From positions 1 to 64,000 of the forward strand of contig NZ_JACJOG010000059.1 of NCBI RefSeq assembly GCF_014695375.1: 64,000 nucleotides of DNA, in the 5' to 3' direction. The position numbers and the translations under genes were made by a program. The DNA is from Coleofasciculus sp. FACHB-T130. GTDB lineage: Bacteria; Cyanobacteriota; Cyanobacteriia; Cyanobacteriales; FACHB-T130. Within the stretch, counting starts at the first letter, position 1, and each line of letters opens with the position of its first letter. The notes below the pieces were generated by a model. That model saw nothing but the letters and a program-made list of their open reading frames with translations, had not been told where the DNA came from and did not search any database. Shown one piece after another: positions 1-64,000 of the stretch.

Positions 1-96
1 CGGACAGCGATGTCTTTCCGTTTTATGGAGTGGGTGAACGCTAATCGAGATGTATTCTCAGCCTATAAAGCTGCTTTGGGTTTTATTTGGGCTTGA
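1..96 (+). CDS. 3' end of an unidentified gene (partial)
   Basis: The first reading frame is open from the window edge to a TGA at 94-96 and gives 31 residues ending in ANRDVFSAYKAALGFIWA. The composition looks like a protein C-terminus (aromatic and alanine-rich helix). The start lies outside the window, so no function can be given. With 31 codons the open frame could also be chance. Confidence 0.35.
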   Translation, partial: RTAMSFRFMEWVNANRDVFSAYKAALGFIWA

Positions 97-352
97 AATC
101 TGTTTAAGTCCCGTTATTTACTACTTGCTTACTTCGGAAAGTGACAGAAGAGGGCTGAGTTGCGGAGGGCGGCTTTATCCCAATTTTAGGGATAAATTAG
201 GTCTCTGGCTATCAAACCTACCTCTACAAAAATCAAACTGTACATCCACAGAAATATAAATATCGCAATCCTAATTCATTCATAAAATCGGAGAGATCTC
301 TTCTTACTCGTCCTCAGTGCTTTATAGCGAAGAGAGTGTAGCGTTAATAAAT

Positions 353-1027
353 TCAATTAGGATCGGGATCGTTTTTTGCGGGAGAATCTAGCCACGTCCA
401 CAACTGCGGAGAGGTGAAATCAGGCACTGCAAAGATTGCTCCGCAGTCGCAGAGAACTTTGGGGTCGTAGGTTGAGGCAATGCCAATTGTCGCAATGCCT
501 GCGCCTACCGATGAACGAATGCCGGAGGGAGAGTCTTCAAAAGCGATCGCTTGTTTCGCTTTAATACCAAAATAATCTAACGCCAGTTGATAGGGAGCCG
601 GATCGGGTTTGCCCGCGATCGCTTCTTCTGCTAAAACAACGGTGGCGAAGGCATCTGCCAAACCCAAAGCTTCTAGCATGAAGTAGACATTTTTACGCGG
701 TGCATTTGTGACAACTGCTCGTTGCAACTTTAATTCTTCTGTCCATGCCAAAATTTTAGAAAGTCCAGCCAGGGGTTTAAGTTCTGGTGATAATTCTCGG
801 AAATAAGCTTCTTTCGCTTCAGCGAGTTGTTCGCCTTCTGCGAATGTTAGCTGAGGGAGAATATCTTGGATAATGACTGGATTGAGGCGTCCGCTAATCC
901 GTTTTTGGTAAAAATTCTCGTCAATATCAATACCGTATTGTTTTAAAATATCTTGCCAAGATTTGTAATGGATTCGGTCAGTATTTACCAGAGTCCCGTC
1001 CAAGTCAAATAAAATTGCAGCCAACAT
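353..1027 (-). CDS. HAD-superfamily hydrolase, beta-phosphoglucomutase-like
   Basis: A 224-residue haloacid-dehalogenase-fold phosphatase or phosphomutase of the beta-phosphoglucomutase-like subfamily, expected in the cytoplasm. Motif I is FDLDGTLVNTD with the nucleophile at D8 and acid/base at D10. Motif II is the VVTNAP segment near residue 105, motif III the lysine of GKPDP (about 140), and motif IV FEDSPSG (about 163-169). A cap domain of roughly residues 15-80 sits between motifs I and II. Length is normal for the family. The substrate cannot be read from sequence: a sugar phosphate is likely, 2-phosphoglycolate is possible. It stands alone, divergent from the reductase at 1257. Confidence 0.85.
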   Translation of the reverse strand: MLAAILFDLDGTLVNTDRIHYKSWQDILKQYGIDIDENFYQKRISGRLNPVIIQDILPQLTFAEGEQLAEAKEAYFRELSPELKPLAGLSKILAWTEELKLQRAVVTNAPRKNVYFMLEALGLADAFATVVLAEEAIAGKPDPAPYQLALDYFGIKAKQAIAFEDSPSGIRSSVGAGIATIGIASTYDPKVLCDCGAIFAVPDFTSPQLWTWLDSPAKNDPDPN

Positions 1028-1256
1028 AGTTTCAGGGGCGAGACGATTGAATCAGTGCCGTAGCTATCCTAGGGTGGGAAGCAAAGCCAAGCAAACATTC
1101 TGTCATCTTACCTGTACCTTTTGCCGTATTGAAGAAAACACTCCCAAGCGGACAATAGTAAGTATGCAGTCGCTCGACTGTTATACCCTCAATTGACAAA
1201 GCGGGATAAAAAGAGCGATCGCTTTCTATCTCTGCTGTGTCGTAACTTCTGTACTA

Positions 1257-2324
1257 ATGTCCTCAAACTTTTTGTTATACGGTGCGAATGGCTATACCGG
1301 AACCCTGATTGCGCGATTGGCAGTGCAGCAAGGGTTACGCCCGATTCTGGCAGGACGCAATTCCGAAAAGTTGCAGCCGTTGGCGACATCGCTTGGTTTA
1401 GAACATCGCGCCTTTAGCCTAGAAAATGAGTCCGCCGTGGATGCGGCACTCCAGGATGTTGCAGCCGTACTCCACTGTGCAGGGCCATTCTCCCGCACCT
1501 CAAAGCCAATGGTTGAAGGGTGCCTGCGGACAAAAACCCATTATTTGGATATTACCGGAGAAGTTGCAGTATTCGAGGCGATCGCTGCCAAAGACGCTGA
1601 GGCAATTAAAGCAGGCGTAATGCTGCTTCCCGGCGTCGGTTTTGATGTCGTTCCTTCTGACTGTCTCGCCGCTCATCTCAAGAAACAGCTGCCTTCAGCA
1701 ACAAGTCTGGCGCTGGCTTTCACCGCTGGTCAGACATCGCGGGGAACTGCCACAACAATCGTAGAAGCTCAGAAGCAAGGAGGCTTAGTGCGGCGGGGTG
1801 GCGTTCTCACTCCAGTTCTAACTGCCTGGAAAACTCGAACCATCGACTTTGGAGAAGGCCCTGTTTTAGGCACCACACTTCCTTGGGGAGATGTGTCTAC
1901 CGCTTTCTACAGCACGGGGATTCCCAATATTGAAGTTTATATGGCAACTCCTCGCTCCACTTACTGGGCGCTAGTCGCAAGTAGATATTTGGGTTGGTTA
2001 TTGGGGTCGCCACCCATGCAAAGCTTACAGAAACGTCTAATCCAAGCTCAACCACCAGGACCAACTGATGCACAAAGGCAACAGGGAAAAACTAGATTGT
2101 GGGGAGAGGTGTCAGATAATGGCACAACTAAGGTATCCCGGTTGCAATGCCCAGAAGGCTATACGCTGACGGCACTGACAGCGCTGGCTATTGTTACTAA
2201 GGTGCTTGCCGGACAGGTGAGTGTCGGCTTTCAGACGCCTTCCAAAGTCTATGGTGCCGATTTGATTTTAGAAATTGAGGGGGTTGAGCGGTCAGATATT
2301 AACTCAGATATTAACAATGGGTAA
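1257..2324 (+). CDS. saccharopine dehydrogenase-like NAD(P)-binding reductase
   Basis: A 355-residue protein with an N-terminal Rossmann fold: beta strand NFLLYG then GANGYTG (residues 9-15), the GxxGxxG nucleotide-binding loop. The overall pattern (PFSRTSKPMVEGCL, HYLDITGE, GFDVVPSDCLAAHL) matches the saccharopine dehydrogenase-like family that also holds the trans-acting enoyl reductases of lipid synthesis. The substrate is unknown; true lysine-pathway activity is unlikely because the C-terminal catalytic domain differs. The last codons (SDINSDINNG) run into a palindromic repeat, so the natural C-terminus may have been rewritten by repeat insertion. Start ATG at 1257, with the dinucleotide-binding strand directly after it. 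Confidence 0.8.
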   Translation: MSSNFLLYGANGYTGTLIARLAVQQGLRPILAGRNSEKLQPLATSLGLEHRAFSLENESAVDAALQDVAAVLHCAGPFSRTSKPMVEGCLRTKTHYLDITGEVAVFEAIAAKDAEAIKAGVMLLPGVGFDVVPSDCLAAHLKKQLPSATSLALAFTAGQTSRGTATTIVEAQKQGGLVRRGGVLTPVLTAWKTRTIDFGEGPVLGTTLPWGDVSTAFYSTGIPNIEVYMATPRSTYWALVASRYLGWLLGSPPMQSLQKRLIQAQPPGPTDAQRQQGKTRLWGEVSDNGTTKVSRLQCPEGYTLTALTALAIVTKVLAGQVSVGFQTPSKVYGADLILEIEGVERSDINSDINNG

Positions 2325-2368
2325 TCGGGGTTCCAGGACCCATTACCGATTACCGATTACCCATTACC
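2316..2368. repeat. heptamer repeat forming a hairpin between convergent genes
   Basis: AATGGGTAATCGG (2316-2328) is perfectly complementary to CCGATTACCCATT (2353-2365). The right arm is made of tandem ATTACCG/ATTACCC heptamers, the short tandemly repeated class common in filamentous cyanobacteria. It overlaps the stop codon of the upstream gene and precedes the convergent DUF937 gene, so it may act as a bidirectional terminator. Confidence 0.65.
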
Positions 2369-2372
2369 AGCT

Positions 2373-2894
2373 TTATCTACCCAGATGGCGAGCTGCTAAC
2401 TGCATCGCATCAGCAATATCGACATCGCCATCGCGGTCAGCATCTAAGAAAGTATTCAGAACTGGATTCGAGCCTTGCGGATTTTGAGCGCTGGAGCCAG
2501 TTTTTAGGAGATTTAACACCAGGGGAACGAGAATTGGCAACATCTGTTGAATCATCGCCGGATTCAAGCCGGTTCTTTGAGCAATGACTTGCACGATTTG
2601 CGGCACTTGGGAAAAACCAAAAAGCGCATCAACGGCTTGAGGATTGGGAGAAGTGCCGCCATATTGATTGACAAGGGCTTGCGCTTGTTGGGGGCCTTCG
2701 GTCGCTTGCTTCTGTTGTAGAGCAGAGCGCACGTAGTTACCGACAAGGGACATTGTAGATTGCACTGCTGACGGGTCGGCACCATAATTATTGCTGACCT
2801 GCTGCACGGTGCCAAAAATATTATCCATCTGTCCGGGAGTCGCTTCGCGATCTGGACTGTCTAGGGCATTGATAATTTGGTCAAAAAGTCCCAT
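2373..2894 (-). CDS. DUF937 family protein with EF-hand/dockerin-like C-terminal loop
   Basis: Starting at the ATG at 2894 (preceded by GGAG 11 bases upstream), the protein begins MGLFDQIINALDSPDR and is about 173 residues. An in-frame ATG 39 bases further upstream adds sequence that does not look native. The body, rich in helices with QQMLPILVPLVLNLL, matches DUF937 proteins of unknown function. The C-terminus has DADRDGDVDIADAMQLA, a D-x-D-x-D-G-x-x-D calcium-loop signature like one dockerin or EF-hand half, followed by ARHLGR. No signal peptide is visible. The role is unknown; calcium binding is inferred from the loop only. Confidence 0.75.
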   Translation of the reverse strand: MGLFDQIINALDSPDREATPGQMDNIFGTVQQVSNNYGADPSAVQSTMSLVGNYVRSALQQKQATEGPQQAQALVNQYGGTSPNPQAVDALFGFSQVPQIVQVIAQRTGLNPAMIQQMLPILVPLVLNLLKTGSSAQNPQGSNPVLNTFLDADRDGDVDIADAMQLAARHLGR

Positions 2895-2960
2895 AACTCT
2901 TTCTACTCCGATAACTTGAACAAAATGTCTCACTTTTGGGCTATCGTTCGCCTCTAGCTA

Positions 2961-4760
2961 TTAGCAGAGAATTTTTGTTGTTGATGTTGATGCGGCACCC
3001 ACTTGATGTTTGATGGGTAAAGCGATCGCTAACTCTGTCCCTCTACCAACTTCTGATTTGCAGCTAAATTTCCCGCCATGTTTCTCTACGATAATTTGAC
3101 GGCTAATCGCTAGACCCAAGCCGGTTCCAATACCTCTCGGTTTCGTAGTAAAAAAGGCATCAAAGATTTTCTCCTGATGTTCGGGCGCAATACCAGAACC
3201 GTTGTCAGCAATCCGCACCCCAACGGTATCCTTGTTTAGGCGTTCTGTAGAAATCACGATTTCTCCAGGCTCTTTTGCCTCTTCTAGAGCATCAATAGCA
3301 TTGCTCAGTAGATTCATAAATACCTGATAAAGCAAGCCGGTGTAACCTTCAATGCTTGGGATATCACCGTAGTTTTGAATAATATTGATATTGTTTTTAA
3401 TCCGATTATTTAGAATCAGCAAGGTACTCTCAAGACAGGCGTGCAAATCTACAGAATTCGGTTTTGGATCGTCTAGGCGAGAGAAATCTTTTAAACTTAA
3501 AACAATTTGTCGAACTCGGTCAGAACCGACTTTCATCGATTGCAGAACTTTTGGCAGGTCTTGTTTAAGAAAATCGATATCGATTTCTTCGGCTTGAACT
3601 TGAATCGCTTTAGGAGGGTTGGTAATTTCAGCTTGGTAAGTTTCTAGTAATGCGAGAAGTTCTTTAACGTAGTCACCCGCATAAGCCAAGTTGCCATAGA
3701 TGAAGTTGACCGGATTATTGATTTCATGGGCGACTCCGGCAAGCATTCGTCCCAAACTAGACATTTTCTCACTTTGGATTAGCCGTAACTCGCTGTCTGC
3801 TTTTTGTTCTTGCAAAAGGTGCCCCACCTGGAGGATGAGCTGATTGAGGGAGGTTGCCAACATTCCCACTTCATCTTCAGTTGTAATCGGCACTTGCAAG
3901 CCAAAATTAGATTCTTGAGTTGCCCGCTGTGCTACATCAGTTGCAGCTTTCAGGGGACGGACGATGGCGCGAGAAGTGTAGATGGCTAAAAGGATAGCGA
4001 TCGCAATTGACAATAAAATACTTGCAACAATAATTTGAAATCGGATTGTTTCCGCAGCAATCAAAGCCAGTTCTGCCTGCTTAACATCCTGGTAAGATCC
4101 CTGAATAACTCCAGTTAAGTCGTCTGAGAGACCATCAAAATTTAGCGCTACAGAACCATTCGTAAAATTTAAAAGTAGTTTTTGTGCTTCCTGAATTTTT
4201 TCTGGCTTTAAATGAGACAGCTCAATTTGCTGTACTAATTCATCAACCTGATGAAAATAGATTTCTGGTACGTTTTCGTAAGTTTTTAGAAAACTGGGTA
4301 TTCCATCAGCGTGTACATGAGCCGCTGCCTCGCGTTGATAAACGGCGCTGTTTGTATAAGATTTGATTTGAGACAATATCCGCTTAATTTCAGCAGTATG
4401 TTCCAGAAAATGAGAGTATTCGTCCCAAAACAATTCCGGATTTTCTGCTAGCGGAATCAATTGTTGTTGGTGCGTACGTGCCTGTAGTACGCCATTTTGC
4501 AAGCGATGGAGAAGGTTGAGTTCTTGGTTGCTATATTCATGCAACTTCGTAGCTCGTTGCTGATAGTAATCTCCAATCATAAATCCGGCAGCCGTTCCCA
4601 AAACGGCAATGCCTAGGGTTAGCCCATATCCATAACTAATTTTTTGGCTAACGCTGAAACGACCAGTGACCCGGCTGAGCCAGCCTGTGATACTGACTGG
4701 GTGAGGGAACGCACTGCCTAAGCGTATCTGAGGCTTCCTGACGTTTGGCTCAGAGATCAT
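2961..4760 (-). CDS. membrane sensor histidine kinase (HAMP-HisKA-HATPase_c)
   Basis: A 599-residue two-component sensor. TM1 is about residues 41-63, followed by a periplasmic helical sensor region to about 240, TM2 at about 241-262, HAMP at about 263-315, then the dimerisation/phosphoacceptor helix with H345 in GVAHEINNPVNFIYGN. The ATPase domain shows the N box (FMNLLSNAIDAL), G1 box (IADNGSGIAPEH), F box (FDAFFTTKP) and G2 box (GTGLGLAIS). It is complete and should autophosphorylate. The ligand is unknown and no response regulator is adjacent; the nearest is the lone receiver at 15910. It is divergent from the GTPase at 4981 across a 220-bp promoter region. Confidence 0.92.
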   Translation of the reverse strand: MISEPNVRKPQIRLGSAFPHPVSITGWLSRVTGRFSVSQKISYGYGLTLGIAVLGTAAGFMIGDYYQQRATKLHEYSNQELNLLHRLQNGVLQARTHQQQLIPLAENPELFWDEYSHFLEHTAEIKRILSQIKSYTNSAVYQREAAAHVHADGIPSFLKTYENVPEIYFHQVDELVQQIELSHLKPEKIQEAQKLLLNFTNGSVALNFDGLSDDLTGVIQGSYQDVKQAELALIAAETIRFQIIVASILLSIAIAILLAIYTSRAIVRPLKAATDVAQRATQESNFGLQVPITTEDEVGMLATSLNQLILQVGHLLQEQKADSELRLIQSEKMSSLGRMLAGVAHEINNPVNFIYGNLAYAGDYVKELLALLETYQAEITNPPKAIQVQAEEIDIDFLKQDLPKVLQSMKVGSDRVRQIVLSLKDFSRLDDPKPNSVDLHACLESTLLILNNRIKNNINIIQNYGDIPSIEGYTGLLYQVFMNLLSNAIDALEEAKEPGEIVISTERLNKDTVGVRIADNGSGIAPEHQEKIFDAFFTTKPRGIGTGLGLAISRQIIVEKHGGKFSCKSEVGRGTELAIALPIKHQVGAASTSTTKILC

Positions 4761-4874
4761 CGATCTATCCGGTGGAGGATAATTTTAAAAGCTAGTTTGT
4801 ATTATAATTTACTGTTTTTTAAAATTACTCAGAAAGACGCTTTGTTTTAATTATCTAGCCGAGAAAAAATCACG

Positions 4875-4919
4875 GCAACAGGCTCTACTTTATTCGTGGA
4901 AGCATCTCTTGCCTGTTGC
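4875..4919. repeat. inverted repeat in divergent promoter region
   Basis: GCAACAGGC at 4875-4883 pairs perfectly with GCCTGTTGC at 4911-4919 (27-base loop), between the divergent histidine kinase and GTPase genes. It could be an operator or a transcript hairpin; nothing here decides which. Confidence 0.4.
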
Positions 4920-4980
4920 TGATAGCAGACAATGATAGGGAGATTAAGATTAGAAGCATCTCCTTACCACAATCCCGTTC

Positions 4981-6534
4981 ATGCCCCTGTCGCGCTTATT
5001 AACGCTGATCGTTGGCCTCAGTGTAATTCTGGGGCTGATGCTGTGGCTGATTAATTCTCTCTATCGGCTGTATATTCAGATTTCTTTTACGGCACCTTTA
5101 CTGGGAAATCTGCTGCTTTTGTTGCTGATTGTCCTACTGGGGGTGCTAATCGGTGGATTTATCTACTATGTGATGATTCTTCAGGGGACTGCAAAAGGTT
5201 CGCGGCAACGCCGCAGATTGCCGAAAGTCCCGGAAGCGAAGACAGAGGCGGCTTCAGAAACCCTCAAAGCAGTGCGGCAGCAAGTAGCACAGATTCAGGA
5301 TGAGGTGTCGCGGCAGGCATTGCTGGAGCGATCGCGCGAAATTGAAGCAAATTTGGCGCGTGGGGAACTGTTAGTCGTCGTATTTGGCACGGGTTCTGCT
5401 GGCAAGACTTCTCTGGTGAACGCCCTGATTGGGCGCATGGTAGGACGGGTAGACGCGCCAATGGGAACGACGGAGGTAGGGGAAACTTACGTTCTCAAGT
5501 TGAAAGGATTAAATCGGCAAATTTTGATTACCGATACGCCCGGAATTTTAGAAGCAGGGGTAGCAGGAAGCCAGCGAGAACAACTAGCACGGCAATTGGC
5601 AACTGAAGCAGATTTGTTGTTATTTGTCGTAGATAATGACTTGCGGCAGTCGGAGTATAACCCGCTGCGAACCTTGGCAGAGATTGGCAAGCGATCGCTG
5701 TTGATTCTCAACAAAACCGATCTTTATACAGACACCGATAAAGAAACGATTCTGGCGCGTCTGCGGGAACGAGTACGGGGATTTATCGCCACCGCTGATG
5801 TGGTTGCGATCGCTGCGAATCCCCAGCTTGCCGAATTGGAGAGTGGCGAAACCTTCCAACCCGAACCCGATGTGATGCCGTTAATTCGCCGCATGGCAGT
5901 GGTTCTCAGAGCCGAAGGGGAAGACTTAGTGGCTGACAACATCCTACTGCAATCTCAGAGACTGGGAGACGAAGCTCGACGCCTGCTGGATGCTCAGCGC
6001 AGACGCCAAGCGGAGAAGGTGGTAGAACGTTTTCAGTGGATTGGGGCGGGTGTCATCACCGTGACACCCCTACCAGTGGTGGATTTGCTAGCAACCGCCG
6101 CTGTAAATGCCCAAATGGTTGTAGAAATTGGCAGAATTTACGGTTGTGAACTGAATATGGATCGAGGGCGCGAATTAGCGCTTTCTTTAGGGAAAACTCT
6201 CGCGAGTTTGGGAATTGTCCAAGGAGCAATTGAGTTGCTTTCTAGAGTCCTCCAACTGAGTGTCGCCGCCTATCCTATTGGTAAGGTGATTCAAGGCGTT
6301 ACCGCCGCTTATTTGACTCGAATTGCTGGGAAGAGTTTTATTGAATACTTCCGTCACGATCAAGATTGGGGCGATGGCGGAATCACAGAAGTTGTGCAGC
6401 GACAGTTTCAGCTAAATCGCCGGGATGAGTTTATCAAGACATTTGTGCAAGAAGCGATCGCGCGAGTCGTCAAACCTTTAGCAGAAGCGAAAGAACCGCA
6501 AGAGGAACGCCAATCAGATCCGCCTCAACAATAG
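4981..6534 (+). CDS. membrane-anchored Era-like GTPase with DUF697 C-terminus
   Basis: A 517-residue GTPase. Two N-terminal transmembrane helices (about 6-28 and 40-67) anchor it, followed by a basic linker (GSRQRRR). The G domain has G1 GTGSAGKT (136-143), G3 DTPG (185-188) and G4 NKTD (244-247). The C-terminal half (ITVTPLPVVDLLATAAVNAQMVVEIGRIYG onward) matches the hydrophobic DUF697 module found with such GTPases in cyanobacteria. The alanine in the P-loop (GSAGKTS) is tolerated in the TrmE-Era-EngA-related families. The cellular role is unknown; membrane or envelope biogenesis is an inference from the architecture. Transcribed alone. Confidence 0.85.
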   Translation: MPLSRLLTLIVGLSVILGLMLWLINSLYRLYIQISFTAPLLGNLLLLLLIVLLGVLIGGFIYYVMILQGTAKGSRQRRRLPKVPEAKTEAASETLKAVRQQVAQIQDEVSRQALLERSREIEANLARGELLVVVFGTGSAGKTSLVNALIGRMVGRVDAPMGTTEVGETYVLKLKGLNRQILITDTPGILEAGVAGSQREQLARQLATEADLLLFVVDNDLRQSEYNPLRTLAEIGKRSLLILNKTDLYTDTDKETILARLRERVRGFIATADVVAIAANPQLAELESGETFQPEPDVMPLIRRMAVVLRAEGEDLVADNILLQSQRLGDEARRLLDAQRRRQAEKVVERFQWIGAGVITVTPLPVVDLLATAAVNAQMVVEIGRIYGCELNMDRGRELALSLGKTLASLGIVQGAIELLSRVLQLSVAAYPIGKVIQGVTAAYLTRIAGKSFIEYFRHDQDWGDGGITEVVQRQFQLNRRDEFIKTFVQEAIARVVKPLAEAKEPQEERQSDPPQQ

Positions 6535-6564
6535 TAGCGTTTGCGAAGCGATATTCCTCCATCG

Positions 6565-6597
6565 GTAACACCCAGAAATATACCAGTTCTGGGTTAC
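6565..6597 (+). terminator. possible terminator hairpin after GTPase gene
   Basis: GTAAC(AC)CCAGAA and TTCTGGGTTAC form an 11-bp stem with a two-base bulge and a 9-base loop, 30 bp past the stop. There is no clear T run after it, so its function is uncertain. Confidence 0.4.
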
Positions 6598-6735
6598 AGA
6601 TTAAGGGTGCGCTTGCAAATTCTCTTTATCTACAAATAAATTTTATCTGCCAACCTGAAATTTATCCGGATATAGCAATTCTTGAGTTGATTAATAAGGT
6701 TAACAAGACAGCTTGCTTAACTTGGAGAAATTTCT

Positions 6736-6864
6736 ATGGAATTAACGATTGCCGCAATTGCCTTCACCTGGATATTTTTCGCCTTTAGCGGAAGAACCTT
6801 ATCCGACAAAAAAGGATCTGACAAAAAACCCGAATATATCGCCAAAATCTACAAAAATGACTAA
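6736..6864 (+). CDS. 42-residue small membrane protein
   Basis: ATG at 6736 is preceded by GGAG (6724-6727). The frame runs 42 codons to TAA at 6862-6864. The peptide begins MELTIAAIAFTWIFFAFSG, a single hydrophobic helix of about 18 residues, then a basic tail ending KPEYIAKIYKND. A terminator-like hairpin lies about 110 bp downstream. Small single-span proteins of this kind are common accessory subunits of photosynthetic and respiratory complexes, but this one does not match any I know (not PsaM, PsbX, PetN or similar). The RBS, amphipathic tail and downstream terminator support it. Confidence 0.55.
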   Translation: MELTIAAIAFTWIFFAFSGRTLSDKKGSDKKPEYIAKIYKND

Positions 6865-6973
6865 AGAAAGAGAAGCTCACTTTTTCACTTTCTTTCATGG
6901 CTCATAAAATGACGATTTTTCAGATGCTCAACAAATTTTAAATTGCTGTTTTAAATTCATCGTCATAGCAATT

Positions 6974-7015
6974 GGAGAATGGGGACACAAAACTTCCCAA
7001 TCTCCTTTTTTATTT
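6974..7015 (+). terminator. Rho-independent terminator
   Basis: GGAGAATGGG pairs with CCCAATCTCC (one mismatch) around a 12-base loop, followed by TTTTTTATTT. It is the likely terminator of the small membrane-protein gene at 6736. Confidence 0.65.
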
Positions 7016-7286
7016 ATTATCCTCTAAGCTAAACAATGCAACTCCCAGCAGCTCCCTGCTGGGTAAAGTAAAGATAGGCAATAGGCAACTTTTTTTAATT
7101 GTTATTCTGAGCGGAATCCAGTACAGGGTTAGCGAAGACGATGACATAAAAAGTTGTACACGGGATATAAATAAACGGGGAAAACAGCCGTTTGACCTTA
7201 GAATTATTTATCAGGGAAATAAAGAATAATTAAATGAAATTTTGTAGAGCGATCGCCATTTTTTAAAAGTCAACTTCCCCCGATTT

Positions 7287-7844
7287 TTATTGGCTCGCAT
7301 ACGTGTACATCACGTCTGAACGCAGTACATACTTTCGACCTTGGATTACGGGTGCGCCTTCATGTTTTATTTCGTGGATAAAGAACAGCGCCATACCGAT
7401 TTGAGGAACTATAGAGACGTTGGGTGAAAAAAACAGAGTTTCGCCTCCCTCAAAGTCTTCGCTCAGATAAATCATAAAAGTTAAACGGCTATGGTCGCCG
7501 TTTGTTCGCCAATAACTACCGTCGTGATGCGGTGCGAAGCGCTGACCTGGATCGTATCGGTAGAACCGCAAGCGCTCATTAAGTCCCATTGCACACCAGT
7601 TACCGATTCTGGGAACATAAGTTTCCACACGATGCCATAAATTTGCCGCAAGTTCTTCATCATCCAAAATCACCCGATCGTTATTTCGGATTGATGGAGC
7701 CATTATGTATTCATCCTGTCCTACGGTGAGACCAGCCGGAGTATAGCCTATGTTTTCGGTTATAGCGATATACTCGGCACACTCTGCTTTTGATAGAACG
7801 TTTGGGACGGTAAAAATCGGATTTTCTAAAGGCGCTTTTTTCAT
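7287..7844 (-). CDS. 2-oxoglutarate/Fe(II) oxygenase, prolyl 4-hydroxylase-like
   Basis: A 185-residue soluble dioxygenase with the P4Hc fold. The iron ligands are visible: H106-x-D108 in FAPHHDGSY and distal H161 in EIKHEG, with K171 (GRKYVLRSDVMY) placed to bind 2-oxoglutarate. The RLTFMIYLSEDFEGGET segment is typical of collagen-type prolyl-4-hydroxylase relatives. The size fits the bacterial single-domain form. The substrate is unknown; hydroxylation of a protein prolyl residue is the family expectation, but free amino acid or peptide substrates are possible. It has its own transcription unit. Confidence 0.85.
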   Translation of the reverse strand: MKKAPLENPIFTVPNVLSKAECAEYIAITENIGYTPAGLTVGQDEYIMAPSIRNNDRVILDDEELAANLWHRVETYVPRIGNWCAMGLNERLRFYRYDPGQRFAPHHDGSYWRTNGDHSRLTFMIYLSEDFEGGETLFFSPNVSIVPQIGMALFFIHEIKHEGAPVIQGRKYVLRSDVMYTYASQ

Positions 7845-7922
7845 GACTAATTATTATTTAAGGTTTTTTTCAGGGTGTCAGGTATATTTAAGTCATGAAA
7901 AATCGGATGCCAAAAGAACATA

Positions 7923-8864
7923 CTATTTGTGGCGATTTCTAGCATCCAAGAATTTTAGCTGCTGGTAAAGCATCGCAATTTTCGGCAAATCAACACCTGC
8001 TGCTTGTGCAGTTCGTAGGGGATTACCGAACATGGTTTCCACCTCTAGAGGACGCCCTTCGTCATAGTCGATTTTCATACTGGTGCGGTACGGCTTCATC
8101 TTTGCCGTGTGATCGAGCATCTTTTCGACAAAGCTATCAGGAATCTTCCGACCAAAAGCAGATGCACCTACCAGCACTTCACCCATTAACTGCTCGGCTA
8201 ATAATCGCGTGTGAAGATTGTTCATCAGCTCATCTGTTGTGGCGTCAAGAACCACAGAAAGCCCGTTATATGGGATATTCCAGACCAGTTTCTGCCAACG
8301 AGCAAACAGCAAGTCTTCAGCAAGTTGGATAGGGATGTCAGCACTTTCAAAGTCGCTGGCAATCTGACGCATTCGCTCGGTAATCCCGGCGGGTTGGTAA
8401 TCGGGGGTATATTCGCCGAGTGTAATCGCCTTATAGTCTAGGTGGCGGATGTGTCCTGGCCCCACTTTATTAGAGCAGAGAAAGCACAAGCCTCCCATCA
8501 CCCGTTCCGAACCAACAATTTTGGCGACTTTCTCTTCAACTCCTAGACCATTTTGCAGCACTAAGACAACGCCATCATCCTTAACCATAAATGGCAGCAT
8601 TTCAGGTAGCAGGTGGTTTTGCGTCGTTTTCAGCGCCACAACTACCACATCGCAAGGTGGCATTTTGTTAGCGTCAGGGTAGGCGTTAACGTGGGGGAGG
8701 GTAAAATCGCCGTCTGGGGACTCAATGACTAAACCCTGTTGACAGACTTGTTCGTAGTCGCTGTGCAACAGGAAGTGGACATTCAGCCCCGCTCGTTGTA
8801 GTTTAGCTCCGTAGTAGCCCCCCAGCGCTCCTGTTCCGAGGATGGCGTAACTCCGATTAGACAT
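7923..8864 (-). CDS. 2-dehydropantoate 2-reductase-like (ApbA/PanE family)
   Basis: A 313-residue NADPH-dependent oxidoreductase. The Rossmann loop GTGALG (10-15) follows the start. The C-terminal helical domain has the ARWQKLVWNIPYNGLSVV segment with the family's catalytic lysine and a GRPLEVETMFGNPLRTAQ segment typical of ketopantoate reductases. The family reaction reduces ketopantoate to pantoate for CoA synthesis. Many genomes carry several paralogues with other 2-keto substrates, so the exact role is open. It starts 7 bp after a small membrane-protein gene on the same strand, suggesting co-transcription. Confidence 0.85.
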   Translation of the reverse strand: MSNRSYAILGTGALGGYYGAKLQRAGLNVHFLLHSDYEQVCQQGLVIESPDGDFTLPHVNAYPDANKMPPCDVVVVALKTTQNHLLPEMLPFMVKDDGVVLVLQNGLGVEEKVAKIVGSERVMGGLCFLCSNKVGPGHIRHLDYKAITLGEYTPDYQPAGITERMRQIASDFESADIPIQLAEDLLFARWQKLVWNIPYNGLSVVLDATTDELMNNLHTRLLAEQLMGEVLVGASAFGRKIPDSFVEKMLDHTAKMKPYRTSMKIDYDEGRPLEVETMFGNPLRTAQAAGVDLPKIAMLYQQLKFLDARNRHK

Positions 8865-8870
8865 TGCTCT

Positions 8871-9047
8871 CTATAAAAGCTGAATCGCGGATATTTGGGC
8901 AACTTGCACGACTGGCGGCAATTGACTTGTGGGCGCGGGTATCATTTCACCCCGGAAGTCTAGTAACTGAACCAGCAGCAGATAGGCGATCGCTAAAATT
9001 ATAGAAATTGCCCCAGTGATAATTGCAACTATTTTTGAGCGTTCCAT
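8871..9047 (-). CDS. small single-span membrane protein, conserved in cyanobacteria
   Basis: The peptide starts MERSKIVAIITGAISIILAI and is 58 residues: one transmembrane helix (about 5-27) and a short proline-rich tail (GEMIPAPTSQLPPVV). I chose the ATG at 9047 because GAGGGAA lies about 5 bases upstream; an in-frame ATG at 9071 lacks such a site. The hydrophobic start and the LLDFRGEM motif are familiar from small cyanobacterial proteins of unknown function. Its stop is 7 bp before the PanE-like gene, consistent with an operon. Confidence 0.7.
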   Translation of the reverse strand: MERSKIVAIITGAISIILAIAYLLLVQLLDFRGEMIPAPTSQLPPVVQVAQISAIQLL

Positions 9048-9158
9048 CAGTTCCCTCGCAACATTACTCATTCCATTTTCTATCTTGAACTGACACGAAA
9101 GTCCGCAAAATAGGGAATCAATAATATTGTAGAGAATGCGATCGCTTGCCGAACTAAT

Positions 9159-10139
9159 ATGAATTCTGTTGAAGATAAGTCAGGGGAACCGATTACCGTT
9201 TACCGTCAATCGGTAGTACAGACTTTTGAACTGCGAAAGGTTTATCGCACCGGATTTTGGCTAAATCAAAAAATTGAATCTCTCAAAAGCTGCACGCTGT
9301 CGGTGTTTGAGGGGGAAACATTTGGACTGCTAGGACCGAATGGGGCTGGGAAAACGACGCTGTTAAAGACGCTTTTGGGAATAGTACGCCCTACAGGTGG
9401 ACGAGGGGTACTACTGGGAAAACCTTTGGGCGATCGCGAGGTGAAACAACGCATCGGTTATTTACCGGAAAACGCCTATTTCTATGACTTTCTCACCGGC
9501 TGGGAGTTTTTGCAATTTACGGCTGGATTATTTCAAATCCCGAAATCAGTGCAGCGTCAACGCATTCCCCAACTACTGGAATTAGTTGGATTGGCTCAAT
9601 CCGCTGCCCGTAAAAAGCAGATGCGTCAGTATTCTAAAGGGATGCTGCAACGGGTAGGCATGGCTCAAGCGCTGATTAACGATCCAGAACTGGTATTTTT
9701 GGATGAGCCGATGTCGGGTCTTGACCCAATGGGGCGCTACCAGATGCGAGAGATTATTTTATCCCTCAAGAAACAGGGAAAGACAATTTTTTTTAATAGT
9801 CATGTTTTGGCGGAAGTGGAGCAGATATGCGATCGCGTCGCTATCCTCGCCCAAGGTGAGCTGATTTGCGTCGGTTCCCTCGATGAACTCCTTGGCATCG
9901 CCGAATCCTACCACGTCAGAGGTAAAGGCGGGAACCTGGAGGTTCTCAAACGCTGGATACCCGATTTAGCATTTGAGCATAATGGCTGGCATGGTCACTT
10001 ACAAGGCGAACCCCAAGAGTTTCTGGCTAGCCTCCGTTTGATGGGTGCTCATCTAACGACAATGAACCTCTCCCGTCCTTCTCTAGAGGACTTTTTTATT
10101 CAGCAGCTACAACAACGTGGCATTCGTTCCAGTAGTTGA
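9159..10139 (+). CDS. ABC transporter ATP-binding protein
   Basis: A 326-residue nucleotide-binding subunit of the multidrug/gliding (CcmA/NatA-like) type. Walker A GPNGAGKT is at 59-66, the signature YSKGMLQRVG near 163, Walker B LVFLDEP near 183 followed by the D loop (SGLDP), and the switch histidine in NSHVLAEVE. The C-terminal 90 residues are a family-typical regulatory extension. No permease is adjacent: the next gene is a FAS1 protein and upstream genes run the other way, so the partner must be encoded elsewhere. The substrate is unknown. Confidence 0.9.
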   Translation: MNSVEDKSGEPITVYRQSVVQTFELRKVYRTGFWLNQKIESLKSCTLSVFEGETFGLLGPNGAGKTTLLKTLLGIVRPTGGRGVLLGKPLGDREVKQRIGYLPENAYFYDFLTGWEFLQFTAGLFQIPKSVQRQRIPQLLELVGLAQSAARKKQMRQYSKGMLQRVGMAQALINDPELVFLDEPMSGLDPMGRYQMREIILSLKKQGKTIFFNSHVLAEVEQICDRVAILAQGELICVGSLDELLGIAESYHVRGKGGNLEVLKRWIPDLAFEHNGWHGHLQGEPQEFLASLRLMGAHLTTMNLSRPSLEDFFIQQLQQRGIRSSS

Positions 10140-10315
10140 GTTGTGTAAGGGGGTTTGGGGGATCTGATGAGTGGCTGCACGCTAGCGAAATGAGATGAAA
10201 TGGGTAGCGGTGCTAACCTAATAGCGATCGCGCCTTCAATACTTTTGAAGGATGCACTGCAAGTCTTATAGCGAGTATCTCTAAACAGGACACTCACTTA
10301 AAATCATCAAAACGC

Positions 10316-10732
10316 ATGGCTGACCTTTTAGAAACTGCCACTAATGAAGGATCTTTCAAAACTCTGGTTAATGCTCTTGAGGCTGCTGGTCTGTTTGAGA
10401 TTCTCAAGAGTCCAGGACCCTATACTGTCTTTGCTCCAACTGACGAAGCATTTGCCAAAATTCCAGAGGATACACTGGCTTCTTGGATGGACAACATCCC
10501 CAAGCTGAAGCAAATTTTAATGTATCACGTCCTGTTTGGGGATGTTAGAACTGATAACTTCGTCGAGATAGATTCCGCTGAGACAGTTGAGGGCGGCATT
10601 CTGGGGATTGATAGCACCGACGACGGTTTTAAAGTGAATGATGCGAAGGTGCTAAAAACAGATATCCTTACCGATAACGGCGTCATCCATGTCATTGATT
10701 CAGTACTTACACCGACGATAATGTCTAAATAG
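10316..10732 (+). CDS. fasciclin (FAS1) domain protein
   Basis: A 138-residue single FAS1 domain. The H1 region is TVFAPTDEAFAKIP, the central YH motif is LMYHVLFGDV, and the H2 region is VIHVIDSVLTP. There is no signal peptide; the protein begins MADLLETATNEGSFKTLVNAL, so this version is predicted cytoplasmic although FAS1 domains are usually extracellular adhesion modules. This signal-less form is widespread in cyanobacteria with no settled function. Expressed alone, with a strong hairpin 140 bp downstream. Confidence 0.88.
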   Translation: MADLLETATNEGSFKTLVNALEAAGLFEILKSPGPYTVFAPTDEAFAKIPEDTLASWMDNIPKLKQILMYHVLFGDVRTDNFVEIDSAETVEGGILGIDSTDDGFKVNDAKVLKTDILTDNGVIHVIDSVLTPTIMSK

Positions 10733-10873
10733 GCACTAATTTCTGCTGTTGAATCCTGTCTTCAGACAGAATTTATTGACCAAAAACTGGGTAATGGTAA
10801 GACAAAAGCAAATTTGGAGTCAGTGCGATCTAAACGACATCGTAAAAATTTAAAATTCGATTTGCTGACATAA

Positions 10874-10907
10874 AAAAGGAGGCACCTTTGCAAAGGTGCC
10901 TCCTTTT
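10874..10907. terminator. perfect 34-bp palindromic terminator
   Basis: AAAAGGAGGCACCTTTG (10874-10890) is followed at once by its exact reverse complement (10891-10907). The A and T flanks make it a bidirectional Rho-independent terminator between the FAS1 gene (+) and the amylase gene (-). The remaining 10733-11048 holds nothing else recognisable. Confidence 0.85.
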
Positions 10908-11048
10908 GATTTGGGCGATCGCCAAGGAATGTGGATTAAATAATTGGTCAAATTCACATTCTGTAAGGACATGGCACAAACACGCCCCTACGCAGGCAAT
11001 TAAAGGTTAATCAATCCACCCTTCTTGGCAAACATTCGCGAAATTCGT

Positions 11049-12509
11049 TTAACCCAGGATGCATCCACTACGCGCTGGCAAATGCAAGGACAGATGGTTG
11101 GATTCTCCCTCACCGCTCCATGACACCTCGGCAGTGCCATACAATTGCTGATTAGGCTTGGATTGTAGCCCCGTCACCTCAAAACTCACATGATCTGCCG
11201 GTGCCGTCCCCACGTTAATGGCAACAATCAGTTCCTCATCTCCCAATTTCCGAGCAAAGACGTAAACTGTTCCTTCCGCAAACAGAACGTGATAGGAACC
11301 TGTACGCAAGGCTGGATATTGGTGACGCAGGGCGATGAGTTGCTTGTGATAATCTAAAACATCACGCTCCCAGTGAGCTTCCATCGGAAAACCCCGACGC
11401 GAATCTGGATCGAGTTTTCCCGGTAATCCCACTTCATCACCATAGTAGATGCTGGGCGCACCGGGATAAGTCAATAGCAGCAATGTTGCTAGTTGAACAC
11501 TCTCCTTATCACCGCCTGCAATAGAAATCAGTCGCGCCGTATCGTGGCTAGCTAGCAAATTCAACTGAGTCAGTTGAATATCCCACGGATAAAATTCCAA
11601 CAATTGCTGGATTTTTTCGGCATACTCTGGTGCAAAGAGGGGCGGATAAGGATGGTAAGAGCGATCTTTCACTTGGTCAATGTCTACGCGATCGCCTGCG
11701 GCAAAAGCAATCGTCGGCGCAGCAAAGAGATAGTTCATTACCCCGTCAAACTGAGTCCCATCCAGCCACTCGCGGGAATCTCCCCAGACTTCCCCCACGA
11801 TATAAGCTTCTGGGTTAATGGCTTTTACGCGATCGCGAAATTCCTGCCAAAATCCTTGAGCCTTAATCTCAAACGGCACATCCAAGCGCCAGCCATCAAT
11901 GCCGAATTTAATCCAATATTCGGCAATCTCCATAATATATTCCCGCACTTCCGGATTTTCATGGTTGAACACTGGCAGCGCCCGATTTCCGTCCCAGCCC
12001 TCATAATTCGCCGGAAAATCGCCGTTATACGCCGATAAAGGCCAGCCTTCAATCTTGAACCAATCCACCCAAGGCGAATGGGGGCCATTTTCCAGAACAT
12101 CGTGGAAAAAGAAAAATCCCCGACTGGAGTGATTAAATACCCCATCCAGCACAACTTTGATATCCCGTTCGTGGGCAGCTTCCAGCAACTCCCGAAAAGC
12201 GCCATTCCCCCCCAACATTGGATCGACCTGATAATAGTCGTGAGTGTGATAGCGGTGATTGCTAGCCGATTGAAAGATGGGGGTAAAGTAAATCGCATTA
12301 ATCCCTACATTCTGCAAGTAATCCAGCTGTTCCATCACCCCCCACAAATCACCGCCCTTGTACCCTTGAAGCGTCGGTATTTCGTGCCAATCTTCCCATC
12401 GGGTATCCTTCAAAAGCCGCTTGTGAGAATGCTTCGTTTTAGCAAAGCGATCCGGAAAAATCTGGTAAAAAACCGCGTGTTTAACCCAATCTGGCGTCTG
12501 TATCTGCAT
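11049..12509 (-). CDS. GH13 alpha-amylase / neopullulanase-like
   Basis: A 486-residue alpha-amylase-family glycoside hydrolase. Conserved region I is DGVFNH (122-127). Region II is DGWRLD (205-210) with nucleophile D210, region III VGEVWGD with acid/base E240, and region IV LLASHDTARL with the transition-state aspartate. The early YQIFPDRF and THDYYQVDP motifs point to the neopullulanase/cyclomaltodextrinase group, but the large N-terminal starch-binding domain of those enzymes is absent. There is no signal peptide, so it likely acts on cytoplasmic glycogen-derived maltodextrins. It is a single gene, with a terminator shared with the FAS1 gene. Confidence 0.88.
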   Translation of the reverse strand: MQIQTPDWVKHAVFYQIFPDRFAKTKHSHKRLLKDTRWEDWHEIPTLQGYKGGDLWGVMEQLDYLQNVGINAIYFTPIFQSASNHRYHTHDYYQVDPMLGGNGAFRELLEAAHERDIKVVLDGVFNHSSRGFFFFHDVLENGPHSPWVDWFKIEGWPLSAYNGDFPANYEGWDGNRALPVFNHENPEVREYIMEIAEYWIKFGIDGWRLDVPFEIKAQGFWQEFRDRVKAINPEAYIVGEVWGDSREWLDGTQFDGVMNYLFAAPTIAFAAGDRVDIDQVKDRSYHPYPPLFAPEYAEKIQQLLEFYPWDIQLTQLNLLASHDTARLISIAGGDKESVQLATLLLLTYPGAPSIYYGDEVGLPGKLDPDSRRGFPMEAHWERDVLDYHKQLIALRHQYPALRTGSYHVLFAEGTVYVFARKLGDEELIVAINVGTAPADHVSFEVTGLQSKPNQQLYGTAEVSWSGEGESNHLSLHLPARSGCILG

Positions 12510-12777
12510 AAACTCCTTCCTAGCCCTTCAACGCTAAGGTACAGCCCTTGCCAGCTTTTCGCTTCTCACCTCTGGAAGATAATCTTTGTTACAGAATGCC
12601 CAACGGCGAAATCCAACTTTTCCTTTTTGTGCTACTCAGGTATCAAATGATTTCAGCTCAGAGTTTAATATAAGTTGCTAAAATATAAAATTTTTCTTAA
12701 GTTTAAAGCAATTTTTAGCTATCCCTTAGCAATAATAGCTAAGCATCAAACATAACCTTAATATAAAAACTTCATTA

Positions 12778-13533
12778 ATGATTACTCTTCGTATTCAAGA
12801 AATTGCAGACACAAAACAAATAACTCTAGAGAAACTTAGCCAAGATTCAGGCGTTACTTTAGAGGTTCTTCAAGATTACGCAACTACACCTATCAAAACA
12901 CTTACAAAGGAGGTTGCTGCCAATCTCAGAGAAATTGCAGACAAACTAGAAGTAGACGTATTGGAGTTAGTTATGCCTATACCTCAGGATGTAGACATAG
13001 TGGAAGTTAAGCCTGTAGATAAGCAAGAGGCAGTCAAACTCGAAATCCGTAAGATAGCAAAGGATAGGAAAGGTTGGAACTTACAAGAGTTGAGTGAGAA
13101 GTGCAAAATAGACCCAATTATAGTGGAATTTTATAGTAAACAGCCTATTTACAAGCAAAAACTCGCTGAACCAACATCGCAAAATACCCTTAATGAAATT
13201 TGTCAAGTTTTAGATTGTGAAATTAAGGATTTGCAAGTAGAAGTTAAAGCTGAAGAGTTGCCAGAGACTAAGCTGCGTATTGAAGAATTGGTGGAAGCAG
13301 TAGGTCTGAGTTTAAATGATTTGAGTTTGCTCACAAGTTTACCTTATGAATTCATAGATTTAGTTGCTACCCAGCCTATTGATGTTAATACTTTGAGTGG
13401 TATATTTACTGAGAATGAAATAGCAGAGCCTACCGATAATAAAATACTATCTGATACAGATTCTGATATATATGTTTTGCGCCCTAGATTTTGCAAACAT
13501 TTAGGTGTTTTATTTCCTCGGATTTGCAGATGA
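12778..13533 (+). CDS. protein with three degenerate Cro/CI-like HTH units
   Basis: A 251-residue protein built from about three repeats of 70-80 residues. Each begins with an R-I-x-E/K-I/L-helix and a turn: LRIQEIADTKQITLEKLSQDSG, LEIRKIAKDRKGWNLQELSE, LRIEELVEAVGLSLNDLSLL (each quoted in part). Units one and two end in a helix such as LREIADKLEVDVLELV, as in XRE-type domains. The third unit lacks that last helix, and the final 20 residues (IYVLRPRFCKHLGVLFPRIC) look unrelated, so the end may be truncated. AT-rich relative to its neighbours. It precedes the pentapeptide gene by 28 bp on the same strand. DNA binding is inferred; the target is unknown. Confidence 0.7.
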   Translation: MITLRIQEIADTKQITLEKLSQDSGVTLEVLQDYATTPIKTLTKEVAANLREIADKLEVDVLELVMPIPQDVDIVEVKPVDKQEAVKLEIRKIAKDRKGWNLQELSEKCKIDPIIVEFYSKQPIYKQKLAEPTSQNTLNEICQVLDCEIKDLQVEVKAEELPETKLRIEELVEAVGLSLNDLSLLTSLPYEFIDLVATQPIDVNTLSGIFTENEIAEPTDNKILSDTDSDIYVLRPRFCKHLGVLFPRICR

Positions 13534-13561
13534 TTTTAGCAATAACATTGATTAATTGCGT

Positions 13562-15508
13562 ATGACAAGCTATAAATGCGATATTCGTAGTATTAATTTT
13601 ACTAAAATTTATTCATTTAATAAAAACTTTCAAAATGCACAAGCTGGACTGAAGAATAATTATAATATTTTTTTAAGCAGTATAGGTATTGTAGCTTCGA
13701 TGCTCAATATAATGCCTTTGCTCTCAGGAGGAGTTTTAAGTTTTGTTATCTACCTTTCTCTAGGAAAGGACTATGCTATAAGTTTTACAGGGATTTTTAT
13801 AGAAATCAGTATATATGCGGCAAGCTTATTTTTATTGATAGTTCGTGGTTATCATTTAGCATCAATTTCCTTGATTGCTACACTAATTATTAGTTTTACA
13901 CTAATAGGTCTTTTTACAAATAATGAGTTAGGTTTTGCAATTTTTCTGCTTGGTTTAAGCCTAATTATTAGTTGGCTTGGATCTATTACTACAGCACTAT
14001 CAGTGGCTTTCAATTCTTTATGTTATGGGCTTGTAAGTGAATTCATAGCTATTTTAGGATCTGGTTTGACGGTTGCAGTCTTAGTTGTGAATATACCAAA
14101 ATTAACAAAAGTCGAATTATCTGTAACTTTTATTGCAGCGATCGCAGTCATCCTTACAGGCGCTATCATCTCACGACAGGCAATTAGAGGCTCCCCCAAA
14201 TTTGCATGGATTAGAGAAAAAGCGGTCTTTTGGGCAGCAACAGGTGGGACATCTTTTTATGGAGTCGATTTAACAGATGCTTGTTTTGATGGCGCAGATT
14301 TACCGCATACAGATTTTAGAAATGCTATCTTAACCCGTGCCAGCTTCAAAAATGTCACAGGACTAGAATTATCTAGATTACAGGGAACGATATTAGAGCA
14401 ACCCAATGTTAGAAAGTTATTGATAAACCCACAAGAAGGTTGTGGAAGGGATTATACAGGAGCAAACTTAAGTGGCGCTAATTTAAGAGAAGCGAATTTA
14501 AAAGAGGCAATTCTTATAGGAGCACACTTGAATAGTGCCGATTTGAGAGATGCTAATTTAGAAGGAGCGAACCTAACAAAAGCTCAAGTATTAGATGCTG
14601 ATTTTTCAGGAGCTTGTCTAACAGAGGCTTGCCTCCAAGAATGGAATATTAACAGCAAAACCAGCTTCAAAAATGTCACGTGTAAGTTAGTTTATCTAAA
14701 GCAAGGCAAACACGGATTCTTAGTACCAAAACCAGACAGCGGAGAGTTTCAACCGGGCGAATTTGAAAAATGGATTGAAAAATTACAAGAAACTATTGAT
14801 GTAATTTTACGACACAGGTTAAATTTAGCGGCTTTCGCTGTTGCCATAGCTCAAACGGCTCTCGATTATGAAGGATTAGATGTAGCTCGTTACAGTATTG
14901 AAAATAAAGGCGACGGTGTTTTTGTTGCCAAGGTAGGTGTTTTCCCAGATGCAGACAAATCAGCAATCCATCAAAGTATTACAAATTACTATTACAATGA
15001 AGTGTCTATTCAAGGGGAAAGAGCCAACATATTATTAAATCCATCAGCGGAGGTTGAAATTATGGAAAGTAAACAAACTGATGTTACCGGGGATATAGTT
15101 AGTGGTGACAAAGGAGATAAGACTACTGTCGGTGATGTCACTGTTGGTCGCGACTTAATAGGGGCTAGCATTGTGGGCGATATCAGTGGTCAAGTAACTA
15201 CGACTATTCAGCAGCTTCAGGGTGTTAATACTACTGATAGCAACGAGCTTGCGAAGATTTTGACAGCTTTGCAAGAAGCTATTAAAGGGGATTCTGTGCT
15301 TTCTGACAGTCTAAAGAAAGAGGCGCTAGAAGCAGTAGAAACCATCGCAGAAGAAGGGAAAAAACCGCCAGAAGAACGTGCGATCAAGTATTGCTCAATG
15401 GCTGTGAATGCCCTTAAGGGTGTTACTACTGCTGTTACCGATGCTAGTAAACTCGCTGAAGTCCTTCAAACTTATCTGCCGACTCTTACAGGAATTCTGG
15501 GCATTTAG
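13562..15508 (+). CDS. polytopic membrane protein with pentapeptide repeats and Gly-Asp repeat region
   Basis: About 648 residues. Residues 30-220 hold roughly eight hydrophobic helices. From about 235 to 355 runs a pentapeptide-repeat solenoid (A-D/N-L-x-x, e.g. GANLSGANLREANLKEA), predicted cytosolic. A conserved globular segment follows (KWIEKLQETIDVILRHRLNL, ARYSIENKGDGVFVAKVGVF). A Gly-Asp-rich stretch of about 45 residues (VTGDIVSGDKGDKTTVGDV) then leads into a C-terminal helical region. The ATG at 13562 was chosen over the TTG at 13556; neither has a clear ribosome site. Similar multi-part pentapeptide proteins are frequent in filamentous cyanobacteria without known function. AT-rich, probably co-transcribed with the HTH gene. 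Confidence 0.85.
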   Translation: MTSYKCDIRSINFTKIYSFNKNFQNAQAGLKNNYNIFLSSIGIVASMLNIMPLLSGGVLSFVIYLSLGKDYAISFTGIFIEISIYAASLFLLIVRGYHLASISLIATLIISFTLIGLFTNNELGFAIFLLGLSLIISWLGSITTALSVAFNSLCYGLVSEFIAILGSGLTVAVLVVNIPKLTKVELSVTFIAAIAVILTGAIISRQAIRGSPKFAWIREKAVFWAATGGTSFYGVDLTDACFDGADLPHTDFRNAILTRASFKNVTGLELSRLQGTILEQPNVRKLLINPQEGCGRDYTGANLSGANLREANLKEAILIGAHLNSADLRDANLEGANLTKAQVLDADFSGACLTEACLQEWNINSKTSFKNVTCKLVYLKQGKHGFLVPKPDSGEFQPGEFEKWIEKLQETIDVILRHRLNLAAFAVAIAQTALDYEGLDVARYSIENKGDGVFVAKVGVFPDADKSAIHQSITNYYYNEVSIQGERANILLNPSAEVEIMESKQTDVTGDIVSGDKGDKTTVGDVTVGRDLIGASIVGDISGQVTTTIQQLQGVNTTDSNELAKILTALQEAIKGDSVLSDSLKKEALEAVETIAEEGKKPPEERAIKYCSMAVNALKGVTTAVTDASKLAEVLQTYLPTLTGILGI

Positions 15509-15561
15509 ACAGTGTAGGAGTTCACTTCAGTTTTTGATTCATTAGATAGGCAACTTCAAAG

Positions 15562-15777
15562 ATGCGATCGCACTCCCCACCGAATCAAGAGCGCGATCGC
15601 TCTTTTAGTCTATCCCTCTGGGTGGAGAGGACAGCCCGAAACAGTCTTGGTATCCTAGAAAGCGAATGGCTGAAACTCAAGAGGATCGCGCTAGAAAGAC
15701 AAAAGCGAAACGAGCGGCTGTTCAATTGGTTTAAACATATAAAAACTAAACTTCCAGATTTCTTTATAAATATTTAA
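15562..15777 (+). CDS. doubtful 71-residue protein
   Basis: This open frame begins inside a HIP1-rich stretch and ends with a plausible amphipathic, basic segment (LKLKRIALERQKRNERLFNW). There is no convincing ribosome-binding site, and a terminator-like hairpin lies inside its first 15 codons. It could be a relic tail of a larger gene or noise. Confidence 0.22.
   Translation: MRSHSPPNQERDRSFSLSLWVERTARNSLGILESEWLKLKRIALERQKRNERLFNWFKHIKTKLPDFFINI
15588..15606 (+). terminator. short hairpin behind the pentapeptide gene
   Basis: AGAGCG-CGAT-CGCTCT followed by TTT forms a 6-bp GC-rich stem about 80 bp after the pentapeptide stop. It overlaps a HIP1 site, so it may be an incidental HIP1 palindrome. 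Confidence 0.4.
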
Positions 15778-15909
15778 ACTTTAGAAAATTATCTACTTTA
15801 GTTTGGAGGTAAAATGAGTATTTCTTGCAGCAGTTCGCTCGGATGGTAGAGGGACTTTTGTATCCTATGCCCCTAAACTAGAACCGTCAGATGATATAGT
15901 TATCCTCTT

Positions 15910-16308
15910 ATGTTGTCCTGTCAGCACCCCCTTCTTCGTGTTCTTGTTGTTGATGACCACGAGCTAACTCGTTTTAGCCTGAAATTAGCATTCCAGAGTC
16001 AGGCAAACATCGAGTTAGTTGGATTGGCTAGTAACGGTCAAGAAGCCGTTGAGATGGTCGAGCGTCACCACCCTGATGTGATTATTCTCGATCTACAAAT
16101 GCCAGTATTAGACGGTTTGAGCGCATCTACCCAGATCAAGCACATCGATCCGCACGCTCAGATTATTGCCTATTCCTCAGTCGAAGACCCGCAGATTGAG
16201 GTGATGAGCCAAACCGCCAGAATTGATGCTTTTTGTAAAAAAGACACCGCTACTCAAGAGCTGATTGCTCTAGTCAAGCAGCTTGGGCAGCGGGCAGTCA
16301 GTCATTAG
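15910..16308 (+). CDS. single-domain response regulator (receiver only)
   Basis: A 132-residue CheY-like receiver with no output domain. The acidic pair is VVDDHE near residues 14-15, the phosphoacceptor aspartate is in IILDLQMPVLDG near residue 59, and the conserved lysine is in FCKKDTA near 109. In sequence the receiver resembles those of NarL-type regulators, but it ends right after the last helix. It may receive phosphate from an unlinked kinase or act as a phosphate sink. The only full histidine kinase in the window is at 2961-4760, too far away to assume pairing. Confidence 0.88.
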   Translation: MLSCQHPLLRVLVVDDHELTRFSLKLAFQSQANIELVGLASNGQEAVEMVERHHPDVIILDLQMPVLDGLSASTQIKHIDPHAQIIAYSSVEDPQIEVMSQTARIDAFCKKDTATQELIALVKQLGQRAVSH

Positions 16309-16334
16309 AAAGGGGCGCAAGTAGCGATCGGTGT

Positions 16335-16374
16335 CCTTGCCGTAGCCTCTTGGCTAGAGTTCAGCTCGGCAAGG
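16335..16374. terminator. hairpin between convergent genes
   Basis: CCTTGCCG (16335-16342) pairs with CGGCAAGG (16367-16374). An inner TAGCC/GGCTA stem extends the structure. It lies between the receiver gene (+) and the 60-residue protein gene (-). No T run. Confidence 0.5.
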
Positions 16375-16383
16375 CGTTAGTTT

Positions 16384-16566
16384 CTAGTTGGCATCTGCCT
16401 CTGGGAAGGTGCGCCGAAATTCATCAATCAGGTCATCAATTTCTTCGAGTGCCTGATTAACATCAATTCGTAGAGTTCCCAGGTTTGGTTCCTCCAGAAG
16501 CCTTACCAGTGACTCACGCTTGAGTTCAATCTGGCTAATCCATTGCTTGAGTGTTTGTGGGTCCAT
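16384..16566 (-). CDS. 60-residue acidic helical protein
   Basis: Reads MDPQTLKQWISQIELKRESL and continues as one long amphipathic helical protein (EEIDDLIDEFRRTFPEADAN at the end). There is no signal or membrane segment. It lies 42 bp behind the 86-residue gene on the same strand, which suggests a small two-gene unit. The even codon use and charged heptad-like pattern support a real gene; the function is unknown, with coiled-coil oligomerisation a possibility. Confidence 0.6.
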   Translation of the reverse strand: MDPQTLKQWISQIELKRESLVRLLEEPNLGTLRIDVNQALEEIDDLIDEFRRTFPEADAN

Positions 16567-16608
16567 TGTTTGCTTCCTCTGTCGATTATTTATTTACAAT
16601 AATTAATC

Positions 16609-16869
16609 CTAGCGAAGGAAAGGAGGACGTTTCGGATCGGTAGGCTTATTTTTAATCACTTCAGAAATAAACCGCTTCAGCGCCTTCTCTCGATTTTTCA
16701 TAAAAGCCGACCAAAATCCTGGTTGAAACTCATCCATTGTTTTGGCTAAAGCCCAAACATCTACAGCCAAGATGTTATAAAGCGTTTCATCTTCCTGCTT
16801 CAGCGTTTTGAGTTGATCCAGGATGGCTTTACTCTTTTTTGTAGCCCCGGAATTGTCTTCTTGAATCAT
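16609..16869 (-). CDS. 86-residue conserved-looking protein of unknown function
   Basis: Begins MIQEDNSGATKKSKAILDQL. Predicted all-helical, with LYNILAVDVWALAKTMDEFQ and PGFWSAFMKNREKALKRFI segments and a basic proline-rich tail. No known domain is recognised. It is the first gene of a likely pair with the 60-residue protein downstream. Confidence 0.6.
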   Translation of the reverse strand: MIQEDNSGATKKSKAILDQLKTLKQEDETLYNILAVDVWALAKTMDEFQPGFWSAFMKNREKALKRFISEVIKNKPTDPKRPPFLR

Positions 16870-17169
16870 TTTATTATCTCGGTTATGAATTGATGGCGGC
16901 GGACAACAGCGACTTATTTTGATAATAGGGGTTCCTTTTGTAAACGCCCTGAGTTATGAATTACCGTTGGTTGATGGGCTACTTTACAGACTCTGCACTC
17001 ATTCGTCAAGGGCTATCAAATTAGCGAGACTTCTTCAGCTTTGGGCTTCCCAATCGCTATCCAAAGCAAAGCACGTAGTTTTAACAAAAATTTCACCCAT
17101 ACTAGAGATGTTACCCAGTGCCAAGGATAATAAAGCTGAAGAGATTGTCAATTGGGTATCTTAATTAAA

Positions 17170-17715
17170 ATGTTACGTCAAACTTCTTTGGGAACGTTGG
17201 GTTTAAGTGTCGGTGGCGTTTTATTTCTGGCGGGACTGGTTGCTTACGTTACCGACAACCCAACGCTGAATCTAGCCGGATTCTTCTATGGGGTTCCTCT
17301 GTTGCTGGGAGGGCTTGCCCTCAAAGCCTCAGAACTTACGCCTGTACCGTTCACCAAACCTACTTCCAAGGACATACTGGCACTCCGAGAACAGCAAGCC
17401 ACCGCAACTCAAAACCAAATTCGTCTGGATGTCACCCGCTATCGCTACGGTCAAGATGCTCATCTCGATAGCTCTTTGAGCAGCTTGGGGCTGAGTCCAA
17501 CCGATGAAGAAAGACCTGTGCTAACAGGATTACACGAAACTGCGATCGCTGGGGCTTACGCTTTAGTGTTGGAATTTGAGTCGCCGCTCATTCCTCTAGA
17601 GGTTTGGGAACAGAAGCGGGAGAAAATAGAAGGGTTTTTTGGCCCTGGTGTGCGCGTAATCGTGACTCAACCAGCTGAACAACGTGTTGATGTGGCGCTA
17701 ACTGCTACACCCTAA
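17170..17715 (+). CDS. DUF2854 family membrane protein
   Basis: Starts at the ATG at 17170 (MLRQTSLGTLGLSVGGVLFL). A TTG six codons earlier is less likely. About 181 residues: two transmembrane helices (about 8-27 and 36-56, with the DNPTLNLAGFFYGVPLLLGG hairpin between and within them), then a soluble domain with RLDVTRYRYGQDAHLD and a C-terminal alpha/beta part ending RVIVTQPAEQRVDVALTATP. This matches DUF2854, a family shared by cyanobacteria and chloroplasts. The function is unknown; thylakoid localisation is inferred from that distribution. Confidence 0.85.
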   Translation: MLRQTSLGTLGLSVGGVLFLAGLVAYVTDNPTLNLAGFFYGVPLLLGGLALKASELTPVPFTKPTSKDILALREQQATATQNQIRLDVTRYRYGQDAHLDSSLSSLGLSPTDEERPVLTGLHETAIAGAYALVLEFESPLIPLEVWEQKREKIEGFFGPGVRVIVTQPAEQRVDVALTATP

Positions 17716-17740
17716 ACGTAGGGGCGGAGGGACTCCGCTC

Positions 17741-17998
17741 TTATTTTTCTAAACGCACGACATACCACTGTAAAAATTGTCCTGGCCCCATATCTAATTC
17801 GCAGGACGTTTCTAGCAGGTATTGAGCTTGAGCTTCTACTGAGGGAAATTTTTGCAAATCTGGCGGTAGGTTATCTTGACGAGTTGCCAAAATTGCCTTC
17901 AGTTTTTCTAACATTTCGGCGGGAGTGAGGAATTGCTCTGGTTGGTTGGGTTCCAGAACAACGAAGGCATCTTGTCGATACATCAAGGAATCTGGCAT
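17741..17998 (-). CDS. CRR7-like protein
   Basis: From the ATG at 17998 the protein is 85 residues: MPDSLMYRQDAFVVLEPNQP, then LTPAEMLEKLKAILA and a C-terminal ELDMGPGQFLQWYVVRLEK. This pattern matches the small CRR7-like family of cyanobacteria and plants; in plants CRR7 is needed for the chloroplast NDH complex. An in-frame ATG at 18076 would add 26 residues that look non-native, so I prefer the shorter form. The role in cyanobacteria is not established. Confidence 0.7.
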   Translation of the reverse strand: MPDSLMYRQDAFVVLEPNQPEQFLTPAEMLEKLKAILATRQDNLPPDLQKFPSVEAQAQYLLETSCELDMGPGQFLQWYVVRLEK

Positions 17999-18152
17999 TT
18001 TGAGTTTTTTCCCAAAGAACACATCTTGCACAAGTGTATCGTCCTTGACGATAGCTAAAAAGATGACATTGTCCAATTAGGAGATGGTTTTTTCTAGAGG
18101 CAACTTACTGAGGGATTGTCTCTAAAATAAATAGTTTTTCAAGGTGCAACGC

Positions 18153-18206
18153 CAAAAAAATAGCCGCTGAGTGGAGGGTAGGATTCTACTGAAGACCACT
18201 CAGCGG
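18153..18206 (-). terminator. terminator of the first Hsp20 gene
   Basis: CCGCTGAGTGG (18164-18174) and CCACTCAGCGG (18196-18206) form a perfect 11-bp stem. On the minus strand the stem is followed by CTATTTTTTT. Confidence 0.85.
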
Positions 18207-18274
18207 TTAGATAACTAAATTAGGCTATTGTTTCTTACCCAGGCTCAAGACCCTTCAGGAGGGCAAGGGCAAGA

Positions 18275-18787
18275 TTAGTTCACGCTAGCGTGGTTGGCTT
18301 CAGGAGTTGACTGACTCGTCAACTCTGGTGTCGTATTGGTGCTACCTAAATTGAGTTTGACGACGGTACGCCGCGCTTCCGTGACTTTCGGCAGGGTCAA
18401 TGTCAGGATGCCATTCTGGAAGTCAGCCTTGGCTTGGTCGTTCTGAATGGGCACTGGTAGAGGAATCACCCGCTGGAAGCTACCATAGCGGAACTCGGAG
18501 CGGAAGAAGCCTTTTTCTTCGTTCTTCTTCTCAAAGCGATGTTCGCCGCTAATGGCGATCGCTTCACGAGTGATTTGGACATCAATGTCCTTGCCTTCTA
18601 CGCCTGGAATTTCAGCCCGCAGGATCAGATGGTCTTCAGTGTCTTGGAGTTCAATGGCAGGCTTCCAAGTTGTGCTGTACTGGCGAGAAGCTACGCGATC
18701 GCTTCCGGCAAGTTCATCAAACATTTGATCCATTTGACGACGTAGAGTTTCCATTTCTTGGAAGGGTTGCCAACGAATCAGTGCCAT
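18275..18787 (-). CDS. hspA: small heat shock protein Hsp20
   Basis: A 170-residue alpha-crystallin-type chaperone. N-terminal MALIRWQPFQEMETLRRQMD, a crystallin core of roughly residues 45-140 (WKPAIELQDTEDHLILRAEI, FRSEFRYGSFQRVIPLP), and the hallmark GILTLTLPK near 128-136. It binds unfolding proteins as oligomers, often at membranes and thylakoids in cyanobacteria. GGAGG lies about 10 bases before the start. It is a tandem duplicate of the gene at 19044-19577 (very similar throughout), and the promoter/leader is duplicated too. The C-terminal tail is short and Ser/Thr/Asn-rich. Confidence 0.92.
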   Translation of the reverse strand: MALIRWQPFQEMETLRRQMDQMFDELAGSDRVASRQYSTTWKPAIELQDTEDHLILRAEIPGVEGKDIDVQITREAIAISGEHRFEKKNEEKGFFRSEFRYGSFQRVIPLPVPIQNDQAKADFQNGILTLTLPKVTEARRTVVKLNLGSTNTTPELTSQSTPEANHASVN

Positions 18788-18820
18788 AAAACAGTTACCT
18801 CCAATTTGCAGTGACTAAAT

Positions 18821-18884
18821 GCTTGAATTGAAATTTGTTCAATGGGATGAAGCTTTTAGTTCCCACGTTTTTATAATGTCAAAA
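18821..18884 (-). promoter_or_regulatory. promoter/leader conserved with second Hsp20 gene
   Basis: In gene direction this holds TTGACATTATAAAAACGTGG and then TTGAACAAATTTCAATTC. It aligns base for base over about 60 positions with 19616-19679 upstream of the paralogue. TTGACA is a good -35 candidate. TTGAA-n5-TTCAA is an imperfect inverted repeat in the leader. Confidence 0.6.
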
Positions 18885-18954
18885 CAGTCTGGTTACGTCA
18901 GTGAGGAAAACCGAATTGCCTTTTGGGGGATTTTCCCGACTTCTGGAAGAAGGC

Positions 18955-18989
18955 GAAAAAATAACCGCCTTGCTGATGCTCAGCGGTTG
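18955..18989 (-). terminator. terminator of the second Hsp20 gene
   Basis: On the minus strand AACCGC and GCGGTT enclose an inner TGA/TCA stem, then ATTTTTT. It lies just after the stop of the 19044-19577 gene. Confidence 0.7.
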
Positions 18990-19043
18990 AGTGGTTAAAC
19001 TAAGAAGTTTTCGCGGCTACGGATTAACCGAAAATTATCTGGA

Positions 19044-19577
19044 TTAATCCCAGACGCTAGCCGGTTCAGCACTCTCAGTTGCTTCGGGCTTCTTCGTGTC
19101 AGCAACGGGTGCGTCAGTGACTTCTGGAGCCGCACTGGTGCTATCTGCTAGATTGAGCTTGACTACGCGATCGCGAACTGACTTTACTTTGGGCAGCGTC
19201 AGCATCAGGACACCATCCTTAAATTCAGACTGGACGCGGTCGTTCTCAATCGCAACAGGCAGAGAAATCACTCGCTGAAAGTTTCCGTAGCGGAACTCAG
19301 AACGGACGTAACCGCCTTCTTGTTCTTTCTTTTCGTAGCGGCGTTCGCCTGTAATCACGACCGCTTCACGAGAAATGCGGATATCAAGGTCTTTGGCTTC
19401 GATACCAGGAATTTGTGCCCGCAGAATTAGGCTGTCCTCTGTATCTTGCAGCTCAATCGCAGGCTTCCAGGTGATTGGAGCATCCCGATTAACAGTTGCC
19501 AGTTCGTCAAACATTCGATCCATTTGACGGCGCAGGGTTGCCATTTCTTGAAAAGGTTGCCAACGAATCAGTGTCAT
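19044..19577 (-). CDS. small heat shock protein Hsp20 (tandem paralogue)
   Basis: A 177-residue alpha-crystallin protein from the ATG at 19577 (MTLIRWQPFQEMATLRRQMD), aligned with the start of the 18787 gene. The longer frame from 19637 adds 20 residues that correspond to the paralogue's untranslated leader, so it is rejected. Core domain about 40-140, with GVLMLTLPK as the signature. The C-terminal extension is longer and Ala/Glu/Pro-rich (TDAPVADTKKPEATESAEP). It is the upstream gene of the pair, and each gene has its own terminator and leader, so they are probably two transcripts under parallel heat control. Confidence 0.92.
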   Translation of the reverse strand: MTLIRWQPFQEMATLRRQMDRMFDELATVNRDAPITWKPAIELQDTEDSLILRAQIPGIEAKDLDIRISREAVVITGERRYEKKEQEGGYVRSEFRYGNFQRVISLPVAIENDRVQSEFKDGVLMLTLPKVKSVRDRVVKLNLADSTSAAPEVTDAPVADTKKPEATESAEPASVWD

Positions 19578-19615
19578 AGTCGATTCCCAAGGGTTAAAAC
19601 TTCTCTGTGTCGAAC

Positions 19616-19679
19616 GCTGGAATTGAATTTTGTTCAACTGAGTTAAGCCTTTCGTTCACACTTCTTTATGATGTCGAAG
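19616..19679 (-). promoter_or_regulatory. promoter/leader of second Hsp20 gene
   Basis: Aligned with 18821-18884: shared blocks GACAT-ATAAA, GTG-GAAC, AAA-GCTT and TTGAACAAA-TTCAATTC. No CIRCE element was seen. Confidence 0.6.
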
Positions 19680-19881
19680 GCACCCCAGCTTTGCCGGTGA
19701 GGCAAACCGCCTTGAGACAGAGGGATTTCCCCGCCTTTGTCGGAAAGTCGCAATTAGGGGCAATCTATTACAGAGTTTGAAGTTCTGTGGCCTTTTGCAG
19801 AGGCGTCTATGCGCCTGCGGTAAACTAAGCCTTGATTCTAGTGTCATTAGTAGAGAACACTCAGAAAGGAGCCGTTTTTCG

Positions 19882-20130
19882 ATGTCTCATACCGTTAAAA
19901 TCTATGACACCTGCATTGGATGCACCCAATGCGTTCGCGCTTGCCCAACGGACGTCCTAGAGATGGTTCCCTGGGATGGCTGTAAAGCCCAACAGATTGC
20001 CTCATCTCCTCGGACTGAAGATTGTGTAGGTTGCAAGCGGTGCGAAACTGCCTGTCCTACCGACTTTTTGAGCATCCGAGTTTATTTGAGCAATGCTGAA
20101 ACGACTCGCAGCATGGGCTTGGCATACTAA
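19882..20130 (+). CDS. psaC: photosystem I iron-sulfur protein PsaC
   Basis: Carries the two [4Fe-4S] clusters FA and FB on the stromal face of photosystem I and passes electrons to ferredoxin. All eight cysteines are present: C11, C14, C17, C58 and C21, C48, C51, C54. The ATG at 19882 gives [14 protein letters not shown], the known N-terminus; AAAGGAG lies about 11 bases upstream. The length is 82 residues instead of the usual 81: the C-terminal segment reads [15 protein letters not shown] where most cyanobacteria have YLGAETTRS, a one-residue insertion in the loop that contacts PsaA/B and PsaD. Upstream of glmS, each with its own terminator. Confidence 0.98.
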
Positions 20131-20176
20131 CAAGCTGGCTTGAAAACACTTTTTATCATTCCGATTCCAAGGCATC

Positions 20177-20203
20177 GAGGGGGCAAATTGCTCCCTCTTT
20201 TTT
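20177..20203 (+). terminator. psaC terminator
   Basis: GAGGGGGCAA / TTGCTCCCTC stem (one G-T pair) followed by TTTTTT, 46 bp past the psaC stop. Confidence 0.85.
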
Positions 20204-20313
20204 GCGGAATAAGAGCGCGATCGCCCGTAACCAATACAATGTTGTTGACCTTGACGTTCCTGGGATAGCCCAGTAGTTTTTTAGTTTAAGTGTGAACAGG
20301 AGTGTTGTGATAT

Positions 20314-22467
20314 ATGTGCGGAATCGTTGGCTATATTGGCACTCAAGCGGCGACAGAGATTTTGCTGGCAGGCTTGGAGAAACTGGAGTATCGGGGCTAC
20401 GATTCTGCCGGTATCGCCACAGTCTTGGAAGGTGATATCCATTGCGTGCGGGCAAAGGGCAAACTCTACAACCTGCGCGAAAAGCTACAACGAGAAGTTA
20501 ATCCGGCGACGATTGGCATCGGACACACCCGTTGGGCGACTCACGGCAAGCCAGAAGAATACAACGCCCATCCCCACACGGATACGGCGAAGCGAATCGC
20601 GGTAGTCCAAAACGGGATTATTGAAAATTATCGGGAGTTGCGAGAAGAACTCAAAGCCAAGGGACACGAGTTTCGCTCAGATACCGATACTGAGGTGATT
20701 CCTCACTTAATCGCCGAATTAATGGCACAGCAAGCGCAGCAAGCAGCGGCGACAGCTCAACCGTTTCCGTTTTTAGAGGCGGTGCGGCAGGCGGTGACGA
20801 AAACGGGGACGGATACTGAGTTAATCCCCCAGTTAATCGCCGAACTAATGGCACAGCAAGTACATAACTCGGCTTCTACACCTCAACAGTTTCCGTTTTT
20901 AGAGGCAGTGCGGCAAGCGGTAACGAAGGCGGGAACAGACACGGAGGCAATCCCCCAATTAATGGCTGAAGTGATGACACAGCAGGTACACAACTCAGCT
21001 GTGACAAGTCAGCATTCTTCCTTTTTAGAAGCGGTACGGCAGGCGGTGAATAAACTGGAGGGAGCGTTTGCGATCGCAGTTATCTGTGCTGACTATCCCG
21101 ATGAATTGATTGTGGCACGGCAACAAGCTCCCCTCACCATTGGTTTCGGTCAAGGAGAGTTTTTCTGCGCCTCTGATACTCCGGCCCTGGTTCCCCACAC
21201 TCGTGCCGTCCTGACGCTGGAAAATGGCGAACTGGCAAGAATGACCCCGATTGGCGTTGAGGTGTACAATTTTGCTGGCGATAGGCTAAAGAAAAGTCCC
21301 CGGACTCTGAGTTGGAATCCCGTACAGGTGGAAAAACAGGGATTCAAACACTTTATGCTCAAGGAAATTTACGAGCAACCGGGAGTCGTTCGCGCTTGTT
21401 TAGAAGCTTACCTAAACGCAGACTGGAACGCCGACTCTGGTCAATCTCCCATTAAACTGAATTTACCAGCATCACTCTACGAAAATTTAGAACACATTCA
21501 AATTCTTGCCTGCGGCACCAGTTGGCACGCCGGACTGGTGGGTAAATACCTGCTGGAACAGTTAGCGGGAATTCCCACCATCGTGCAGTATGCCTCTGAG
21601 TTTCGCTATGCACCCGCGCCTCTCACTGCCAATACGCTGACTATTGGCGTGACCCAATCTGGGGAAACAGCGGATACGCTGGCGGCTTTGGCAATGGAAT
21701 CCCAGCGTCGTGCCAGTCAGCCGCCCCAGTTTCAGACGCGATTGCTGGGGATTACCAATCGTCCTGAAAGCACTTTGGGGACGATGGTGCCCCAGATTAT
21801 CGAAACCCACGCCGGAATTGAAATTGGAGTGGCGGCGACTAAAACCTTTGTTGCCCAGCTGATGGCGTTTTACTGTTTGGCACTGGATTTAGCTTATCGG
21901 CGTCAGACGGTATCGGCAATTCGGTTAGAGCAAATTTTAATTGGCTTGCGGCAGTTGCCAGCGCAGATTGAACTGATTTTAGAAAGTCAGGAGCGGTATA
22001 TTGAACATCTGACTCACGATTTTGCCGAAACAAAAGATTTTATCTTTTTAGGACGGGGGATTAATTTCCCGATTGCTTTGGAAGGGGCGCTGAAATTGAA
22101 AGAAATCAGCTATATCCACGCCGAAGGTTATCCCGCTGGAGAGATGAAACACGGCCCGATTGCCCTGTTAGATGCGAAAGTTCCCGTAGTAGCGATCGCC
22201 ATGCCGGGGACTGTCTACGAAAAAGTCCTCTCGAATGCCCAGGAAGCGAAGGCGCGGGATTCTCGCTTGATTGGCGTGACGCCGATGAATGACCCAGAAG
22301 CAGCGGAAACATTTGATGATTTGTTGCCCGTTCCTGCTGTGGAAGAGTTGCTTTCTCCGATCCTCACAGTAATTCCGTTGCAACTGTTGGCTTATCACAT
22401 TGCAGCGCTTCGCGGCTTAGATGTAGATCAGCCTCGGAATTTGGCGAAATCCGTGACAGTTGAATAA
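20314..22467 (+). CDS. glmS: glucosamine-6-phosphate synthase with internal repeat expansion
   Basis: Makes glucosamine-6-phosphate from fructose-6-phosphate and glutamine, the first step to peptidoglycan and LPS amino sugars. The N-terminal glutaminase begins MCGIVGYIGT with Cys2 as nucleophile after Met removal; GHTRWATHGKP is the glutamine-binding segment. Two SIS isomerase domains follow (ACGTSWHAGLVGKYLLEQLA; GRGINFPIALEGALKLKEIS), and the end is DQPRNLAKSVTVE as in the family. The length is 717 rather than about 630: residues 125-250 contain three tandem 42-residue copies of the DTExIPxLIAELMAQQ...FPFLEAVRQAVTK segment, normally present once. The 84 extra residues sit in the glutaminase domain, before KLEGAFAIAVI. 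Confidence 0.97.
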   Translation: MCGIVGYIGTQAATEILLAGLEKLEYRGYDSAGIATVLEGDIHCVRAKGKLYNLREKLQREVNPATIGIGHTRWATHGKPEEYNAHPHTDTAKRIAVVQNGIIENYRELREELKAKGHEFRSDTDTEVIPHLIAELMAQQAQQAAATAQPFPFLEAVRQAVTKTGTDTELIPQLIAELMAQQVHNSASTPQQFPFLEAVRQAVTKAGTDTEAIPQLMAEVMTQQVHNSAVTSQHSSFLEAVRQAVNKLEGAFAIAVICADYPDELIVARQQAPLTIGFGQGEFFCASDTPALVPHTRAVLTLENGELARMTPIGVEVYNFAGDRLKKSPRTLSWNPVQVEKQGFKHFMLKEIYEQPGVVRACLEAYLNADWNADSGQSPIKLNLPASLYENLEHIQILACGTSWHAGLVGKYLLEQLAGIPTIVQYASEFRYAPAPLTANTLTIGVTQSGETADTLAALAMESQRRASQPPQFQTRLLGITNRPESTLGTMVPQIIETHAGIEIGVAATKTFVAQLMAFYCLALDLAYRRQTVSAIRLEQILIGLRQLPAQIELILESQERYIEHLTHDFAETKDFIFLGRGINFPIALEGALKLKEISYIHAEGYPAGEMKHGPIALLDAKVPVVAIAMPGTVYEKVLSNAQEAKARDSRLIGVTPMNDPEAAETFDDLLPVPAVEELLSPILTVIPLQLLAYHIAALRGLDVDQPRNLAKSVTVE
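20683..21063 (+). repeat. three tandem 126-bp repeats inside glmS
   Basis: The GAYACNGAG start of each unit lies at 20686, 20812 and 20938, an exact 126-bp (42-codon) period. Units one and two differ mainly at third positions and in the Gln/Ala/Ser-rich linker. The frame is preserved throughout. Confidence 0.95.
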
Positions 22468-22491
22468 CCTGTTATAACGTTTCTTAGTCTT

Positions 22492-22557
22492 GTGTACAAC
22501 AATAAAAAAGTCGTATAACAAATAAAAAAGTCATACGGCTTTTTTGTTATTGTACAC
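22492..22557 (+). terminator. long inverted repeat behind glmS (terminator or transposon-end relic)
   Basis: The arms 22492-22516 and 22533-22557 are 25 bp with three mismatches. Both ends read GTGTACA/TGTACAC, the loop is 16 bases, and a TTTTTT run lies in the right arm. It starts 24 bp after the glmS stop. Inside, AATAAAAAAGTC occurs twice with a 20-bp period. The simplest reading is the glmS terminator; the second reading is discussed in the findings. The rest of 22558-22749 has scattered CGTACT repeats but no gene. Confidence 0.7.
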
Positions 22558-22749
22558 TTCAGTGAGATCTCCATACTCATGATCCATACTGCTGGCATTG
22601 CCGAATTCTTCAGAAACGGAACTTGTACGTAGATAACATCAGGTTTACTAGACAGCCGTACTGCTAGGTGTTCAGTCGTACTACGAATGTATTGTCGATC
22701 GTACATTTAGGAAATCTGATAGATAACGCTAACTGAGTGCAGTAATCCG

Positions 22750-23790
22750 ATGAAATCAACGAACAAAATTAAATACAAGTATGCTTATGGAGCAAAAAAT
22801 CAAGTTCTCTACATTGGAGACTTGCAAAGGACAGAGGTCATTAAGAACAAAGCTTTCACCTGTATTTCTTGTGGAAATACACTAATTCCTAAACTAGGAG
22901 AGATTAGACAAAAACATTTTGCCCACAAGCATATTCAAAATTGTTCACAAGAAACATACCTACATAGGTTAGGAAAACTTATTTTTGCCCAAGAATATCA
23001 ATCATGTTTGAATAAAAATGAACCTTTTTATATTGAGTTAAGAATAGACAGAAGATGTAACGCTTATGAGAAACAATTGGGGAGAATATGCCAGCTAAAT
23101 ACTATAAACAAAACTTTTGATTTGACCAAGAGATATATAAAGCTAGATTTGGAAACTAAAAATGATGAATTTATTCCTGATATTTTACTTAGTGATATAT
23201 CAGAAACCAAAAATCTATTTATTGAAATAGCAGTTACTCATAAAATTACAGATAAAAAAGCACAATCTAAATTTCAAATTATTGAAATTGCCATTGAAAG
23301 CGAAGATGATATTCTCTTTATTAAGCAACATATTATCAGGCAGAGCAATCCAAAAATTAAGCTGGTGAATTTTGAAATAAAACCAGAACAAGGGGAAATT
23401 TGCGGTCGAAATTGCTCTGAAAGTATGGGTTTATTTATGGTTTACAAAAATGGGAAAAGTATCCTGACTTGGGGATCTTTATCAAAAGCTTATTCTATAC
23501 TTGAAAAACATAAAAATATAATTTCATACTATAAAATCATTAGCCCTAATAAAGTCTATTTATCAAGTTATGAGTACAAGAGAAGTTTGGTTGACGCTTA
23601 CAATGCAAAAATTGCTATTAAAAACTGTTTTTTATGCCGATATCACGGAGATAGCTGGTTTTATTCTAATGAAGAAGAACCTATATTTTGCAAATTTTTG
23701 AAGATTAAATGTAATTCAAACCACGCTTCAGAGTGCCAGTATTTTCGACCCGATCCTGAGTGCTTTCCGATGCAAATTTTTGAAGATTAA
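22750..23790 (+). CDS. CoiA-like nuclease (competence-protein-like)
   Basis: A 346-residue protein. The N-terminal zinc-finger-like block has C38, C41 (TCISCGNTLIPKLGEIR), H56/H59 (QKHFAHKH) and C65, as in CoiA proteins. It is followed by a nuclease-like core with PDILL and FIEIAVTHK, the PD-(D/E)xK pattern. The C-terminus has further cysteines (CFLCRYHGDSW, FCKFLKIKC). CoiA acts in DNA uptake in Gram-positives; stand-alone homologues elsewhere are uncharacterised and often near mobile or defence genes. Strongly AT-rich compared with glmS, which suggests transfer. The last 14 residues come from a tandem 82-bp duplication that shifted the frame. Confidence 0.75.
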   Translation: MKSTNKIKYKYAYGAKNQVLYIGDLQRTEVIKNKAFTCISCGNTLIPKLGEIRQKHFAHKHIQNCSQETYLHRLGKLIFAQEYQSCLNKNEPFYIELRIDRRCNAYEKQLGRICQLNTINKTFDLTKRYIKLDLETKNDEFIPDILLSDISETKNLFIEIAVTHKITDKKAQSKFQIIEIAIESEDDILFIKQHIIRQSNPKIKLVNFEIKPEQGEICGRNCSESMGLFMVYKNGKSILTWGSLSKAYSILEKHKNIISYYKIISPNKVYLSSYEYKRSLVDAYNAKIAIKNCFLCRYHGDSWFYSNEEEPIFCKFLKIKCNSNHASECQYFRPDPECFPMQIFED

Positions 23791-23826
23791 ATGCAATTTA
23801 AACCACGCTTCAGAGTGCCAGTATTT
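23689..23826 (+). repeat. 82-bp-period tandem duplication at the 3' end of the CoiA-like gene
   Basis: A segment of about 56 bases beginning TGCAAATTTTTGAAGATTAA at 23689 recurs at 23771 with few mismatches (period 82). In the second copy the original frame would read CKFLKIKC...ECQYF and then stop. Confidence 0.9.
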
Positions 23827-23897
23827 CTGAGCCAAACCTAAGTTTTTTCATGAAATAATAAATTTTAATTAAAATTTTACCCTTTTTGCTTATAAGT

Positions 23898-24029
23898 CTA
23901 ATTTGGGAAAAATCCTTGTTTTGTACCTAAACTTATCAATGGCTGAACTGTTGCCTGATAAGCCAATAAGCTTTGGCTGATGTTGTAAGGCTCTAATATC
24001 TTTCTGAGTGATTGACCTGCTTTTCCCAT
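23898..24029 (-). pseudogene. truncated HTH (XRE-type) relic
   Basis: The minus-strand frame from the ATG at 24029 reads MGKAGQSLRKILEPYNISQS and then drifts into LLAYQATVQPLISLGTKQ before a stop. The opening matches the start of a common cyanobacterial HTH family (MGKAG..L...LE.Y.ISQ.), but the recognition helix and the rest are missing. It sits in the gene-free 23791-24210 stretch behind the CoiA-like gene. Recalled family similarity only. Confidence 0.45.
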
Positions 24030-24096
24030 GATTCAATTATTACAAAGCTGGTATCCTCTAAGTTAACATTTGTGCTAACAAATCTTGCGTAGTCTT

Positions 24097-24199
24097 GTTA
24101 TCATATAGCAGTCTTTTTCGGCTGTAACCACGAACGCTAACGTGGTTCATAAAAAAATCTAAATCATATAGGACTGCTGTACTCGCATAAGGTGATAAC
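24097..24199. repeat. nested inverted repeats
   Basis: Three nested pairs: GTTATCA/TGATAAC (24097, 24193), AGCAGTC/GACTGCT (24107, 24172) and AACCACG/CGTGGTT (24126, 24141). It lies just upstream of the methyltransferase start and may be a small palindromic element or a leader structure. Confidence 0.5.
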
Positions 24200-24210
24200 T
24201 TCATCGAATT

Positions 24211-25020
24211 ATGAATAGTTACAAGCAACAGGTAATTGAATTTTACAATAGTAGAACTGCCTACGATTTCGAGGAAGGGACACGCCATCTACTTGAAGCC
24301 AATCTCCTACTTGAATTTGTCCCAATTCAGAAGGGAGATAAAATTCTTGATGTTGCCACTGGGACGGGTTTAGTAGCGATTCCTGCTGCTCAGAAAGTGG
24401 GTTCCGAAGGCAATGTCATTGGCATAGATATGTCTCCAGGAATGCTCCATCAAGCTAGAGTTAAAGTTGAAGCAGCTTGTTTACAAAACATTGAGTTGAT
24501 TGAGGCGGATGCAGAATCCATCAACTTTGATGAGGGGAGTTTTGATGCTATCTTTTGCTGTGAGGCGATTGTACTTTTTACTGATATTGCTGCTAGTTTG
24601 CAAAAGTGGTATCGCTTCCTGAAAACAGGAGGATTTGTGGCATTTACCTGTCCTCCCGAAACAGCTTATCAGGGAGCTATTTATCAGAATATATGCGCTA
24701 GAGTATTGGGCATATCGCTGCCACACATCCTCGAAACACTCGGTACTCCAGAAAAGTGCCGCAATTTGCTACAACAGGCAGGTTTTAGAGATATCGAAAT
24801 CAAAATTGAGCCTTCTGGACGGTATCGCCATCTAAGAGATGAGGAATTATCCTGGAAGGGAATGAATTTAACTTTGAAAGGCAATCCGCTGCTGGCAAAA
24901 CTATCACCGGAACAATTAGAACAGTTCCAAGTTGAGTATAGAGCAGAAATTGAGAAATTAGCGACCGATAAAGGTGTCTGGGAAGACACCACAAAATTCT
25001 TCGTTCGGGGTAGAAAATGA
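24211..25020 (+). CDS. SAM-dependent methyltransferase (UbiE/MenG-like class I)
   Basis: A 269-residue class I methyltransferase. Motif I is ILDVATGTG (45-53), then an acidic GIDMSPGML loop, IELIEADAESINF (post-II) and FDAIFCCEAIVLFTDIAASL (motif IV/V). The overall pattern suggests a small-molecule methyltransferase related to quinone-biosynthesis enzymes, but the QMLR-type C-terminus of MenG is not obvious. The substrate is unknown. It is a single gene, convergent with dxr. Confidence 0.85.
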   Translation: MNSYKQQVIEFYNSRTAYDFEEGTRHLLEANLLLEFVPIQKGDKILDVATGTGLVAIPAAQKVGSEGNVIGIDMSPGMLHQARVKVEAACLQNIELIEADAESINFDEGSFDAIFCCEAIVLFTDIAASLQKWYRFLKTGGFVAFTCPPETAYQGAIYQNICARVLGISLPHILETLGTPEKCRNLLQQAGFRDIEIKIEPSGRYRHLRDEELSWKGMNLTLKGNPLLAKLSPEQLEQFQVEYRAEIEKLATDKGVWEDTTKFFVRGRK

Positions 25021-25055
25021 GCTGGTGAGTGATGAAAGGAAGACTAGGAAATCCC

Positions 25056-26258
25056 CTAACGCATGACTGCGGCGCTACTGCCTTTGTGCAACTGCTGACT
25101 CACCTCAAGCGCTTCCTGCCTTGCCCATTTGTCGGCGGCAATGATGTCATCGAGAGTAGGCGTTGAGCGATTTTGGGAAGAGAAGCGATCGCAAACTGAT
25201 TCGATACAACGGGGAATATCTAAAAATTGAATTTTTTCTTCTAAAAATAGCGCCACTGCCTGTTCGTTCGCGGCATTCAAGACCGCAGGCATCGAACCCC
25301 CGGCACGACCCGCTGCATACGCCAATTGCATACAGGGATACTTCTCATGGTCGGGTTCCTTGAAAGTAAGATTCCCCGCTTTCACCAAATCTAGCGGTTC
25401 CCAGTCGGTATAAATTCGCTCAGGCCAGGATAACGCATAGAGTAGCGGCAAACGCATATCAGGCCAACCCAACTGAGCTAAGACTGACGTATCTTGCAAC
25501 TCAATCAGGGAGTGTATAATGCTTTGAGGGTGGATGACAATCTCGATGCCATCGTAATCCATGCCAAAGAGGAAGTGCGCCTCAATCACTTCCAGCCCCT
25601 TATTCATCAACGTAGCAGAGTCAATAGTAATTTTGCGACCCATCGACCAATTGGGATGCTTCAGGGCGTCTGCAACCGTGACTGAGGCTAATTTCTCGAC
25701 CGGCAAATCGCGGAAAGAACCCCCAGAAGCCGTGAGCAAAATCCGTCGCAAGCCGCCTTTGGGGACGCCTTGGAGACACTGAAAAATTGCAGAATGCTCG
25801 GAGTCCGCTGGCAACAGCTTCACGCCGTGTTTTTCTATCAGCGGCAGCACTACGGGGGCACCCGCAATCAAAGTTTCCTTATTCGCCAAAGCAATATCTT
25901 TCCCGGCTTCAATCGCGGCAATGGTCGGTAATAACCCCGCACAGCCGACAATTCCGGTGACGACCGTTTCCGCATTGCCGTAGCGGGCGACTTCCACTAC
26001 CCCAGTTTCCCCACTTAACAGGATTGGTTGGGGATCGAGGTCTGCGATCGCTTCTTTCAGTTCAGACAATTTGTCTTCTTGACAGATAGCGGCTATTTCC
26101 GGTCGGAACTGCCGAATCTGTGCGGCAAGCATTGGCACGTTGCGCCCTGCTGCCAACCCCACGATTTTGAACTTTTCCGGGTTTTGAGCCACAATATCTA
26201 GCGTCTGAGTCCCGATAGAGCCAGTGGAGCCAAGGAGAGTAATCGCTTTCACAATCAT
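25056..26258 (-). CDS. dxr: 1-deoxy-D-xylulose 5-phosphate reductoisomerase
   Basis: Second step of the MEP isoprenoid pathway: rearranges and reduces DXP to MEP with NADPH and a divalent metal. It feeds carotenoids, chlorophyll phytyl chains and quinones. The NADPH loop is [13 protein letters not shown] (10-22), with the [13 protein letters not shown] segment, [13 protein letters not shown] carrying metal-binding acids, and [14 protein letters not shown] in the catalytic domain. The C-terminal helical domain ends in a short tail ([11 protein letters not shown]). 400 residues, full length. Alone on its strand. Confidence 0.97.
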
Positions 26259-26428
26259 TTAAGGATTCAGGGGCAATTCCACTATAAATTGCTTGGGGTT
26301 CATCCTTAACATCTCATCTGAGCGGATTGATAAAGATCGGGGTATTATTACTGACCATAAGCCCTCAATCGGTGGGCTGAGTGAGTGTCAATCAATAAGA
26401 TTGGGAAGATCAACTGAGTGGGGCATCT

Positions 26429-27718
26429 ATGCAAAAATACGCTGCAACTGTGGAAACCACTGCTGTTGAAAAAAAGGATATATGGGCGAATGGGTTCGTC
26501 TTTGCAACGGCAATGTGGTTATGCAGCCGACTCATCATTGCGATCGCAATGATGGCGATCGCGCCTGCACTTCCAAGTCCCTCAAACATAATGCCTACAT
26601 CTGGCTGGGGAGTTTTTGATGGCTGGGATAGTATTCATTATCGAGCGATCGCTGTCTCTGGTTACGAATATGCGAATGACGGACAAGGACATAATGTTGC
26701 TTTTTTCCCCGTTTTCCCTTTACTCATTCGGGGAGTGATGACTCTCGGCTTGCCCTTTGAAGTCGCAGGAACGCTCGTCAATAATTTGGCATTATTAGGA
26801 GCGATCGCGCTTGTATACTTTTGGGTTGAAGAACGTCATGGTAGAAGTGCTGCACGGTGGGCAAGTGCCGTATTGGCTTGGTGTCCGTTTTCCCTCTTTG
26901 GAACCGTAATTTACACGGAAGGGCTATTTTTATTCTTCAGCACTGCGGCTTTACGCGCCTTTGATAAACGTCAATATGCCTGGTTATCCCTGTGCGGTGC
27001 ATTCGCAACTGCCACCCGTCCCACCGGAATTGCCCTCATCCCCGCCTTTCTGATTGCAGCCTGGAAAGAACGCAGACCCCTCATTGCTTACGTTGCCAGT
27101 CTAGCGACTGCGGGAGGGTTGCTTCTATTTAGTTTGTATTGCTGGATTCGATTTGCCGACCCTTTAGCGTTTATTCACGCACAGCGAGGATGGCGACCTT
27201 CAGTTGGTTTCGATTGGCAGGGTTGGTGGAAAATGCTAATGCAAATTTCGATTGGTACTGCCAATTGGAAGTATGGCGGAATTAAAGATCCTTGGCATCC
27301 GCTGCTATTTTTAATCCTTGTCGGTTGTGCCTATTTGCTGTGGCGATTCCGGCAAAAATTAGGTTCGGTTAAAGTCGGATATGGCTTTTGTGTCTTATGG
27401 TTAATTTTGTGGTTACAAGCAGGCGATCCGTTAATTAATACAGTTTCCTTAGTGGGGGGTGGCTACTTGCTATGGCGCTTCCGCACTCAACTCAGTTTAG
27501 TGACCGTAATTTATGGTTTTTGTGGCTTAGGGTTAATTTTGTCCTCCGGAGGAACTTGGTCGATTGGGCGGATTGCTTACGGCATTGTGTCACTTGCGAT
27601 CGCGCTTGGCTTATTACTTTCCCATCACCCGCGTTGGGGATATGCCACAATCGGCTTTTTTACCGTCTTACTTGTCCCTCTATCGATTCGATTTGCCCAA
27701 CACCTTTGGGCAGGATAA
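26429..27718 (+). CDS. PIG-V-like membrane glycosyltransferase with internal duplication
   Basis: A 429-residue polytopic protein of the PIG-V/GT39-like mannosyltransferase group: WDSIHYRAIAVSGYEY carries the catalytic-type acidic residue after the first helix. FFPVFPLLIRG and ATRPTGIALIP are further group motifs. It would use a polyprenyl-phosphate sugar donor on the outer membrane face; donor and acceptor are unknown. Residues about 302-389 contain two successive 44-residue copies sharing YLLWRFR, YGFC and LIL, an in-frame 132-bp duplication that adds membrane segments. Alone, with an AT-rich downstream region. Confidence 0.8.
   Translation: MQKYAATVETTAVEKKDIWANGFVFATAMWLCSRLIIAIAMMAIAPALPSPSNIMPTSGWGVFDGWDSIHYRAIAVSGYEYANDGQGHNVAFFPVFPLLIRGVMTLGLPFEVAGTLVNNLALLGAIALVYFWVEERHGRSAARWASAVLAWCPFSLFGTVIYTEGLFLFFSTAALRAFDKRQYAWLSLCGAFATATRPTGIALIPAFLIAAWKERRPLIAYVASLATAGGLLLFSLYCWIRFADPLAFIHAQRGWRPSVGFDWQGWWKMLMQISIGTANWKYGGIKDPWHPLLFLILVGCAYLLWRFRQKLGSVKVGYGFCVLWLILWLQAGDPLINTVSLVGGGYLLWRFRTQLSLVTVIYGFCGLGLILSSGGTWSIGRIAYGIVSLAIALGLLLSHHPRWGYATIGFFTVLLVPLSIRFAQHLWAG
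27332..27595 (+). repeat. 132-bp tandem duplication within the glycosyltransferase gene
   Basis: TATTTGCTGTGGCG at 27332 and TACTTGCTATGGCG at 27464 open two 44-codon units. They share YLLWRFR near the start and YGFC and LIL further in. The copies are diverged in the linker. Confidence 0.8.
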
Positions 27719-27905
27719 TAAACATAGCAAAAGTCAAAAAGAGGTGCGAAACTTTCACCCTTACAAATGCGATCGCCCAGCGATTAAGTTTCTCTAAAAT
27801 GCTGCGCTTTTTGCACTATTAGAATAAAATTAACTTTCACTAAACCAAGTTTTTCAAGAACCCTGACAAGTATGCTAAATTCGCAATCAACTAATCCAAT
27901 GACTT

Positions 27906-28008
27906 TATATAGCAATCCTAAAAATTTGCGAAATTCTATAGAGATGCGATTAATCATGCCTCTACTAAGGCGAATATTGGCGTACAACTCAAATAAAGTT
28001 GCTATATA
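27906..28008. repeat. 103-bp inverted-repeat element, copy B
   Basis: TATATAGCAA (27906-27915) and TTGCTATATA (27999-28008) bound 103 bp. The left end continues TATAGCAATCCTAA as in copy A (31348-31450), and the interior TAGAGATGCGAT corresponds to TAGAGACGCGAT on the other strand of copy A. It fills most of the gene-free 27719-28057 interval. Confidence 0.65.
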
Positions 28009-28057
28009 TTTTTAATTTTCATTTTAGATTATTTTTGATTAGTATTTGATTCAAAAT

Positions 28058-29038
28058 ATGGAAAATTCATTACAAAAGAAAAAGCTTCTAGCATTTAAAG
28101 TTTTTAGATATGTAATATTTTATCCCTTCGACTTACTTTTAATTTCAATTTTTTTAACGGTTAATTCCTTTTATCAGTTAACCAAAATTAAAGTAAATAA
28201 TGAAAAATATATAATTAACCTTTATAAATATTTAATTAATTCACCTCCTGTAGATGAGGAAGTTAAATTTTATTTAAAAAAACTAGATTCCGGTGAAATA
28301 ACACGGACATCATTAATCTTTTCATTTCTGATGATTCCTGCTGAAACTGAAAGAAAGTTATTTAAAACGAATGGAATTCTTTCCCACCATTTAGCGCGGT
28401 TAACCCTTGTCCGAGAACATCTTCCTCCTGCTAAAACGATCTTGGATCTTGGGGGTGCTGCTGGTCATCTAATAGAAGGAAGCTTACTGGCGATGGGGTA
28501 TCCTTCCATTCCCGATCGAGTCCACATTATTGATTTGCCTCCTGAACAAAGAATGTTCGCTTCCGCTATCCTACCTACGAATGAAGTAACAACGCCTCAA
28601 GGCACTAAAGTAACTTATTATTATCAATCTATGACGGATTTATCTAATTTTGAAAATGAAATAATTGATCTCGTTTGGTCAGGACAGAGTATTGAACACA
28701 TTACAGAAAGCGAAGCGGAAAAAGTATATATGGAGGTTCATCGTGTCCTCAAACCGGGAGGCTATTTTTGTTTAGATACTCCCAATCGAAAACTTACTCG
28801 TTTACAAGTTAGAATGGGTTTTGTTCATCCGGAACATAAAATAGAATACTGCCCAGAAGAATTAATTAACAACATCGAAAAATTTGGGTTTAAAGTCGTA
28901 GATAAAAAGGCTGTCTCCCCGATGCCTTTTAGTCTAAAAACGGGAAGATTTAGCCGTCTAGAACTGATTGATGCAGTTGGACTGAGTGAACATCCTGATG
29001 AAGGATATTCTTTTTATTTAAAGTGTCAAAAGATTTAG
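28058..29038 (+). CDS. SAM-dependent methyltransferase with N-terminal hydrophobic segment
   Basis: About 326 residues from the ATG at 28058 (a TTG 12 bases earlier is possible). A hydrophobic stretch (YVIFYPFDLLLISIFLTVNS) near the N-terminus suggests membrane association. The catalytic domain has TILDLGGAAGHLIE (motif I), SGQSIEHI and EVHRVLKPGGYFCLDTPN (Methyltransf_11/23-like). The AT-rich composition and the position between a glycosyltransferase and a DUF2079 protein suggest a cell-surface glycan or polyketide role, but this is inference. Its 3' end is followed by a partial copy of itself. Confidence 0.78.
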   Translation: MENSLQKKKLLAFKVFRYVIFYPFDLLLISIFLTVNSFYQLTKIKVNNEKYIINLYKYLINSPPVDEEVKFYLKKLDSGEITRTSLIFSFLMIPAETERKLFKTNGILSHHLARLTLVREHLPPAKTILDLGGAAGHLIEGSLLAMGYPSIPDRVHIIDLPPEQRMFASAILPTNEVTTPQGTKVTYYYQSMTDLSNFENEIIDLVWSGQSIEHITESEAEKVYMEVHRVLKPGGYFCLDTPNRKLTRLQVRMGFVHPEHKIEYCPEELINNIEKFGFKVVDKKAVSPMPFSLKTGRFSRLELIDAVGLSEHPDEGYSFYLKCQKI

Positions 29039-29087
29039 CGCCCAACTAAGGATATTCTTTATATTTTAAATGTCAAAGAATTCAGCG
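29001..29087 (+). repeat. 47-bp-period duplication over the methyltransferase stop
   Basis: AAGGATATTC-TTTTATTTAA and about 20 further bases at 29001 recur at 29048 with several changes. The second copy lies outside the gene. Confidence 0.7.
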
Positions 29088-29172
29088 TTTCACTTTTAGT
29101 TTGGGTGGGGATTAGGACGTAAAGTATCCAGCAATCGCTAATTCTCTGCGTTCTCTGCGCGAAAAAAATCTT

Positions 29173-30576
29173 ATGCAAGAAAAACGAATCAAGCCGAATG
29201 TCCTGTCATTAATGATTGGCGCAAGTGCCGTAATATTATTCGCGTGCAGTAGCCTACGACACTCCATGTTTCAATCGGGGGCTTATGACTTGGGAATTTA
29301 TGACCAAGTGGTTTATTTAATGAGTCAGGGACAGCCGCCAATTTCTTCGATTCTTGGCTTTCATCACATGGGAAACCATGCTGCTTGGGCAGTTTATCTA
29401 CTGTCTTTCCTGTACAAAATTTATCCCAATGTTCATTGGTTGTTAGTAGTACAAGCCATCGCTTTGTCTTTAGGTGCTTTACCAATGTGGCACCTAGCGC
29501 GTCAAGCGGGGTTGAAAGAATCGCAAGCAATCACAATATCAGCAGTCTACTTGCTTTACCCGCTGATTTTTAATGCAAATTTATTTGAATTCCATCCAGA
29601 AGTGATGGCGGTTCCCGCATTTTTAGCAGCGGTATGGTGTGCTAGACAAAATCGAATTGGCTGGTTTTGTGTCAGTATTATTTTTATTTTGGGGTGTAAA
29701 GCTGTTTTATCCCTTACTGTCACAGCAATGGGGATTTGGCTGCTGATGTTTGAGAAGCGGCGTTTATGTGGTGCATTTGCTCTTTCTGCTGGTATCGCTT
29801 GGTTCCTAATTGCAACTCAGCTAATTATTCCATCTTTCAGCGGTAGCGAAGTAGCTGCCGTTTCACGTTACAGCTATCTCGGTAACTCAGTTCTAGATAT
29901 TGCTAGAAATCTGCTGTTTAAACCTGGGTTGATATTGGGGAGGATTTTCTCATTTCAGACATTTGAATATTTGGCACTGTTGGTTTTGCCGATAATTTGG
30001 GGACTTTCTCCCCGCCACATGACGCCTCTAATCAGTGCAATTCCCGCCTTGGTGTTAAATATTCTTTCTGACAAACCACACCAACGGGATTTACTCCACC
30101 AATATTCTTTGCCAATTTTGCCTTTTTTGATGTTGGCTGTCATTTCCAGCCTTGCCGCAAATCGAAGTTGGCTGCGAGACAAACGGGCAATAATCGTATG
30201 GTCGATAGTGGCTTTCTTAGCGTTAGGAAAGTATGGCTATTTTTGGTCGAAATATCAAAATTCTGTTGATACTTGGCAAGCAGCGCGAGAAGCGATCGCG
30301 CAAGTTCAAACGAAAGGTGGTGTGTTAACCAGCAATCGGATTACACCCCATCTAACTCACCGCCAGACAATCAATCTAGTAGACGATCTGAGTCCGCTCC
30401 CTGCGGATCTGTCTCCTTTTGAGTATATATTGCTCAATGTGCGTTACCCAGGCGGTGCTGGCGGGGCTGTTAGCCAAGAATTTGCTGCCAAGCTGGCAAC
30501 TCAACTAAAAAATACCCCAGAATTTCAATTAACCTATCAACGTGATGATGTTTATTTGTTTAAGAAAAAGTCTTAA
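29173..30576 (+). CDS. DUF2079 polytopic membrane protein
   Basis: A 467-residue protein with about ten membrane helices. The DUF2079 hallmarks are present: YDLGIYDQVVY near residue 40, ILGFHHMGNHAAW, and FEFHPEVMAVPAFLAAVW. These proteins resemble the membrane part of C-type glycosyltransferases, but no activity is established. The soluble C-terminal 80 residues (TSNRITPHLTHRQTINLVDD) match the family. The next gene starts 30 bp downstream on the same strand, so co-transcription with the decarboxylase-like gene is likely. Confidence 0.85.
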   Translation: MQEKRIKPNVLSLMIGASAVILFACSSLRHSMFQSGAYDLGIYDQVVYLMSQGQPPISSILGFHHMGNHAAWAVYLLSFLYKIYPNVHWLLVVQAIALSLGALPMWHLARQAGLKESQAITISAVYLLYPLIFNANLFEFHPEVMAVPAFLAAVWCARQNRIGWFCVSIIFILGCKAVLSLTVTAMGIWLLMFEKRRLCGAFALSAGIAWFLIATQLIIPSFSGSEVAAVSRYSYLGNSVLDIARNLLFKPGLILGRIFSFQTFEYLALLVLPIIWGLSPRHMTPLISAIPALVLNILSDKPHQRDLLHQYSLPILPFLMLAVISSLAANRSWLRDKRAIIVWSIVAFLALGKYGYFWSKYQNSVDTWQAAREAIAQVQTKGGVLTSNRITPHLTHRQTINLVDDLSPLPADLSPFEYILLNVRYPGGAGGAVSQEFAAKLATQLKNTPEFQLTYQRDDVYLFKKKS

Positions 30577-30606
30577 TAAAAATAAATAGGATTGTAGGAG
30601 TTGAAA

Positions 30607-31287
30607 ATGTCATATCCACAAGCACCTTGGACACTCCAGGGTTACGCGCTACAAACCCTGCATTTGATAGATGTTGAGCGATCGCGTCCCTTCATCCCTC
30701 CAGAGTTAGAAATCGTCTCAGTTTTCCCTGGCAAAACCCTAGGCGGGGTTTATCTTTCCTACTACGGATCGGGTTCCGTGCTGGAGTATAGCGAGTTAAT
30801 TGTTATCCCAGCGATGGTCAAATATGAAGACAAGTTCGGCGGTTGGGTGTCCCACATCTATGTAGATAATGCCGATTCTGTTGCTGGTGGGAGAAGAATC
30901 TGGGGTTTACCGAAGGAACTTGCTGAGTTTACCTGGGAAAAAGGCGATCGCGCTGGTGTCACCGTCCGTCAAGGCGATCGATTCCTATGCAGTCTCGGCT
31001 ACACAGACGCCCTATTGCCTATCTCTACATGGTGGCGACAGCCATTAATTGGAACTGCGTTTAGTAGCCAAAATTACGATTTGCTTTTCTTCAAAAGTCA
31101 GTTTGAATCTCAGCTAAAGGCAAAGAGTGGCAAGCTAGAAATCCCGGCAGAAAGCCCTTTTTCCCAGTTAAACTTAGGTCAGCCTTTACTAACTGTTTAC
31201 TGCGACCAGATGAATTTAGTAGTCGGTGCGCCAGAAGCAGTAGGTACAACAGTAACAGCCAGGGAAGTTGAATTTAGCTACCCTTAA
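30607..31287 (+). CDS. acetoacetate decarboxylase-family protein
   Basis: 226 residues from the ATG at 30607, with AGGAG 6 bases upstream deciding the start. The ADC fold is recognisable from EYSELIVIPAMV, GGWVSHIYVDNADSVAGGRRIWGLPKELAEF and the later FRxS-like strand region. In true acetoacetate decarboxylases a lysine forms a Schiff base; here K in the GLPKE segment is the candidate, but the assignment is uncertain. Cyanobacterial members may have other activities. It directly follows the DUF2079 gene. Confidence 0.8.
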   Translation: MSYPQAPWTLQGYALQTLHLIDVERSRPFIPPELEIVSVFPGKTLGGVYLSYYGSGSVLEYSELIVIPAMVKYEDKFGGWVSHIYVDNADSVAGGRRIWGLPKELAEFTWEKGDRAGVTVRQGDRFLCSLGYTDALLPISTWWRQPLIGTAFSSQNYDLLFFKSQFESQLKAKSGKLEIPAESPFSQLNLGQPLLTVYCDQMNLVVGAPEAVGTTVTAREVEFSYP

Positions 31288-31347
31288 ACACTAAACTTCT
31301 TGACTTCTTTTCAAACCTCCTGTAGCTTACAGGTGAAAACCTGGCTC

Positions 31348-31450
31348 TATAGCAATCCTAATTGAGTTGGAAACGGGTATTTGCCCTGATATAAAGACGG
31401 CAATATATCGCGTCTCTACAGGGATTCACGAATCATTTAGGATTGCTATA
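31348..31450. repeat. 103-bp inverted-repeat element, copy A
   Basis: Perfect 14-bp ends TATAGCAATCCTAA (31348-31361) and TTAGGATTGCTATA (31437-31450). The interior carries CAATATATCGCGTCTCTACA, the reverse of the TAGAGACGCGA motif. There is no coding sequence, so it is MITE-like. It lies in the otherwise gene-free 31288-31624 interval. Confidence 0.8.
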
Positions 31451-31548
31451 GGCGCTCGTGCAGACTTATTCATCAAAGCCTCCTAGCGCAGGCTTTGATT
31501 GTGTAGCGCCAGCCTTAATGCAGGCACTTTTACAAGAGGTAGGTTAAC

Positions 31549-31583
31549 AAAAAAACCCGCTAATTGTTTAACAACATAGCGGG
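31549..31583 (-). terminator. terminator of the helical carotenoid protein gene
   Basis: CCCGCTA / TAGCGGG stem with an inner TGTT/AACA pairing. On the minus strand it is followed by seven T residues. Confidence 0.85.
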
Positions 31584-31624
31584 GGGTGTAAAGGAGGAAT
31601 TCAACAGTAAATTAGTATTCTTTA

Positions 31625-32104
31625 CTAAATGTCCGAACCTGGAGCTGCCTCGGCACCCATCGGTAGCACCGCACCGCGTAGAAAATCGATCTGATGCTGA
31701 AAGTCCATTCCTTCAATTTGCGCTAGCAAGTCTTTTCCAGCTTGGGAAAGTTCATAGTTCGGCGGCATAGGAATGATCGTACCACTATCCATTCCTTGCG
31801 CTAAAAAGTACCAAAACGCCAGTTTGGTTTCAGGACTCAGAGAACCATACTCGCGGCTAATTTGAGTATTCGCTTTAGAAGCAATGTCACGCTGAACTTG
31901 TAGTTGTTCTTCATGGGATAGTTCCTTAACTTGATTGAACAATCCCTGAGCAATATCAGAACCAGAAGCGCCTGGAGCGGCTGGTGTAATCGATTTACCC
32001 ATCTTGGTGTAAACAAACCACAGCACAGCAAGCTGCTGGTCTACATCAATGCCTTGAAAAGCTTGTTTACCTTGATCGTAGGCGTTTAAAGTGCTACTCG
32101 TCAT
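31625..32104 (-). CDS. helical carotenoid protein (stand-alone OCP N-terminal domain)
   Basis: A 159-residue all-helical protein matching the carotenoid-binding N-terminal domain of orange carotenoid protein. It has QLAVLWFVYTKMGKSITPAA, LSPETKLAFWYFLAQGMDSG and FQHQIDFLRGAVLPMG, with the aromatic residues (W, Y, F) that line the carotenoid tunnel. The NTF2-like C-terminal domain of full OCP is absent and no C-terminal-domain homologue gene is nearby. Such HCPs bind keto-carotenoids; some quench singlet oxygen and some quench phycobilisomes. Which clade this belongs to cannot be told here. Own promoter and terminator. Confidence 0.93.
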   Translation of the reverse strand: MTSSTLNAYDQGKQAFQGIDVDQQLAVLWFVYTKMGKSITPAAPGASGSDIAQGLFNQVKELSHEEQLQVQRDIASKANTQISREYGSLSPETKLAFWYFLAQGMDSGTIIPMPPNYELSQAGKDLLAQIEGMDFQHQIDFLRGAVLPMGAEAAPGSDI

Positions 32105-32138
32105 ATCTTAACCCTCCGGAAAATTAATAATTGCTTTG

Positions 32139-32160
32139 TTTCCTCAGTTCTTTGAGGAAA
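32139..32160 (-). promoter_or_regulatory. hairpin just upstream of the HCP start
   Basis: TTTCCTCA (32139-32146) pairs with TGAGGAAA (32153-32160), 35 bp before the HCP start codon. It would lie in the mRNA leader. Nothing else recognisable was seen in 32105-32549. Confidence 0.4.
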
Positions 32161-32549
32161 CTGCTTTTCACTTACTTAAAGAAAATTAACGAATAAACCG
32201 TATAAGTTTAACCCCGCTGAAGACAGATATGATCCCCATTACAAATCCATCAATAAGATGGCAAAGATGCCACAAAATTTCTAACTAAAGGAGGACGTAA
32301 TCGGGAAGTCGTCAATCGCCATGTAAGTAGCCGGATGTAATAAACTTAGAGATTTTTGCAGATTGGGAAACCCCGAGAAAACTCAATACTGAAACTATTT
32401 TTCAGCATCCATTTCAAAAATTAATTGCGTTTGCTCTGAGTACATCCATCATGAATAATCTGGATGAAATTGTTACTTGTAATCCGCAAGATTTTATAAA
32501 TATCACCCTGCGGATTTTTACGAGCAAACTTATTCAGAAACTTGGGATT

Positions 32550-33989
32550 TCATCCAGCCGAAGCAATCAAACCTTCCATCGCGTGTTGCAAATCTTTAGT
32601 CAAATCAGCCACAGCAAGTCTCGCACCGTGCCGATTTGCCTGATAGACTGGATAGCGTTCGGAAACCGAGATGGGTTGCCCTACAGTCATCTCTACCCGT
32701 TGCTTACCTAACCGAGGACGCTGGAAGGGATTGCTGCCTTTGATTCGAGTGACCATATCCCATAAAAGTAAGGTAGTCTCGGCAAACCGCTCTACGGTTG
32801 GTTTCTCCAGAACATATTGTCCAGTTACGGCTACAAAAGTTTCTACCAACCGCATATGCCATATCCGAAGGCTGGCTTCCTCAGCAATTCGATTCGCCAA
32901 TCCGCGTTCTAGCGGAGAAAGCGCTTTGATATTCTTTAGGTCTTCCCGATATATATAATTCCAGCCAGCCGCCTCTAGACGACGGCAACGGTCAATCACA
33001 CTTCCCTTAGATGGCAGGTTAAAATACTCCTCTGCCACTGTTAGCGCCACATTCAGTAGTGCTTGAAGTCGAATCGCCAAAGCTTCATTCGCATTGCTGG
33101 GCGATACTTCTACAGTCGGCAAAGTTTGATGATAAAACCGAGTGTAAAACTCCTCCATCAAAGAGAGTAAATGTTCGCCTAAACGACACAGCCGCTGATA
33201 GAGAGAAGCTTGGAAAGGTTGCAAATTAGCAGACGGATTTAAACTTTTACCCTGTAATTCGCCTTTCAATTCACCCTTCAACTTTCCTTCTGGCAAACCG
33301 CTCGCTACTTCCAATTCGCCTAAAAGCTTTTCTATCTCTTTCCAGGGAGCTTCGACGTAACGGTATTTAATACCCACTGGCACAATTAAAACTTGCTCCC
33401 CTCGTCCAGCCTTCTGCAAATCTTCAGCACACCAAAAGCCTAATTGGGCGATTCCGGGTTCTAGAGGGCTGATAATCTCATTGTGACCATTGGTGGCTCC
33501 TTCTGGGGAAGCGGTTATCGGAAACCGAGCGTTGGCAAACAGGTCACGAGCCGAACGCAATCCCGTCCAGTCTGCCTTACCGCGATGGATAGGGGTACCA
33601 CCTAAGCGAGAATAGAGCCAGCCCATGTGCGCTCCAGCCCATAAGGGAATCCCTCGGTCGTAAAGAAAGTGGGCATGAATCGGGTGCTGTAGCGAGATAC
33701 CCTTTTCTCGTGCCAGCCGCGGTACTAATTTCCAAAGCAGATAGCTCATGCACAGCGGATCTTCAACTCTGGGATGGCGAAATGCCATCATAAAGCGGAT
33801 CTTCCCATCCTGAAATTGGCGATATAAATCGACTAAAATCTCAACGTTTTCTGCTTGAATTTGGGTAATCGCTGTTTGGGAACGTATGCAGCCAGGTAGC
33901 ACTTGTTGGGCGGCTCGTAAAACCAGGGGGTTGAGCGCCGGTGGAATAAATTCTAGAGGAGGCTGAGCCGGACTCATTAAATCGGGCAA
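32550..33989 (-). CDS. PlsC-like phospholipid/glycerol acyltransferase
   Basis: A 479-residue protein with an acyltransferase block. The HxxxxD catalytic motif is in FRHPRVED, glycerol-phosphate-binding residues are in GGTPIHRGKADW, and the ASPEGATNGHNE segment is the P-E-G block. The long C-terminal region is helical and of unknown role; a stretch of GELKGELQGK repeats sits in the middle (about residue 240). It is larger than plain PlsC (about 220-250). It probably acylates a lysophospholipid or other lipid; the exact acceptor is unknown. It is divergent from proS, with starts about 80 bp apart. Confidence 0.82.
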   Translation of the reverse strand: MPDLMSPAQPPLEFIPPALNPLVLRAAQQVLPGCIRSQTAITQIQAENVEILVDLYRQFQDGKIRFMMAFRHPRVEDPLCMSYLLWKLVPRLAREKGISLQHPIHAHFLYDRGIPLWAGAHMGWLYSRLGGTPIHRGKADWTGLRSARDLFANARFPITASPEGATNGHNEIISPLEPGIAQLGFWCAEDLQKAGRGEQVLIVPVGIKYRYVEAPWKEIEKLLGELEVASGLPEGKLKGELKGELQGKSLNPSANLQPFQASLYQRLCRLGEHLLSLMEEFYTRFYHQTLPTVEVSPSNANEALAIRLQALLNVALTVAEEYFNLPSKGSVIDRCRRLEAAGWNYIYREDLKNIKALSPLERGLANRIAEEASLRIWHMRLVETFVAVTGQYVLEKPTVERFAETTLLLWDMVTRIKGSNPFQRPRLGKQRVEMTVGQPISVSERYPVYQANRHGARLAVADLTKDLQHAMEGLIASAG

Positions 33990-34067
33990 AGTGGTTTTCT
34001 TGTGAACTTGTGGACATTCTAGACTTAACTGAGATATCGATTATCCAATCTGTAGAGGGAACCAGCG

Positions 34068-35876
34068 ATGCGACTGTCACAAATGTTTTTTGTCACTCTG
34101 CGGGAAGAACCGGCGGAAGCGGAAATCCCCAGCCATAAATTACTGCTCCGTGCAGGCTACATTCGTCGCATCGGGAGCGGTATCTACGCCTATTTACCCT
34201 TCATGTGGCGAGTGCTGCAAAAAATCTCTCAGATTGTGCGGGAAGAGATGAATGCGACCGGCGCACAAGAGTGTCTACTCCCGCAACTACAACCCGCTGA
34301 ATTGTGGCAGCAGTCCGGGCGCTGGGATACTTATACCAAAGCGGAAGGGATCATGTTTGCCCTGACAGACCGCCGAGAGCAGGAACTGGGGCTGGGGCCG
34401 ACGCATGAGGAAGTGATTACAGCGATCGCTCGTGATATGATTCGCTCCTACCGCCAGTTGCCTCTGCACCTCTACCAAATTCAAACGAAGTTTCGGGATG
34501 AAATTCGCCCCCGGTTTGGTTTAATGCGAGGACGCGAATTCATCATGAAGGATGGCTATTCGTTCCATGTCAATGAAGAAAGCTTGAAAAAAACTTTTCA
34601 GGATATGCACCATGCTTACAGCAAGATGTTAAGCCGGACTGGTTTAGCTTTCCGCGCTGTAGAAGCTGACTCAGGTGCGATTGGAGGGTCTGGTTCTCAA
34701 GAATTTATGGTGTTGGCTGAAGCTGGGGAAGATGAAGTTCTCTACACCGAAGATGGCAAGTACGCCGCCAATGTGGAAAAAGCGGTTTCTTTACCTGCTG
34801 ATACCGAACCATCTCCGTTTAAGACTTACGAGAAACGGAAGACGCCGGACGCCGATACCATTGATAAACTCTGTAGATTCCTCAAGTGTTCGCCGACTCA
34901 AGTGGTGAAAAACGTCCTCTACCAGGCAGTTTATGACAACGGCATGACGGTGCTGGTGCTGATTAGTATCCGGGGCGACCAAGAAGTTAATGAGGTAAAG
35001 TTGCACAACGCTCTGGCAAAATTGGCACCGGAATACCAAGCCAAAACGGTGCTGTCTGTAGAGGTGCCAGCGGCGGCGCTTCAGCAACTGTGGGCGACAA
35101 GACCCCTTCCTTTGGGCTATATCGCTCCCGACATTGCAGACGATTACATCTGTTCGGCTAAAAATTTGGCTCCCCGATTTTTACGGATGGTCGATAAAAC
35201 TGCGGTCGAGCTAAAAAACTTCGTCACAGGTTCTAACGACTTGGAATACCATGTTGTCGGTGCCAATTGGGGCGAGCAATTTAAGTTACCACAAGGAGTC
35301 GTAGATATCCGCAAGGCACGACCGGGCGATCGCGCAACTCACGATCCGGCTCAAACACTCCGTACTGCCCGTGGCATTGAAGTGGGGCACATTTTCCAGC
35401 TAGGTAACAAGTATTCTCAAGCAATGGGAGCCACTTACACCAGCGAACAAGGGGAGGAAATTCCCCTAATAATGGGTTGTTATGGTCTTGGAGTTTCGCG
35501 GTTAGCGCAGGCAGCGGTAGAACAATCTTATGACAAAGATGGAATTATCTGGCCTGTTGCGATCGCACCCTATCACGTCATCATCTCAGTTCCCAACACC
35601 AGCGATGCCCAACAAGTGGAAGTTGCTGAAAAACTATACACCCAGTTGAATCAAGCGGGAATCGAAACTCTTTTAGATGATCGCGATGAACGAGCGGGAG
35701 TAAAGTTCAAAGATGCCGATTTAATCGGGATACCCTATCGCATCGTAACCGGGCGATCGCTCAATAGCGGTAAAGTGGAAGTTGTCGAACGGGCGACTCG
35801 CAAATCTCAGGAAATTCCTGTGGAGGAAGTCGCGACCACTTTAAAGCAGCGGATTGATGCTGCTTTAAATCAATAA
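34068..35876 (+). CDS. proS: prolyl-tRNA synthetase
   Basis: Charges tRNA-Pro. It is a 602-residue bacterial-type class II enzyme. Motif 1 region [20 protein letters not shown], motif 2 [20 protein letters not shown], and motif 3 [13 protein letters not shown]. The YbaK-type editing domain is inserted at about 225-400 ([19 protein letters not shown]). The C-terminal anticodon-binding domain has [20 protein letters not shown]. The ATG at 34068 gives [20 protein letters not shown], the standard start. Complete and apparently functional. Confidence 0.98.
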
Positions 35877-35887
35877 CAATTCACCCC

Positions 35888-35933
35888 AAAGGCACAAAGA
35901 CACGAGGTTCTCATTCTGTGTCTTTGTGCCTTT
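35888..35933 (+). terminator. proS terminator
   Basis: AAAGGCACAAAGACAC and GTGTCTTTGTGCCTTT, a perfect 16-bp stem with a 14-base loop, 11 bp past the stop. Confidence 0.85.
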
Positions 35934-36060
35934 ACGCTTCAAAAAACCCTTGGATGATATTTGATGCCAATGCGCTTTTATAACTCCTAAAAACTTTGCG
36001 TCTGTGCGCGTGAATTTAGAAAATCGCGTCATTGTGCGCCAGAAAATTTAAGCGAGAACT

Positions 36061-36879
36061 ATGGAATTTATAGCAATTTTTCTATCTGGTTTGCTTGCTC
36101 TCGTTTCCCCCGCAAATTTAGCCATCGACCGCATCGCTGAAAATGCCATTCGTTCCCAGTTTGATAAAGTGGAGCAGTTGCAAGTCCGCGTTGACAATGC
36201 TCCAAATTTCCAAATTGTGCAAGGAAAAGTTGAGCGAGTGCGGATTGGTGGGCGAGGGTTGTGGGTAACGCCAGAATTCCGGATTGCAGCGCTGGAAGTG
36301 GAAACCGATCCCATTAACCTGGATGTGGCGCGTCTCCGGCAGAAGCGAGTGCGACCGACCGAATTGTTGAAGGAACCTTTACAAGCTGGGGTGCGTTTGG
36401 TGATTACCCAGCAAGATATTAATCAAGCTTTACAGTCACCCGCCGTTAGCGCTCAATTGCGTAAGCTGGGAAGCCGCATTCTTGGCAGCAACGCTGATAT
36501 GCTGGTTCAGCGCTATGAGTTTGTCAATCCTCAAGTGGAATTTCTGGGAGATAACCGGCTGCGTTTCCAGTTGGAATTGCAGGAGCCGGGAAATGCAGAT
36601 AAACTGGTTGTCTCGGTGGAATCAGGGCTAGGTATCGTGTCTGAGCATCAGTTGCAATTGATCGAGCCAAATGTCTTGGTCAATGGGATGCCAGTGCCAC
36701 CCCTCCTGGTTGCCTCCTTCGTGTCCGGTCTCAATAGCCGCTTGGATCTACGCACCTTGGAAGATAGAGGGATTGCTGCCCGACTCCTAAAATTAGATTT
36801 AAATCAGGAACAACTAGAGTTAGCTGCATTTGTGAGGGTAGAAAAGCCAGACACAGCTTCCGCATCTACGCCGCGTTAG
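36061..36879 (+). CDS. DUF2993 (LmeA-like) protein
   Basis: A 272-residue protein. A hydrophobic N-terminus (IAIFLSGLLALVSPANLAID) could be a signal or anchor. The body has KVEQLQVRVDNAPNFQIVQG, the double-psi-like repeats of DUF2993, and ITQQDINQALQSP in the second half. Relatives are envelope or lipid-transfer proteins (LmeA in mycobacteria). In cyanobacteria the role is unknown. Encoded alone, 90 bp before the GerMN lipoprotein on the same strand. Confidence 0.85.
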   Translation: MEFIAIFLSGLLALVSPANLAIDRIAENAIRSQFDKVEQLQVRVDNAPNFQIVQGKVERVRIGGRGLWVTPEFRIAALEVETDPINLDVARLRQKRVRPTELLKEPLQAGVRLVITQQDINQALQSPAVSAQLRKLGSRILGSNADMLVQRYEFVNPQVEFLGDNRLRFQLELQEPGNADKLVVSVESGLGIVSEHQLQLIEPNVLVNGMPVPPLLVASFVSGLNSRLDLRTLEDRGIAARLLKLDLNQEQLELAAFVRVEKPDTASASTPR

Positions 36880-36968
36880 AATTATCCGGAGCAGCGCTCG
36901 TCTTCACTGTATTCCTCAACAAAACCTCCTCACCAGCATCCAAATAAATTTTAAGGAGGGAAATTGAT

Positions 36969-37622
36969 ATGAAAATTCAACAACCAGGCCGTCGAATCGG
37001 GATTGGCATCGCCGTTAGTGTTTTGGCGATGGCTTTGGCGGCTTGTAGCCCAGGGGAACAACAGGCAGCAAATACAGACTCTTCACCAACACCGTCAGTT
37101 TCTACGGCTATCCAACCGACTACTTCGCCTCAGGCGTCTGTGCAGCCATCTGTGCAACCCTCTGTGCAGCCGTCCGCTCAGCAACTATCTAGTCAGAAGA
37201 CGGTTCAAGTCTACTGGCTCAAGAGTAGTGGTAGCAAGATTGAGGTGGTGCCCGCTCCGGTCAAAATACAGGCAGGAGTTAAGTCTGAGAACATTCTAGA
37301 AGGTGCGTTCAATCGTTTGTTGGCAGGCCCGAACGATCCGGCTTACAGCAGCACGATTCCCAAGGGAACGCAGCTACGAAATCTGGATGTTCGGGAGGAT
37401 GGTGTTCACGTAGATTTGTCCCAAGAATTTACTGCTGGTGGCGGTAGTGCCTCGATGACAGGTCGCGTGGCGCAAATCCTCTATACAGCCACCAGTATCA
37501 ATCCCAATACCAATGTTTGGATTGATGTAGAGGGAAAAAGGTTGGAAGTTTTGGGCGGTGAAGGGTTGGAACTCAATCAGCCTCTGACTCGCCAAAACTT
37601 TGAGAAAAATTTTGATTTATAG
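36969..37622 (+). CDS. GerMN-domain lipoprotein
   Basis: 217 residues. A lipoprotein signal with lipobox LAAC (about residue 25), then a Ser/Thr/Pro/Gln-rich linker with a repeated SVQP unit (residues about 55-70). The GerMN domain follows (QVYWLKSSG, NILEGAFNRLLAGPNDPAYS, GVHVDLSQEF). GerMN proteins are exported; in sporulators they help germination, but in cyanobacteria they are envelope proteins of unknown job. AAGGAGGG lies about 7 bases upstream of the ATG. Confidence 0.88.
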   Translation: MKIQQPGRRIGIGIAVSVLAMALAACSPGEQQAANTDSSPTPSVSTAIQPTTSPQASVQPSVQPSVQPSAQQLSSQKTVQVYWLKSSGSKIEVVPAPVKIQAGVKSENILEGAFNRLLAGPNDPAYSSTIPKGTQLRNLDVREDGVHVDLSQEFTAGGGSASMTGRVAQILYTATSINPNTNVWIDVEGKRLEVLGGEGLELNQPLTRQNFEKNFDL

Positions 37623-37630
37623 GGCTTTGT

Positions 37631-37984
37631 TTACTTTCTCGCGCTTAAGCTAAAGTCACGGAAGTGACGGGCTTGCTGTTCAATCCGAGCGGCAAGGCGA
37701 TCGCAAACTAAGTTACATAATTCAAAAATCAACTCATCTTCCACTTTGTAATAAGCCGATGTCCCTTCGCTGCGGCGACTCAGGATACCGGCTTGCAGCA
37801 TCACTTTTAGATGCTTAGAAACGTTAGCCTGACTGGTTTGTGTTGCCTCAACCAATTCTTGTACGCATTTCTCGTCGTCGCGCAGGAAGTTCAAAATCCG
37901 CAACCGCATTGGTTCGCTCAAGATGCTGAAATACTCTGCAAGTTGTTGTACAACTTCTGGTGGTACAGACAAAGCTTGTCGCAT
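37631..37984 (-). CDS. ArsR-family transcriptional regulator
   Basis: A 117-residue winged-helix repressor. Helices FSILSEPMRLRILNFLRDDE and VQELVEATQTSQANVSKHLK (recognition helix) and the wing LSRRSEGTSAYYKVEDEL are clear. The classic ELCVCDL metal site is not present, though other cysteines (DDEKC; ELCNLVC) are, so the ligand may be a metal, a thiol signal or none. It is convergent with the GerMN gene. The AT-rich 37985-38311 stretch upstream holds its probable operator but no gene. Confidence 0.88.
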   Translation of the reverse strand: MRQALSVPPEVVQQLAEYFSILSEPMRLRILNFLRDDEKCVQELVEATQTSQANVSKHLKVMLQAGILSRRSEGTSAYYKVEDELIFELCNLVCDRLAARIEQQARHFRDFSLSARK

Positions 37985-38311
37985 GAGACTAACCAGAAAT
38001 GATAGTTCATCCTGATTATATATGATGTTTTTTGGTTAATAACTATTTAGTAATTGTTAAATTTCTTTTGTTGATTAATATTGTAAATCGGGTAACTTTA
38101 GATACGATTTCTTAAAGGAAACTTCGTAGAATTAAATAATGGAAATATGCGTATTTAGCAAAATTAATCGATATTTCCATTATTTAGAAGGAATTTTTTA
38201 GACAATTAAATTATACAAAAAAGCTTACTCCAAAAATAGAAAAATTTTGGGAATAAACTTTTTGGACGATTCATGGCAGATGCCTCCGCGCAACGTTTAC
38301 AAACGCTAAAG

Positions 38312-38830
38312 TTATTCGGGGTTAATCCGCATCAGCGGTTGACCATACTCAACAGGTTCGCCGTTTTGAACCAAAACTTCTATCACCGTACCGGACACCT
38401 CGGCTTCAATTTCATTCATCAGCTTCATTGCCTCAATGATGCAGACGGTTTGTCCGGTACGGATGCGATCGCCCACTTCCACAAATGGAGAATCATCCGG
38501 TGAGGGAGCGCGATAAAACGTCCCCACCATCGGTGATTTGACATCTTCGAGTCTTCTATCAATGGGAGAACCAGCAGTGGTCGGCGGGGCAGTTCGTGGC
38601 ACCGCCTCTAAGTTCGGGCTGGACGGCATGGACGGAGATGCCTGGGAGGGGGGAGCCGAGACTTCGGGACTCCCACTCCCTGCCAGGGCGGGTGGCAAGA
38701 CCGGCAAACCTCCGCGCGGATCTTTCCGCACGGTGAGTTCAAAATCAGCGCTTTTGAGTGTCAACTCTGTAATATCGGTTTGCGCGATCGCTGCCAGCAG
38801 TTCACGGAGATCGTTGAAGTCTATGGACAT
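38312..38830 (-). CDS. accB: biotin carboxyl carrier protein of acetyl-CoA carboxylase
   Basis: Carries biotin between the carboxylase and transferase of acetyl-CoA carboxylase, the first step of fatty-acid synthesis. The C-terminal biotinyl domain has [17 protein letters not shown] with the biotinylated lysine in EAMKLMN. The N-terminal 35 residues are the usual assembly helix, followed by a long Pro/Ala/Ser linker (residues about 45-90). 172 residues. Downstream of efp by 145 bp on the same strand, the usual cyanobacterial efp-accB arrangement. Confidence 0.97.
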
Positions 38831-38887
38831 GAGAAAAAGGATGTCAGTAGTCAGGGATTAATTGTTGCTTGGTAGAGACAAGGGTAA

Positions 38888-38965
38888 ATCTCGTCTCAAG
38901 GTCAGTGTCAGTTGTTGGTTGTTGGTTGTTTCTTCTGTACCGCTGACCCCTGACCACTGACTAAA
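38888..38965. repeat. short heptamer-like repeats between efp and accB
   Basis: GTTGTTGGTTGTTGGTTGTT-type tandem repeats and a TGACCCCTGACCACTGACTA run. The GTCAGTG and CACTGAC ends are inverted. Typical short tandemly repeated sequence of filamentous cyanobacteria. Confidence 0.6.
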
Positions 38966-38975
38966 AACTTTTGCA

Positions 38976-39533
38976 TTATTCTCGACCCAGGTAGGTATCG
39001 GTACGGGTATCAATCTTGATCCGCTCTCCGACCGTGATAAACAGGGGAACCATCACCTGGGCACCTGTTTCCACGATTGCGGGTTTCGAGCCGCCAGTGG
39101 CGGTATCGCCTTTGAGACCGGGATCGGTTTGCGTCACTTCCAGCACTACGGAGTTGGGCAGTTCCACTTCCATGATCTGCTCGCCCCAGCTGATGACGTT
39201 CACCTCCATTCCTTCCTTAAGGTACTTTACGCGATCGCCAATCTGAACCGCATTCAGGCTTGCTTCTTCATAGGTTTCCATGTCCATAAACACGAACTGG
39301 TCGCCTTCTTTGTAGGTATGCTGCATCGTGCGCTTTTCCAGATTTGCCTGGGGCACCGTTTCTGCGGCTCGGAAGGTTCGTTCCACAACGGAGCCTGACT
39401 GCACATTTTTTAGCTTAGTGCGGACAAACGCAGCTCCTTTCCCTGGCTTAACGTGGAGAAATTCTACTACCCGCCACACAGCTCCATCTAATTCAATGGT
39501 GACGCCAGTTCTAAAGTCGTTACTCGAAATCAT
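38976..39533 (-). CDS. efp: elongation factor P
   Basis: Relieves ribosome stalling at proline stretches. A 185-residue three-domain EF-P: domain I with the loop [17 protein letters not shown] (K32 at the loop tip), domain [22 protein letters not shown], and domain III with the C-terminal [18 protein letters not shown]. No EpmA/B modification genes are visible in the window. Upstream of accB in a likely operon. Confidence 0.98.
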
Positions 39534-39728
39534 GAATCTTTATCTAGGGGAGAACAATCGGCACCTCATTTTACCGCGAGCGGAGGTTCTTCCTATTACT
39601 CGTAGATCGATCGGCTGCGTCTAATGTCGCTGGGTCGGGACACCCGTGTGGCAAGATTAAAAATGGAGTTTTTGGTAAGCGTGAAAGCTTCAACCGCAGT
39701 CGGGAAAGCAGCATGCAGGAATTAATTT

Positions 39729-40865
39729 ATGCTTGATTCAAACCGTTCCACGCTCGATTGGTTCAAACGCTTGGCTTTAACAGGCGTCTTAGTAGTGCTG
39801 ATGATGACACTCTCAGCAGGACTCAGCGCTGCTTGGTGGGATTCTGGCAAAACTGCCCGTGATAGTGGATTGCCATCGGGAAATGCCATCACAGATGGTA
39901 AAGCTTTGTTACGGTATGCCCTACCCATCGACAATCAAGCAGTGCGGGAAATGCAAGCCGATTTAGAAGATATTTCCATACAACTGCGAAGTAAGCGTTG
40001 GAGTGCGATCGCCAGCGATGTTAGCAAGGCATCTCGAATTTTAAGCGATCGCTCCTCCGACTTGCTCGCGGGCGTCTCTCCGTCGCAAAAATCTCAAGCA
40101 GAAGCCCTAATTGTGAAGATGGAAGAACAATTCGGGAAGCTTCGAGAAACCGTGGAAGCCAAAGATAAAGACCAAACTCAGGCGGAACGGGGCAACGTTC
40201 TCGATCTCGTGGGTCAACTAGAAGAGCTAATGGTGCCGGGATTCCCCTTCGAGGTGCCCTCAGCGTACAGTAATCTGCCTCAACTCAAGGGACGCGCCAC
40301 TATAGAAATGACAACTGAGAAAGGCCCCCTGACCCTAGTAGTAGACGGTTACAGTGCGCCCGTAACTGCGGGTAACTTTGTAGATTTAGTCCAGCGTGGT
40401 TTCTATGACGGGCTAGAATTCGTCCGCGCCGAAGACTCCTACGTGCTGCAAGTGGGAGATCCTCCCGGCCCAGATCAGGGGTTTATTGACCCAGAAACCG
40501 GCAAATACCGGGCGGTTCCGTTAGAAGTGCTGGCGAGAGGGGACAAAGAACCCACCTATGGCATCACCTTAGAAGACGCCGGGCGTTACCTCGACCTACC
40601 CGTGCTTCCTTTCTCAGCTTATGGTGCCTTAGCAATGGCTCGTCCCGAAACAGAACCCAACGGAGGTTCTTCTCAGTTCTTTTTCTTCCTGTTTGAGCCA
40701 GAACTAACCCCAGCCGGTCGTAACCTGTTGGATGGGAGATATTCAGTTTTTGGCTATTTAACCAAGGGCAAAGAAGTTCTGGAAAAACTAGATGCGGGCG
40801 ACAAAATTGTCTCCGCTAAGGTAATCCAGGGTGCGGAGAATTTAGTTCCGCCGCAAACCGCATAA
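39729..40865 (+). CDS. TLP40/CYP38-like cyclophilin-type peptidyl-prolyl isomerase
   Basis: A 378-residue thylakoid/periplasm-directed cyclophilin. A hydrophobic N-terminal helix (about 13-35, TGVLVVLMMTLSAGLSAAW) targets or anchors it. A helical region follows (about 70-160, LRSKRWSAIASDVSKASRIL), and then a cyclophilin-like barrel (RATIEMTTEKGPLTLVVDGY, GGSSQFFFFLFEP, LLDGRYSVFGYLTKGKEVL). Plant CYP38 and spinach TLP40 help photosystem II assembly and phosphatase control. Several catalytic residues of classical cyclophilins are replaced, so isomerase activity is doubtful. Confidence 0.88.
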   Translation: MLDSNRSTLDWFKRLALTGVLVVLMMTLSAGLSAAWWDSGKTARDSGLPSGNAITDGKALLRYALPIDNQAVREMQADLEDISIQLRSKRWSAIASDVSKASRILSDRSSDLLAGVSPSQKSQAEALIVKMEEQFGKLRETVEAKDKDQTQAERGNVLDLVGQLEELMVPGFPFEVPSAYSNLPQLKGRATIEMTTEKGPLTLVVDGYSAPVTAGNFVDLVQRGFYDGLEFVRAEDSYVLQVGDPPGPDQGFIDPETGKYRAVPLEVLARGDKEPTYGITLEDAGRYLDLPVLPFSAYGALAMARPETEPNGGSSQFFFFLFEPELTPAGRNLLDGRYSVFGYLTKGKEVLEKLDAGDKIVSAKVIQGAENLVPPQTA

Positions 40866-40964
40866 ACATCACACGACGATAAAGAGCTATTAATAGGGTG
40901 GGTGGGACGGCAATGCCAGCATTGCGCGATCGCCCACCCTCTCTGCTATAAAATTAGGAAATTT

Positions 40965-41276
40965 ATGGCAATTATTGAGGTAATTTTTGTCATCACTGTC
41001 AGTGTGATGGCGGGTTTTTTGGTTTACAGTACCTCCCAGCAACGACAGCAGCAGATGCAACTAGAAAATGCTTTTTATCAATTGCTGGAAGCTCAAAATA
41101 GTTGTATTTCGCTCATTCAATTGACAGCAGCAGCAAGAGTAGATGTCCCATTAGCGAAGGAATACCTGGATCGTCAGGTGCAGATGTTTGGGGTGCTGCC
41201 AGAAGTAGATGCTGATGGAGATACCTTTTACCGCTTTCCTAAGCTGAAGCGGGATTCTGCTTCAGATAGAAATTAG
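40965..41276 (+). CDS. 103-residue membrane-anchored protein, unknown function
   Basis: From the ATG at 40965 (AGGAA 4 bases upstream): MAIIEVIFVITVSVMAGFLV, a single N-terminal helix. A coiled-coil-like, Gln-rich segment (TSQQRQQQMQLENAFYQLLE) and a soluble tail with DVPLAKEYLDRQVQMFGVLP follow. The frame extends upstream to 40902 through HIP1 sequence, which I reject. The region after it to 41630 holds a terminator and repeats. Confidence 0.6.
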   Translation: MAIIEVIFVITVSVMAGFLVYSTSQQRQQQMQLENAFYQLLEAQNSCISLIQLTAAARVDVPLAKEYLDRQVQMFGVLPEVDADGDTFYRFPKLKRDSASDRN

Positions 41277-41452
41277 CGTGAAGTGAGGAAATAGAGCGAT
41301 AGCGAAGCGCTGACTTGTCAGTTCGCGTTTTTTTGTGGAGTAGATGAGGAGCAATTTGATTCCCTTTGCTCTCTTATTTTCTGGCAAATCCGCTTTAAGT
41401 TTTTGCACCTCTATAGTAATCCTATTAGCGTTGTCAGATGCTTGCGGTTTGG

Positions 41453-41487
41453 ATACCCGGCTTCTCCCTCGAAGTCGGGTATTTTGC
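41453..41487 (+). terminator. Rho-independent terminator
   Basis: ATACCCGGCTTC / GAAGTCGGGTAT 12-bp stem (one G-T pair), 6-base loop, then TTTT. It lies 177 bp behind the 103-residue gene. Confidence 0.75.
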
Positions 41488-41549
41488 CTTCAGGAGCAAT
41501 AATGGTAGGTGTAACTCCAGACGAATTCTAGTATCAGCAACTAGACAAC

Positions 41550-41583
41550 GAGGGCTAGAAGCGTTATCCACTTTCTAGCCCTC
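41550..41583. terminator. hairpin between convergent units
   Basis: GAGGGCTAGAA and TTCTAGCCCTC, perfect 11-bp stem, 12-base loop, 48 bp past the PEP-CTERM gene's stop (minus strand). Confidence 0.65.
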
Positions 41584-41630
41584 ATTTTCATGTTCACTCA
41601 GTCTTTATGAACGTAAATCTTCTCTAAAAC

Positions 41631-42485
41631 CTAGCTAGCTTTGCGGCTTCGACGGCGACGAATTGTCATCAACGATCCAGCTACCAATCCCAAGCCAGCA
41701 AGCGTGGCTGGTTCAGGAACTTTTTGTTCTCTAGCCATTACTTTAAAGTCTGGGCCATTGTAACTCGCGTCTGCTGTCACTCGGATACCTGCTAGAGAAG
41801 TAATTCCCAATTGCGCTAGGCTAACTCCCCAAGAACCAACCTCTTGACTTCCACTAATTTCCATTGTGTCAATGCTATAGCCTGCGGAAAATTGAGCGGT
41901 TCGCTTGAGTTTTAGAAAATTACCAATGAGGTTGCCAGCTTTATCAATTGCTTGAATACCTAAATCGCTGTTCTTGCCCCGTTCCCAGAAAAAGAGGTTG
42001 TCTAATCCTGTCTTATCTGCACGAACTAGGTTATTGAAGAAAAGGTTGATACTAATGGAACCATTATCCTCAGTATCAATAATGTTGTTGAGGTTTTGGT
42101 TGCCCAGATAAGTAGCAATATCAGTATTGGTTGGGTTTTTAATTCCAGATACTTCAACACCGTTTGGTTTGCTAGCTTTATCGCCTCTATCTGTGCTAGC
42201 AGCTCCCGTATTATTGTTGTAGCCACCGGCTTCTGGATTGGCAGTTTCTCCCTTCTTGCCAGTGAGACTAATAGCAGTATTGGAGATTATTTTAGCCTCT
42301 TTAACCAGATTAAAACTATCAATTGTGACTTTATTCTGGGTAATCGACTGAAGCCAAATATCTGCCTCGGAGTTACTTTTTTGGCTAACGTTGGTTTGGA
42401 AGCTTGCAGCTTGCGCTGAACTAGAAATCGTGAAGGCTGTTCCAACGGCTAAGCATAGAAAAGTTGATGTACGCTGAAAATTCAT
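41631..42485 (-). CDS. PEP-CTERM surface protein (XDP2-like)
   Basis: 284 residues from the ATG at 42485 (MNFQRTSTFLCLAVGTAFTI, signal peptide to about AQA), chosen because AGAGGA lies about 9 bases upstream; the ATG at 42512 adds a non-signal extension. The mature domain has NIIDTEDNGSISINLFFNNL, LFFWERGKNSDLGIQAIDKA and YNGPDFKVMA. The C-terminus is VPEPATLAGLG, a hydrophobic helix and RRRRSRKAS: the PEP-CTERM sorting tail processed by exosortase. It is a paralogue of 60098-60913. Likely an exopolysaccharide-associated surface protein. No exosortase is in the window. Confidence 0.85.
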   Translation of the reverse strand: MNFQRTSTFLCLAVGTAFTISSSAQAASFQTNVSQKSNSEADIWLQSITQNKVTIDSFNLVKEAKIISNTAISLTGKKGETANPEAGGYNNNTGAASTDRGDKASKPNGVEVSGIKNPTNTDIATYLGNQNLNNIIDTEDNGSISINLFFNNLVRADKTGLDNLFFWERGKNSDLGIQAIDKAGNLIGNFLKLKRTAQFSAGYSIDTMEISGSQEVGSWGVSLAQLGITSLAGIRVTADASYNGPDFKVMAREQKVPEPATLAGLGLVAGSLMTIRRRRSRKAS

Positions 42486-42592
42486 TCTTTTAATCCTCTG
42501 GTAGGTGCTCATGTAGAAACGTTGTTGAAAGGTATTAGTTGAAGGTTTTCAGTGACAGATTCTCCCAATCCACAGCAACTCGTTAAGCCAAA

Positions 42593-42710
42593 CTTTAGCG
42601 ATGTAGGTTTAAGCTAAAACTTTAGTCATTTAGCTAAAGTTTTGCTTTTCTGCTATTTCATCTAAATTAAACTGCCAACTTTCTCAAATAATTTAGTTCT
42701 TTTAGCTAAA
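42593..42710 (-). promoter_or_regulatory. cluster of TTTAGCTAAA-like palindromes upstream of the PEP-CTERM gene
   Basis: TTTAGCTAAA occurs exactly at 42629 and 42701, with a near copy TTTAAGCTAAA at 42608. AAAACTTTAG/CTAAAGTTTT also forms a 10-bp inverted repeat. They may be operators of the gene at 42485. Beyond this I see no gene in 42486-43090. Confidence 0.45.
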
Positions 42711-43090
42711 TCCTTGATAAATCGGCACTATTTCATCCTAAGAGTAAAGATTAATTAAGTCATCCTTGAAGCTACGGAAATTAAAATTAGAATGCTTCTT
42801 GCTGTGCGTAAAATTTCGGATACCTTGAAAATGTTGTTAGAGATACAGAAGTTTTATTAAAAGGAATTACGTATAAAAGTAAGACTTTAGATAGATAGCG
42901 ATCGCACTTTCAAAAGCTAGAATTACGCACTCAAGTAAAAACTTGCAGATAATGATGAAATTACTGAGAAAAAATTACTCAGACGCATTAGAAATTAACC
43001 ATCATTTAAGTAAAAGATGGATGAATATCCCGTTGAAGTTACGGAAGTGTCAAAAAAATGCTCGTTTCTTATGCGTGAGAGTTCGGAGAT

Positions 43091-43714
43091 TTAGAGCGAT
43101 CGCACTTTTCCCACCCGGCAATCTTGCAACCAATTCCGAACTGCCTGACCAATGATGCCATTACTGCTATCGCGCGGCGGTGTAGCGGGTCGTCCTCCCG
43201 GAGAAGGGCCAGTACGGGAAAACATGAGTGCTAGGCTCCAACCACTGTCAGTTTGAGCCAGAAATAGCCAGTGATACTGCTGTAATTCAATTGCCTTGCC
43301 AGCTGTATATTGTCGCTCCAAGGTGGTAATGAATAGCTGCTTGGGGGCTGCGGCCAGTTCGGCTGGAGTGGTTGGGGTATATTGACCGGGACCCAAGCTA
43401 AGCGGCTCAAATTCCGGGCGTCCAGCGATAATCACCGAACTAGAAGAAATATCAACTTTTCTGCTGCGGCGTCGAGCACGTTGATTGACCCGATTCGCAT
43501 AACTGGGTAAATCCCGCAGGAGTAGAAGTGTGAGGTTTTCTAAATTATTGGGGCAAGCAGAAAGCTGCCGGGGCAGAGAAACCCTGTTACTGTTGAGTGC
43601 AGGGGCGGACTTTCCTTGTCCCGGTTGAGTGCTGAATGCAGCGAACAGCGAACAGCCAGAAATCAGAAGTAACCGCCTAACTTCTAACAACTGACGCTTT
43701 CGACCTGAGTTCAT
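43091..43714 (-). CDS. exported protein of unknown function behind pyrF
   Basis: 207 residues. The N-terminus ([20 protein letters not shown]) looks like a signal or membrane anchor. The soluble part has [40 protein letters not shown] and [20 protein letters not shown]. Its ATG overlaps the stop of pyrF (4 bases), so translation is probably coupled. The same order tyrS-pyrF-this gene suggests one transcript. No family recognised beyond 'cyanobacterial hypothetical'. Confidence 0.75.
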
Positions 43715-44463
43715 GAAACCCCTGTTAGCTCGTCACAAATTCTTGCCCAAGCCGCAACAGGGTCAGAGGCGGCGGTAATCGGACGTCCAATTACCAAGTA
43801 ATCAGCGCCTGCTTGGAAAGCTTGGGTGGGGGTGAGCGATCGCTTCTGATCTCCCGCTTCTGCCCAAGAGGGGCGCACACCCGGACACACCAGCAGAAAA
43901 TCATCGCCGCAAGTCTGCCGCAGCTGGTCTGCCTCTTGGGGGGAACAAACCGCCCCAGCCAGCCCCGCTTCTTTGGCTAGCAGCGCCATCTGTAAGGCAT
44001 ACTCTGGCAGTTCTAGCGGTATTTTTAGCTCAAAGGCTAGCTGGCGCGAGGTGAGACTGGTCAGCAGCGTAATCGCAATTAAATTGGGGGGTGTCACCCC
44101 TACCTCCTGTGCGCCCTCCTGTGCCGCTGCTACTGCCCCCTGCAAGGCAACGCGACCGGCAGTTGCATGAATTGTCACTAAATCCACCCCGTAGCGGGCA
44201 GCGGCGCGGCAAGCCCCAACAACCGTGTTGGGGATATCGTGAAACTTCAGATCCAGAAAAATTCGCTTTTGCCGAGCTTTGAGCGCCGTTAAGATTTCCG
44301 GCCCACTGCTGACAAATAGCTCTAACCCCACCTTCCAGAATGATACTTGGGGCAATTGATCGACGAGCGCGATCGCGGCTTCCTTTGTCGGCACATCCAG
44401 CGGCACGATGATGCGCTCTGTGAGTGACTTAGGGGATTTTAGGCGAGTAGGATTTGGGTTCAC
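43711..44463 (-). CDS. pyrF: orotidine 5'-phosphate decarboxylase
   Basis: Last step of UMP synthesis. A 250-residue TIM barrel with the catalytic [12 protein letters not shown] (Asp-Lys-Asp network) near residue 70-80, the N-terminal [40 protein letters not shown] and the phosphate-gripper region [11 protein letters not shown]. Between tyrS (67 bp upstream) and the overlapping unknown gene downstream. Confidence 0.97.
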
Positions 44464-44530
44464 GGGTAGGAGTAAGGCTGAAAAAATCGACTTGGCAACC
44501 AGAGTGAATTTTTCAATTCACTCGCTCACC

Positions 44531-45739
44531 TTAGCTTACAAGGCGGACAAATCGCTTTTTCCCCACACTCAGGATGCGTCCGGCTAGTTGTTCGGGCGTG
44601 TCAAAGACGAGATCGATCGTGTCAACGCGATCGCCATCTAGTCGCACGCCACCCTCTTGTATTCGCTGTCGTGCTTCCGAACTACTTTTACACAGACCGC
44701 TAGCACTGACAATGTAGAAAAACTTAGCCGGAAATTGCACGCTCGAAAGCGAAAATTCCGGTACATCGTCAGTTTTTCCCTTCCTTGCTTCCTCAGCTGC
44801 TTGCTGACCGTGGTACTGCTTCACAATCTCGAACGCAAGTTCTTGCTGGCGATCGCGCGGAGTTTCTGGCAGCCGATCCAAAGGCAGATCCGTCAGGAGT
44901 TCAAAATACTGCTCCAACAGCTCATCTGGAATCTTTTCCAGCTTCTGATACATCGGAGTCGAGCGTTCCGATAGCCCCACATAATTGCCCAGAGACTTCG
45001 ACATTTTCTGGACGCCATCTGTCCCGATCAAAATCGGCATCAACACCCCAAACTGAGGCTTCTGACCAAAATGCCGCTGTAAATCTCGCCCTACGGCAAT
45101 ATTAAATTTCTGATCGGTTCCTCCCAACTCCACATCCGCTTCTACCGCCACAGAATCATAACCCTGCATTAATGGGTAGAGAAACTCATGCAGATAAATC
45201 GGATTTTCTTGTTCAAAACGGAGAGCAAACCCCTCCTTCGCCAGCATCTGTCCCACCGTCATTGTGGCGAGTAATTCCTGAATTTTTGCCAAATCCAGTT
45301 TGCCAAGCCACTCGGAGTTGTAACGAATTTCCAACCGTCCCGGCGTATCGAAATCCAGGATTGGACGCACCTGATCCAGATACGTCTGGGAATTTTGAGC
45401 CACTTCCTCCGCCGTCAGCTGGCGGCGTACCTCAGACTTCCCCGTTGGATCGCCAATCCGAGCCGTAAAATCCCCCAGAATTAGAACAGCCGTGTGACCA
45501 GCATCCTGAAGCGATCGCAACTTTCGCATGGGGATAGTATGACCGAGATGAATCTCTGCACCTGTCGGATCGATCCCATACTTCACCCGCAAAGGTCGGT
45601 CAGTCTGCGCTAACCGTTGAGCCAAATTCTCCGCCGGGTCAGAAGAATCAGGCTGATTGGGAAAAATTTCGCTGACGCCGCGATAGAGCCAACTGAGGGC
45701 TTCTGGAGGCGTTTTTGCCGATGATACACTAGCGGTCAT
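44531..45739 (-). CDS. tyrS: tyrosyl-tRNA synthetase
   Basis: A 402-residue class I synthetase. The HIGH-like motif is HLGHT in [20 protein letters not shown], the KMSKS motif is in [13 protein letters not shown], and the tyrosine-binding region contains [22 protein letters not shown]-terminal S4-like RNA-binding domain ([20 protein letters not shown]) is present. The HLGH and overall length put it in the TyrS2 (TyrZ)-like branch. First gene of a likely tyrS-pyrF unit. The start is preceded by a 324-bp divergent region shared with the PBP gene; nothing else is recognised there. Confidence 0.97.
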
Positions 45740-46063
45740 GCTTTGCCAAAACTCAATCGGGTATGGTAACTAATCACTATATTTGTATTTAATGCAAGTT
45801 CAAGGCAAATCAGATTAGTATAATTTGCAAAAATTGTTAAAATCTCCATGCCCGATTTCAAAATTTTAGGAACAGGCTGCACTTATGATGCTATAGCAGA
45901 TCAGTTTCCTCCCCGGTCTAACCTCCCGATCGCATTCCCGGACAGATTTTAAAATCGTCCCTCCGGCTGCCCCTGGAAAGTCTTTGTAATTTCAATCAGC
46001 AAAGCCCTATCCAGTCGCACAACATCCAAGTCCCACATTTTTTAGTGAGGAAGTGAAATCCCC

Positions 46064-47983
46064 GTGTCGTCTAGCACTATTCAAGACAAACACCCGCGAG
46101 AGCCAGTCCCACCGATTTTTAAGTTCATGCAGGGAGTCGGGAAAGCAACGGGCGGAACCCTCCTCGGCATCACCATGCTTACCAGTTCGGTAGCTGCTGG
46201 TGGACTGGTTGGATTAGCAATTAGCTTCCGTAACCTGCCAGATGTGCGCGTTCTCCGCAGCTATGCGCCTACTGAAACTTCTTACATCTACGATGTTAAG
46301 GGCAAGCACCTCACCAGTCTCCACGGCGAAGCCAATCGCGAAATCGTCCCCCTTGACCAAATTTCTCCTGAACTGAAGCGGGCGGTTCTCGCAATTGAAG
46401 ATAGCCACTTTTACTTCCACCAAGGCATCAACCCCAACAGCGTTGGTCGTGCTGTCCGAGCAAACTGGCAGAAGGGTTCGGTTGTTGAGGGCGGCTCGAC
46501 GATCACCATGCAGTTGGTGAAAAACCTATTTCTCTCTCGCAAGCGTACCTTTAGCCGCAAAATTGCTGAAGCTGTGCTGGCAATTCGTTTGGAGCAAATC
46601 TTTAAGAAAGACCAAATTTTAGAAATGTACCTCAATCAGGTGTATTGGGGTCACAACAATTACGGTGCCCAAACCGCATCTGAAAGCTACTTTGGCAAAA
46701 AAGCTGCCGACCTCAACTTGGCAGAGGCGTCAATGTTGGCAGGGATGATTCAGGCTCCAGAAGACTACAGCCCTTTCACCAACTACAAGCTCGCCAAACA
46801 GCGACAAGCGCAGGTGTTGGGTCGGATGAAAGAGTTGGGGTGGATTACAGCCCAAGAGGAAGCAGCCGCCCGCAAGCTAACCATTAAAAAGGGTCAGCTG
46901 ACTTCTTGGCAAACCAGCGAACTGCCTTACATCACAGATGCAGTCGTGGCTGAGTTGAAAGAGCGCTTTGGCCCGGATGCAGTGCTAAAAGGGGGAATGC
47001 GAGTCCAAACTACCATCGACTACAAATTCCAGCGGATGGCGGAACAAAAGGTCAGTCGTTGGCATAGAAGACTTCAGGGTTGGGGAGTTTATAACAACCA
47101 AATTGCTCTGGTGGCAGTCGATCCTCGGACGCATTTTGTGAAAGCCTTGGTTGGCGGGGTTAATTACAAAAAAAGTAAGTTTAATCGGGCAACCCAATCG
47201 CTACGCCAGCCAGGATCTGCCTTTAAACCATTTGTTTACTATACGGCGTTCGCGACTGGGAAATATTCGCCCTATTCCACGGTCTACGATTCGCCAGTCA
47301 GCTATCGAGATGGAGGGGGCTATTACTCTCCTAGAAACTACGGCGGCGGCTACTCCGGTGCGATGAGCATTCGCCAAGCCCTCGTCGTCTCTGCTAATGT
47401 GCCTGCGGTGAAAATCGGACGGTCTGTGGGGCTGGATAAGGTAATTGAAACCTTGCGGACGATTGGCTTTAAGAGTCCGATTGAGCCGGTGATTTCCTTG
47501 CCTCTGGGAGCGATTGGTGTAACGCCGTTGGAAATGGCTGGCGGCTATGCCACGTTTGCCAGTAATGGCTGGCATTCTGATACCACGCTGATTGTCCGGG
47601 TAACAGACAGCCGAGGCAATGTGTTGCTCGATAACACTCCTAAACCCCGTCTGGTGTTAGACCCGTGGGCGACTGCATCTCTGACTCAAGTGCTGCAAGG
47701 GGTGATCAGTGGCGGTACGGGGAAAGCTGCACAGATAGGTCGTCCGGCGGCTGGTAAGACGGGTACGACTTCTTTAGAGAAAGATGTTTGGTTTGTGGGC
47801 TATGTCCCGCAAATGTCAACGGCTGTGTGGATTGGCAAGGATAACAACCGCAGCTTAGGCGGTGGTGTTACAGGGGGCCAGTACGCCGCTCCGATTTGGC
47901 GCGATTTTATGTCAACGGCTATGTCTGGCGAACCCGTGCAATACTTCCCATCACCTTCCAAATTTGAGCGACCCCGCTCATAA
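46064..47983 (+). CDS. class A penicillin-binding protein (PBP1A-like)
   Basis: Bifunctional peptidoglycan synthase. Starts at a GTG (46064, GAGG upstream). A cytoplasmic N-tail, one membrane helix (about 30-55), then the GT51 glycosyltransferase with AIEDSHFYFHQG (catalytic E112), GGSTITMQLVKNL and RKIAEAVLAIRLEQ. The transpeptidase follows: S385-x-x-K388 in QPGSAFKPF, SANVPAV (SxN), and K565-T-G. 639 residues, complete. It precedes the convergent DUF1825 gene behind a shared hairpin. Confidence 0.96.
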   Translation: MSSSTIQDKHPREPVPPIFKFMQGVGKATGGTLLGITMLTSSVAAGGLVGLAISFRNLPDVRVLRSYAPTETSYIYDVKGKHLTSLHGEANREIVPLDQISPELKRAVLAIEDSHFYFHQGINPNSVGRAVRANWQKGSVVEGGSTITMQLVKNLFLSRKRTFSRKIAEAVLAIRLEQIFKKDQILEMYLNQVYWGHNNYGAQTASESYFGKKAADLNLAEASMLAGMIQAPEDYSPFTNYKLAKQRQAQVLGRMKELGWITAQEEAAARKLTIKKGQLTSWQTSELPYITDAVVAELKERFGPDAVLKGGMRVQTTIDYKFQRMAEQKVSRWHRRLQGWGVYNNQIALVAVDPRTHFVKALVGGVNYKKSKFNRATQSLRQPGSAFKPFVYYTAFATGKYSPYSTVYDSPVSYRDGGGYYSPRNYGGGYSGAMSIRQALVVSANVPAVKIGRSVGLDKVIETLRTIGFKSPIEPVISLPLGAIGVTPLEMAGGYATFASNGWHSDTTLIVRVTDSRGNVLLDNTPKPRLVLDPWATASLTQVLQGVISGGTGKAAQIGRPAAGKTGTTSLEKDVWFVGYVPQMSTAVWIGKDNNRSLGGGVTGGQYAAPIWRDFMSTAMSGEPVQYFPSPSKFERPRS

Positions 47984-47988
47984 TTTGA

Positions 47989-48025
47989 GATTTTGGATTT
48001 TGGAGCGAATCCAAAATCCAAAATC
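47989..48025. terminator. bidirectional terminator made of a dispersed repeat
   Basis: GATTTTGGATTTTGGA and its exact complement, 16-bp stem and 5-base loop. The CCAAAATCCAAAATC unit is the same kind that lies inside thiL at 61782-61829. Confidence 0.85.
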
Positions 48026-48026
48026 T

Positions 48027-48350
48027 TTAGGGTTGCTTGGACAGTTCGGATTTCATCCGCTCTAGGGTGAGGTTCATTTGGTCAAACATTTGAGCTGGAG
48101 TGATGCCAAATTGACCAAGCTGGGTATGTAGCTGCTGTACTGTCATTTGAGCCATGAAGTCATCAGATAGCTCGAATCGCTTCATAAAGACGCGATAGCG
48201 ATCCATCATGGCTTCCATTTGCTCAATGAAAATCTTTTTTCCTTCGAGATCGAATTTGCCATAGTGGCTTCCCAGTTGGATCAGGGATTGATAATCTTCA
48301 AATAGCTGCTTGGCTTCTTGCTGAACAATTTCTGAATCAAAAAATCCCAT
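48027..48350 (-). CDS. DUF1825 family protein
   Basis: A 107-residue helical protein of the DUF1825 family: MGFFDSEIVQQEAKQLFEDY at the start and KIFIEQMEAMMDRYRVFMKR in the middle. It is nearly universal in cyanobacteria, with unknown function. No membrane segment. Convergent with the PBP gene. Confidence 0.9.
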   Translation of the reverse strand: MGFFDSEIVQQEAKQLFEDYQSLIQLGSHYGKFDLEGKKIFIEQMEAMMDRYRVFMKRFELSDDFMAQMTVQQLHTQLGQFGITPAQMFDQMNLTLERMKSELSKQP

Positions 48351-48457
48351 AGCCTTTTCTTTTTCCCGTTAATGGGCTTCCCCGCCAAGGAGAAGTTTAC
48401 TGCTTTGAGTATCATTTTAGTGCAGCCCAATGTTTCCGTTATATTCGGTTTTCCGTA

Positions 48458-48754
48458 TTAACGGCGATCGCGCTCTAAATCCTCGATCGCTTTTTCCCAA
48501 TACCATTCCTCCGATTTAGCCGGATGCCTCTGTTTTAACCGCTCCACTAGCCGCATTGCAGCTGCCCTATCCCCACTCAACAGTCTCAGCAGCTTGTTTT
48601 GTCGCTTAATTGTGGGTTGGTGAGGCTGATGTCTACTTTCCTTGGCGGATGATTGTTTGGCAGATGATTGTAAGTGATGCAACTGCCAGAAAAAAATAGC
48701 TAGCAGCAAAATGAAGCCGAGTCCGATAGCAATACCGATTGTCCAAGATGGCAT
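48458..48754 (-). CDS. 98-residue membrane-anchored protein
   Basis: One N-terminal helix (WTIGIAIGLGFILLLAIFFW), a His/Ser/Gln linker and a basic helical C-terminus (AAAMRLVERLKQRHPAKSEE, AIEDLERDRR). No known domain. Conserved-looking charge pattern; divergent from the TM2 gene. Confidence 0.6.
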   Translation of the reverse strand: MPSWTIGIAIGLGFILLLAIFFWQLHHLQSSAKQSSAKESRHQPHQPTIKRQNKLLRLLSGDRAAAMRLVERLKQRHPAKSEEWYWEKAIEDLERDRR

Positions 48755-49031
48755 CCGATCGTCTACTTACCATTGACAAGTTTTTAAGGAAAGTCTATCC
48801 AGTTTCTCAGTAATTATCAGCGCCCAGCATCTGCAAGCCTTCTCAAGGAAAAAAATCAATATTATGGAAGAAGACAATTGCTTCCATCGCAAGCATGGTC
48901 TCGATAGGAAAATTCTCTGCTTTCCCTAAGCTTTTTTCCGGAAAATTTGGCAGTAAAATTTGGCAGCAGCTTCAGGAAGCAGGAAACCAGTCTGCAAGCA
49001 AGAGCCAAGAGGTCATGGAGTGGTGCGGTTC

Positions 49032-49415
49032 ATGTTAACAAAGGCAAAAAATCGAAAAGTTGCAGCTATCTTGGCGTTGGTGGGGGCAGTGATACCCGTT
49101 GCTGGATTCCACAAGTTTTATATGGGACAGCCGGTATGGGGTCTGGCTTATTTGCTCTTGTCGTGGGGGACACCGATTCCTCGGATTGCTAGCGCGATTG
49201 AAGGGTTTTGGTATTTAGTCCAAGATGGAGATGAGTTTGACCGGAATTTTAATTTGGGCGTGGAACCGGCTGTCTCCTCTGTCGGCGTCGATCCCAATCG
49301 GGTGGGTGCGATCGCAGATGCATTGCGCCAACTGGACAGCCTGCGGGAAGAGGGACTGATCTCAGAATATGAATTTGAGCAAAAGCGCCGTCAATGGCTC
49401 GATCGCATCGCTTGA
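49032..49415 (+). CDS. TM2-domain protein with SHOCT-like tail
   Basis: 127 residues from the ATG at 49032 (MLTKAKNRKVAAILALVGAV). The TM2 core is two helices around GFHKFYMGQPVWGLAYLLLS, and the C-terminal ADALRQLDSLREEGLISEYE is a SHOCT-like motif. The longer frame from 48960 is Cys/Arg-rich and not credible. TM2 proteins are small inner-membrane proteins of unknown role. Confidence 0.8.
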   Translation: MLTKAKNRKVAAILALVGAVIPVAGFHKFYMGQPVWGLAYLLLSWGTPIPRIASAIEGFWYLVQDGDEFDRNFNLGVEPAVSSVGVDPNRVGAIADALRQLDSLREEGLISEYEFEQKRRQWLDRIA

Positions 49416-49417
49416 CA

Positions 49418-49460
49418 TTTATGGCACTTTTTGATGGCACTGGTTTATGGCACTTTTTGA
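49418..49460 (+). repeat. 26-bp tandem duplication at the HhH gene start
   Basis: TTTATGGCACTTTTTGA occurs at 49418 and 49444 (period 26). Both copies carry an ATG; only the second is in frame with the long gene. Confidence 0.85.
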
Positions 49461-49995
49461 ATGGCTACCACCCGCAGCTCGATTAAATCCGAATTTGCAG
49501 TCAATTCGGGGCAGGATTTTGAACGATCCCTACTACCGCCTGCAATCCACTCAAGAAATTGCGATCGCAGCGGAACTTGGTATCAAGATTGATGCAAATC
49601 AGGCAAGTGTAGACGATTGGCTGAGATTACCAGGGTTATCAATTCATCAAGCGCGATCGCTCGTTTCCCTCGCTCGATCTGGCGTTCAATTTTTCTGCAT
49701 AGAGGATATTGCAGCAGCACTAGGAATGCCACCCGCTCGGCTAAAACCTCTAGAGGCAGTGATTAGATTTTGTTACTACGACGACTCTAGTTTGACAACG
49801 CCACAACTCATCAATCCAAATATGGCGTCTGTCGAAGAACTGATGCAGATTCCATTGATTGACGCGGTTCTCGCCGTAACAGTAGTGCAAAATCGTCTCG
49901 TTGCGGGGTCGTACCGCAACCTAGTTGATTTCCAGCAACGGCTATCGCTTCCTGGAAATCTAACTGCCCAATTAATGCATTATTTGCGATTTTGA
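49447..49995 (+). CDS. helix-hairpin-helix (ComEA-like) protein
   Basis: 182 residues with two or three HhH units: IKIDANQASVDDWLRLPGLS, VQFFCIEDIAAALGMPPARL, and NPNMASVEELMQIPLIDAVL. ComEA-like proteins bind DNA without sequence preference; this one lacks a signal peptide, so a cytoplasmic role is likely. It lies behind the TM2 gene by 31 bp. Confidence 0.8.
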   Translation: MALFEWLPPAARLNPNLQSIRGRILNDPYYRLQSTQEIAIAAELGIKIDANQASVDDWLRLPGLSIHQARSLVSLARSGVQFFCIEDIAAALGMPPARLKPLEAVIRFCYYDDSSLTTPQLINPNMASVEELMQIPLIDAVLAVTVVQNRLVAGSYRNLVDFQQRLSLPGNLTAQLMHYLRF

Positions 49996-50071
49996 ATAAC
50001 TTATCGAGAAAAGTGATGAGTTTTCAGCCTTGGATTGAAAACAGATAAAACTCATCACTCAAAACTTTGAC

Positions 50072-50818
50072 TTAAGTGCGGCTAATCCGGCTAAGAGGCC
50101 AGAAGCGGAAGAAGGCGCGACCAATGATATTTTCGTGGGGTAAGAAGCCCCAAACGTGGGAGTCGTTGCTGTTATTACGGTTATCTCCCATGACTAATAC
50201 CTGGTCTTCAGGCACCAGCGCTGGTCCCCACTGATATTCTGGGGGTTCTGCGATGTAGTCTTCCTGGAGGGGCGAGTCGTCCACGTAGACCTTACCATTT
50301 TGAACTTTAACGACGTGACCCGGTGTGCCAATCACTCGTTTAATAAAGGCTTGGTCTTTCGCATAGCCCTGAATTTGCAATTTTTGGGGAGGGTCAAAAA
50401 CTACGATGTCGCCTGGGTGGGGTGCCCGAAAGCGATAAGAGATTTTTTCCACTACCAAGCGATCGCCCACTTGCAAGGTCGGCAGCATAGAATCAGAGGG
50501 AATATAGCGGGGTTCGGCAACAAAGGTTCGGATAAAAAGGGCTAAACATAGGGCAATCAATAGAATTTGCAGGTTTTCTCTTAATTGTTCCCATATTCCC
50601 CCTCCTGCTGCCTTTTTTTCTTTATGTCCCCCGGAATCTACGCCTTTGGGTTGCCCTTGTTTTGTCTTCTCAGCAACAACTGCCCCAGTTTGATTGACTC
50701 CGTCCTGGGAAGACGCATCTGCCTGAATCTCAGACGGAAGTCCCAGTTGGGTCGAGTTTGAGGTAGCAAATTGTGGAGATTCGTTGACGGCTGCTAAATC
50801 CTTTTCCTCAGATGCCAT
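50072..50818 (-). CDS. lepB: signal peptidase I
   Basis: A 248-residue membrane peptidase that removes Sec/Tat signal peptides. After an 80-residue hydrophilic, Gln/Ser-rich N-terminal extension comes one helix (about 82-99, LQILLIALCLALFIRTFVAE). The catalytic serine S110 is in IPSDSMLPTL, the general base K160 in IKRVIGTPG, and GDNRNNSNDSHVWG is box E. The long N-tail is unusual but seen in some cyanobacteria. Confidence 0.95.
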   Translation of the reverse strand: MASEEKDLAAVNESPQFATSNSTQLGLPSEIQADASSQDGVNQTGAVVAEKTKQGQPKGVDSGGHKEKKAAGGGIWEQLRENLQILLIALCLALFIRTFVAEPRYIPSDSMLPTLQVGDRLVVEKISYRFRAPHPGDIVVFDPPQKLQIQGYAKDQAFIKRVIGTPGHVVKVQNGKVYVDDSPLQEDYIAEPPEYQWGPALVPEDQVLVMGDNRNNSNDSHVWGFLPHENIIGRAFFRFWPLSRISRT

Positions 50819-51186
50819 AGAAGTTTCAACTAAAAATATCTGGCGTTGTTAGCCACAGAGACAGTTTTGGCTTGTTTCAGCTCTCAGCCAAGATACCACG
50901 CGGCCTCTGGTTTAGATCCATTGGATTTAAGCAGGCTGTAATATTTCTCAATTTTTCAAAATTCTTCTTGTTCTTATTTAACTAGATTTACTGAGTCTAA
51001 AAAGCAAGCTTTATACTTTACAAAAAGATACTGATTTATATATACACTTTTATAAAATTTTTTCGTTCTTGGGGTTTTGGCAAAAACTCAAAGTTCCGAG
51101 AAATTATCTAGAGACAATCAATAAAGTTATTGTTACAAATTAAGGGAAGACATAAAATTAGGGCAAACAAAAGGAGTTTTCATAAT

Positions 51187-52085
51187 ATGAAATTGCGTAA
51201 TATTGCAACCTTAATGGCTGGTGCTACGGCGACTCTATGCTTTATTTCTATGGCTGGACAGCAGGCTAACGCGGGAACAATACACAAAGATTGGAACTAT
51301 AGCATTGATGCCTTTAATGATGGCTCTGGTGGAGCGGGTTATGAAATTAAAGGGATGGCAATCAAGGAAACCAGTGACAGCATTTTTGTAGCTCTAACTG
51401 GTGGTACGCCCTTGACAGGAACTTACGCGAGTGGCGCTGCTGACCAAAACATTGGTTGGGGAGATTTATTCTTCAATTTCACTGATAAAACTTTTAAAGC
51501 TGCCAGTGATGCAAACAGTTTTTTGGGATTCGCTTTGCTGGGACTAACGACTCAATGGTTTCCAGCACTGGCGTCTACAAAAATGTCCAAGCCGCTAGCG
51601 TTACTGGAACGAACAACGGATATAGCAGTTTGAAGCAATACTATGATTCTGGATGGGATCGGGAGAATACTAAAGGCACGGATTTTACTACTAAAGCTGA
51701 TGCTTATGCATACTTCGGTCAAGGTTCTATTCTCAATGTAATTGGCTCAGGTACAAAAGTGGGTGACATTACCATGCTCACCGCCTCTGCATTGAGTGCC
51801 GCCGGACTTGATTTTAGTCACTTTTTGGCAAGTGGAGATCAAACCATTGGGTTCCAGTTGAACAAGTCTCTTCTTGGCTTTGGAGACTACGTTGCTAATA
51901 TGTTTCTTGAGTGTGGCAATGATGGCGTCGCACTTGCTGGAGCAATTTTGCCACCAGCGCCAGTTGTTGAAGTAACTCACCAGGTACCAGAGCCTACTGG
52001 AATTGCGGGTATGGCTTTAGTTGCTCTAGCCTTTGTAGGCAGTCAACTGCATAAGCGTTTTCAGGGGAAAGTGACGCTAGAGTGA
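51187..52085 (+). pseudogene. PEP-CTERM surface protein (XDP1-like) broken by a one-base frameshift
   Basis: The ATG at 51187 (AGGAG upstream) begins MKLRNIATLMAGATATLCFI, a signal peptide. The frame runs to a stop at 51631-51633. The downstream frame from about 51522 continues the same protein (GIRFAGTNDSMVSSTGVYKN) to VPEPTGIAGMALVALAFVGS and a basic tail, a PEP-CTERM end. Adding one G in the GGG at 51525-51527 (or one T in the T run before it) joins the two into about 299 residues. AT-rich upstream region 50819-51186 holds its promoter and no other gene. Confidence 0.85.
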
Positions 52086-52184
52086 GACTCTTAGAAAAAT
52101 ATTATGGCTATTGAAAGCAACTAACAGGAACTTAATCAGGAACTGGAAACTGTCTTCACTATCTGCGCTAGCGTAGGAAGGAAG

Positions 52185-53642
52185 ATGTGTTCTCCAGTTT
52201 TTGCTGTGTTATTTTCTAAACGTCCTATTATACTTACCGGATTTATTGGTTGCTTGCTGATTTCCTTAAGTGCTTGCGCCAATAGTACCAACAGTGAAGC
52301 GCTGGAGCGATCGCTCGCAGCAGACCCTAAACTTAAGGACAATCCGGCTGCGTTTGGGTTGCCATCTCAAAATAACTCTCCGAACGAAACGCTTGTTGCA
52401 CTCCCCTCTGATTTCCCATCGGAGATTCCCGTCTATCCAGAGGCTCAGCTGCAAGAAGTCACGCCATCAACATCCGATCCCAATCAAGGACAGATCCTTC
52501 GTTGGACGACTTCTGACCCCAGCAACTCTGTCCAAAGCTTTTACCAGAAGGAATTTCAATCGAATAACTGGGAAATTGTGAGTCAGCCAACTGAGACTGA
52601 GGAGGGTGCTGTTCCTCCAACAGATATTTTAGTAGCTCGCCAGAATAACCTGAAAGTTACCGTTTCCATCCAGTCAGGTTCGGGTAGTAATAGTTTTATC
52701 TCAACACCCTCGCCGACTCCAGCGACTGCTGCTAATAGTCCAGCGAGTAGTGCAGCTAGTACCACACAATTTACCATTCAGTATGTCCGCGACGGCAGCG
52801 CAGCAGCACCGTCATCGAGTAACTCAGAAGTCGCCACTCAGCCAACGACTGAGGCAACAACCGACAAGCCGGGGTCTCCTTCTCAACCCTCTGTATTTAC
52901 AGATATCAACAAAGCACCCCAAGAATTACGTCAGTACGTAGAAAACCTGGCAGCATTGGGGGTACTTTCGCTCAACTCTGGTGGTTCCAAGAGTAACTCA
53001 GCCGCAGGCGAACAGTTTGAGCCAAATAAAACCATCACCCGCCGCCAGTATGCGCGTTGGCTGGTGGCTGCGAATAATCAGATTTATGCCAATAGTCCGG
53101 GGAAGCAAATCCGTTTAGCATCAACAGATGTCCAACCGGCTTTCCAGGATATTCCCCGCAGCGACCCTGATTTTCCTGCCATTCAAGGTTTAGCGGAGGC
53201 GGGTTTAATTCCCAGTCGGTTGACGGGTGATGCTACCGCTGTGTTGTTTCGCCCCGATGCACCGCTTACCCGCGAAAACTTGATTCTCTGGAAAGTGCCC
53301 CTAGATACCCGCCAGACTTTGCCCACCGCTTCGGTTGATGCGGTGAAGCAAACGTGGGGATTTCAGGATGCAGGCAAAACTGAGCCGAAGGCGTTGCGGG
53401 CGGTATTAGCCGATTTTCAAAATGGCGAATTGGCAAATATCCGGCGGGTTTTTGGGTATACAACGCTGTTCCAGCCGAAAAAACCTGTAACGAGGGCTGA
53501 GGCGGCGGCGGCGGTCTGGTACTTTGGTGCTGAAGGTGAAGGGGTATCTGCTCAAGATGCTTTGCAGAGCCAGCGTCAACAGAGCCAGCCATCAGCGGTA
53601 TCTACGCCGGAGCCTTCACCGTCAAGTTCTCCGAATCAATAG
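52185..53642 (+). CDS. SLH-domain lipoprotein
   Basis: A 485-residue exported protein. Lipoprotein signal with LSAC (about residue 31). A globular N-terminal half follows (FPSEIPVYPEAQLQEVTPST; YQKEFQSNNWEIVSQPTETE), then a Ser/Thr/Ala linker. S-layer homology motifs (about 235-330 and 400-450) carry VFTDINKAPQELRQYVENLA, ITRRQYARWLV and VTRAEAAAAVWYFG. SLH domains bind secondary cell-wall polymers. AGGAAGGAAG lies just before the ATG at 52185. Confidence 0.88.
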   Translation: MCSPVFAVLFSKRPIILTGFIGCLLISLSACANSTNSEALERSLAADPKLKDNPAAFGLPSQNNSPNETLVALPSDFPSEIPVYPEAQLQEVTPSTSDPNQGQILRWTTSDPSNSVQSFYQKEFQSNNWEIVSQPTETEEGAVPPTDILVARQNNLKVTVSIQSGSGSNSFISTPSPTPATAANSPASSAASTTQFTIQYVRDGSAAAPSSSNSEVATQPTTEATTDKPGSPSQPSVFTDINKAPQELRQYVENLAALGVLSLNSGGSKSNSAAGEQFEPNKTITRRQYARWLVAANNQIYANSPGKQIRLASTDVQPAFQDIPRSDPDFPAIQGLAEAGLIPSRLTGDATAVLFRPDAPLTRENLILWKVPLDTRQTLPTASVDAVKQTWGFQDAGKTEPKALRAVLADFQNGELANIRRVFGYTTLFQPKKPVTRAEAAAAVWYFGAEGEGVSAQDALQSQRQQSQPSAVSTPEPSPSSSPNQ

Positions 53643-53955
53643 CTTGACAACTAAAAGCAGTCAATGAAGCGATCGCAATTAGGCAAAGCCCTTGCTGAAG
53701 GTAAGCGATCGCTTCGCGCATTCTTTGGAATACAACAGCTTCTCTTTGAGAAGCGTAGATCGAGGCAGTTTCAGTACCTATTTAATAAAATTTTTAAAAG
53801 ATAAATTATAATGCTACCCCCCATGTTTTTTCAATGAATTTAGCTTTAAATTCACAGAAACTTCACACTATTTTGGGAGAAGTTTGTAAGAACTTTATAC
53901 AAAAGTTTATAGAGTTAGGAAAAATGTAGCAGAAAATACGGAGAAAGAGATCACT

Positions 53956-55005
53956 ATGAAAAAACAAATTCTAGCCACAGGATTTGTTCTTTTTTCTTTC
54001 CTATTGCCACTTAAGGCAGTAGCGGCATCCTTTGATAGAATTTACGTCTTTGGTGACAGCCTCTCCGATACTGGCAATGTGTCCAATCTGACAGGAGGAT
54101 TCTCTCCCCAATCTCCACCCTACTATCAGGGACGCTTTTCTAATGGCCCGATTTGGGTAGATGCTCTGGCAAATAAGTTGGGATTAGCTCCGGCTCTGGT
54201 CACTGAACTTGCGGGAGGAGCTAACTCTAGCAACGGTATTAACTTCGCTTTCGGTGGTGCTACCTCAGGAACCAAAAACGTCGCTGGTCCGTTACCGGGA
54301 TTGCAAACGGAGATCGATTTCTTTAAGAGTGGTTTGGCTGCAACCAAGCAGTCTGCTGACTCAGAAGCTCTATATATAGTATGGGCTGGTGGTAATGATT
54401 ACCTCGGTGGTGGCGTTACAGATCCAACTGAGCCTGTCAAGAATATATCGGCAGCGGTAACATCGCTTTTCAACCTCGGCGCTCGAAATTTCCTCGTAGC
54501 TAATTTACCAGATTTGGGAAAGGCTCCTGTCGGTCTTAGTGGCGGTATTGCCATGTCCAACGGTCTCAACCAGTTGACCGGATTCCATAACTCGGGCTTG
54601 AGCGATAGTCTCGGTGAATTGAGCAAGTCATTAAACGGAATCAACCTCAAATCTCTCGATGTCAATTCTTTATTTAACAATGTCATCGCAAATAAAGAGA
54701 AATTTGGTTTCACAAATGTGACTGACTCTTGCCTAACCAACTACGAGGGTCCCCAAGATTCCACCTACGATATATGCGATAACCCAGACAGTTATTTGTT
54801 CTGGGACAACATCCATCCCACAGCCGCTGGTCATAAGCTAGTGGCAGACTTAGCATTTGCAGCGCTGACACCCGCATCCGAACCTCAAAAAAGCGTTCCG
54901 GAACCGGCTTCGACATTGGGAATATTAGCTTTCGGGGCTTTAGGAGCAGGTTCGCTGAAGCGGCGCAAACCGAAAAAAGCCAGCTCAATCAAAACTGAAG
55001 TATAA
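53956..55005 (+). CDS. PEP-CTERM SGNH/GDSL hydrolase (copy 1)
   Basis: 349 residues. Signal peptide to about VAA (24). Block I GDSLSDTGN with nucleophile S35, a GGND segment (block III), and the C-terminal DNIHPTAAGH with D284/H287. The tail KSVPEPASTLGILAFGALGA is a PEP-CTERM sorting signal, then KRRKPKK. An exported esterase or lipase held at the surface. Closely related to the gene at 55794, and the 3' tails are nearly identical. Upstream 53643-53955 has HIP1 sites and a GCTTCTC/GAGAAGC hairpin but no gene. Confidence 0.9.
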   Translation: MKKQILATGFVLFSFLLPLKAVAASFDRIYVFGDSLSDTGNVSNLTGGFSPQSPPYYQGRFSNGPIWVDALANKLGLAPALVTELAGGANSSNGINFAFGGATSGTKNVAGPLPGLQTEIDFFKSGLAATKQSADSEALYIVWAGGNDYLGGGVTDPTEPVKNISAAVTSLFNLGARNFLVANLPDLGKAPVGLSGGIAMSNGLNQLTGFHNSGLSDSLGELSKSLNGINLKSLDVNSLFNNVIANKEKFGFTNVTDSCLTNYEGPQDSTYDICDNPDSYLFWDNIHPTAAGHKLVADLAFAALTPASEPQKSVPEPASTLGILAFGALGAGSLKRRKPKKASSIKTEV

Positions 55006-55016
55006 AGGATGAAGAC

Positions 55017-55066
55017 TCAAGGATGAAGGCGTTCCTGTTGAAGTCAAATGCACCGTTCATCCTTGA
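55017..55066 (+). terminator. hairpin after SGNH copy 1
   Basis: TCAAGGATGAA / TTCATCCTTGA, 11-bp stem. The same element follows copy 2. Confidence 0.7.
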
Positions 55067-55793
55067 TATTTTACACTTGATACTTTTTGGATTTTAGGGA
55101 CTTCTGACTTCAAACTATATTTGTTGAATTGAATAAACTTATCAATAATTTACGTAGTTAGTATTAATTTTACGTGAGTGATGATATGTCTTTAACTCCC
55201 GATAAATGTTAAATACTTGAATAGAAAAACTATTGAGTGAAGATAATTGGCAGAAAAAGGGAATTATGCAAGGGTTCTCATCCCCCAGCAGGTAGAGCAG
55301 TTGAAACATCAATGATTTAAATTAATTTAACAAGTTTTAGAGGGTCGAGGAATTATCTTAATAATCCTAATAATTGGTGAAATAAGCAACCGCAAAAAAA
55401 GGGATAAGATGGATGATATCCAACCAGTCTTGCATTGGAAACATAGGCAAGATTGGCAATAGGATCGTGGCGATCGCATCTAATAGATTAATTGGCATGA
55501 TTATCTTACCGTTAACCTTTGAAGTCTATAAATATTGCAGAATATCTCCAAGCTGGAGATAGGGGGCTCGACCGGAAATTGCCGCTCATATAATTAGAGA
55601 ATGACAAGCCTTGGGCGTTCCCATACCTCTACAAATGTAAAAATTTCTATTGTCTGTTACCTAGAATGGCAGAAGAGTGATAGCAGAGAAATGTATCTTT
55701 AGAAGGAAAAATTTTTAGCTATAAAATAGCAATTTAGAAAAAGACTAATTGACAAATAAACTTATTCACTAGCTTGACTACAGAAAAAACAAA
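55067..55793. other. AT-rich gene-free interval between the SGNH genes
   Basis: I see no gene here. It contains a small perfect hairpin ATCTCCA-AGC-TGGAGAT (55544-55560) and one HIP1-type site. It presumably holds the promoter of the second SGNH gene. Confidence 0.5.
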
Positions 55794-56930
55794 ATGTCCT
55801 TCCAAAAAGTGTTTTCTAGGCTGAGGGCAGTATTTCTTGTGAGTGCGTTACCCCTCAGCGCGATCGCTGGGTTGCCAACAGCAGTAAAAGCAGCAAGCTT
55901 ATCGCCTCAGAATTTTAATGAAATTTATGTTTTTGGTGACAGCCTTTCAGATGATGGAAATCTGTTTGATGCTACGAAAGGATATATTCCGCCAAGCCCG
56001 GTTTACTCTGATGGACGTTTTTCCAATGGTCCAGTTTGGGTAGACTATCTCGCCCAATATTTAGGATTAACTTCCAATTCAAATATTAATCTGGCTTACG
56101 GTGGTGCAACTACGGGAAACAGTAACGTCTTGAACGATATCGTTCCTAGCGTAGTGCTGAATTTACCAGGCTTGCAGCAGCAGATTAATAACTTCAAAAA
56201 AGCCAATTTATCGGCTAATCCGGATGCATTATACATCGTATGGGCGGGTGGCAATGACTACATCGGTGGTGGCGTAACCAATGCTGCTATACCAGTCGGA
56301 AATTTATCGACAGCAGTAACGTCACTTGCTACATTCGGCGCTAAAAATATCATGGTGGTCAACTTGCCAGATTTGGGGGAACTTCCGGACACCCGGACAA
56401 GCTCGAATTCAGCCAACCTCAGTGTCTTGACGGCGACTCATAACTCCAGCTTAGCTGCAAGCCTCAATGGTTTGAGCCAGAGTTTGAGCCAGAACCTAGG
56501 TGACAGCATCAATATTATCCCCCTTGATGCTAATTCTCTATTCGATCGGGTCATCGCTAATCCGAGCGAATTCGGTTTGAGAAATGTTACTGAGGCTTGT
56601 TTAGACAAATTAATTGCCTGTGCTGTTAATGCAGACAAGTTTTTGTTCTGGGATAACATCCATCCGACGACAACTGCTCACAAGATATTAGGAAAATATG
56701 CCTTTTCAGTGCTAGGGCAACAGACTCAGGCATCTGCGATCGCTAGTAATAATCAGCTATTGAGACAATCCGCCTCTGCAACGCTGACACCTGTACTGGT
56801 GTCCGACTCCCAGAAAAGCGTTCCCGAACCGGCTTCTACGTTCGGTATATTAGCGTTTGGTGCTTTAAGCGCGGGTTTGGTGCTGAAACGCCAACAGACG
56901 AAAGCCAGCTCAATCAAGACTGAAGTATAA
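55794..56930 (+). CDS. PEP-CTERM SGNH/GDSL hydrolase (copy 2)
   Basis: 378 residues. Signal peptide to about VKA, block I VFGDSLSDDGN (S50), and DNIHPTTTAH with D287/H290. The tail SVPEPASTFGILAFGALSAG is a PEP-CTERM signal. Compared with copy 1 the N-terminus and an inserted Asn/Ser-rich stretch before the tail differ, while the catalytic blocks and last 40 residues agree. A tandem duplicate that has diverged. Confidence 0.9.
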   Translation: MSFQKVFSRLRAVFLVSALPLSAIAGLPTAVKAASLSPQNFNEIYVFGDSLSDDGNLFDATKGYIPPSPVYSDGRFSNGPVWVDYLAQYLGLTSNSNINLAYGGATTGNSNVLNDIVPSVVLNLPGLQQQINNFKKANLSANPDALYIVWAGGNDYIGGGVTNAAIPVGNLSTAVTSLATFGAKNIMVVNLPDLGELPDTRTSSNSANLSVLTATHNSSLAASLNGLSQSLSQNLGDSINIIPLDANSLFDRVIANPSEFGLRNVTEACLDKLIACAVNADKFLFWDNIHPTTTAHKILGKYAFSVLGQQTQASAIASNNQLLRQSASATLTPVLVSDSQKSVPEPASTFGILAFGALSAGLVLKRQQTKASSIKTEV

Positions 56931-56941
56931 AGGATGAAGAC

Positions 56942-56992
56942 TCAAGGATGAACAGGTTCGTATTAAGACTAAATTTCACCGTTCATCCTTGA
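56942..56992 (+). terminator. hairpin after SGNH copy 2
   Basis: TCAAGGATGAAC / GTTCATCCTTGA, 12-bp stem, in the duplicated 3' tail. Confidence 0.7.
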
Positions 56993-57017
56993 TATTTCAC
57001 ACTTCATACTTTTAGGC

Positions 57018-58091
57018 ATGGCTTTGTTGGATTACGACAATCTGTTTAACACCATTGAAGAATTAGTGCTGCATCATTCTCCTAGCGGTGCGGAAGAAGA
57101 AATTGACCAATTGTTGATGAGTCGATTTAAAGCGCTGGGAGTCGAAGTTTGGCAGGATAATGCCGGGAATGTCATTGCGAAAATTGCCGGTCAAAAGCAA
57201 GACAGAGGCATCGCCATCACCGCCCACAAAGACGAAATTGGCGGGATTGTCAAACAAGTCGGCGACGAGGGACGGGTGGAAGTCCGCAGGTTGGGAGGCG
57301 CATTTCCGTGGGTTTATGGCGAGGGCGCTGTAGATTTACTGGGAGACGAGCAAACGATTACCGGAATTCTATCTTTTGGATCTCGCCACATTTCCCACGA
57401 ATCCCCCCAAAAATCCCAGCAGGAAGACAAACCAGTGCGCTGGGAAGACGCTTGGGTGGAAACCAAATGCACGCCCGAAGAATTAGAAATAGCGGGAATT
57501 CGACCAGGAACCCGAATGGTAGTGGGGAAGCATCGTAAGCGTCCGGTGCGGTTGAAGGATTGGATTGCCAGTTACACGCTGGATAATAAGGCGTCTGTCG
57601 CAATTTTGTTAGCGCTGGCTGAAACCGTAAAACAGCCCCCAGTGGATATTTATCTGGTGGCGTCTGCGAAGGAGGAGGTCGGCGCAATTGGCGCAATGTA
57701 CTTTACTCAGAAGCAGCGTGTGGATGCTTTGATTGCGCTGGAAATCTGTCCTTTGGCTCCGGAATACCCGATCGCTGATGGGAATGCGCCGGTGTTGCTT
57801 TCCCAAGATGGCTATGGAATCTACGATGAAGCCTTAAATCGTCAGTTGCGGCAAGTTGCGAAGAATCTGAAGCTCCCCGTGCAATTGGCGACGTTGAGCG
57901 GTTTTGGCAGCGATGGCTCAATTGCGATGAAGTTTGGTCATGTCGCCCGTGCTGCATGTCTGGCGTTTCCGACGCAAAACACGCACGGCTATGAGATTGC
58001 CCATTTAGGCGCGATCGCAAACTGTACGCATATCCTCCGCGCCTACTGCGAAACCGACTTTAGCGATTCGTCAACAGCAACTGATAACTGA
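57018..58091 (+). CDS. M42-family metallopeptidase (glutamyl aminopeptidase-like)
   Basis: A 357-residue zinc/cobalt aminopeptidase of the TET type. Metal ligands: H70 and D72 (ITAHKDEIGG), the aspartate of SYTLDNKASV, the EE of SAKEEVGAIGA, the glutamate of ALEICPLAPEY, and the histidine of NTHGYEIAH. A cytoplasmic oligomeric peptidase that trims peptides. Begins 26 bp after the SGNH hairpin, but it is likely its own unit. Confidence 0.88.
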   Translation: MALLDYDNLFNTIEELVLHHSPSGAEEEIDQLLMSRFKALGVEVWQDNAGNVIAKIAGQKQDRGIAITAHKDEIGGIVKQVGDEGRVEVRRLGGAFPWVYGEGAVDLLGDEQTITGILSFGSRHISHESPQKSQQEDKPVRWEDAWVETKCTPEELEIAGIRPGTRMVVGKHRKRPVRLKDWIASYTLDNKASVAILLALAETVKQPPVDIYLVASAKEEVGAIGAMYFTQKQRVDALIALEICPLAPEYPIADGNAPVLLSQDGYGIYDEALNRQLRQVAKNLKLPVQLATLSGFGSDGSIAMKFGHVARAACLAFPTQNTHGYEIAHLGAIANCTHILRAYCETDFSDSSTATDN

Positions 58092-58140
58092 CAAAGGACA
58101 ATTGATCCCTGCAATTCCTTACAATTAAGCCAGTTATCCT

Positions 58141-58626
58141 GTGACAGCAGTTAAGCCTTGTATGCCCAAAACTGTAGCCGATGTTATGAGCCGCGACCCT
58201 ATCGTGGTACGACCTGAAACGCCTCTCAAAGAGGCCATCCAAATCTTGGCAGAACGACACATCAGCGGTCTGCCAGTAGTCGAACAAACTGGCAAATTAG
58301 TGGGCGTTATCTCGGAAACTGACTTGATGTGGCAAGAAAAAGGGGTAACACCCCCGGCTTACATCATGTTTCTAGACAGCGTGATTTACCTGCAAAATCC
58401 AGCCACCTTTGAACGAGACCTGCACAAGTCTCTGGGGCAAACGGTTGGGGAAGTAATGACCCACGATGCCATTACCATTACAGCCGAGAAACCTTTACGG
58501 GAAGCGGCGGCGCTGATGCACGAGCGAAATGTTCGCCGCTTGCCGGTGATTGATAAAAATGCTCAGGTGATTGGTATCCTCACCCGTGGGGATATTGTGC
58601 GGGCAATGGCATCTGAGGTGGATTAA
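58141..58626 (+). CDS. two-CBS-domain protein
   Basis: 161 residues (GTG at 58141, or ATG at 58162 with MPKTVADVMSRDPIVVRPET). Two CBS repeats: VADVMSRDPIVVRPETPLKE with SGLPVVEQTGKLVGVISETD, and VGEVMTHDAITITAEKPLRE with RRLPVIDKNAQVIGILTRGD. They usually bind adenosine nucleotides and regulate a partner. No partner gene is adjacent. Confidence 0.9.
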   Translation: MTAVKPCMPKTVADVMSRDPIVVRPETPLKEAIQILAERHISGLPVVEQTGKLVGVISETDLMWQEKGVTPPAYIMFLDSVIYLQNPATFERDLHKSLGQTVGEVMTHDAITITAEKPLREAAALMHERNVRRLPVIDKNAQVIGILTRGDIVRAMASEVD

Positions 58627-58631
58627 TCTTG

Positions 58632-58678
58632 GTCATTAGTCAATGGGAGTTTGCTGCAAAGGACTCATGACTAATGAC
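58632..58678. repeat. inverted repeat with tandem heptamer-like units
   Basis: GTCATTAGTCA and TGACTAATGAC form an 11-bp stem; ATGACTAATGACTCAT-type tandem repeats continue. It lies between the CBS and HEAT genes. Confidence 0.6.
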
Positions 58679-58722
58679 TCATAACGAGTGACAACTGAAA
58701 ACTAATCAATAATCAAATAATA

Positions 58723-59388
58723 ATGAGCATTACCCCTGAGTCTGTTAAAGAATTACTGGGTTCAGAAAATTTTGGCGATCGCATTCGCGGTATTAACCAG
58801 CTGCGCCAGCTGGAAAGGGCGATCGCGTTTGAGTTGGTGCAACCAGCCGTGACAGACAGCAACACCCGCGTTAGATATGCCGCTGTCAGCCAGATGGATA
58901 CTCTGGGACAGGAAGATTTACAAACATCTTTGAGTGTTTTGCGCGATCGCCTATTCAATGACTCGGAAGCAGATGTCCAAGCTGCCGCTGCTGATGCTTT
59001 GGGAGCGCTACAGTTAAAAGAAGCTTTTGAGGACTTGCAGCAAGTTTACAACCAAACCCCAGAGTGGCTCGTTAAGTTCAGCATTGTTGCTGCTTTGGGA
59101 GAAATGGGCGACAGCAGAGGATTTGAACTACTAGAAGAAGCCCTCACCTCTGGGAACGAATTAGTCCAAACTGCTGCTATCTCTTCACTGGGAGAACTGG
59201 GAGATCCGCGTGCAGTTCCCCTCATTGTTCCGTACTCCACCCATTTGGATTGGCAGATTCGCTACCGGGTCGTACAAGCACTCAAGCGTCTAGGTGGAGC
59301 AGAAGCACGCTCAACATTAGAAGCTTTAGCGAATGATGAAGTCGAGCAAGTAGCCCAGGAAGCACAAAATTGTTTAAAATCCGCTTAA
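58723..59388 (+). CDS. nblB: HEAT-repeat protein, NblB-like
   Basis: 221 residues made of HEAT/PBS-lyase-type helical repeats: DRIRGINQLRQLERAIAFEL, ADVQAAAADALGALQLKEAF, ELVQTAAISSLGELGDPRAV. The size and pattern match NblB, which takes part in phycobilisome breakdown in nutrient starvation; it resembles bilin lyase CpcE but lacks known lyase partners here. The function assignment rests on family resemblance. Followed by a long stem-loop (59455-59521). Confidence 0.65.
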   Translation: MSITPESVKELLGSENFGDRIRGINQLRQLERAIAFELVQPAVTDSNTRVRYAAVSQMDTLGQEDLQTSLSVLRDRLFNDSEADVQAAAADALGALQLKEAFEDLQQVYNQTPEWLVKFSIVAALGEMGDSRGFELLEEALTSGNELVQTAAISSLGELGDPRAVPLIVPYSTHLDWQIRYRVVQALKRLGGAEARSTLEALANDEVEQVAQEAQNCLKSA

Positions 59389-59454
59389 ATAACTGGTTAA
59401 AGTATCTCTAAAATTACCATAGTCTGATACAATCCGTTTTTTTGGCTGGAAATT

Positions 59455-59521
59455 AAACGGGCAAAGCATTCCTTTCTTTAACTAGGGGTTTATCCCCAAC
59501 GGGAAAGGGCTTTGCCCGTTT
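59455..59521 (+). ncRNA. structured RNA or terminator behind the HEAT gene
   Basis: AAACGGGCAAAGC (59455-59467) pairs exactly with GCTTTGCCCGTTT (59509-59521). Inside, CCTTTC/GAAAGG and GGGG-TTTAT-CCCC add two coaxial stems, followed by TTTTCACATTTATTTTTT. The simplest reading is the terminator of the gene at 58723; the extended stem also fits a small RNA. No gene was seen in 59522-60097. Confidence 0.55.
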
Positions 59522-60097
59522 TCACATTTATTTTTTAAGTATTTTATCGTAATAACTATTAGCTTTAGCAAGTTTAAAAGTTAATTTTTCAGTATTTTCC
59601 GCACTTCAATTTTTAACGTCTCAGTGTTTCTTCGTATATTTAATTTATTTTTAAATGGTATGAAATTAGTAAACCGTATTTTCCCGGAAATCCCAAAAAT
59701 TGTTTTTATTTAATCGTTAAAAATCCGGATACATATATATTCCCGCTTCTAAAGCCTTACTTCACACCAACTTTACAAGTTTTTGGAGAAACTACGGCTG
59801 ATGTTAAAGAGTCAGTAAAGATACGTCCGAATGATTGCTATCCCCTCGAATGATTCCCTATATTAGGAAGAACAAAGCCAAGCATATTTACGCGGTCTTC
59901 TGAGTTTGCTACTAAAAGTTAGAGTCATCCCTTAGGTAATTGGTCTTCGTTCATCAGGTGCTTAAGTAGTTTTCAACGCACTCATCCGTATCACTCAAGC
60001 AAACTACTAGGTTCAGCAAAAAAATAGCAACACGGCTCAATCCCTAAATATGCGGACATTAAAAATCTTGAACTTCGGATCAATTAAGGTGAACCAG

Positions 60098-60913
60098 ATG
60101 AAACTTCAACAGACTTCAGCCTTCATGAGCTTAATGGCTGGCAGCCTTCTAGCTTTTTCCGCGACTTCAGCTCAAGCTTTCGCTCCATTTGATTTTGGCA
60201 CCACCTTTTCTCCAAATCCTGCTGACCCCAAAAAGGATATCAAGCTAGAAGCAGTTACTTTTGGTTCCAAGACGCTCAAAGACTTCTCGCTAGTTACAGG
60301 TGCCAAAATCATCCAAAATGACCTGGTAAAAACTGGCCCCGGCAGTTCCGACCACGGAGATGGTACAGTCAGCGACCCTTATCTGCCAGAGGGTCCTAAA
60401 AAGGAAAACCCCACAGCTGCTGATATCGTTGCTAGCTTAGGCAACTTGAACCTCAACAGCATCATTGACACTGAAGACGACTATGGAACATCTATAATCG
60501 AAGTTTTCTTCGGGAAGGCAACAGACACATTCTTCTTCTGGGAACGAGGCAACGCTCTTACTGCGAACGATCCAGGCCCTGGAAACAGCGATCTATTCGT
60601 TGAGTCTCTGGATAAATTTGGCAACGTGCTAGACAAGTTCAAGATTACCAGAGACATGTGGAAGGATGCTGGGTACAGCATCAACACCAAAGAAATCAAC
60701 GAAAATCAGAAGGTTGGTTCTTTAGGTCTGAAAGGGACACAGAAGGCTGTAGGTCTCCGGCTGACAAGCCACAAGGGCTTTAACGGGCCTGACTATAAGG
60801 TAGCCGCTCAAAACGTGAGCGTGCCTGAACCAGCAAGCCTTGCAGGTTTAGGAATGGTAGCAGGTGCTTTAGTGGTTTCTCGCCGCCGCCGTCAAGCTGC
60901 TAAGGTTTCCTAA
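60098..60913 (+). CDS. PEP-CTERM surface protein (XDP2-like paralogue)
   Basis: 271 residues from the ATG at 60098 (MKLQQTSAFMSLMAGSLLAF; AAGGTG 7 bases upstream). The ATG at 60050 adds a non-signal extension. Signal peptide to about AQA. Mature part: LKDFSLVTGAKIIQNDLVKT, LNLNSIIDTEDDYGTSIIEV, FFFWERGN, GFNGPDYKVAAQNVSVPEPA. The tail is a helix plus RRRRQAAKVS. Paralogue of 41631-42485 (shared IIDTED, FFWERG, NGPD, PEP tail). Confidence 0.88.
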   Translation: MKLQQTSAFMSLMAGSLLAFSATSAQAFAPFDFGTTFSPNPADPKKDIKLEAVTFGSKTLKDFSLVTGAKIIQNDLVKTGPGSSDHGDGTVSDPYLPEGPKKENPTAADIVASLGNLNLNSIIDTEDDYGTSIIEVFFGKATDTFFFWERGNALTANDPGPGNSDLFVESLDKFGNVLDKFKITRDMWKDAGYSINTKEINENQKVGSLGLKGTQKAVGLRLTSHKGFNGPDYKVAAQNVSVPEPASLAGLGMVAGALVVSRRRRQAAKVS

Positions 60914-60944
60914 TTCTCCATTGTTTTAAACAATGCATATATTA

Positions 60945-60987
60945 ATCGGGATTAGATGCTGAACAAGGCTTCTAGTCCCGATTTTTT
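60945..60987 (+). terminator. terminator of the PEP-CTERM gene
   Basis: ATCGGGATTAGA / TCTAGTCCCGAT 12-bp stem (one G-T pair), 14-base loop, then TTTTT. Confidence 0.8.
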
Positions 60988-61163
60988 GCCAATTTAGAAA
61001 AGATTGCGGGTGAGGTAGACTGCCAAACGCCAGATAATGTCATCTTGAGACTGAGCTTGGACAATTGCTGGTAGCTACGACAGATATGTTGCTGGATAAG
61101 TCGATTTTAGCGATCGCGTTTCTTCTAGCCGCTAAACTATCAGACACTGAATAGTTTAGATGC

Positions 61164-62180
61164 ATGAAAATTCGAGATATTGGAGAACAAGGTTTATTAG
61201 AACGATTGCAGCGCTTTTGTCCGCCGGAAGTTGTGGGGGATGATGCGGCGGTGATGACCATCCAGCCCGGTCAAGAATTGGTAGTGACAACCGATTTACT
61301 GGTAGATGGAACTCATTTTAGCGATCGCACCACTTCCCCAGAAGACGCTGGCTGGCGTGCTGCTGCTGCCAATTTATCCGATCTAGCCGCAATGGGGGCA
61401 CTGCCTCTAGGCATTACTGTAGGTTTGAGTGTCACGGGTGATACACCTGTCACCTGGGTTGAGCGACTCTATCAGGGACTCACCGAATGCCTGCAACAAT
61501 ACAATACAGCGATCGTCGGCGGCGATATTTGCCGCTCATCGGTGATTACCGTCGCGATTACGGCCTTTGGTCAAGCTTCCCCAACTCAGATCCTTCGGCG
61601 CTCAAATGCTCAGGTAGGGGATGCCATTGTCGTCACTGGCGTTCACGGAGCCTCACGAGCTGGTCTAGAATTACTGCTTCATCCAGAGTTTGGTCAACGC
61701 CTCAGTGAAACTGACAAGGCATCTTTAATCGAAGCTCACCAGCGTCCCAAACCTAGGCTAGATGTGTTGCCGCTTTTGTGGGAAATTTTAGATTTTCCAT
61801 CCCACATCCAAAATCTAAAATCTAAAATTCCAGTGGCTGGCATGGATAGCAGCGACGGTCTAGCAGACGCCATTGTGCAAATCTGCCGGTGTAGCCAAGT
61901 GGGTGCCTATATCGAGCGCAGCGCAATTCCCCTTTCTCATGCCCTAACTCAGCTCGTGCCTGCCGAGCAAGCTCTGAATTGGGCCTTATACGGTGGTGAA
62001 GATTTTGAACTGGTGCTGTGTTTACCGTTAGAAAAAGCCCAGGCGTTAATCAAACGACTGGGCAAAGGAGCCGCTGTGGTCGGGAAAATTACTACCGGCT
62101 CAAACGTCTTGTTAGGAGACTCTACCGGCGTCTATCCCGACCAACAACTCACCCTAAGCCAAAGCTTTCAGCATTTTTAA
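61164..62180 (+). CDS. thiL: thiamine-monophosphate kinase
   Basis: Last step of thiamine diphosphate synthesis. 338 residues: [20 protein letters not shown] (metal/ATP), [74 protein letters not shown]. Residues about 206-222 ([16 protein letters not shown]) are encoded by an inserted palindromic repeat. The TAA overlaps the gap2 stop in the opposite direction. Confidence 0.95.
61782..61829. repeat. palindromic repeat inserted in thiL
   Basis: GGAAATTTTAGATTTTCC pairs with AAAATCTAAAATTCC around a short loop. Same AAAATC unit as in the terminator at 47989-48025. The insertion keeps the frame. Confidence 0.75.
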
Positions 62181-63190
62181 GCTTTCCACTTCTGACCCAC
62201 CAGTTCAGCCAAGTCTACAACCCGCTGAGAGTAACCCCACTCGTTGTCATACCAAGAGACAACTTTAACCAGGTCTCCGCCCATAACCATCGTTAGACTG
62301 GCGTCCACAATGGAAGAAGCATCGGTACCCCGATAATCGCTGGAGACTAGCTCCAGTTCGTTGTATTCCAGAACGCCTTGCATAGGGCCTTCAGCAGCAG
62401 CTTTCAGCGCTTGGTTCACTTCATCCGCGAAGGTTTGCTTCTCGACTTGAATCACCAAATCCACTACGGAAACGTTTGGAGTAGGCACCCGCAAAGCAAT
62501 TCCATTCAGCTTGCCCTTCAGCTCTGGCAACACCAAAGCTACTGCTTTGGCAGCACCTGTTGAAGTGGGAACAATGTTGAGCGCTGCTGCCCGTGCCCGC
62601 CGCAAATCCCGGTGAGAAGCATCCAGTAAGCGCTGGTCGCCGGTATAGCTGTGGGTGGTGGTCATCGTGCCTTTAATAATGCCGAAGTTTTCGTGCAGCA
62701 CTTTGGCAACAGGCGCTAGGCAGTTGGTGGTGCAGCTGGCATTGCTGATCACAACGTGCTTGTCGTGGTCGTAGTCTTTATCGTTGACGCCTACCACAAA
62801 GGTGCCGTCATCGTTTTTACCGGGAGCGGTAATCAGAACTTTCTTCGCTCCAGCCTTTATATGCTTGGATGCCCCTTCCTTGCTGGTAAAGACGCCAGTT
62901 GATTCGATAATCAGGTCAATGTCCCAATCTTTCCAGGGCAAGTTTTCTGGGTTGCGATCCGATGTGCATTTGACCGTTTTGCCGTTAACAGTGATGGAGT
63001 TGTCATCGTAACTGATATCAGCGTTAAACTTCCCAAGCATGGAATCATATTTCAGCAAGTGGGAGTTGGTTCTTGGGTCAGAAGTGTCATTGATCGCGAC
63101 GACTTCTATATGGCTATTTTCCCGACCCAGCCAGCATCGCATAAAGTTACGTCCGATGCGTCCAAAACCGTTGATCGCTACTCTAATCAC
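62177..63190 (-). CDS. gap2: NAD(P)-glyceraldehyde-3-phosphate dehydrogenase (Calvin cycle)
   Basis: 337 residues from a GTG at 63190 (GAGGG about 11 bases upstream), giving [20 protein letters not shown], the usual GapB/Gap2 start; the longer frame to 63265 is not credible. The catalytic cysteine is in [12 protein letters not shown], with [14 protein letters not shown] and [13 protein letters not shown] following. The dinucleotide region ([20 protein letters not shown]) is of the plant-type, NADPH-using class that serves the Calvin cycle. It lacks the regulatory C-terminal extension of plant GapB. Confidence 0.96.
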
Positions 63191-63786
63191 AGCGTCTTGC
63201 CCTCTGTCTTGTGACCTACAGAATTTCCTGTTAATGACCCCAATCATATCGCAAAGGCTGAACAATTCTACCTAGTGGTTTGCAGCGATCCTCCTAAATC
63301 GAATCCGTTGTGGGATCGAAACGAATCTTTCTTGACTGGACAAAGGACAAAATCTAGAGCAACTGCGCGATCGCTGACGCGCTTGTTTCCAGCGTGGCTC
63401 AACTTCATACCGCTAGAGGCTATGGGAAGGGGCGCGAGTCGAAGCGGAAGCGAACCTATTTTGAGGCTTTTGCGAGCTGAATTTTGGCCTAGATAATTAT
63501 TTTATTGGTTTTTTCTCCGATTTAGGCGATTTAATTGCTAATTAAATCTATTTTCTTATTATTAATCCCTGTAAAAACTTGTAGCTATTGTTTGGTACGA
63601 ATAGTGCCTAAAAGCATAAAGTGAAGAATTTCAATTTTTTGACAGTAGTAGCATTAGGTACTCTGAAAACTACAGAAATCGCAAGTTTTAGGGTACTCGA
63701 TCTCATTCCAGCGCATAGTCTAACTGGTTGTTCCATATCTACCCCGAAACTGGTTGCTTAAGTTAAAAGCACTGATTGAGTTGTTT
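63191..63786. other. gene-free interval upstream of gap2
   Basis: Contains the gap2 promoter region, one HIP1 site and AT-rich sequence. I see no convincing gene before the TPR relic. Confidence 0.5.
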
Positions 63787-64000
63787 AACCTCGCTTACGA
63801 GTTACGGAGGCTAGGTTAAGTACAAAGAAACGCTACCAGCTTTTGACCAAGTGCTGAAACTTAAGCCGAGACGACTTCATCGCCTGGTATTTACGAGGCT
63901 ACACGCTTAGTAAAGGACAGTATCAAGAAGCGATCGCCCACTCGCTAACTATGATGAAGCCATTCAACCCCAGCCAAATTACCTATTAGCGTTGTTTGAG
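63787..64000 (+). pseudogene. decayed TPR-protein fragment (runs off the edge)
   Basis: Pieces of one tetratricopeptide protein can be read across at least three frame changes. NLAYELRRLG (63787-63816) is followed by KYKETLPAFDQVLKLKP (from 63818), DDFIAWYLRGYTLSKGQYQE (from about 63870), and NYDEAIQPQPNYLLALFE (from 63947). TPR proteins mediate protein contacts. Decay or sequencing error could explain it. Confidence 0.6.

Follow-up and report, generated by a model that had tools for sequence, protein, structure and literature searches.

The glmS gene of Coleofasciculus sp. FACHB-T130 carries one helix-loop-helix of the glutaminase domain three times in tandem, whereas bacterial GlmS (TIGR01135) carries it once. 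This triple array makes the protein an unusual variant of a known enzyme and is itself a real natural variant, neither a misassembly nor the norm of the family. The gene lies at 20314-22467 (+) of the 64,000-nucleotide stretch of contig NZ_JACJOG010000059.1 that we analyzed (the window) and encodes a glutamine--fructose-6-phosphate transaminase (isomerizing) of 717 residues with the N-terminal Cys2 present. The open frame passed the TIGR01135/NF001484 cut-off (818 bits versus 418.05) over its full length, in two stretches (residues 1-148 and about 205-717) split around the array, because the array interrupts the GlmS protein. The family residues M1 C2 G3, HTRWATHG (71-78), N100 G101, T124 D125 E127 and the C-terminal DQPRNLAKSVTVE are all kept; they are invariant across 65 aligned sequences, save S713, which is nearly so. 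As a whole enzyme, in domain order, Cys2, glutaminase core and isomerase, the protein is like E. coli GlmS (2j6h; glutaminase domain 1xff), and the finding leaves the accepted picture of GlmS chemistry as it was.

Tandem Repeats Finder located the repeat at 20686-21049 (period 126, 2.9 copies, 78% matches, 1% indels), and alignment in codons extended it to 3 x 126 = 378 bp at 20686-21063, residues 125-250, with units that align free of gaps. Both analyses confirmed three in-frame 42-residue copies with an exact 126-bp period, as described in an earlier note on this DNA; of the span given there, 20683-21063, the end is correct and the start lies one codon early. The motif quoted with it, DTExIPxLIAELMAQQ...FLEAVRQAVTK, describes copy 1 (20686-20811, +; residues 125-166) and copy 2 (20812-20937, +; residues 167-208) and fails for copy 3 (20938-21063, +; residues 209-250), which reads DTEAIPQLMAEVMTQQ. 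Pairwise comparison gave 101, 87 and 89 identical bases out of 126 (69-80% nucleotide identity), so that the copies differ at 25-39, while the maximum was 56 when copy 2 was codon-shuffled 2000 times and compared with copy 1. Third positions account for the majority of the differences (16/25, 21/39 and 21/37), as had been claimed, with positions 1 and 2 differing too. The G+C content of the array (0.519) is near that of the rest of glmS (0.511) and therefore gives no sign of foreign origin. No RNA element was found over glmS, Rfam giving no match at gathering score within the window. The upstream neighbour of glmS, outside the array, encodes a ferredoxin-like small two-cluster protein (19882-20130, +), which from its sequence we take to be psaC.

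To describe the distribution of the array, we denote the window organism G000 and a second assembly of the same genus (g1) G001; G002 and G005 belong to genus g2, G003 to g3 and G004 to g4. Among 60 genomes (own and 59 relatives), the whole 717 residues were matched in one piece by three, G000, G001 and G004; the GlmS proteins of G001 and G004 are 98% and 84% identical to that of the window, and both carry the 3 x 42 array. All six family genomes examined divide into these three carriers and three with one copy (G002, G005 and G003). The segment from DTE to the G of GAF was compared in 93 distinct complete GlmS proteins, a set defined by a start matching an MCGIVG-like codon pattern and comprising neither incomplete loci, identical copies nor most Prochlorococcus/Synechococcus-type loci, which have one copy in those among the matches listed. 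This segment measures 126 residues in the three carriers and 30-86 in the other 90; self-comparison scored 95, 95 and 87 in the carriers and at most 31 in the rest, and neither a two- nor a four-copy form was present. Three copies as the family norm, the finding that the earlier note had named as a refuter of its reading, was rejected in this comparison with other GlmS proteins, the repeat occurring in only 3/93. The length claim, 717 against about 630 residues, was borne out: the 90 single-copy proteins have 604-675 residues, and the whole set of 93 has a median of 632. A search of 388 sampled genomes of the order with the repeat region (146 residues) gave a match in 330, and among the matches listed only the three carriers were covered at full length; this list was sorted by E-value and covers neither the 58 genomes with no match nor duplicates that have diverged too far. 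In a phylum sample of 386 genomes nine matched at E 1e-9, among the matches listed only G000 at full length, with G001 and G004 absent from the list. Similar arrays elsewhere in cyanobacteria were thus not seen among the matches listed for these two samples.

The repeated unit, a helix-loop-helix belonging to the glutaminase domain, begins at the TDTE motif, in which T124, D125 and E127 are the invariant residues mentioned above and the invariant Asp is presumably the one that binds glutamine in the E. coli enzyme. Normally the unit consists of helix A TDTEVIPHLIAE, a loop that varies in length, and helix B FLEAVRQAVNKLEG running into a core strand. The array therefore does not sit between domains, as the term 'linker' proposed earlier would have it; it sits inside the loop between two glutaminase helices. 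All three copies of G000 and G001 have TDTE, and the third copy of G004 has ETE, not DTE. To assign the native places, we scored each copy against a profile of 52 single-copy segments (52 of the 54 rows 4-57 taken from alignment A1, which holds 65 sequences; A2 holds 51). For helix A, copy 1 fitted best in all three carriers (in G000, -8.1 versus -17.3 and -23.2). For the 14-residue helix B, copy 3 fitted best in all three (G000, -6.6 versus -22.4 and -22.4; G004, -8.7 versus -27.3 and -28.4), a lead owed largely to the three final residues, where the helix connects to the following strand; when the core of 11 residues was scored by itself, copy 3 was still best in G000 and G004, and copy 2 was slightly ahead in G001 (-7.9 versus -8.9). 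Given these scores, helix A of copy 1 (modelled at 128-147) and helix B of copy 3 (modelled at 236-247, running into the LEGAFAIAV strand) most likely hold the native places, neither helix of copy 2 being given one, and B1-A2-B2-A3 would be the addition.

The AlphaFold2 model of the window GlmS has six helices across the array, and the model of the G004 protein has the same six. In the extra part (20755-21018, +; residues 148-235) the predicted helices are B1 152-164, A2 168-183, B2 195-206 and A3 210-228. Mean pLDDT per ten residues was 94-96 at 121-140, 94 at 241-250 and 41-71 at 141-230, and the extra helices are modelled moderately to weakly in both proteins (block means of 41-78), because the insert is carried by only three sequences. 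VIA-align superposed the E. coli glutaminase 1xff_B on the model within residues 2-335 (238/239 residues, 1.1 A); this comparison re-examined Foldseek matches and does not resolve the insert. With respect to helical solenoid repeats such as TPR or HEAT, a Pfam scan (E 0.001) returned SIS and glutamine amidotransferase families only, and the models leave the arrangement of the extra hairpins vague. Together, the models indicate that about 88 residues form extra predicted hairpins within the variable-length loop, and that the enzyme probably folds and works as GlmS with these hairpins outside its core. In Microcoleus-type relatives the same loop holds charged low-complexity inserts and in an acidobacterium (L074) a long insert. 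The inserts in the GlmS of L110, L109, L113 and L022 (Microcoleus sp. LEGE 07076) are rich in lysine and glutamate and resemble short repeats read through as protein.

We consider the following explanation, taken as a whole, probably correct. One glutaminase helix-loop-helix would have been triplicated in frame, within the gene and once, before g1 and g4 (G004) separated; the triplication would have opened in a loop of already varying length and been tolerated for that reason. In the native fold, which would be kept, the original positions would be taken by helix A of copy 1, with its invariant TDTE, and by helix B of copy 3, while B1-A2 and B2-A3 would form two additional hairpins beyond the core, retained as foldable helices by mild purifying selection, harmless and possibly useful. 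Genus g2 would have returned to one copy. We infer that any effect of the added arm, on surface, stability or oligomer contact, is modest at best and not essential.

The relationships within the family bear on this history. A tree of the glmS flanks (first 45 sequences of A1) and a tree of the ribosomal-protein region (22 ORFs, not each named, with G003 21% and G007 24% filled) both gave (G004,(g1,g2)), with support of 98/90 and SH-aLRT of 99 and 100, respectively. g1 was also joined with g2 by rpoB (100/99) and rpoC2 (100/100); the dxr protein (400 residues) leaves the placement of g1 and g2 unsettled, g1 falling with G018 and G046 at 86/86. A clade of g1 and g4 was rejected by rpoB (p 3.6e-4), rpoC2 (1.5e-7) and the ribosomal set (2.2e-5) and was not rejected by the glmS flanks (0.156). 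As to G004, rpoC2 and the ribosomal-region proteins disagree on its place within the family: rpoC2 put it with G003, G018 and G046 and rejected g1+g2+g4 (p 5.9e-4), a grouping not rejected by rpoB (0.099) or the joint set (0.227), whose tree puts G004 with G003. The rpoC2 placement, away from g1 and g2, would require more losses or a transfer. Because most trees join g1 with g2, with G004 outside or elsewhere, the distribution suggests either that the array was gained once and g2 later reverted to a single copy, or that g1 and g4 exchanged the segment. A collapse in g2 leaves no direct trace, because the g2 loop (EFLSH...) is unlike the array loops (ELMAQQ...); the g2 segment has a loop that looks ancestral and bears no clear scar. 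Since g2, placed beside g1 by glmS, rpoB, rpoC2 and the ribosomal proteins, carries a single copy, the array is dispensable for a working GlmS in that genus.

The exchange, in which homologous recombination of part of glmS would have moved the array between g1 and g4 and g2 would never have lost it, is the less probable course, though one with some chance of being right. All three informative amino-acid columns within the array region group g1 with g4, and over the first 120 residues nucleotide identity is 0.83-0.89 between G000 and G004 versus 0.83-0.86 between G000 and G002, the isomerase part mostly favouring G002. The glmS flanks' failure to reject a g1+g4 clade and the placement of G004 elsewhere by rpoC2 agree with such a transfer; the common topology of the flank and ribosomal trees speaks against it, as do the amino-acid quartet patterns outside the array (5, 5 and 4), which give no clear recombination signal.

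Comparison of the copies themselves points to one origin of the array before the split of g1 and g4, because in amino acids every G004 copy is nearer a G000 copy than any sibling copy; copy 2 of G004, for example, is 74% identical to copy 2 of G000 and 60% and 48% to its siblings. In DNA, copy 2 of G004 is nearer its own copy 1 (0.73) than copy 2 of G000 (0.69), synonymous distances (pS) are 0.39-0.49 among the G004 copies versus 0.54-0.73 between orthologous copies of G004 and G000, and the nine-unit tree has little support (copy 3 versus the rest, 67/74 for DNA and 93/90 for protein). These DNA data may reflect gene conversion, or a triplication that took place near the g1/g4 split or later. 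Residues specific to a position (QQVH.SAS in copy 2, KAGT where copies 2 and 3 join) speak against independent triplications in g1 and g4; the weakness of the nine-unit tree and the synonymous distances, which point in the opposite direction, temper this argument.

Selection was assessed by comparing G000 with G001. Residues 148-235, the extra part, have Nd 10/200.8 and Sd 18/63.2, a dN/dS of 0.144 (Fisher p 1.5e-6 versus neutrality), and the isomerase part has a dN/dS of 0.019; nonsynonymous change affects the extra part more often than the rest and flanks of GlmS (odds ratio 14, p 1.9e-6). The extra part is thus under purifying selection, much weaker than that on the rest of the protein. Between G000 and G004 the helices change less than the loop in every unit, by a narrow margin in copy 2. 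All nine copies of the three carriers have 42 residues, while segment length is kept in 32 of 82 single-copy GlmS pairs of like divergence (flank identity 0.85-0.92); since the 82 pairs are not independent, this comparison gives only a hint of a length constraint on the array. The earlier view that the expansion is not fresh is upheld by its presence in three genomes of two genera, the position-wise amino-acid likeness of the copies and the purifying selection. Its reading of the array as kept stands in part: the array is neither fresh nor an assembly error, and the single copy in genus g2 weakens the notion.

A stronger role for the array, as a selected regulatory or docking arm whose hairpins bind a partner or ligand or alter the coupling of glutaminase and isomerase, as proposed for the eukaryotic glutaminase loop, appears possible but unlikely to us. 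The added loop of human GFAT lies, we presume, at another place of the glutaminase domain, after the SPLLIG strand. Retention in two genera, the 42 residues of all nine copies and the dN/dS of the extra part would suit such an arm. So would the human precedent: eukaryotic GFAT (hGFAT1, PMC7000685; hGFAT2, PMC7948480) is likewise a member of the GlmS family with extra glutaminase-domain residues outside the core, and the flexible loops of the human enzyme carry phosphorylation sites, although they are not tandem copies of its own segment, unlike the array of the window. Against this role, one copy suffices in g2, the kept length could be mere recency, and nonsynonymous change between G000 and G001 is concentrated in the extra part relative to the rest.

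The opposite reading, that the array is a neutral passenger, a slippage product tolerated in a permissive loop and kept as harmless, we regard as improbable. It would account for the variation in length of this site among relatives, including the charged low-complexity inserts of L113, L110 and L022 and the long one of L074, for the faster evolution of the extra part than of the rest of GlmS, and for the absence of the array from g2. Amino-acid conservation in the extra part nevertheless exceeds that required to keep a frame open (dN/dS 0.144, p 1.5e-6), and the hydrophobic helix pattern persists, by eye, in all copies, although both may reflect only selection against misfolding. Since each copy opens with the counterpart of the segment that carries TDTE (D125, E127) in single-copy GlmS, with TDTE thrice in G000 and G001, it is conceivable, if very improbable, that GlmS folds in alternative registers in which helix A of copy 1, 2 or 3 docks at the glutamine site in turn; the array would then serve as an inherent switch of conformation, or as a buffer, for glutaminase activity, or would be an incipient domain of helical repeats emerging from the enzyme core. 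An artefact of assembly or annotation is next to impossible and was rejected: no support was found for it (the window and own-genome sequences agree but are one assembly), orthologous arrays stand in two other assemblies, making three from two genera, the copies differ from one another, and they form a single open frame without stops.

The favoured explanation, a triplication with native A1 and B3 and two extra hairpins, has partial parallels. In T4 lysozyme, an engineered helix duplication reportedly keeps one copy in the native place and leaves the other extra; that duplication is engineered and involves a single helix, whereas the array of the window is natural and involves helix pairs. The closest precedent by analogy may be the tandem-repeat mutants in the omega-loop of the PenL beta-lactamase (PMC5101513), where an in-frame duplication in an enzyme likewise pushes extra residues outward and leaves the core intact. 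Those mutants are resistance-related, concern one loop and change the substrate range, whereas the array is a natural triplication of a helical hairpin in two genera and is not known to alter activity. A literature search by title and start of abstract, its coverage lying mostly outside subscription journals, found no internal repeat or duplication in GlmS. The array offers a natural experiment on how an essential enzyme accommodates 84 additional residues duplicated from its own structure, and possibly shows how a hairpin of an enzyme begins to turn into a helical repeat. With carriers (g1, g4) and single-copy relatives (g2, g3) in one family, its cost, benefit and folding register are directly testable.

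Further observations concern GlmS in other genomes and the surroundings of the gene. In the stretches of genome sequence covered, GlmS over the TIGR01135 cut-off was absent from all seven genomes tested of family f28 (best match 116 bits), while 14/14 controls passed. These genomes, of the same order (G032, G055, G073, G089, G105, G121 and G136; loci L216-L222 and L224-L230), have a completeness of 99-100%, and three consist of 2-3 contigs. Their best TIGR01135 matches lie in open frames of 499-521 residues resembling PurF, and their SIS-domain matches only in frames of 199-318 residues, which we take to be MurQ-like in size. NagB passed its cut-off in one of the seven (G089) and in 4/14 controls. 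The genome of the window organism also encodes a stand-alone paralogue of the GlmS isomerase domain (L002, 1498-2646, -; G000:C51:115794-116924) of 382 residues from a GTG start, 63% identical and without the glutaminase part; this paralogue is also present in G001, G002, where it adjoins dxr, and G005, where it is in two pieces on two contigs. Within the window, two adjoining genes on the reverse strand (18275-18787 and 19044-19637) encode similar proteins that by eye have the look of Hsp20-type small heat-shock proteins, and their likeness makes a tandem gene duplication likely.
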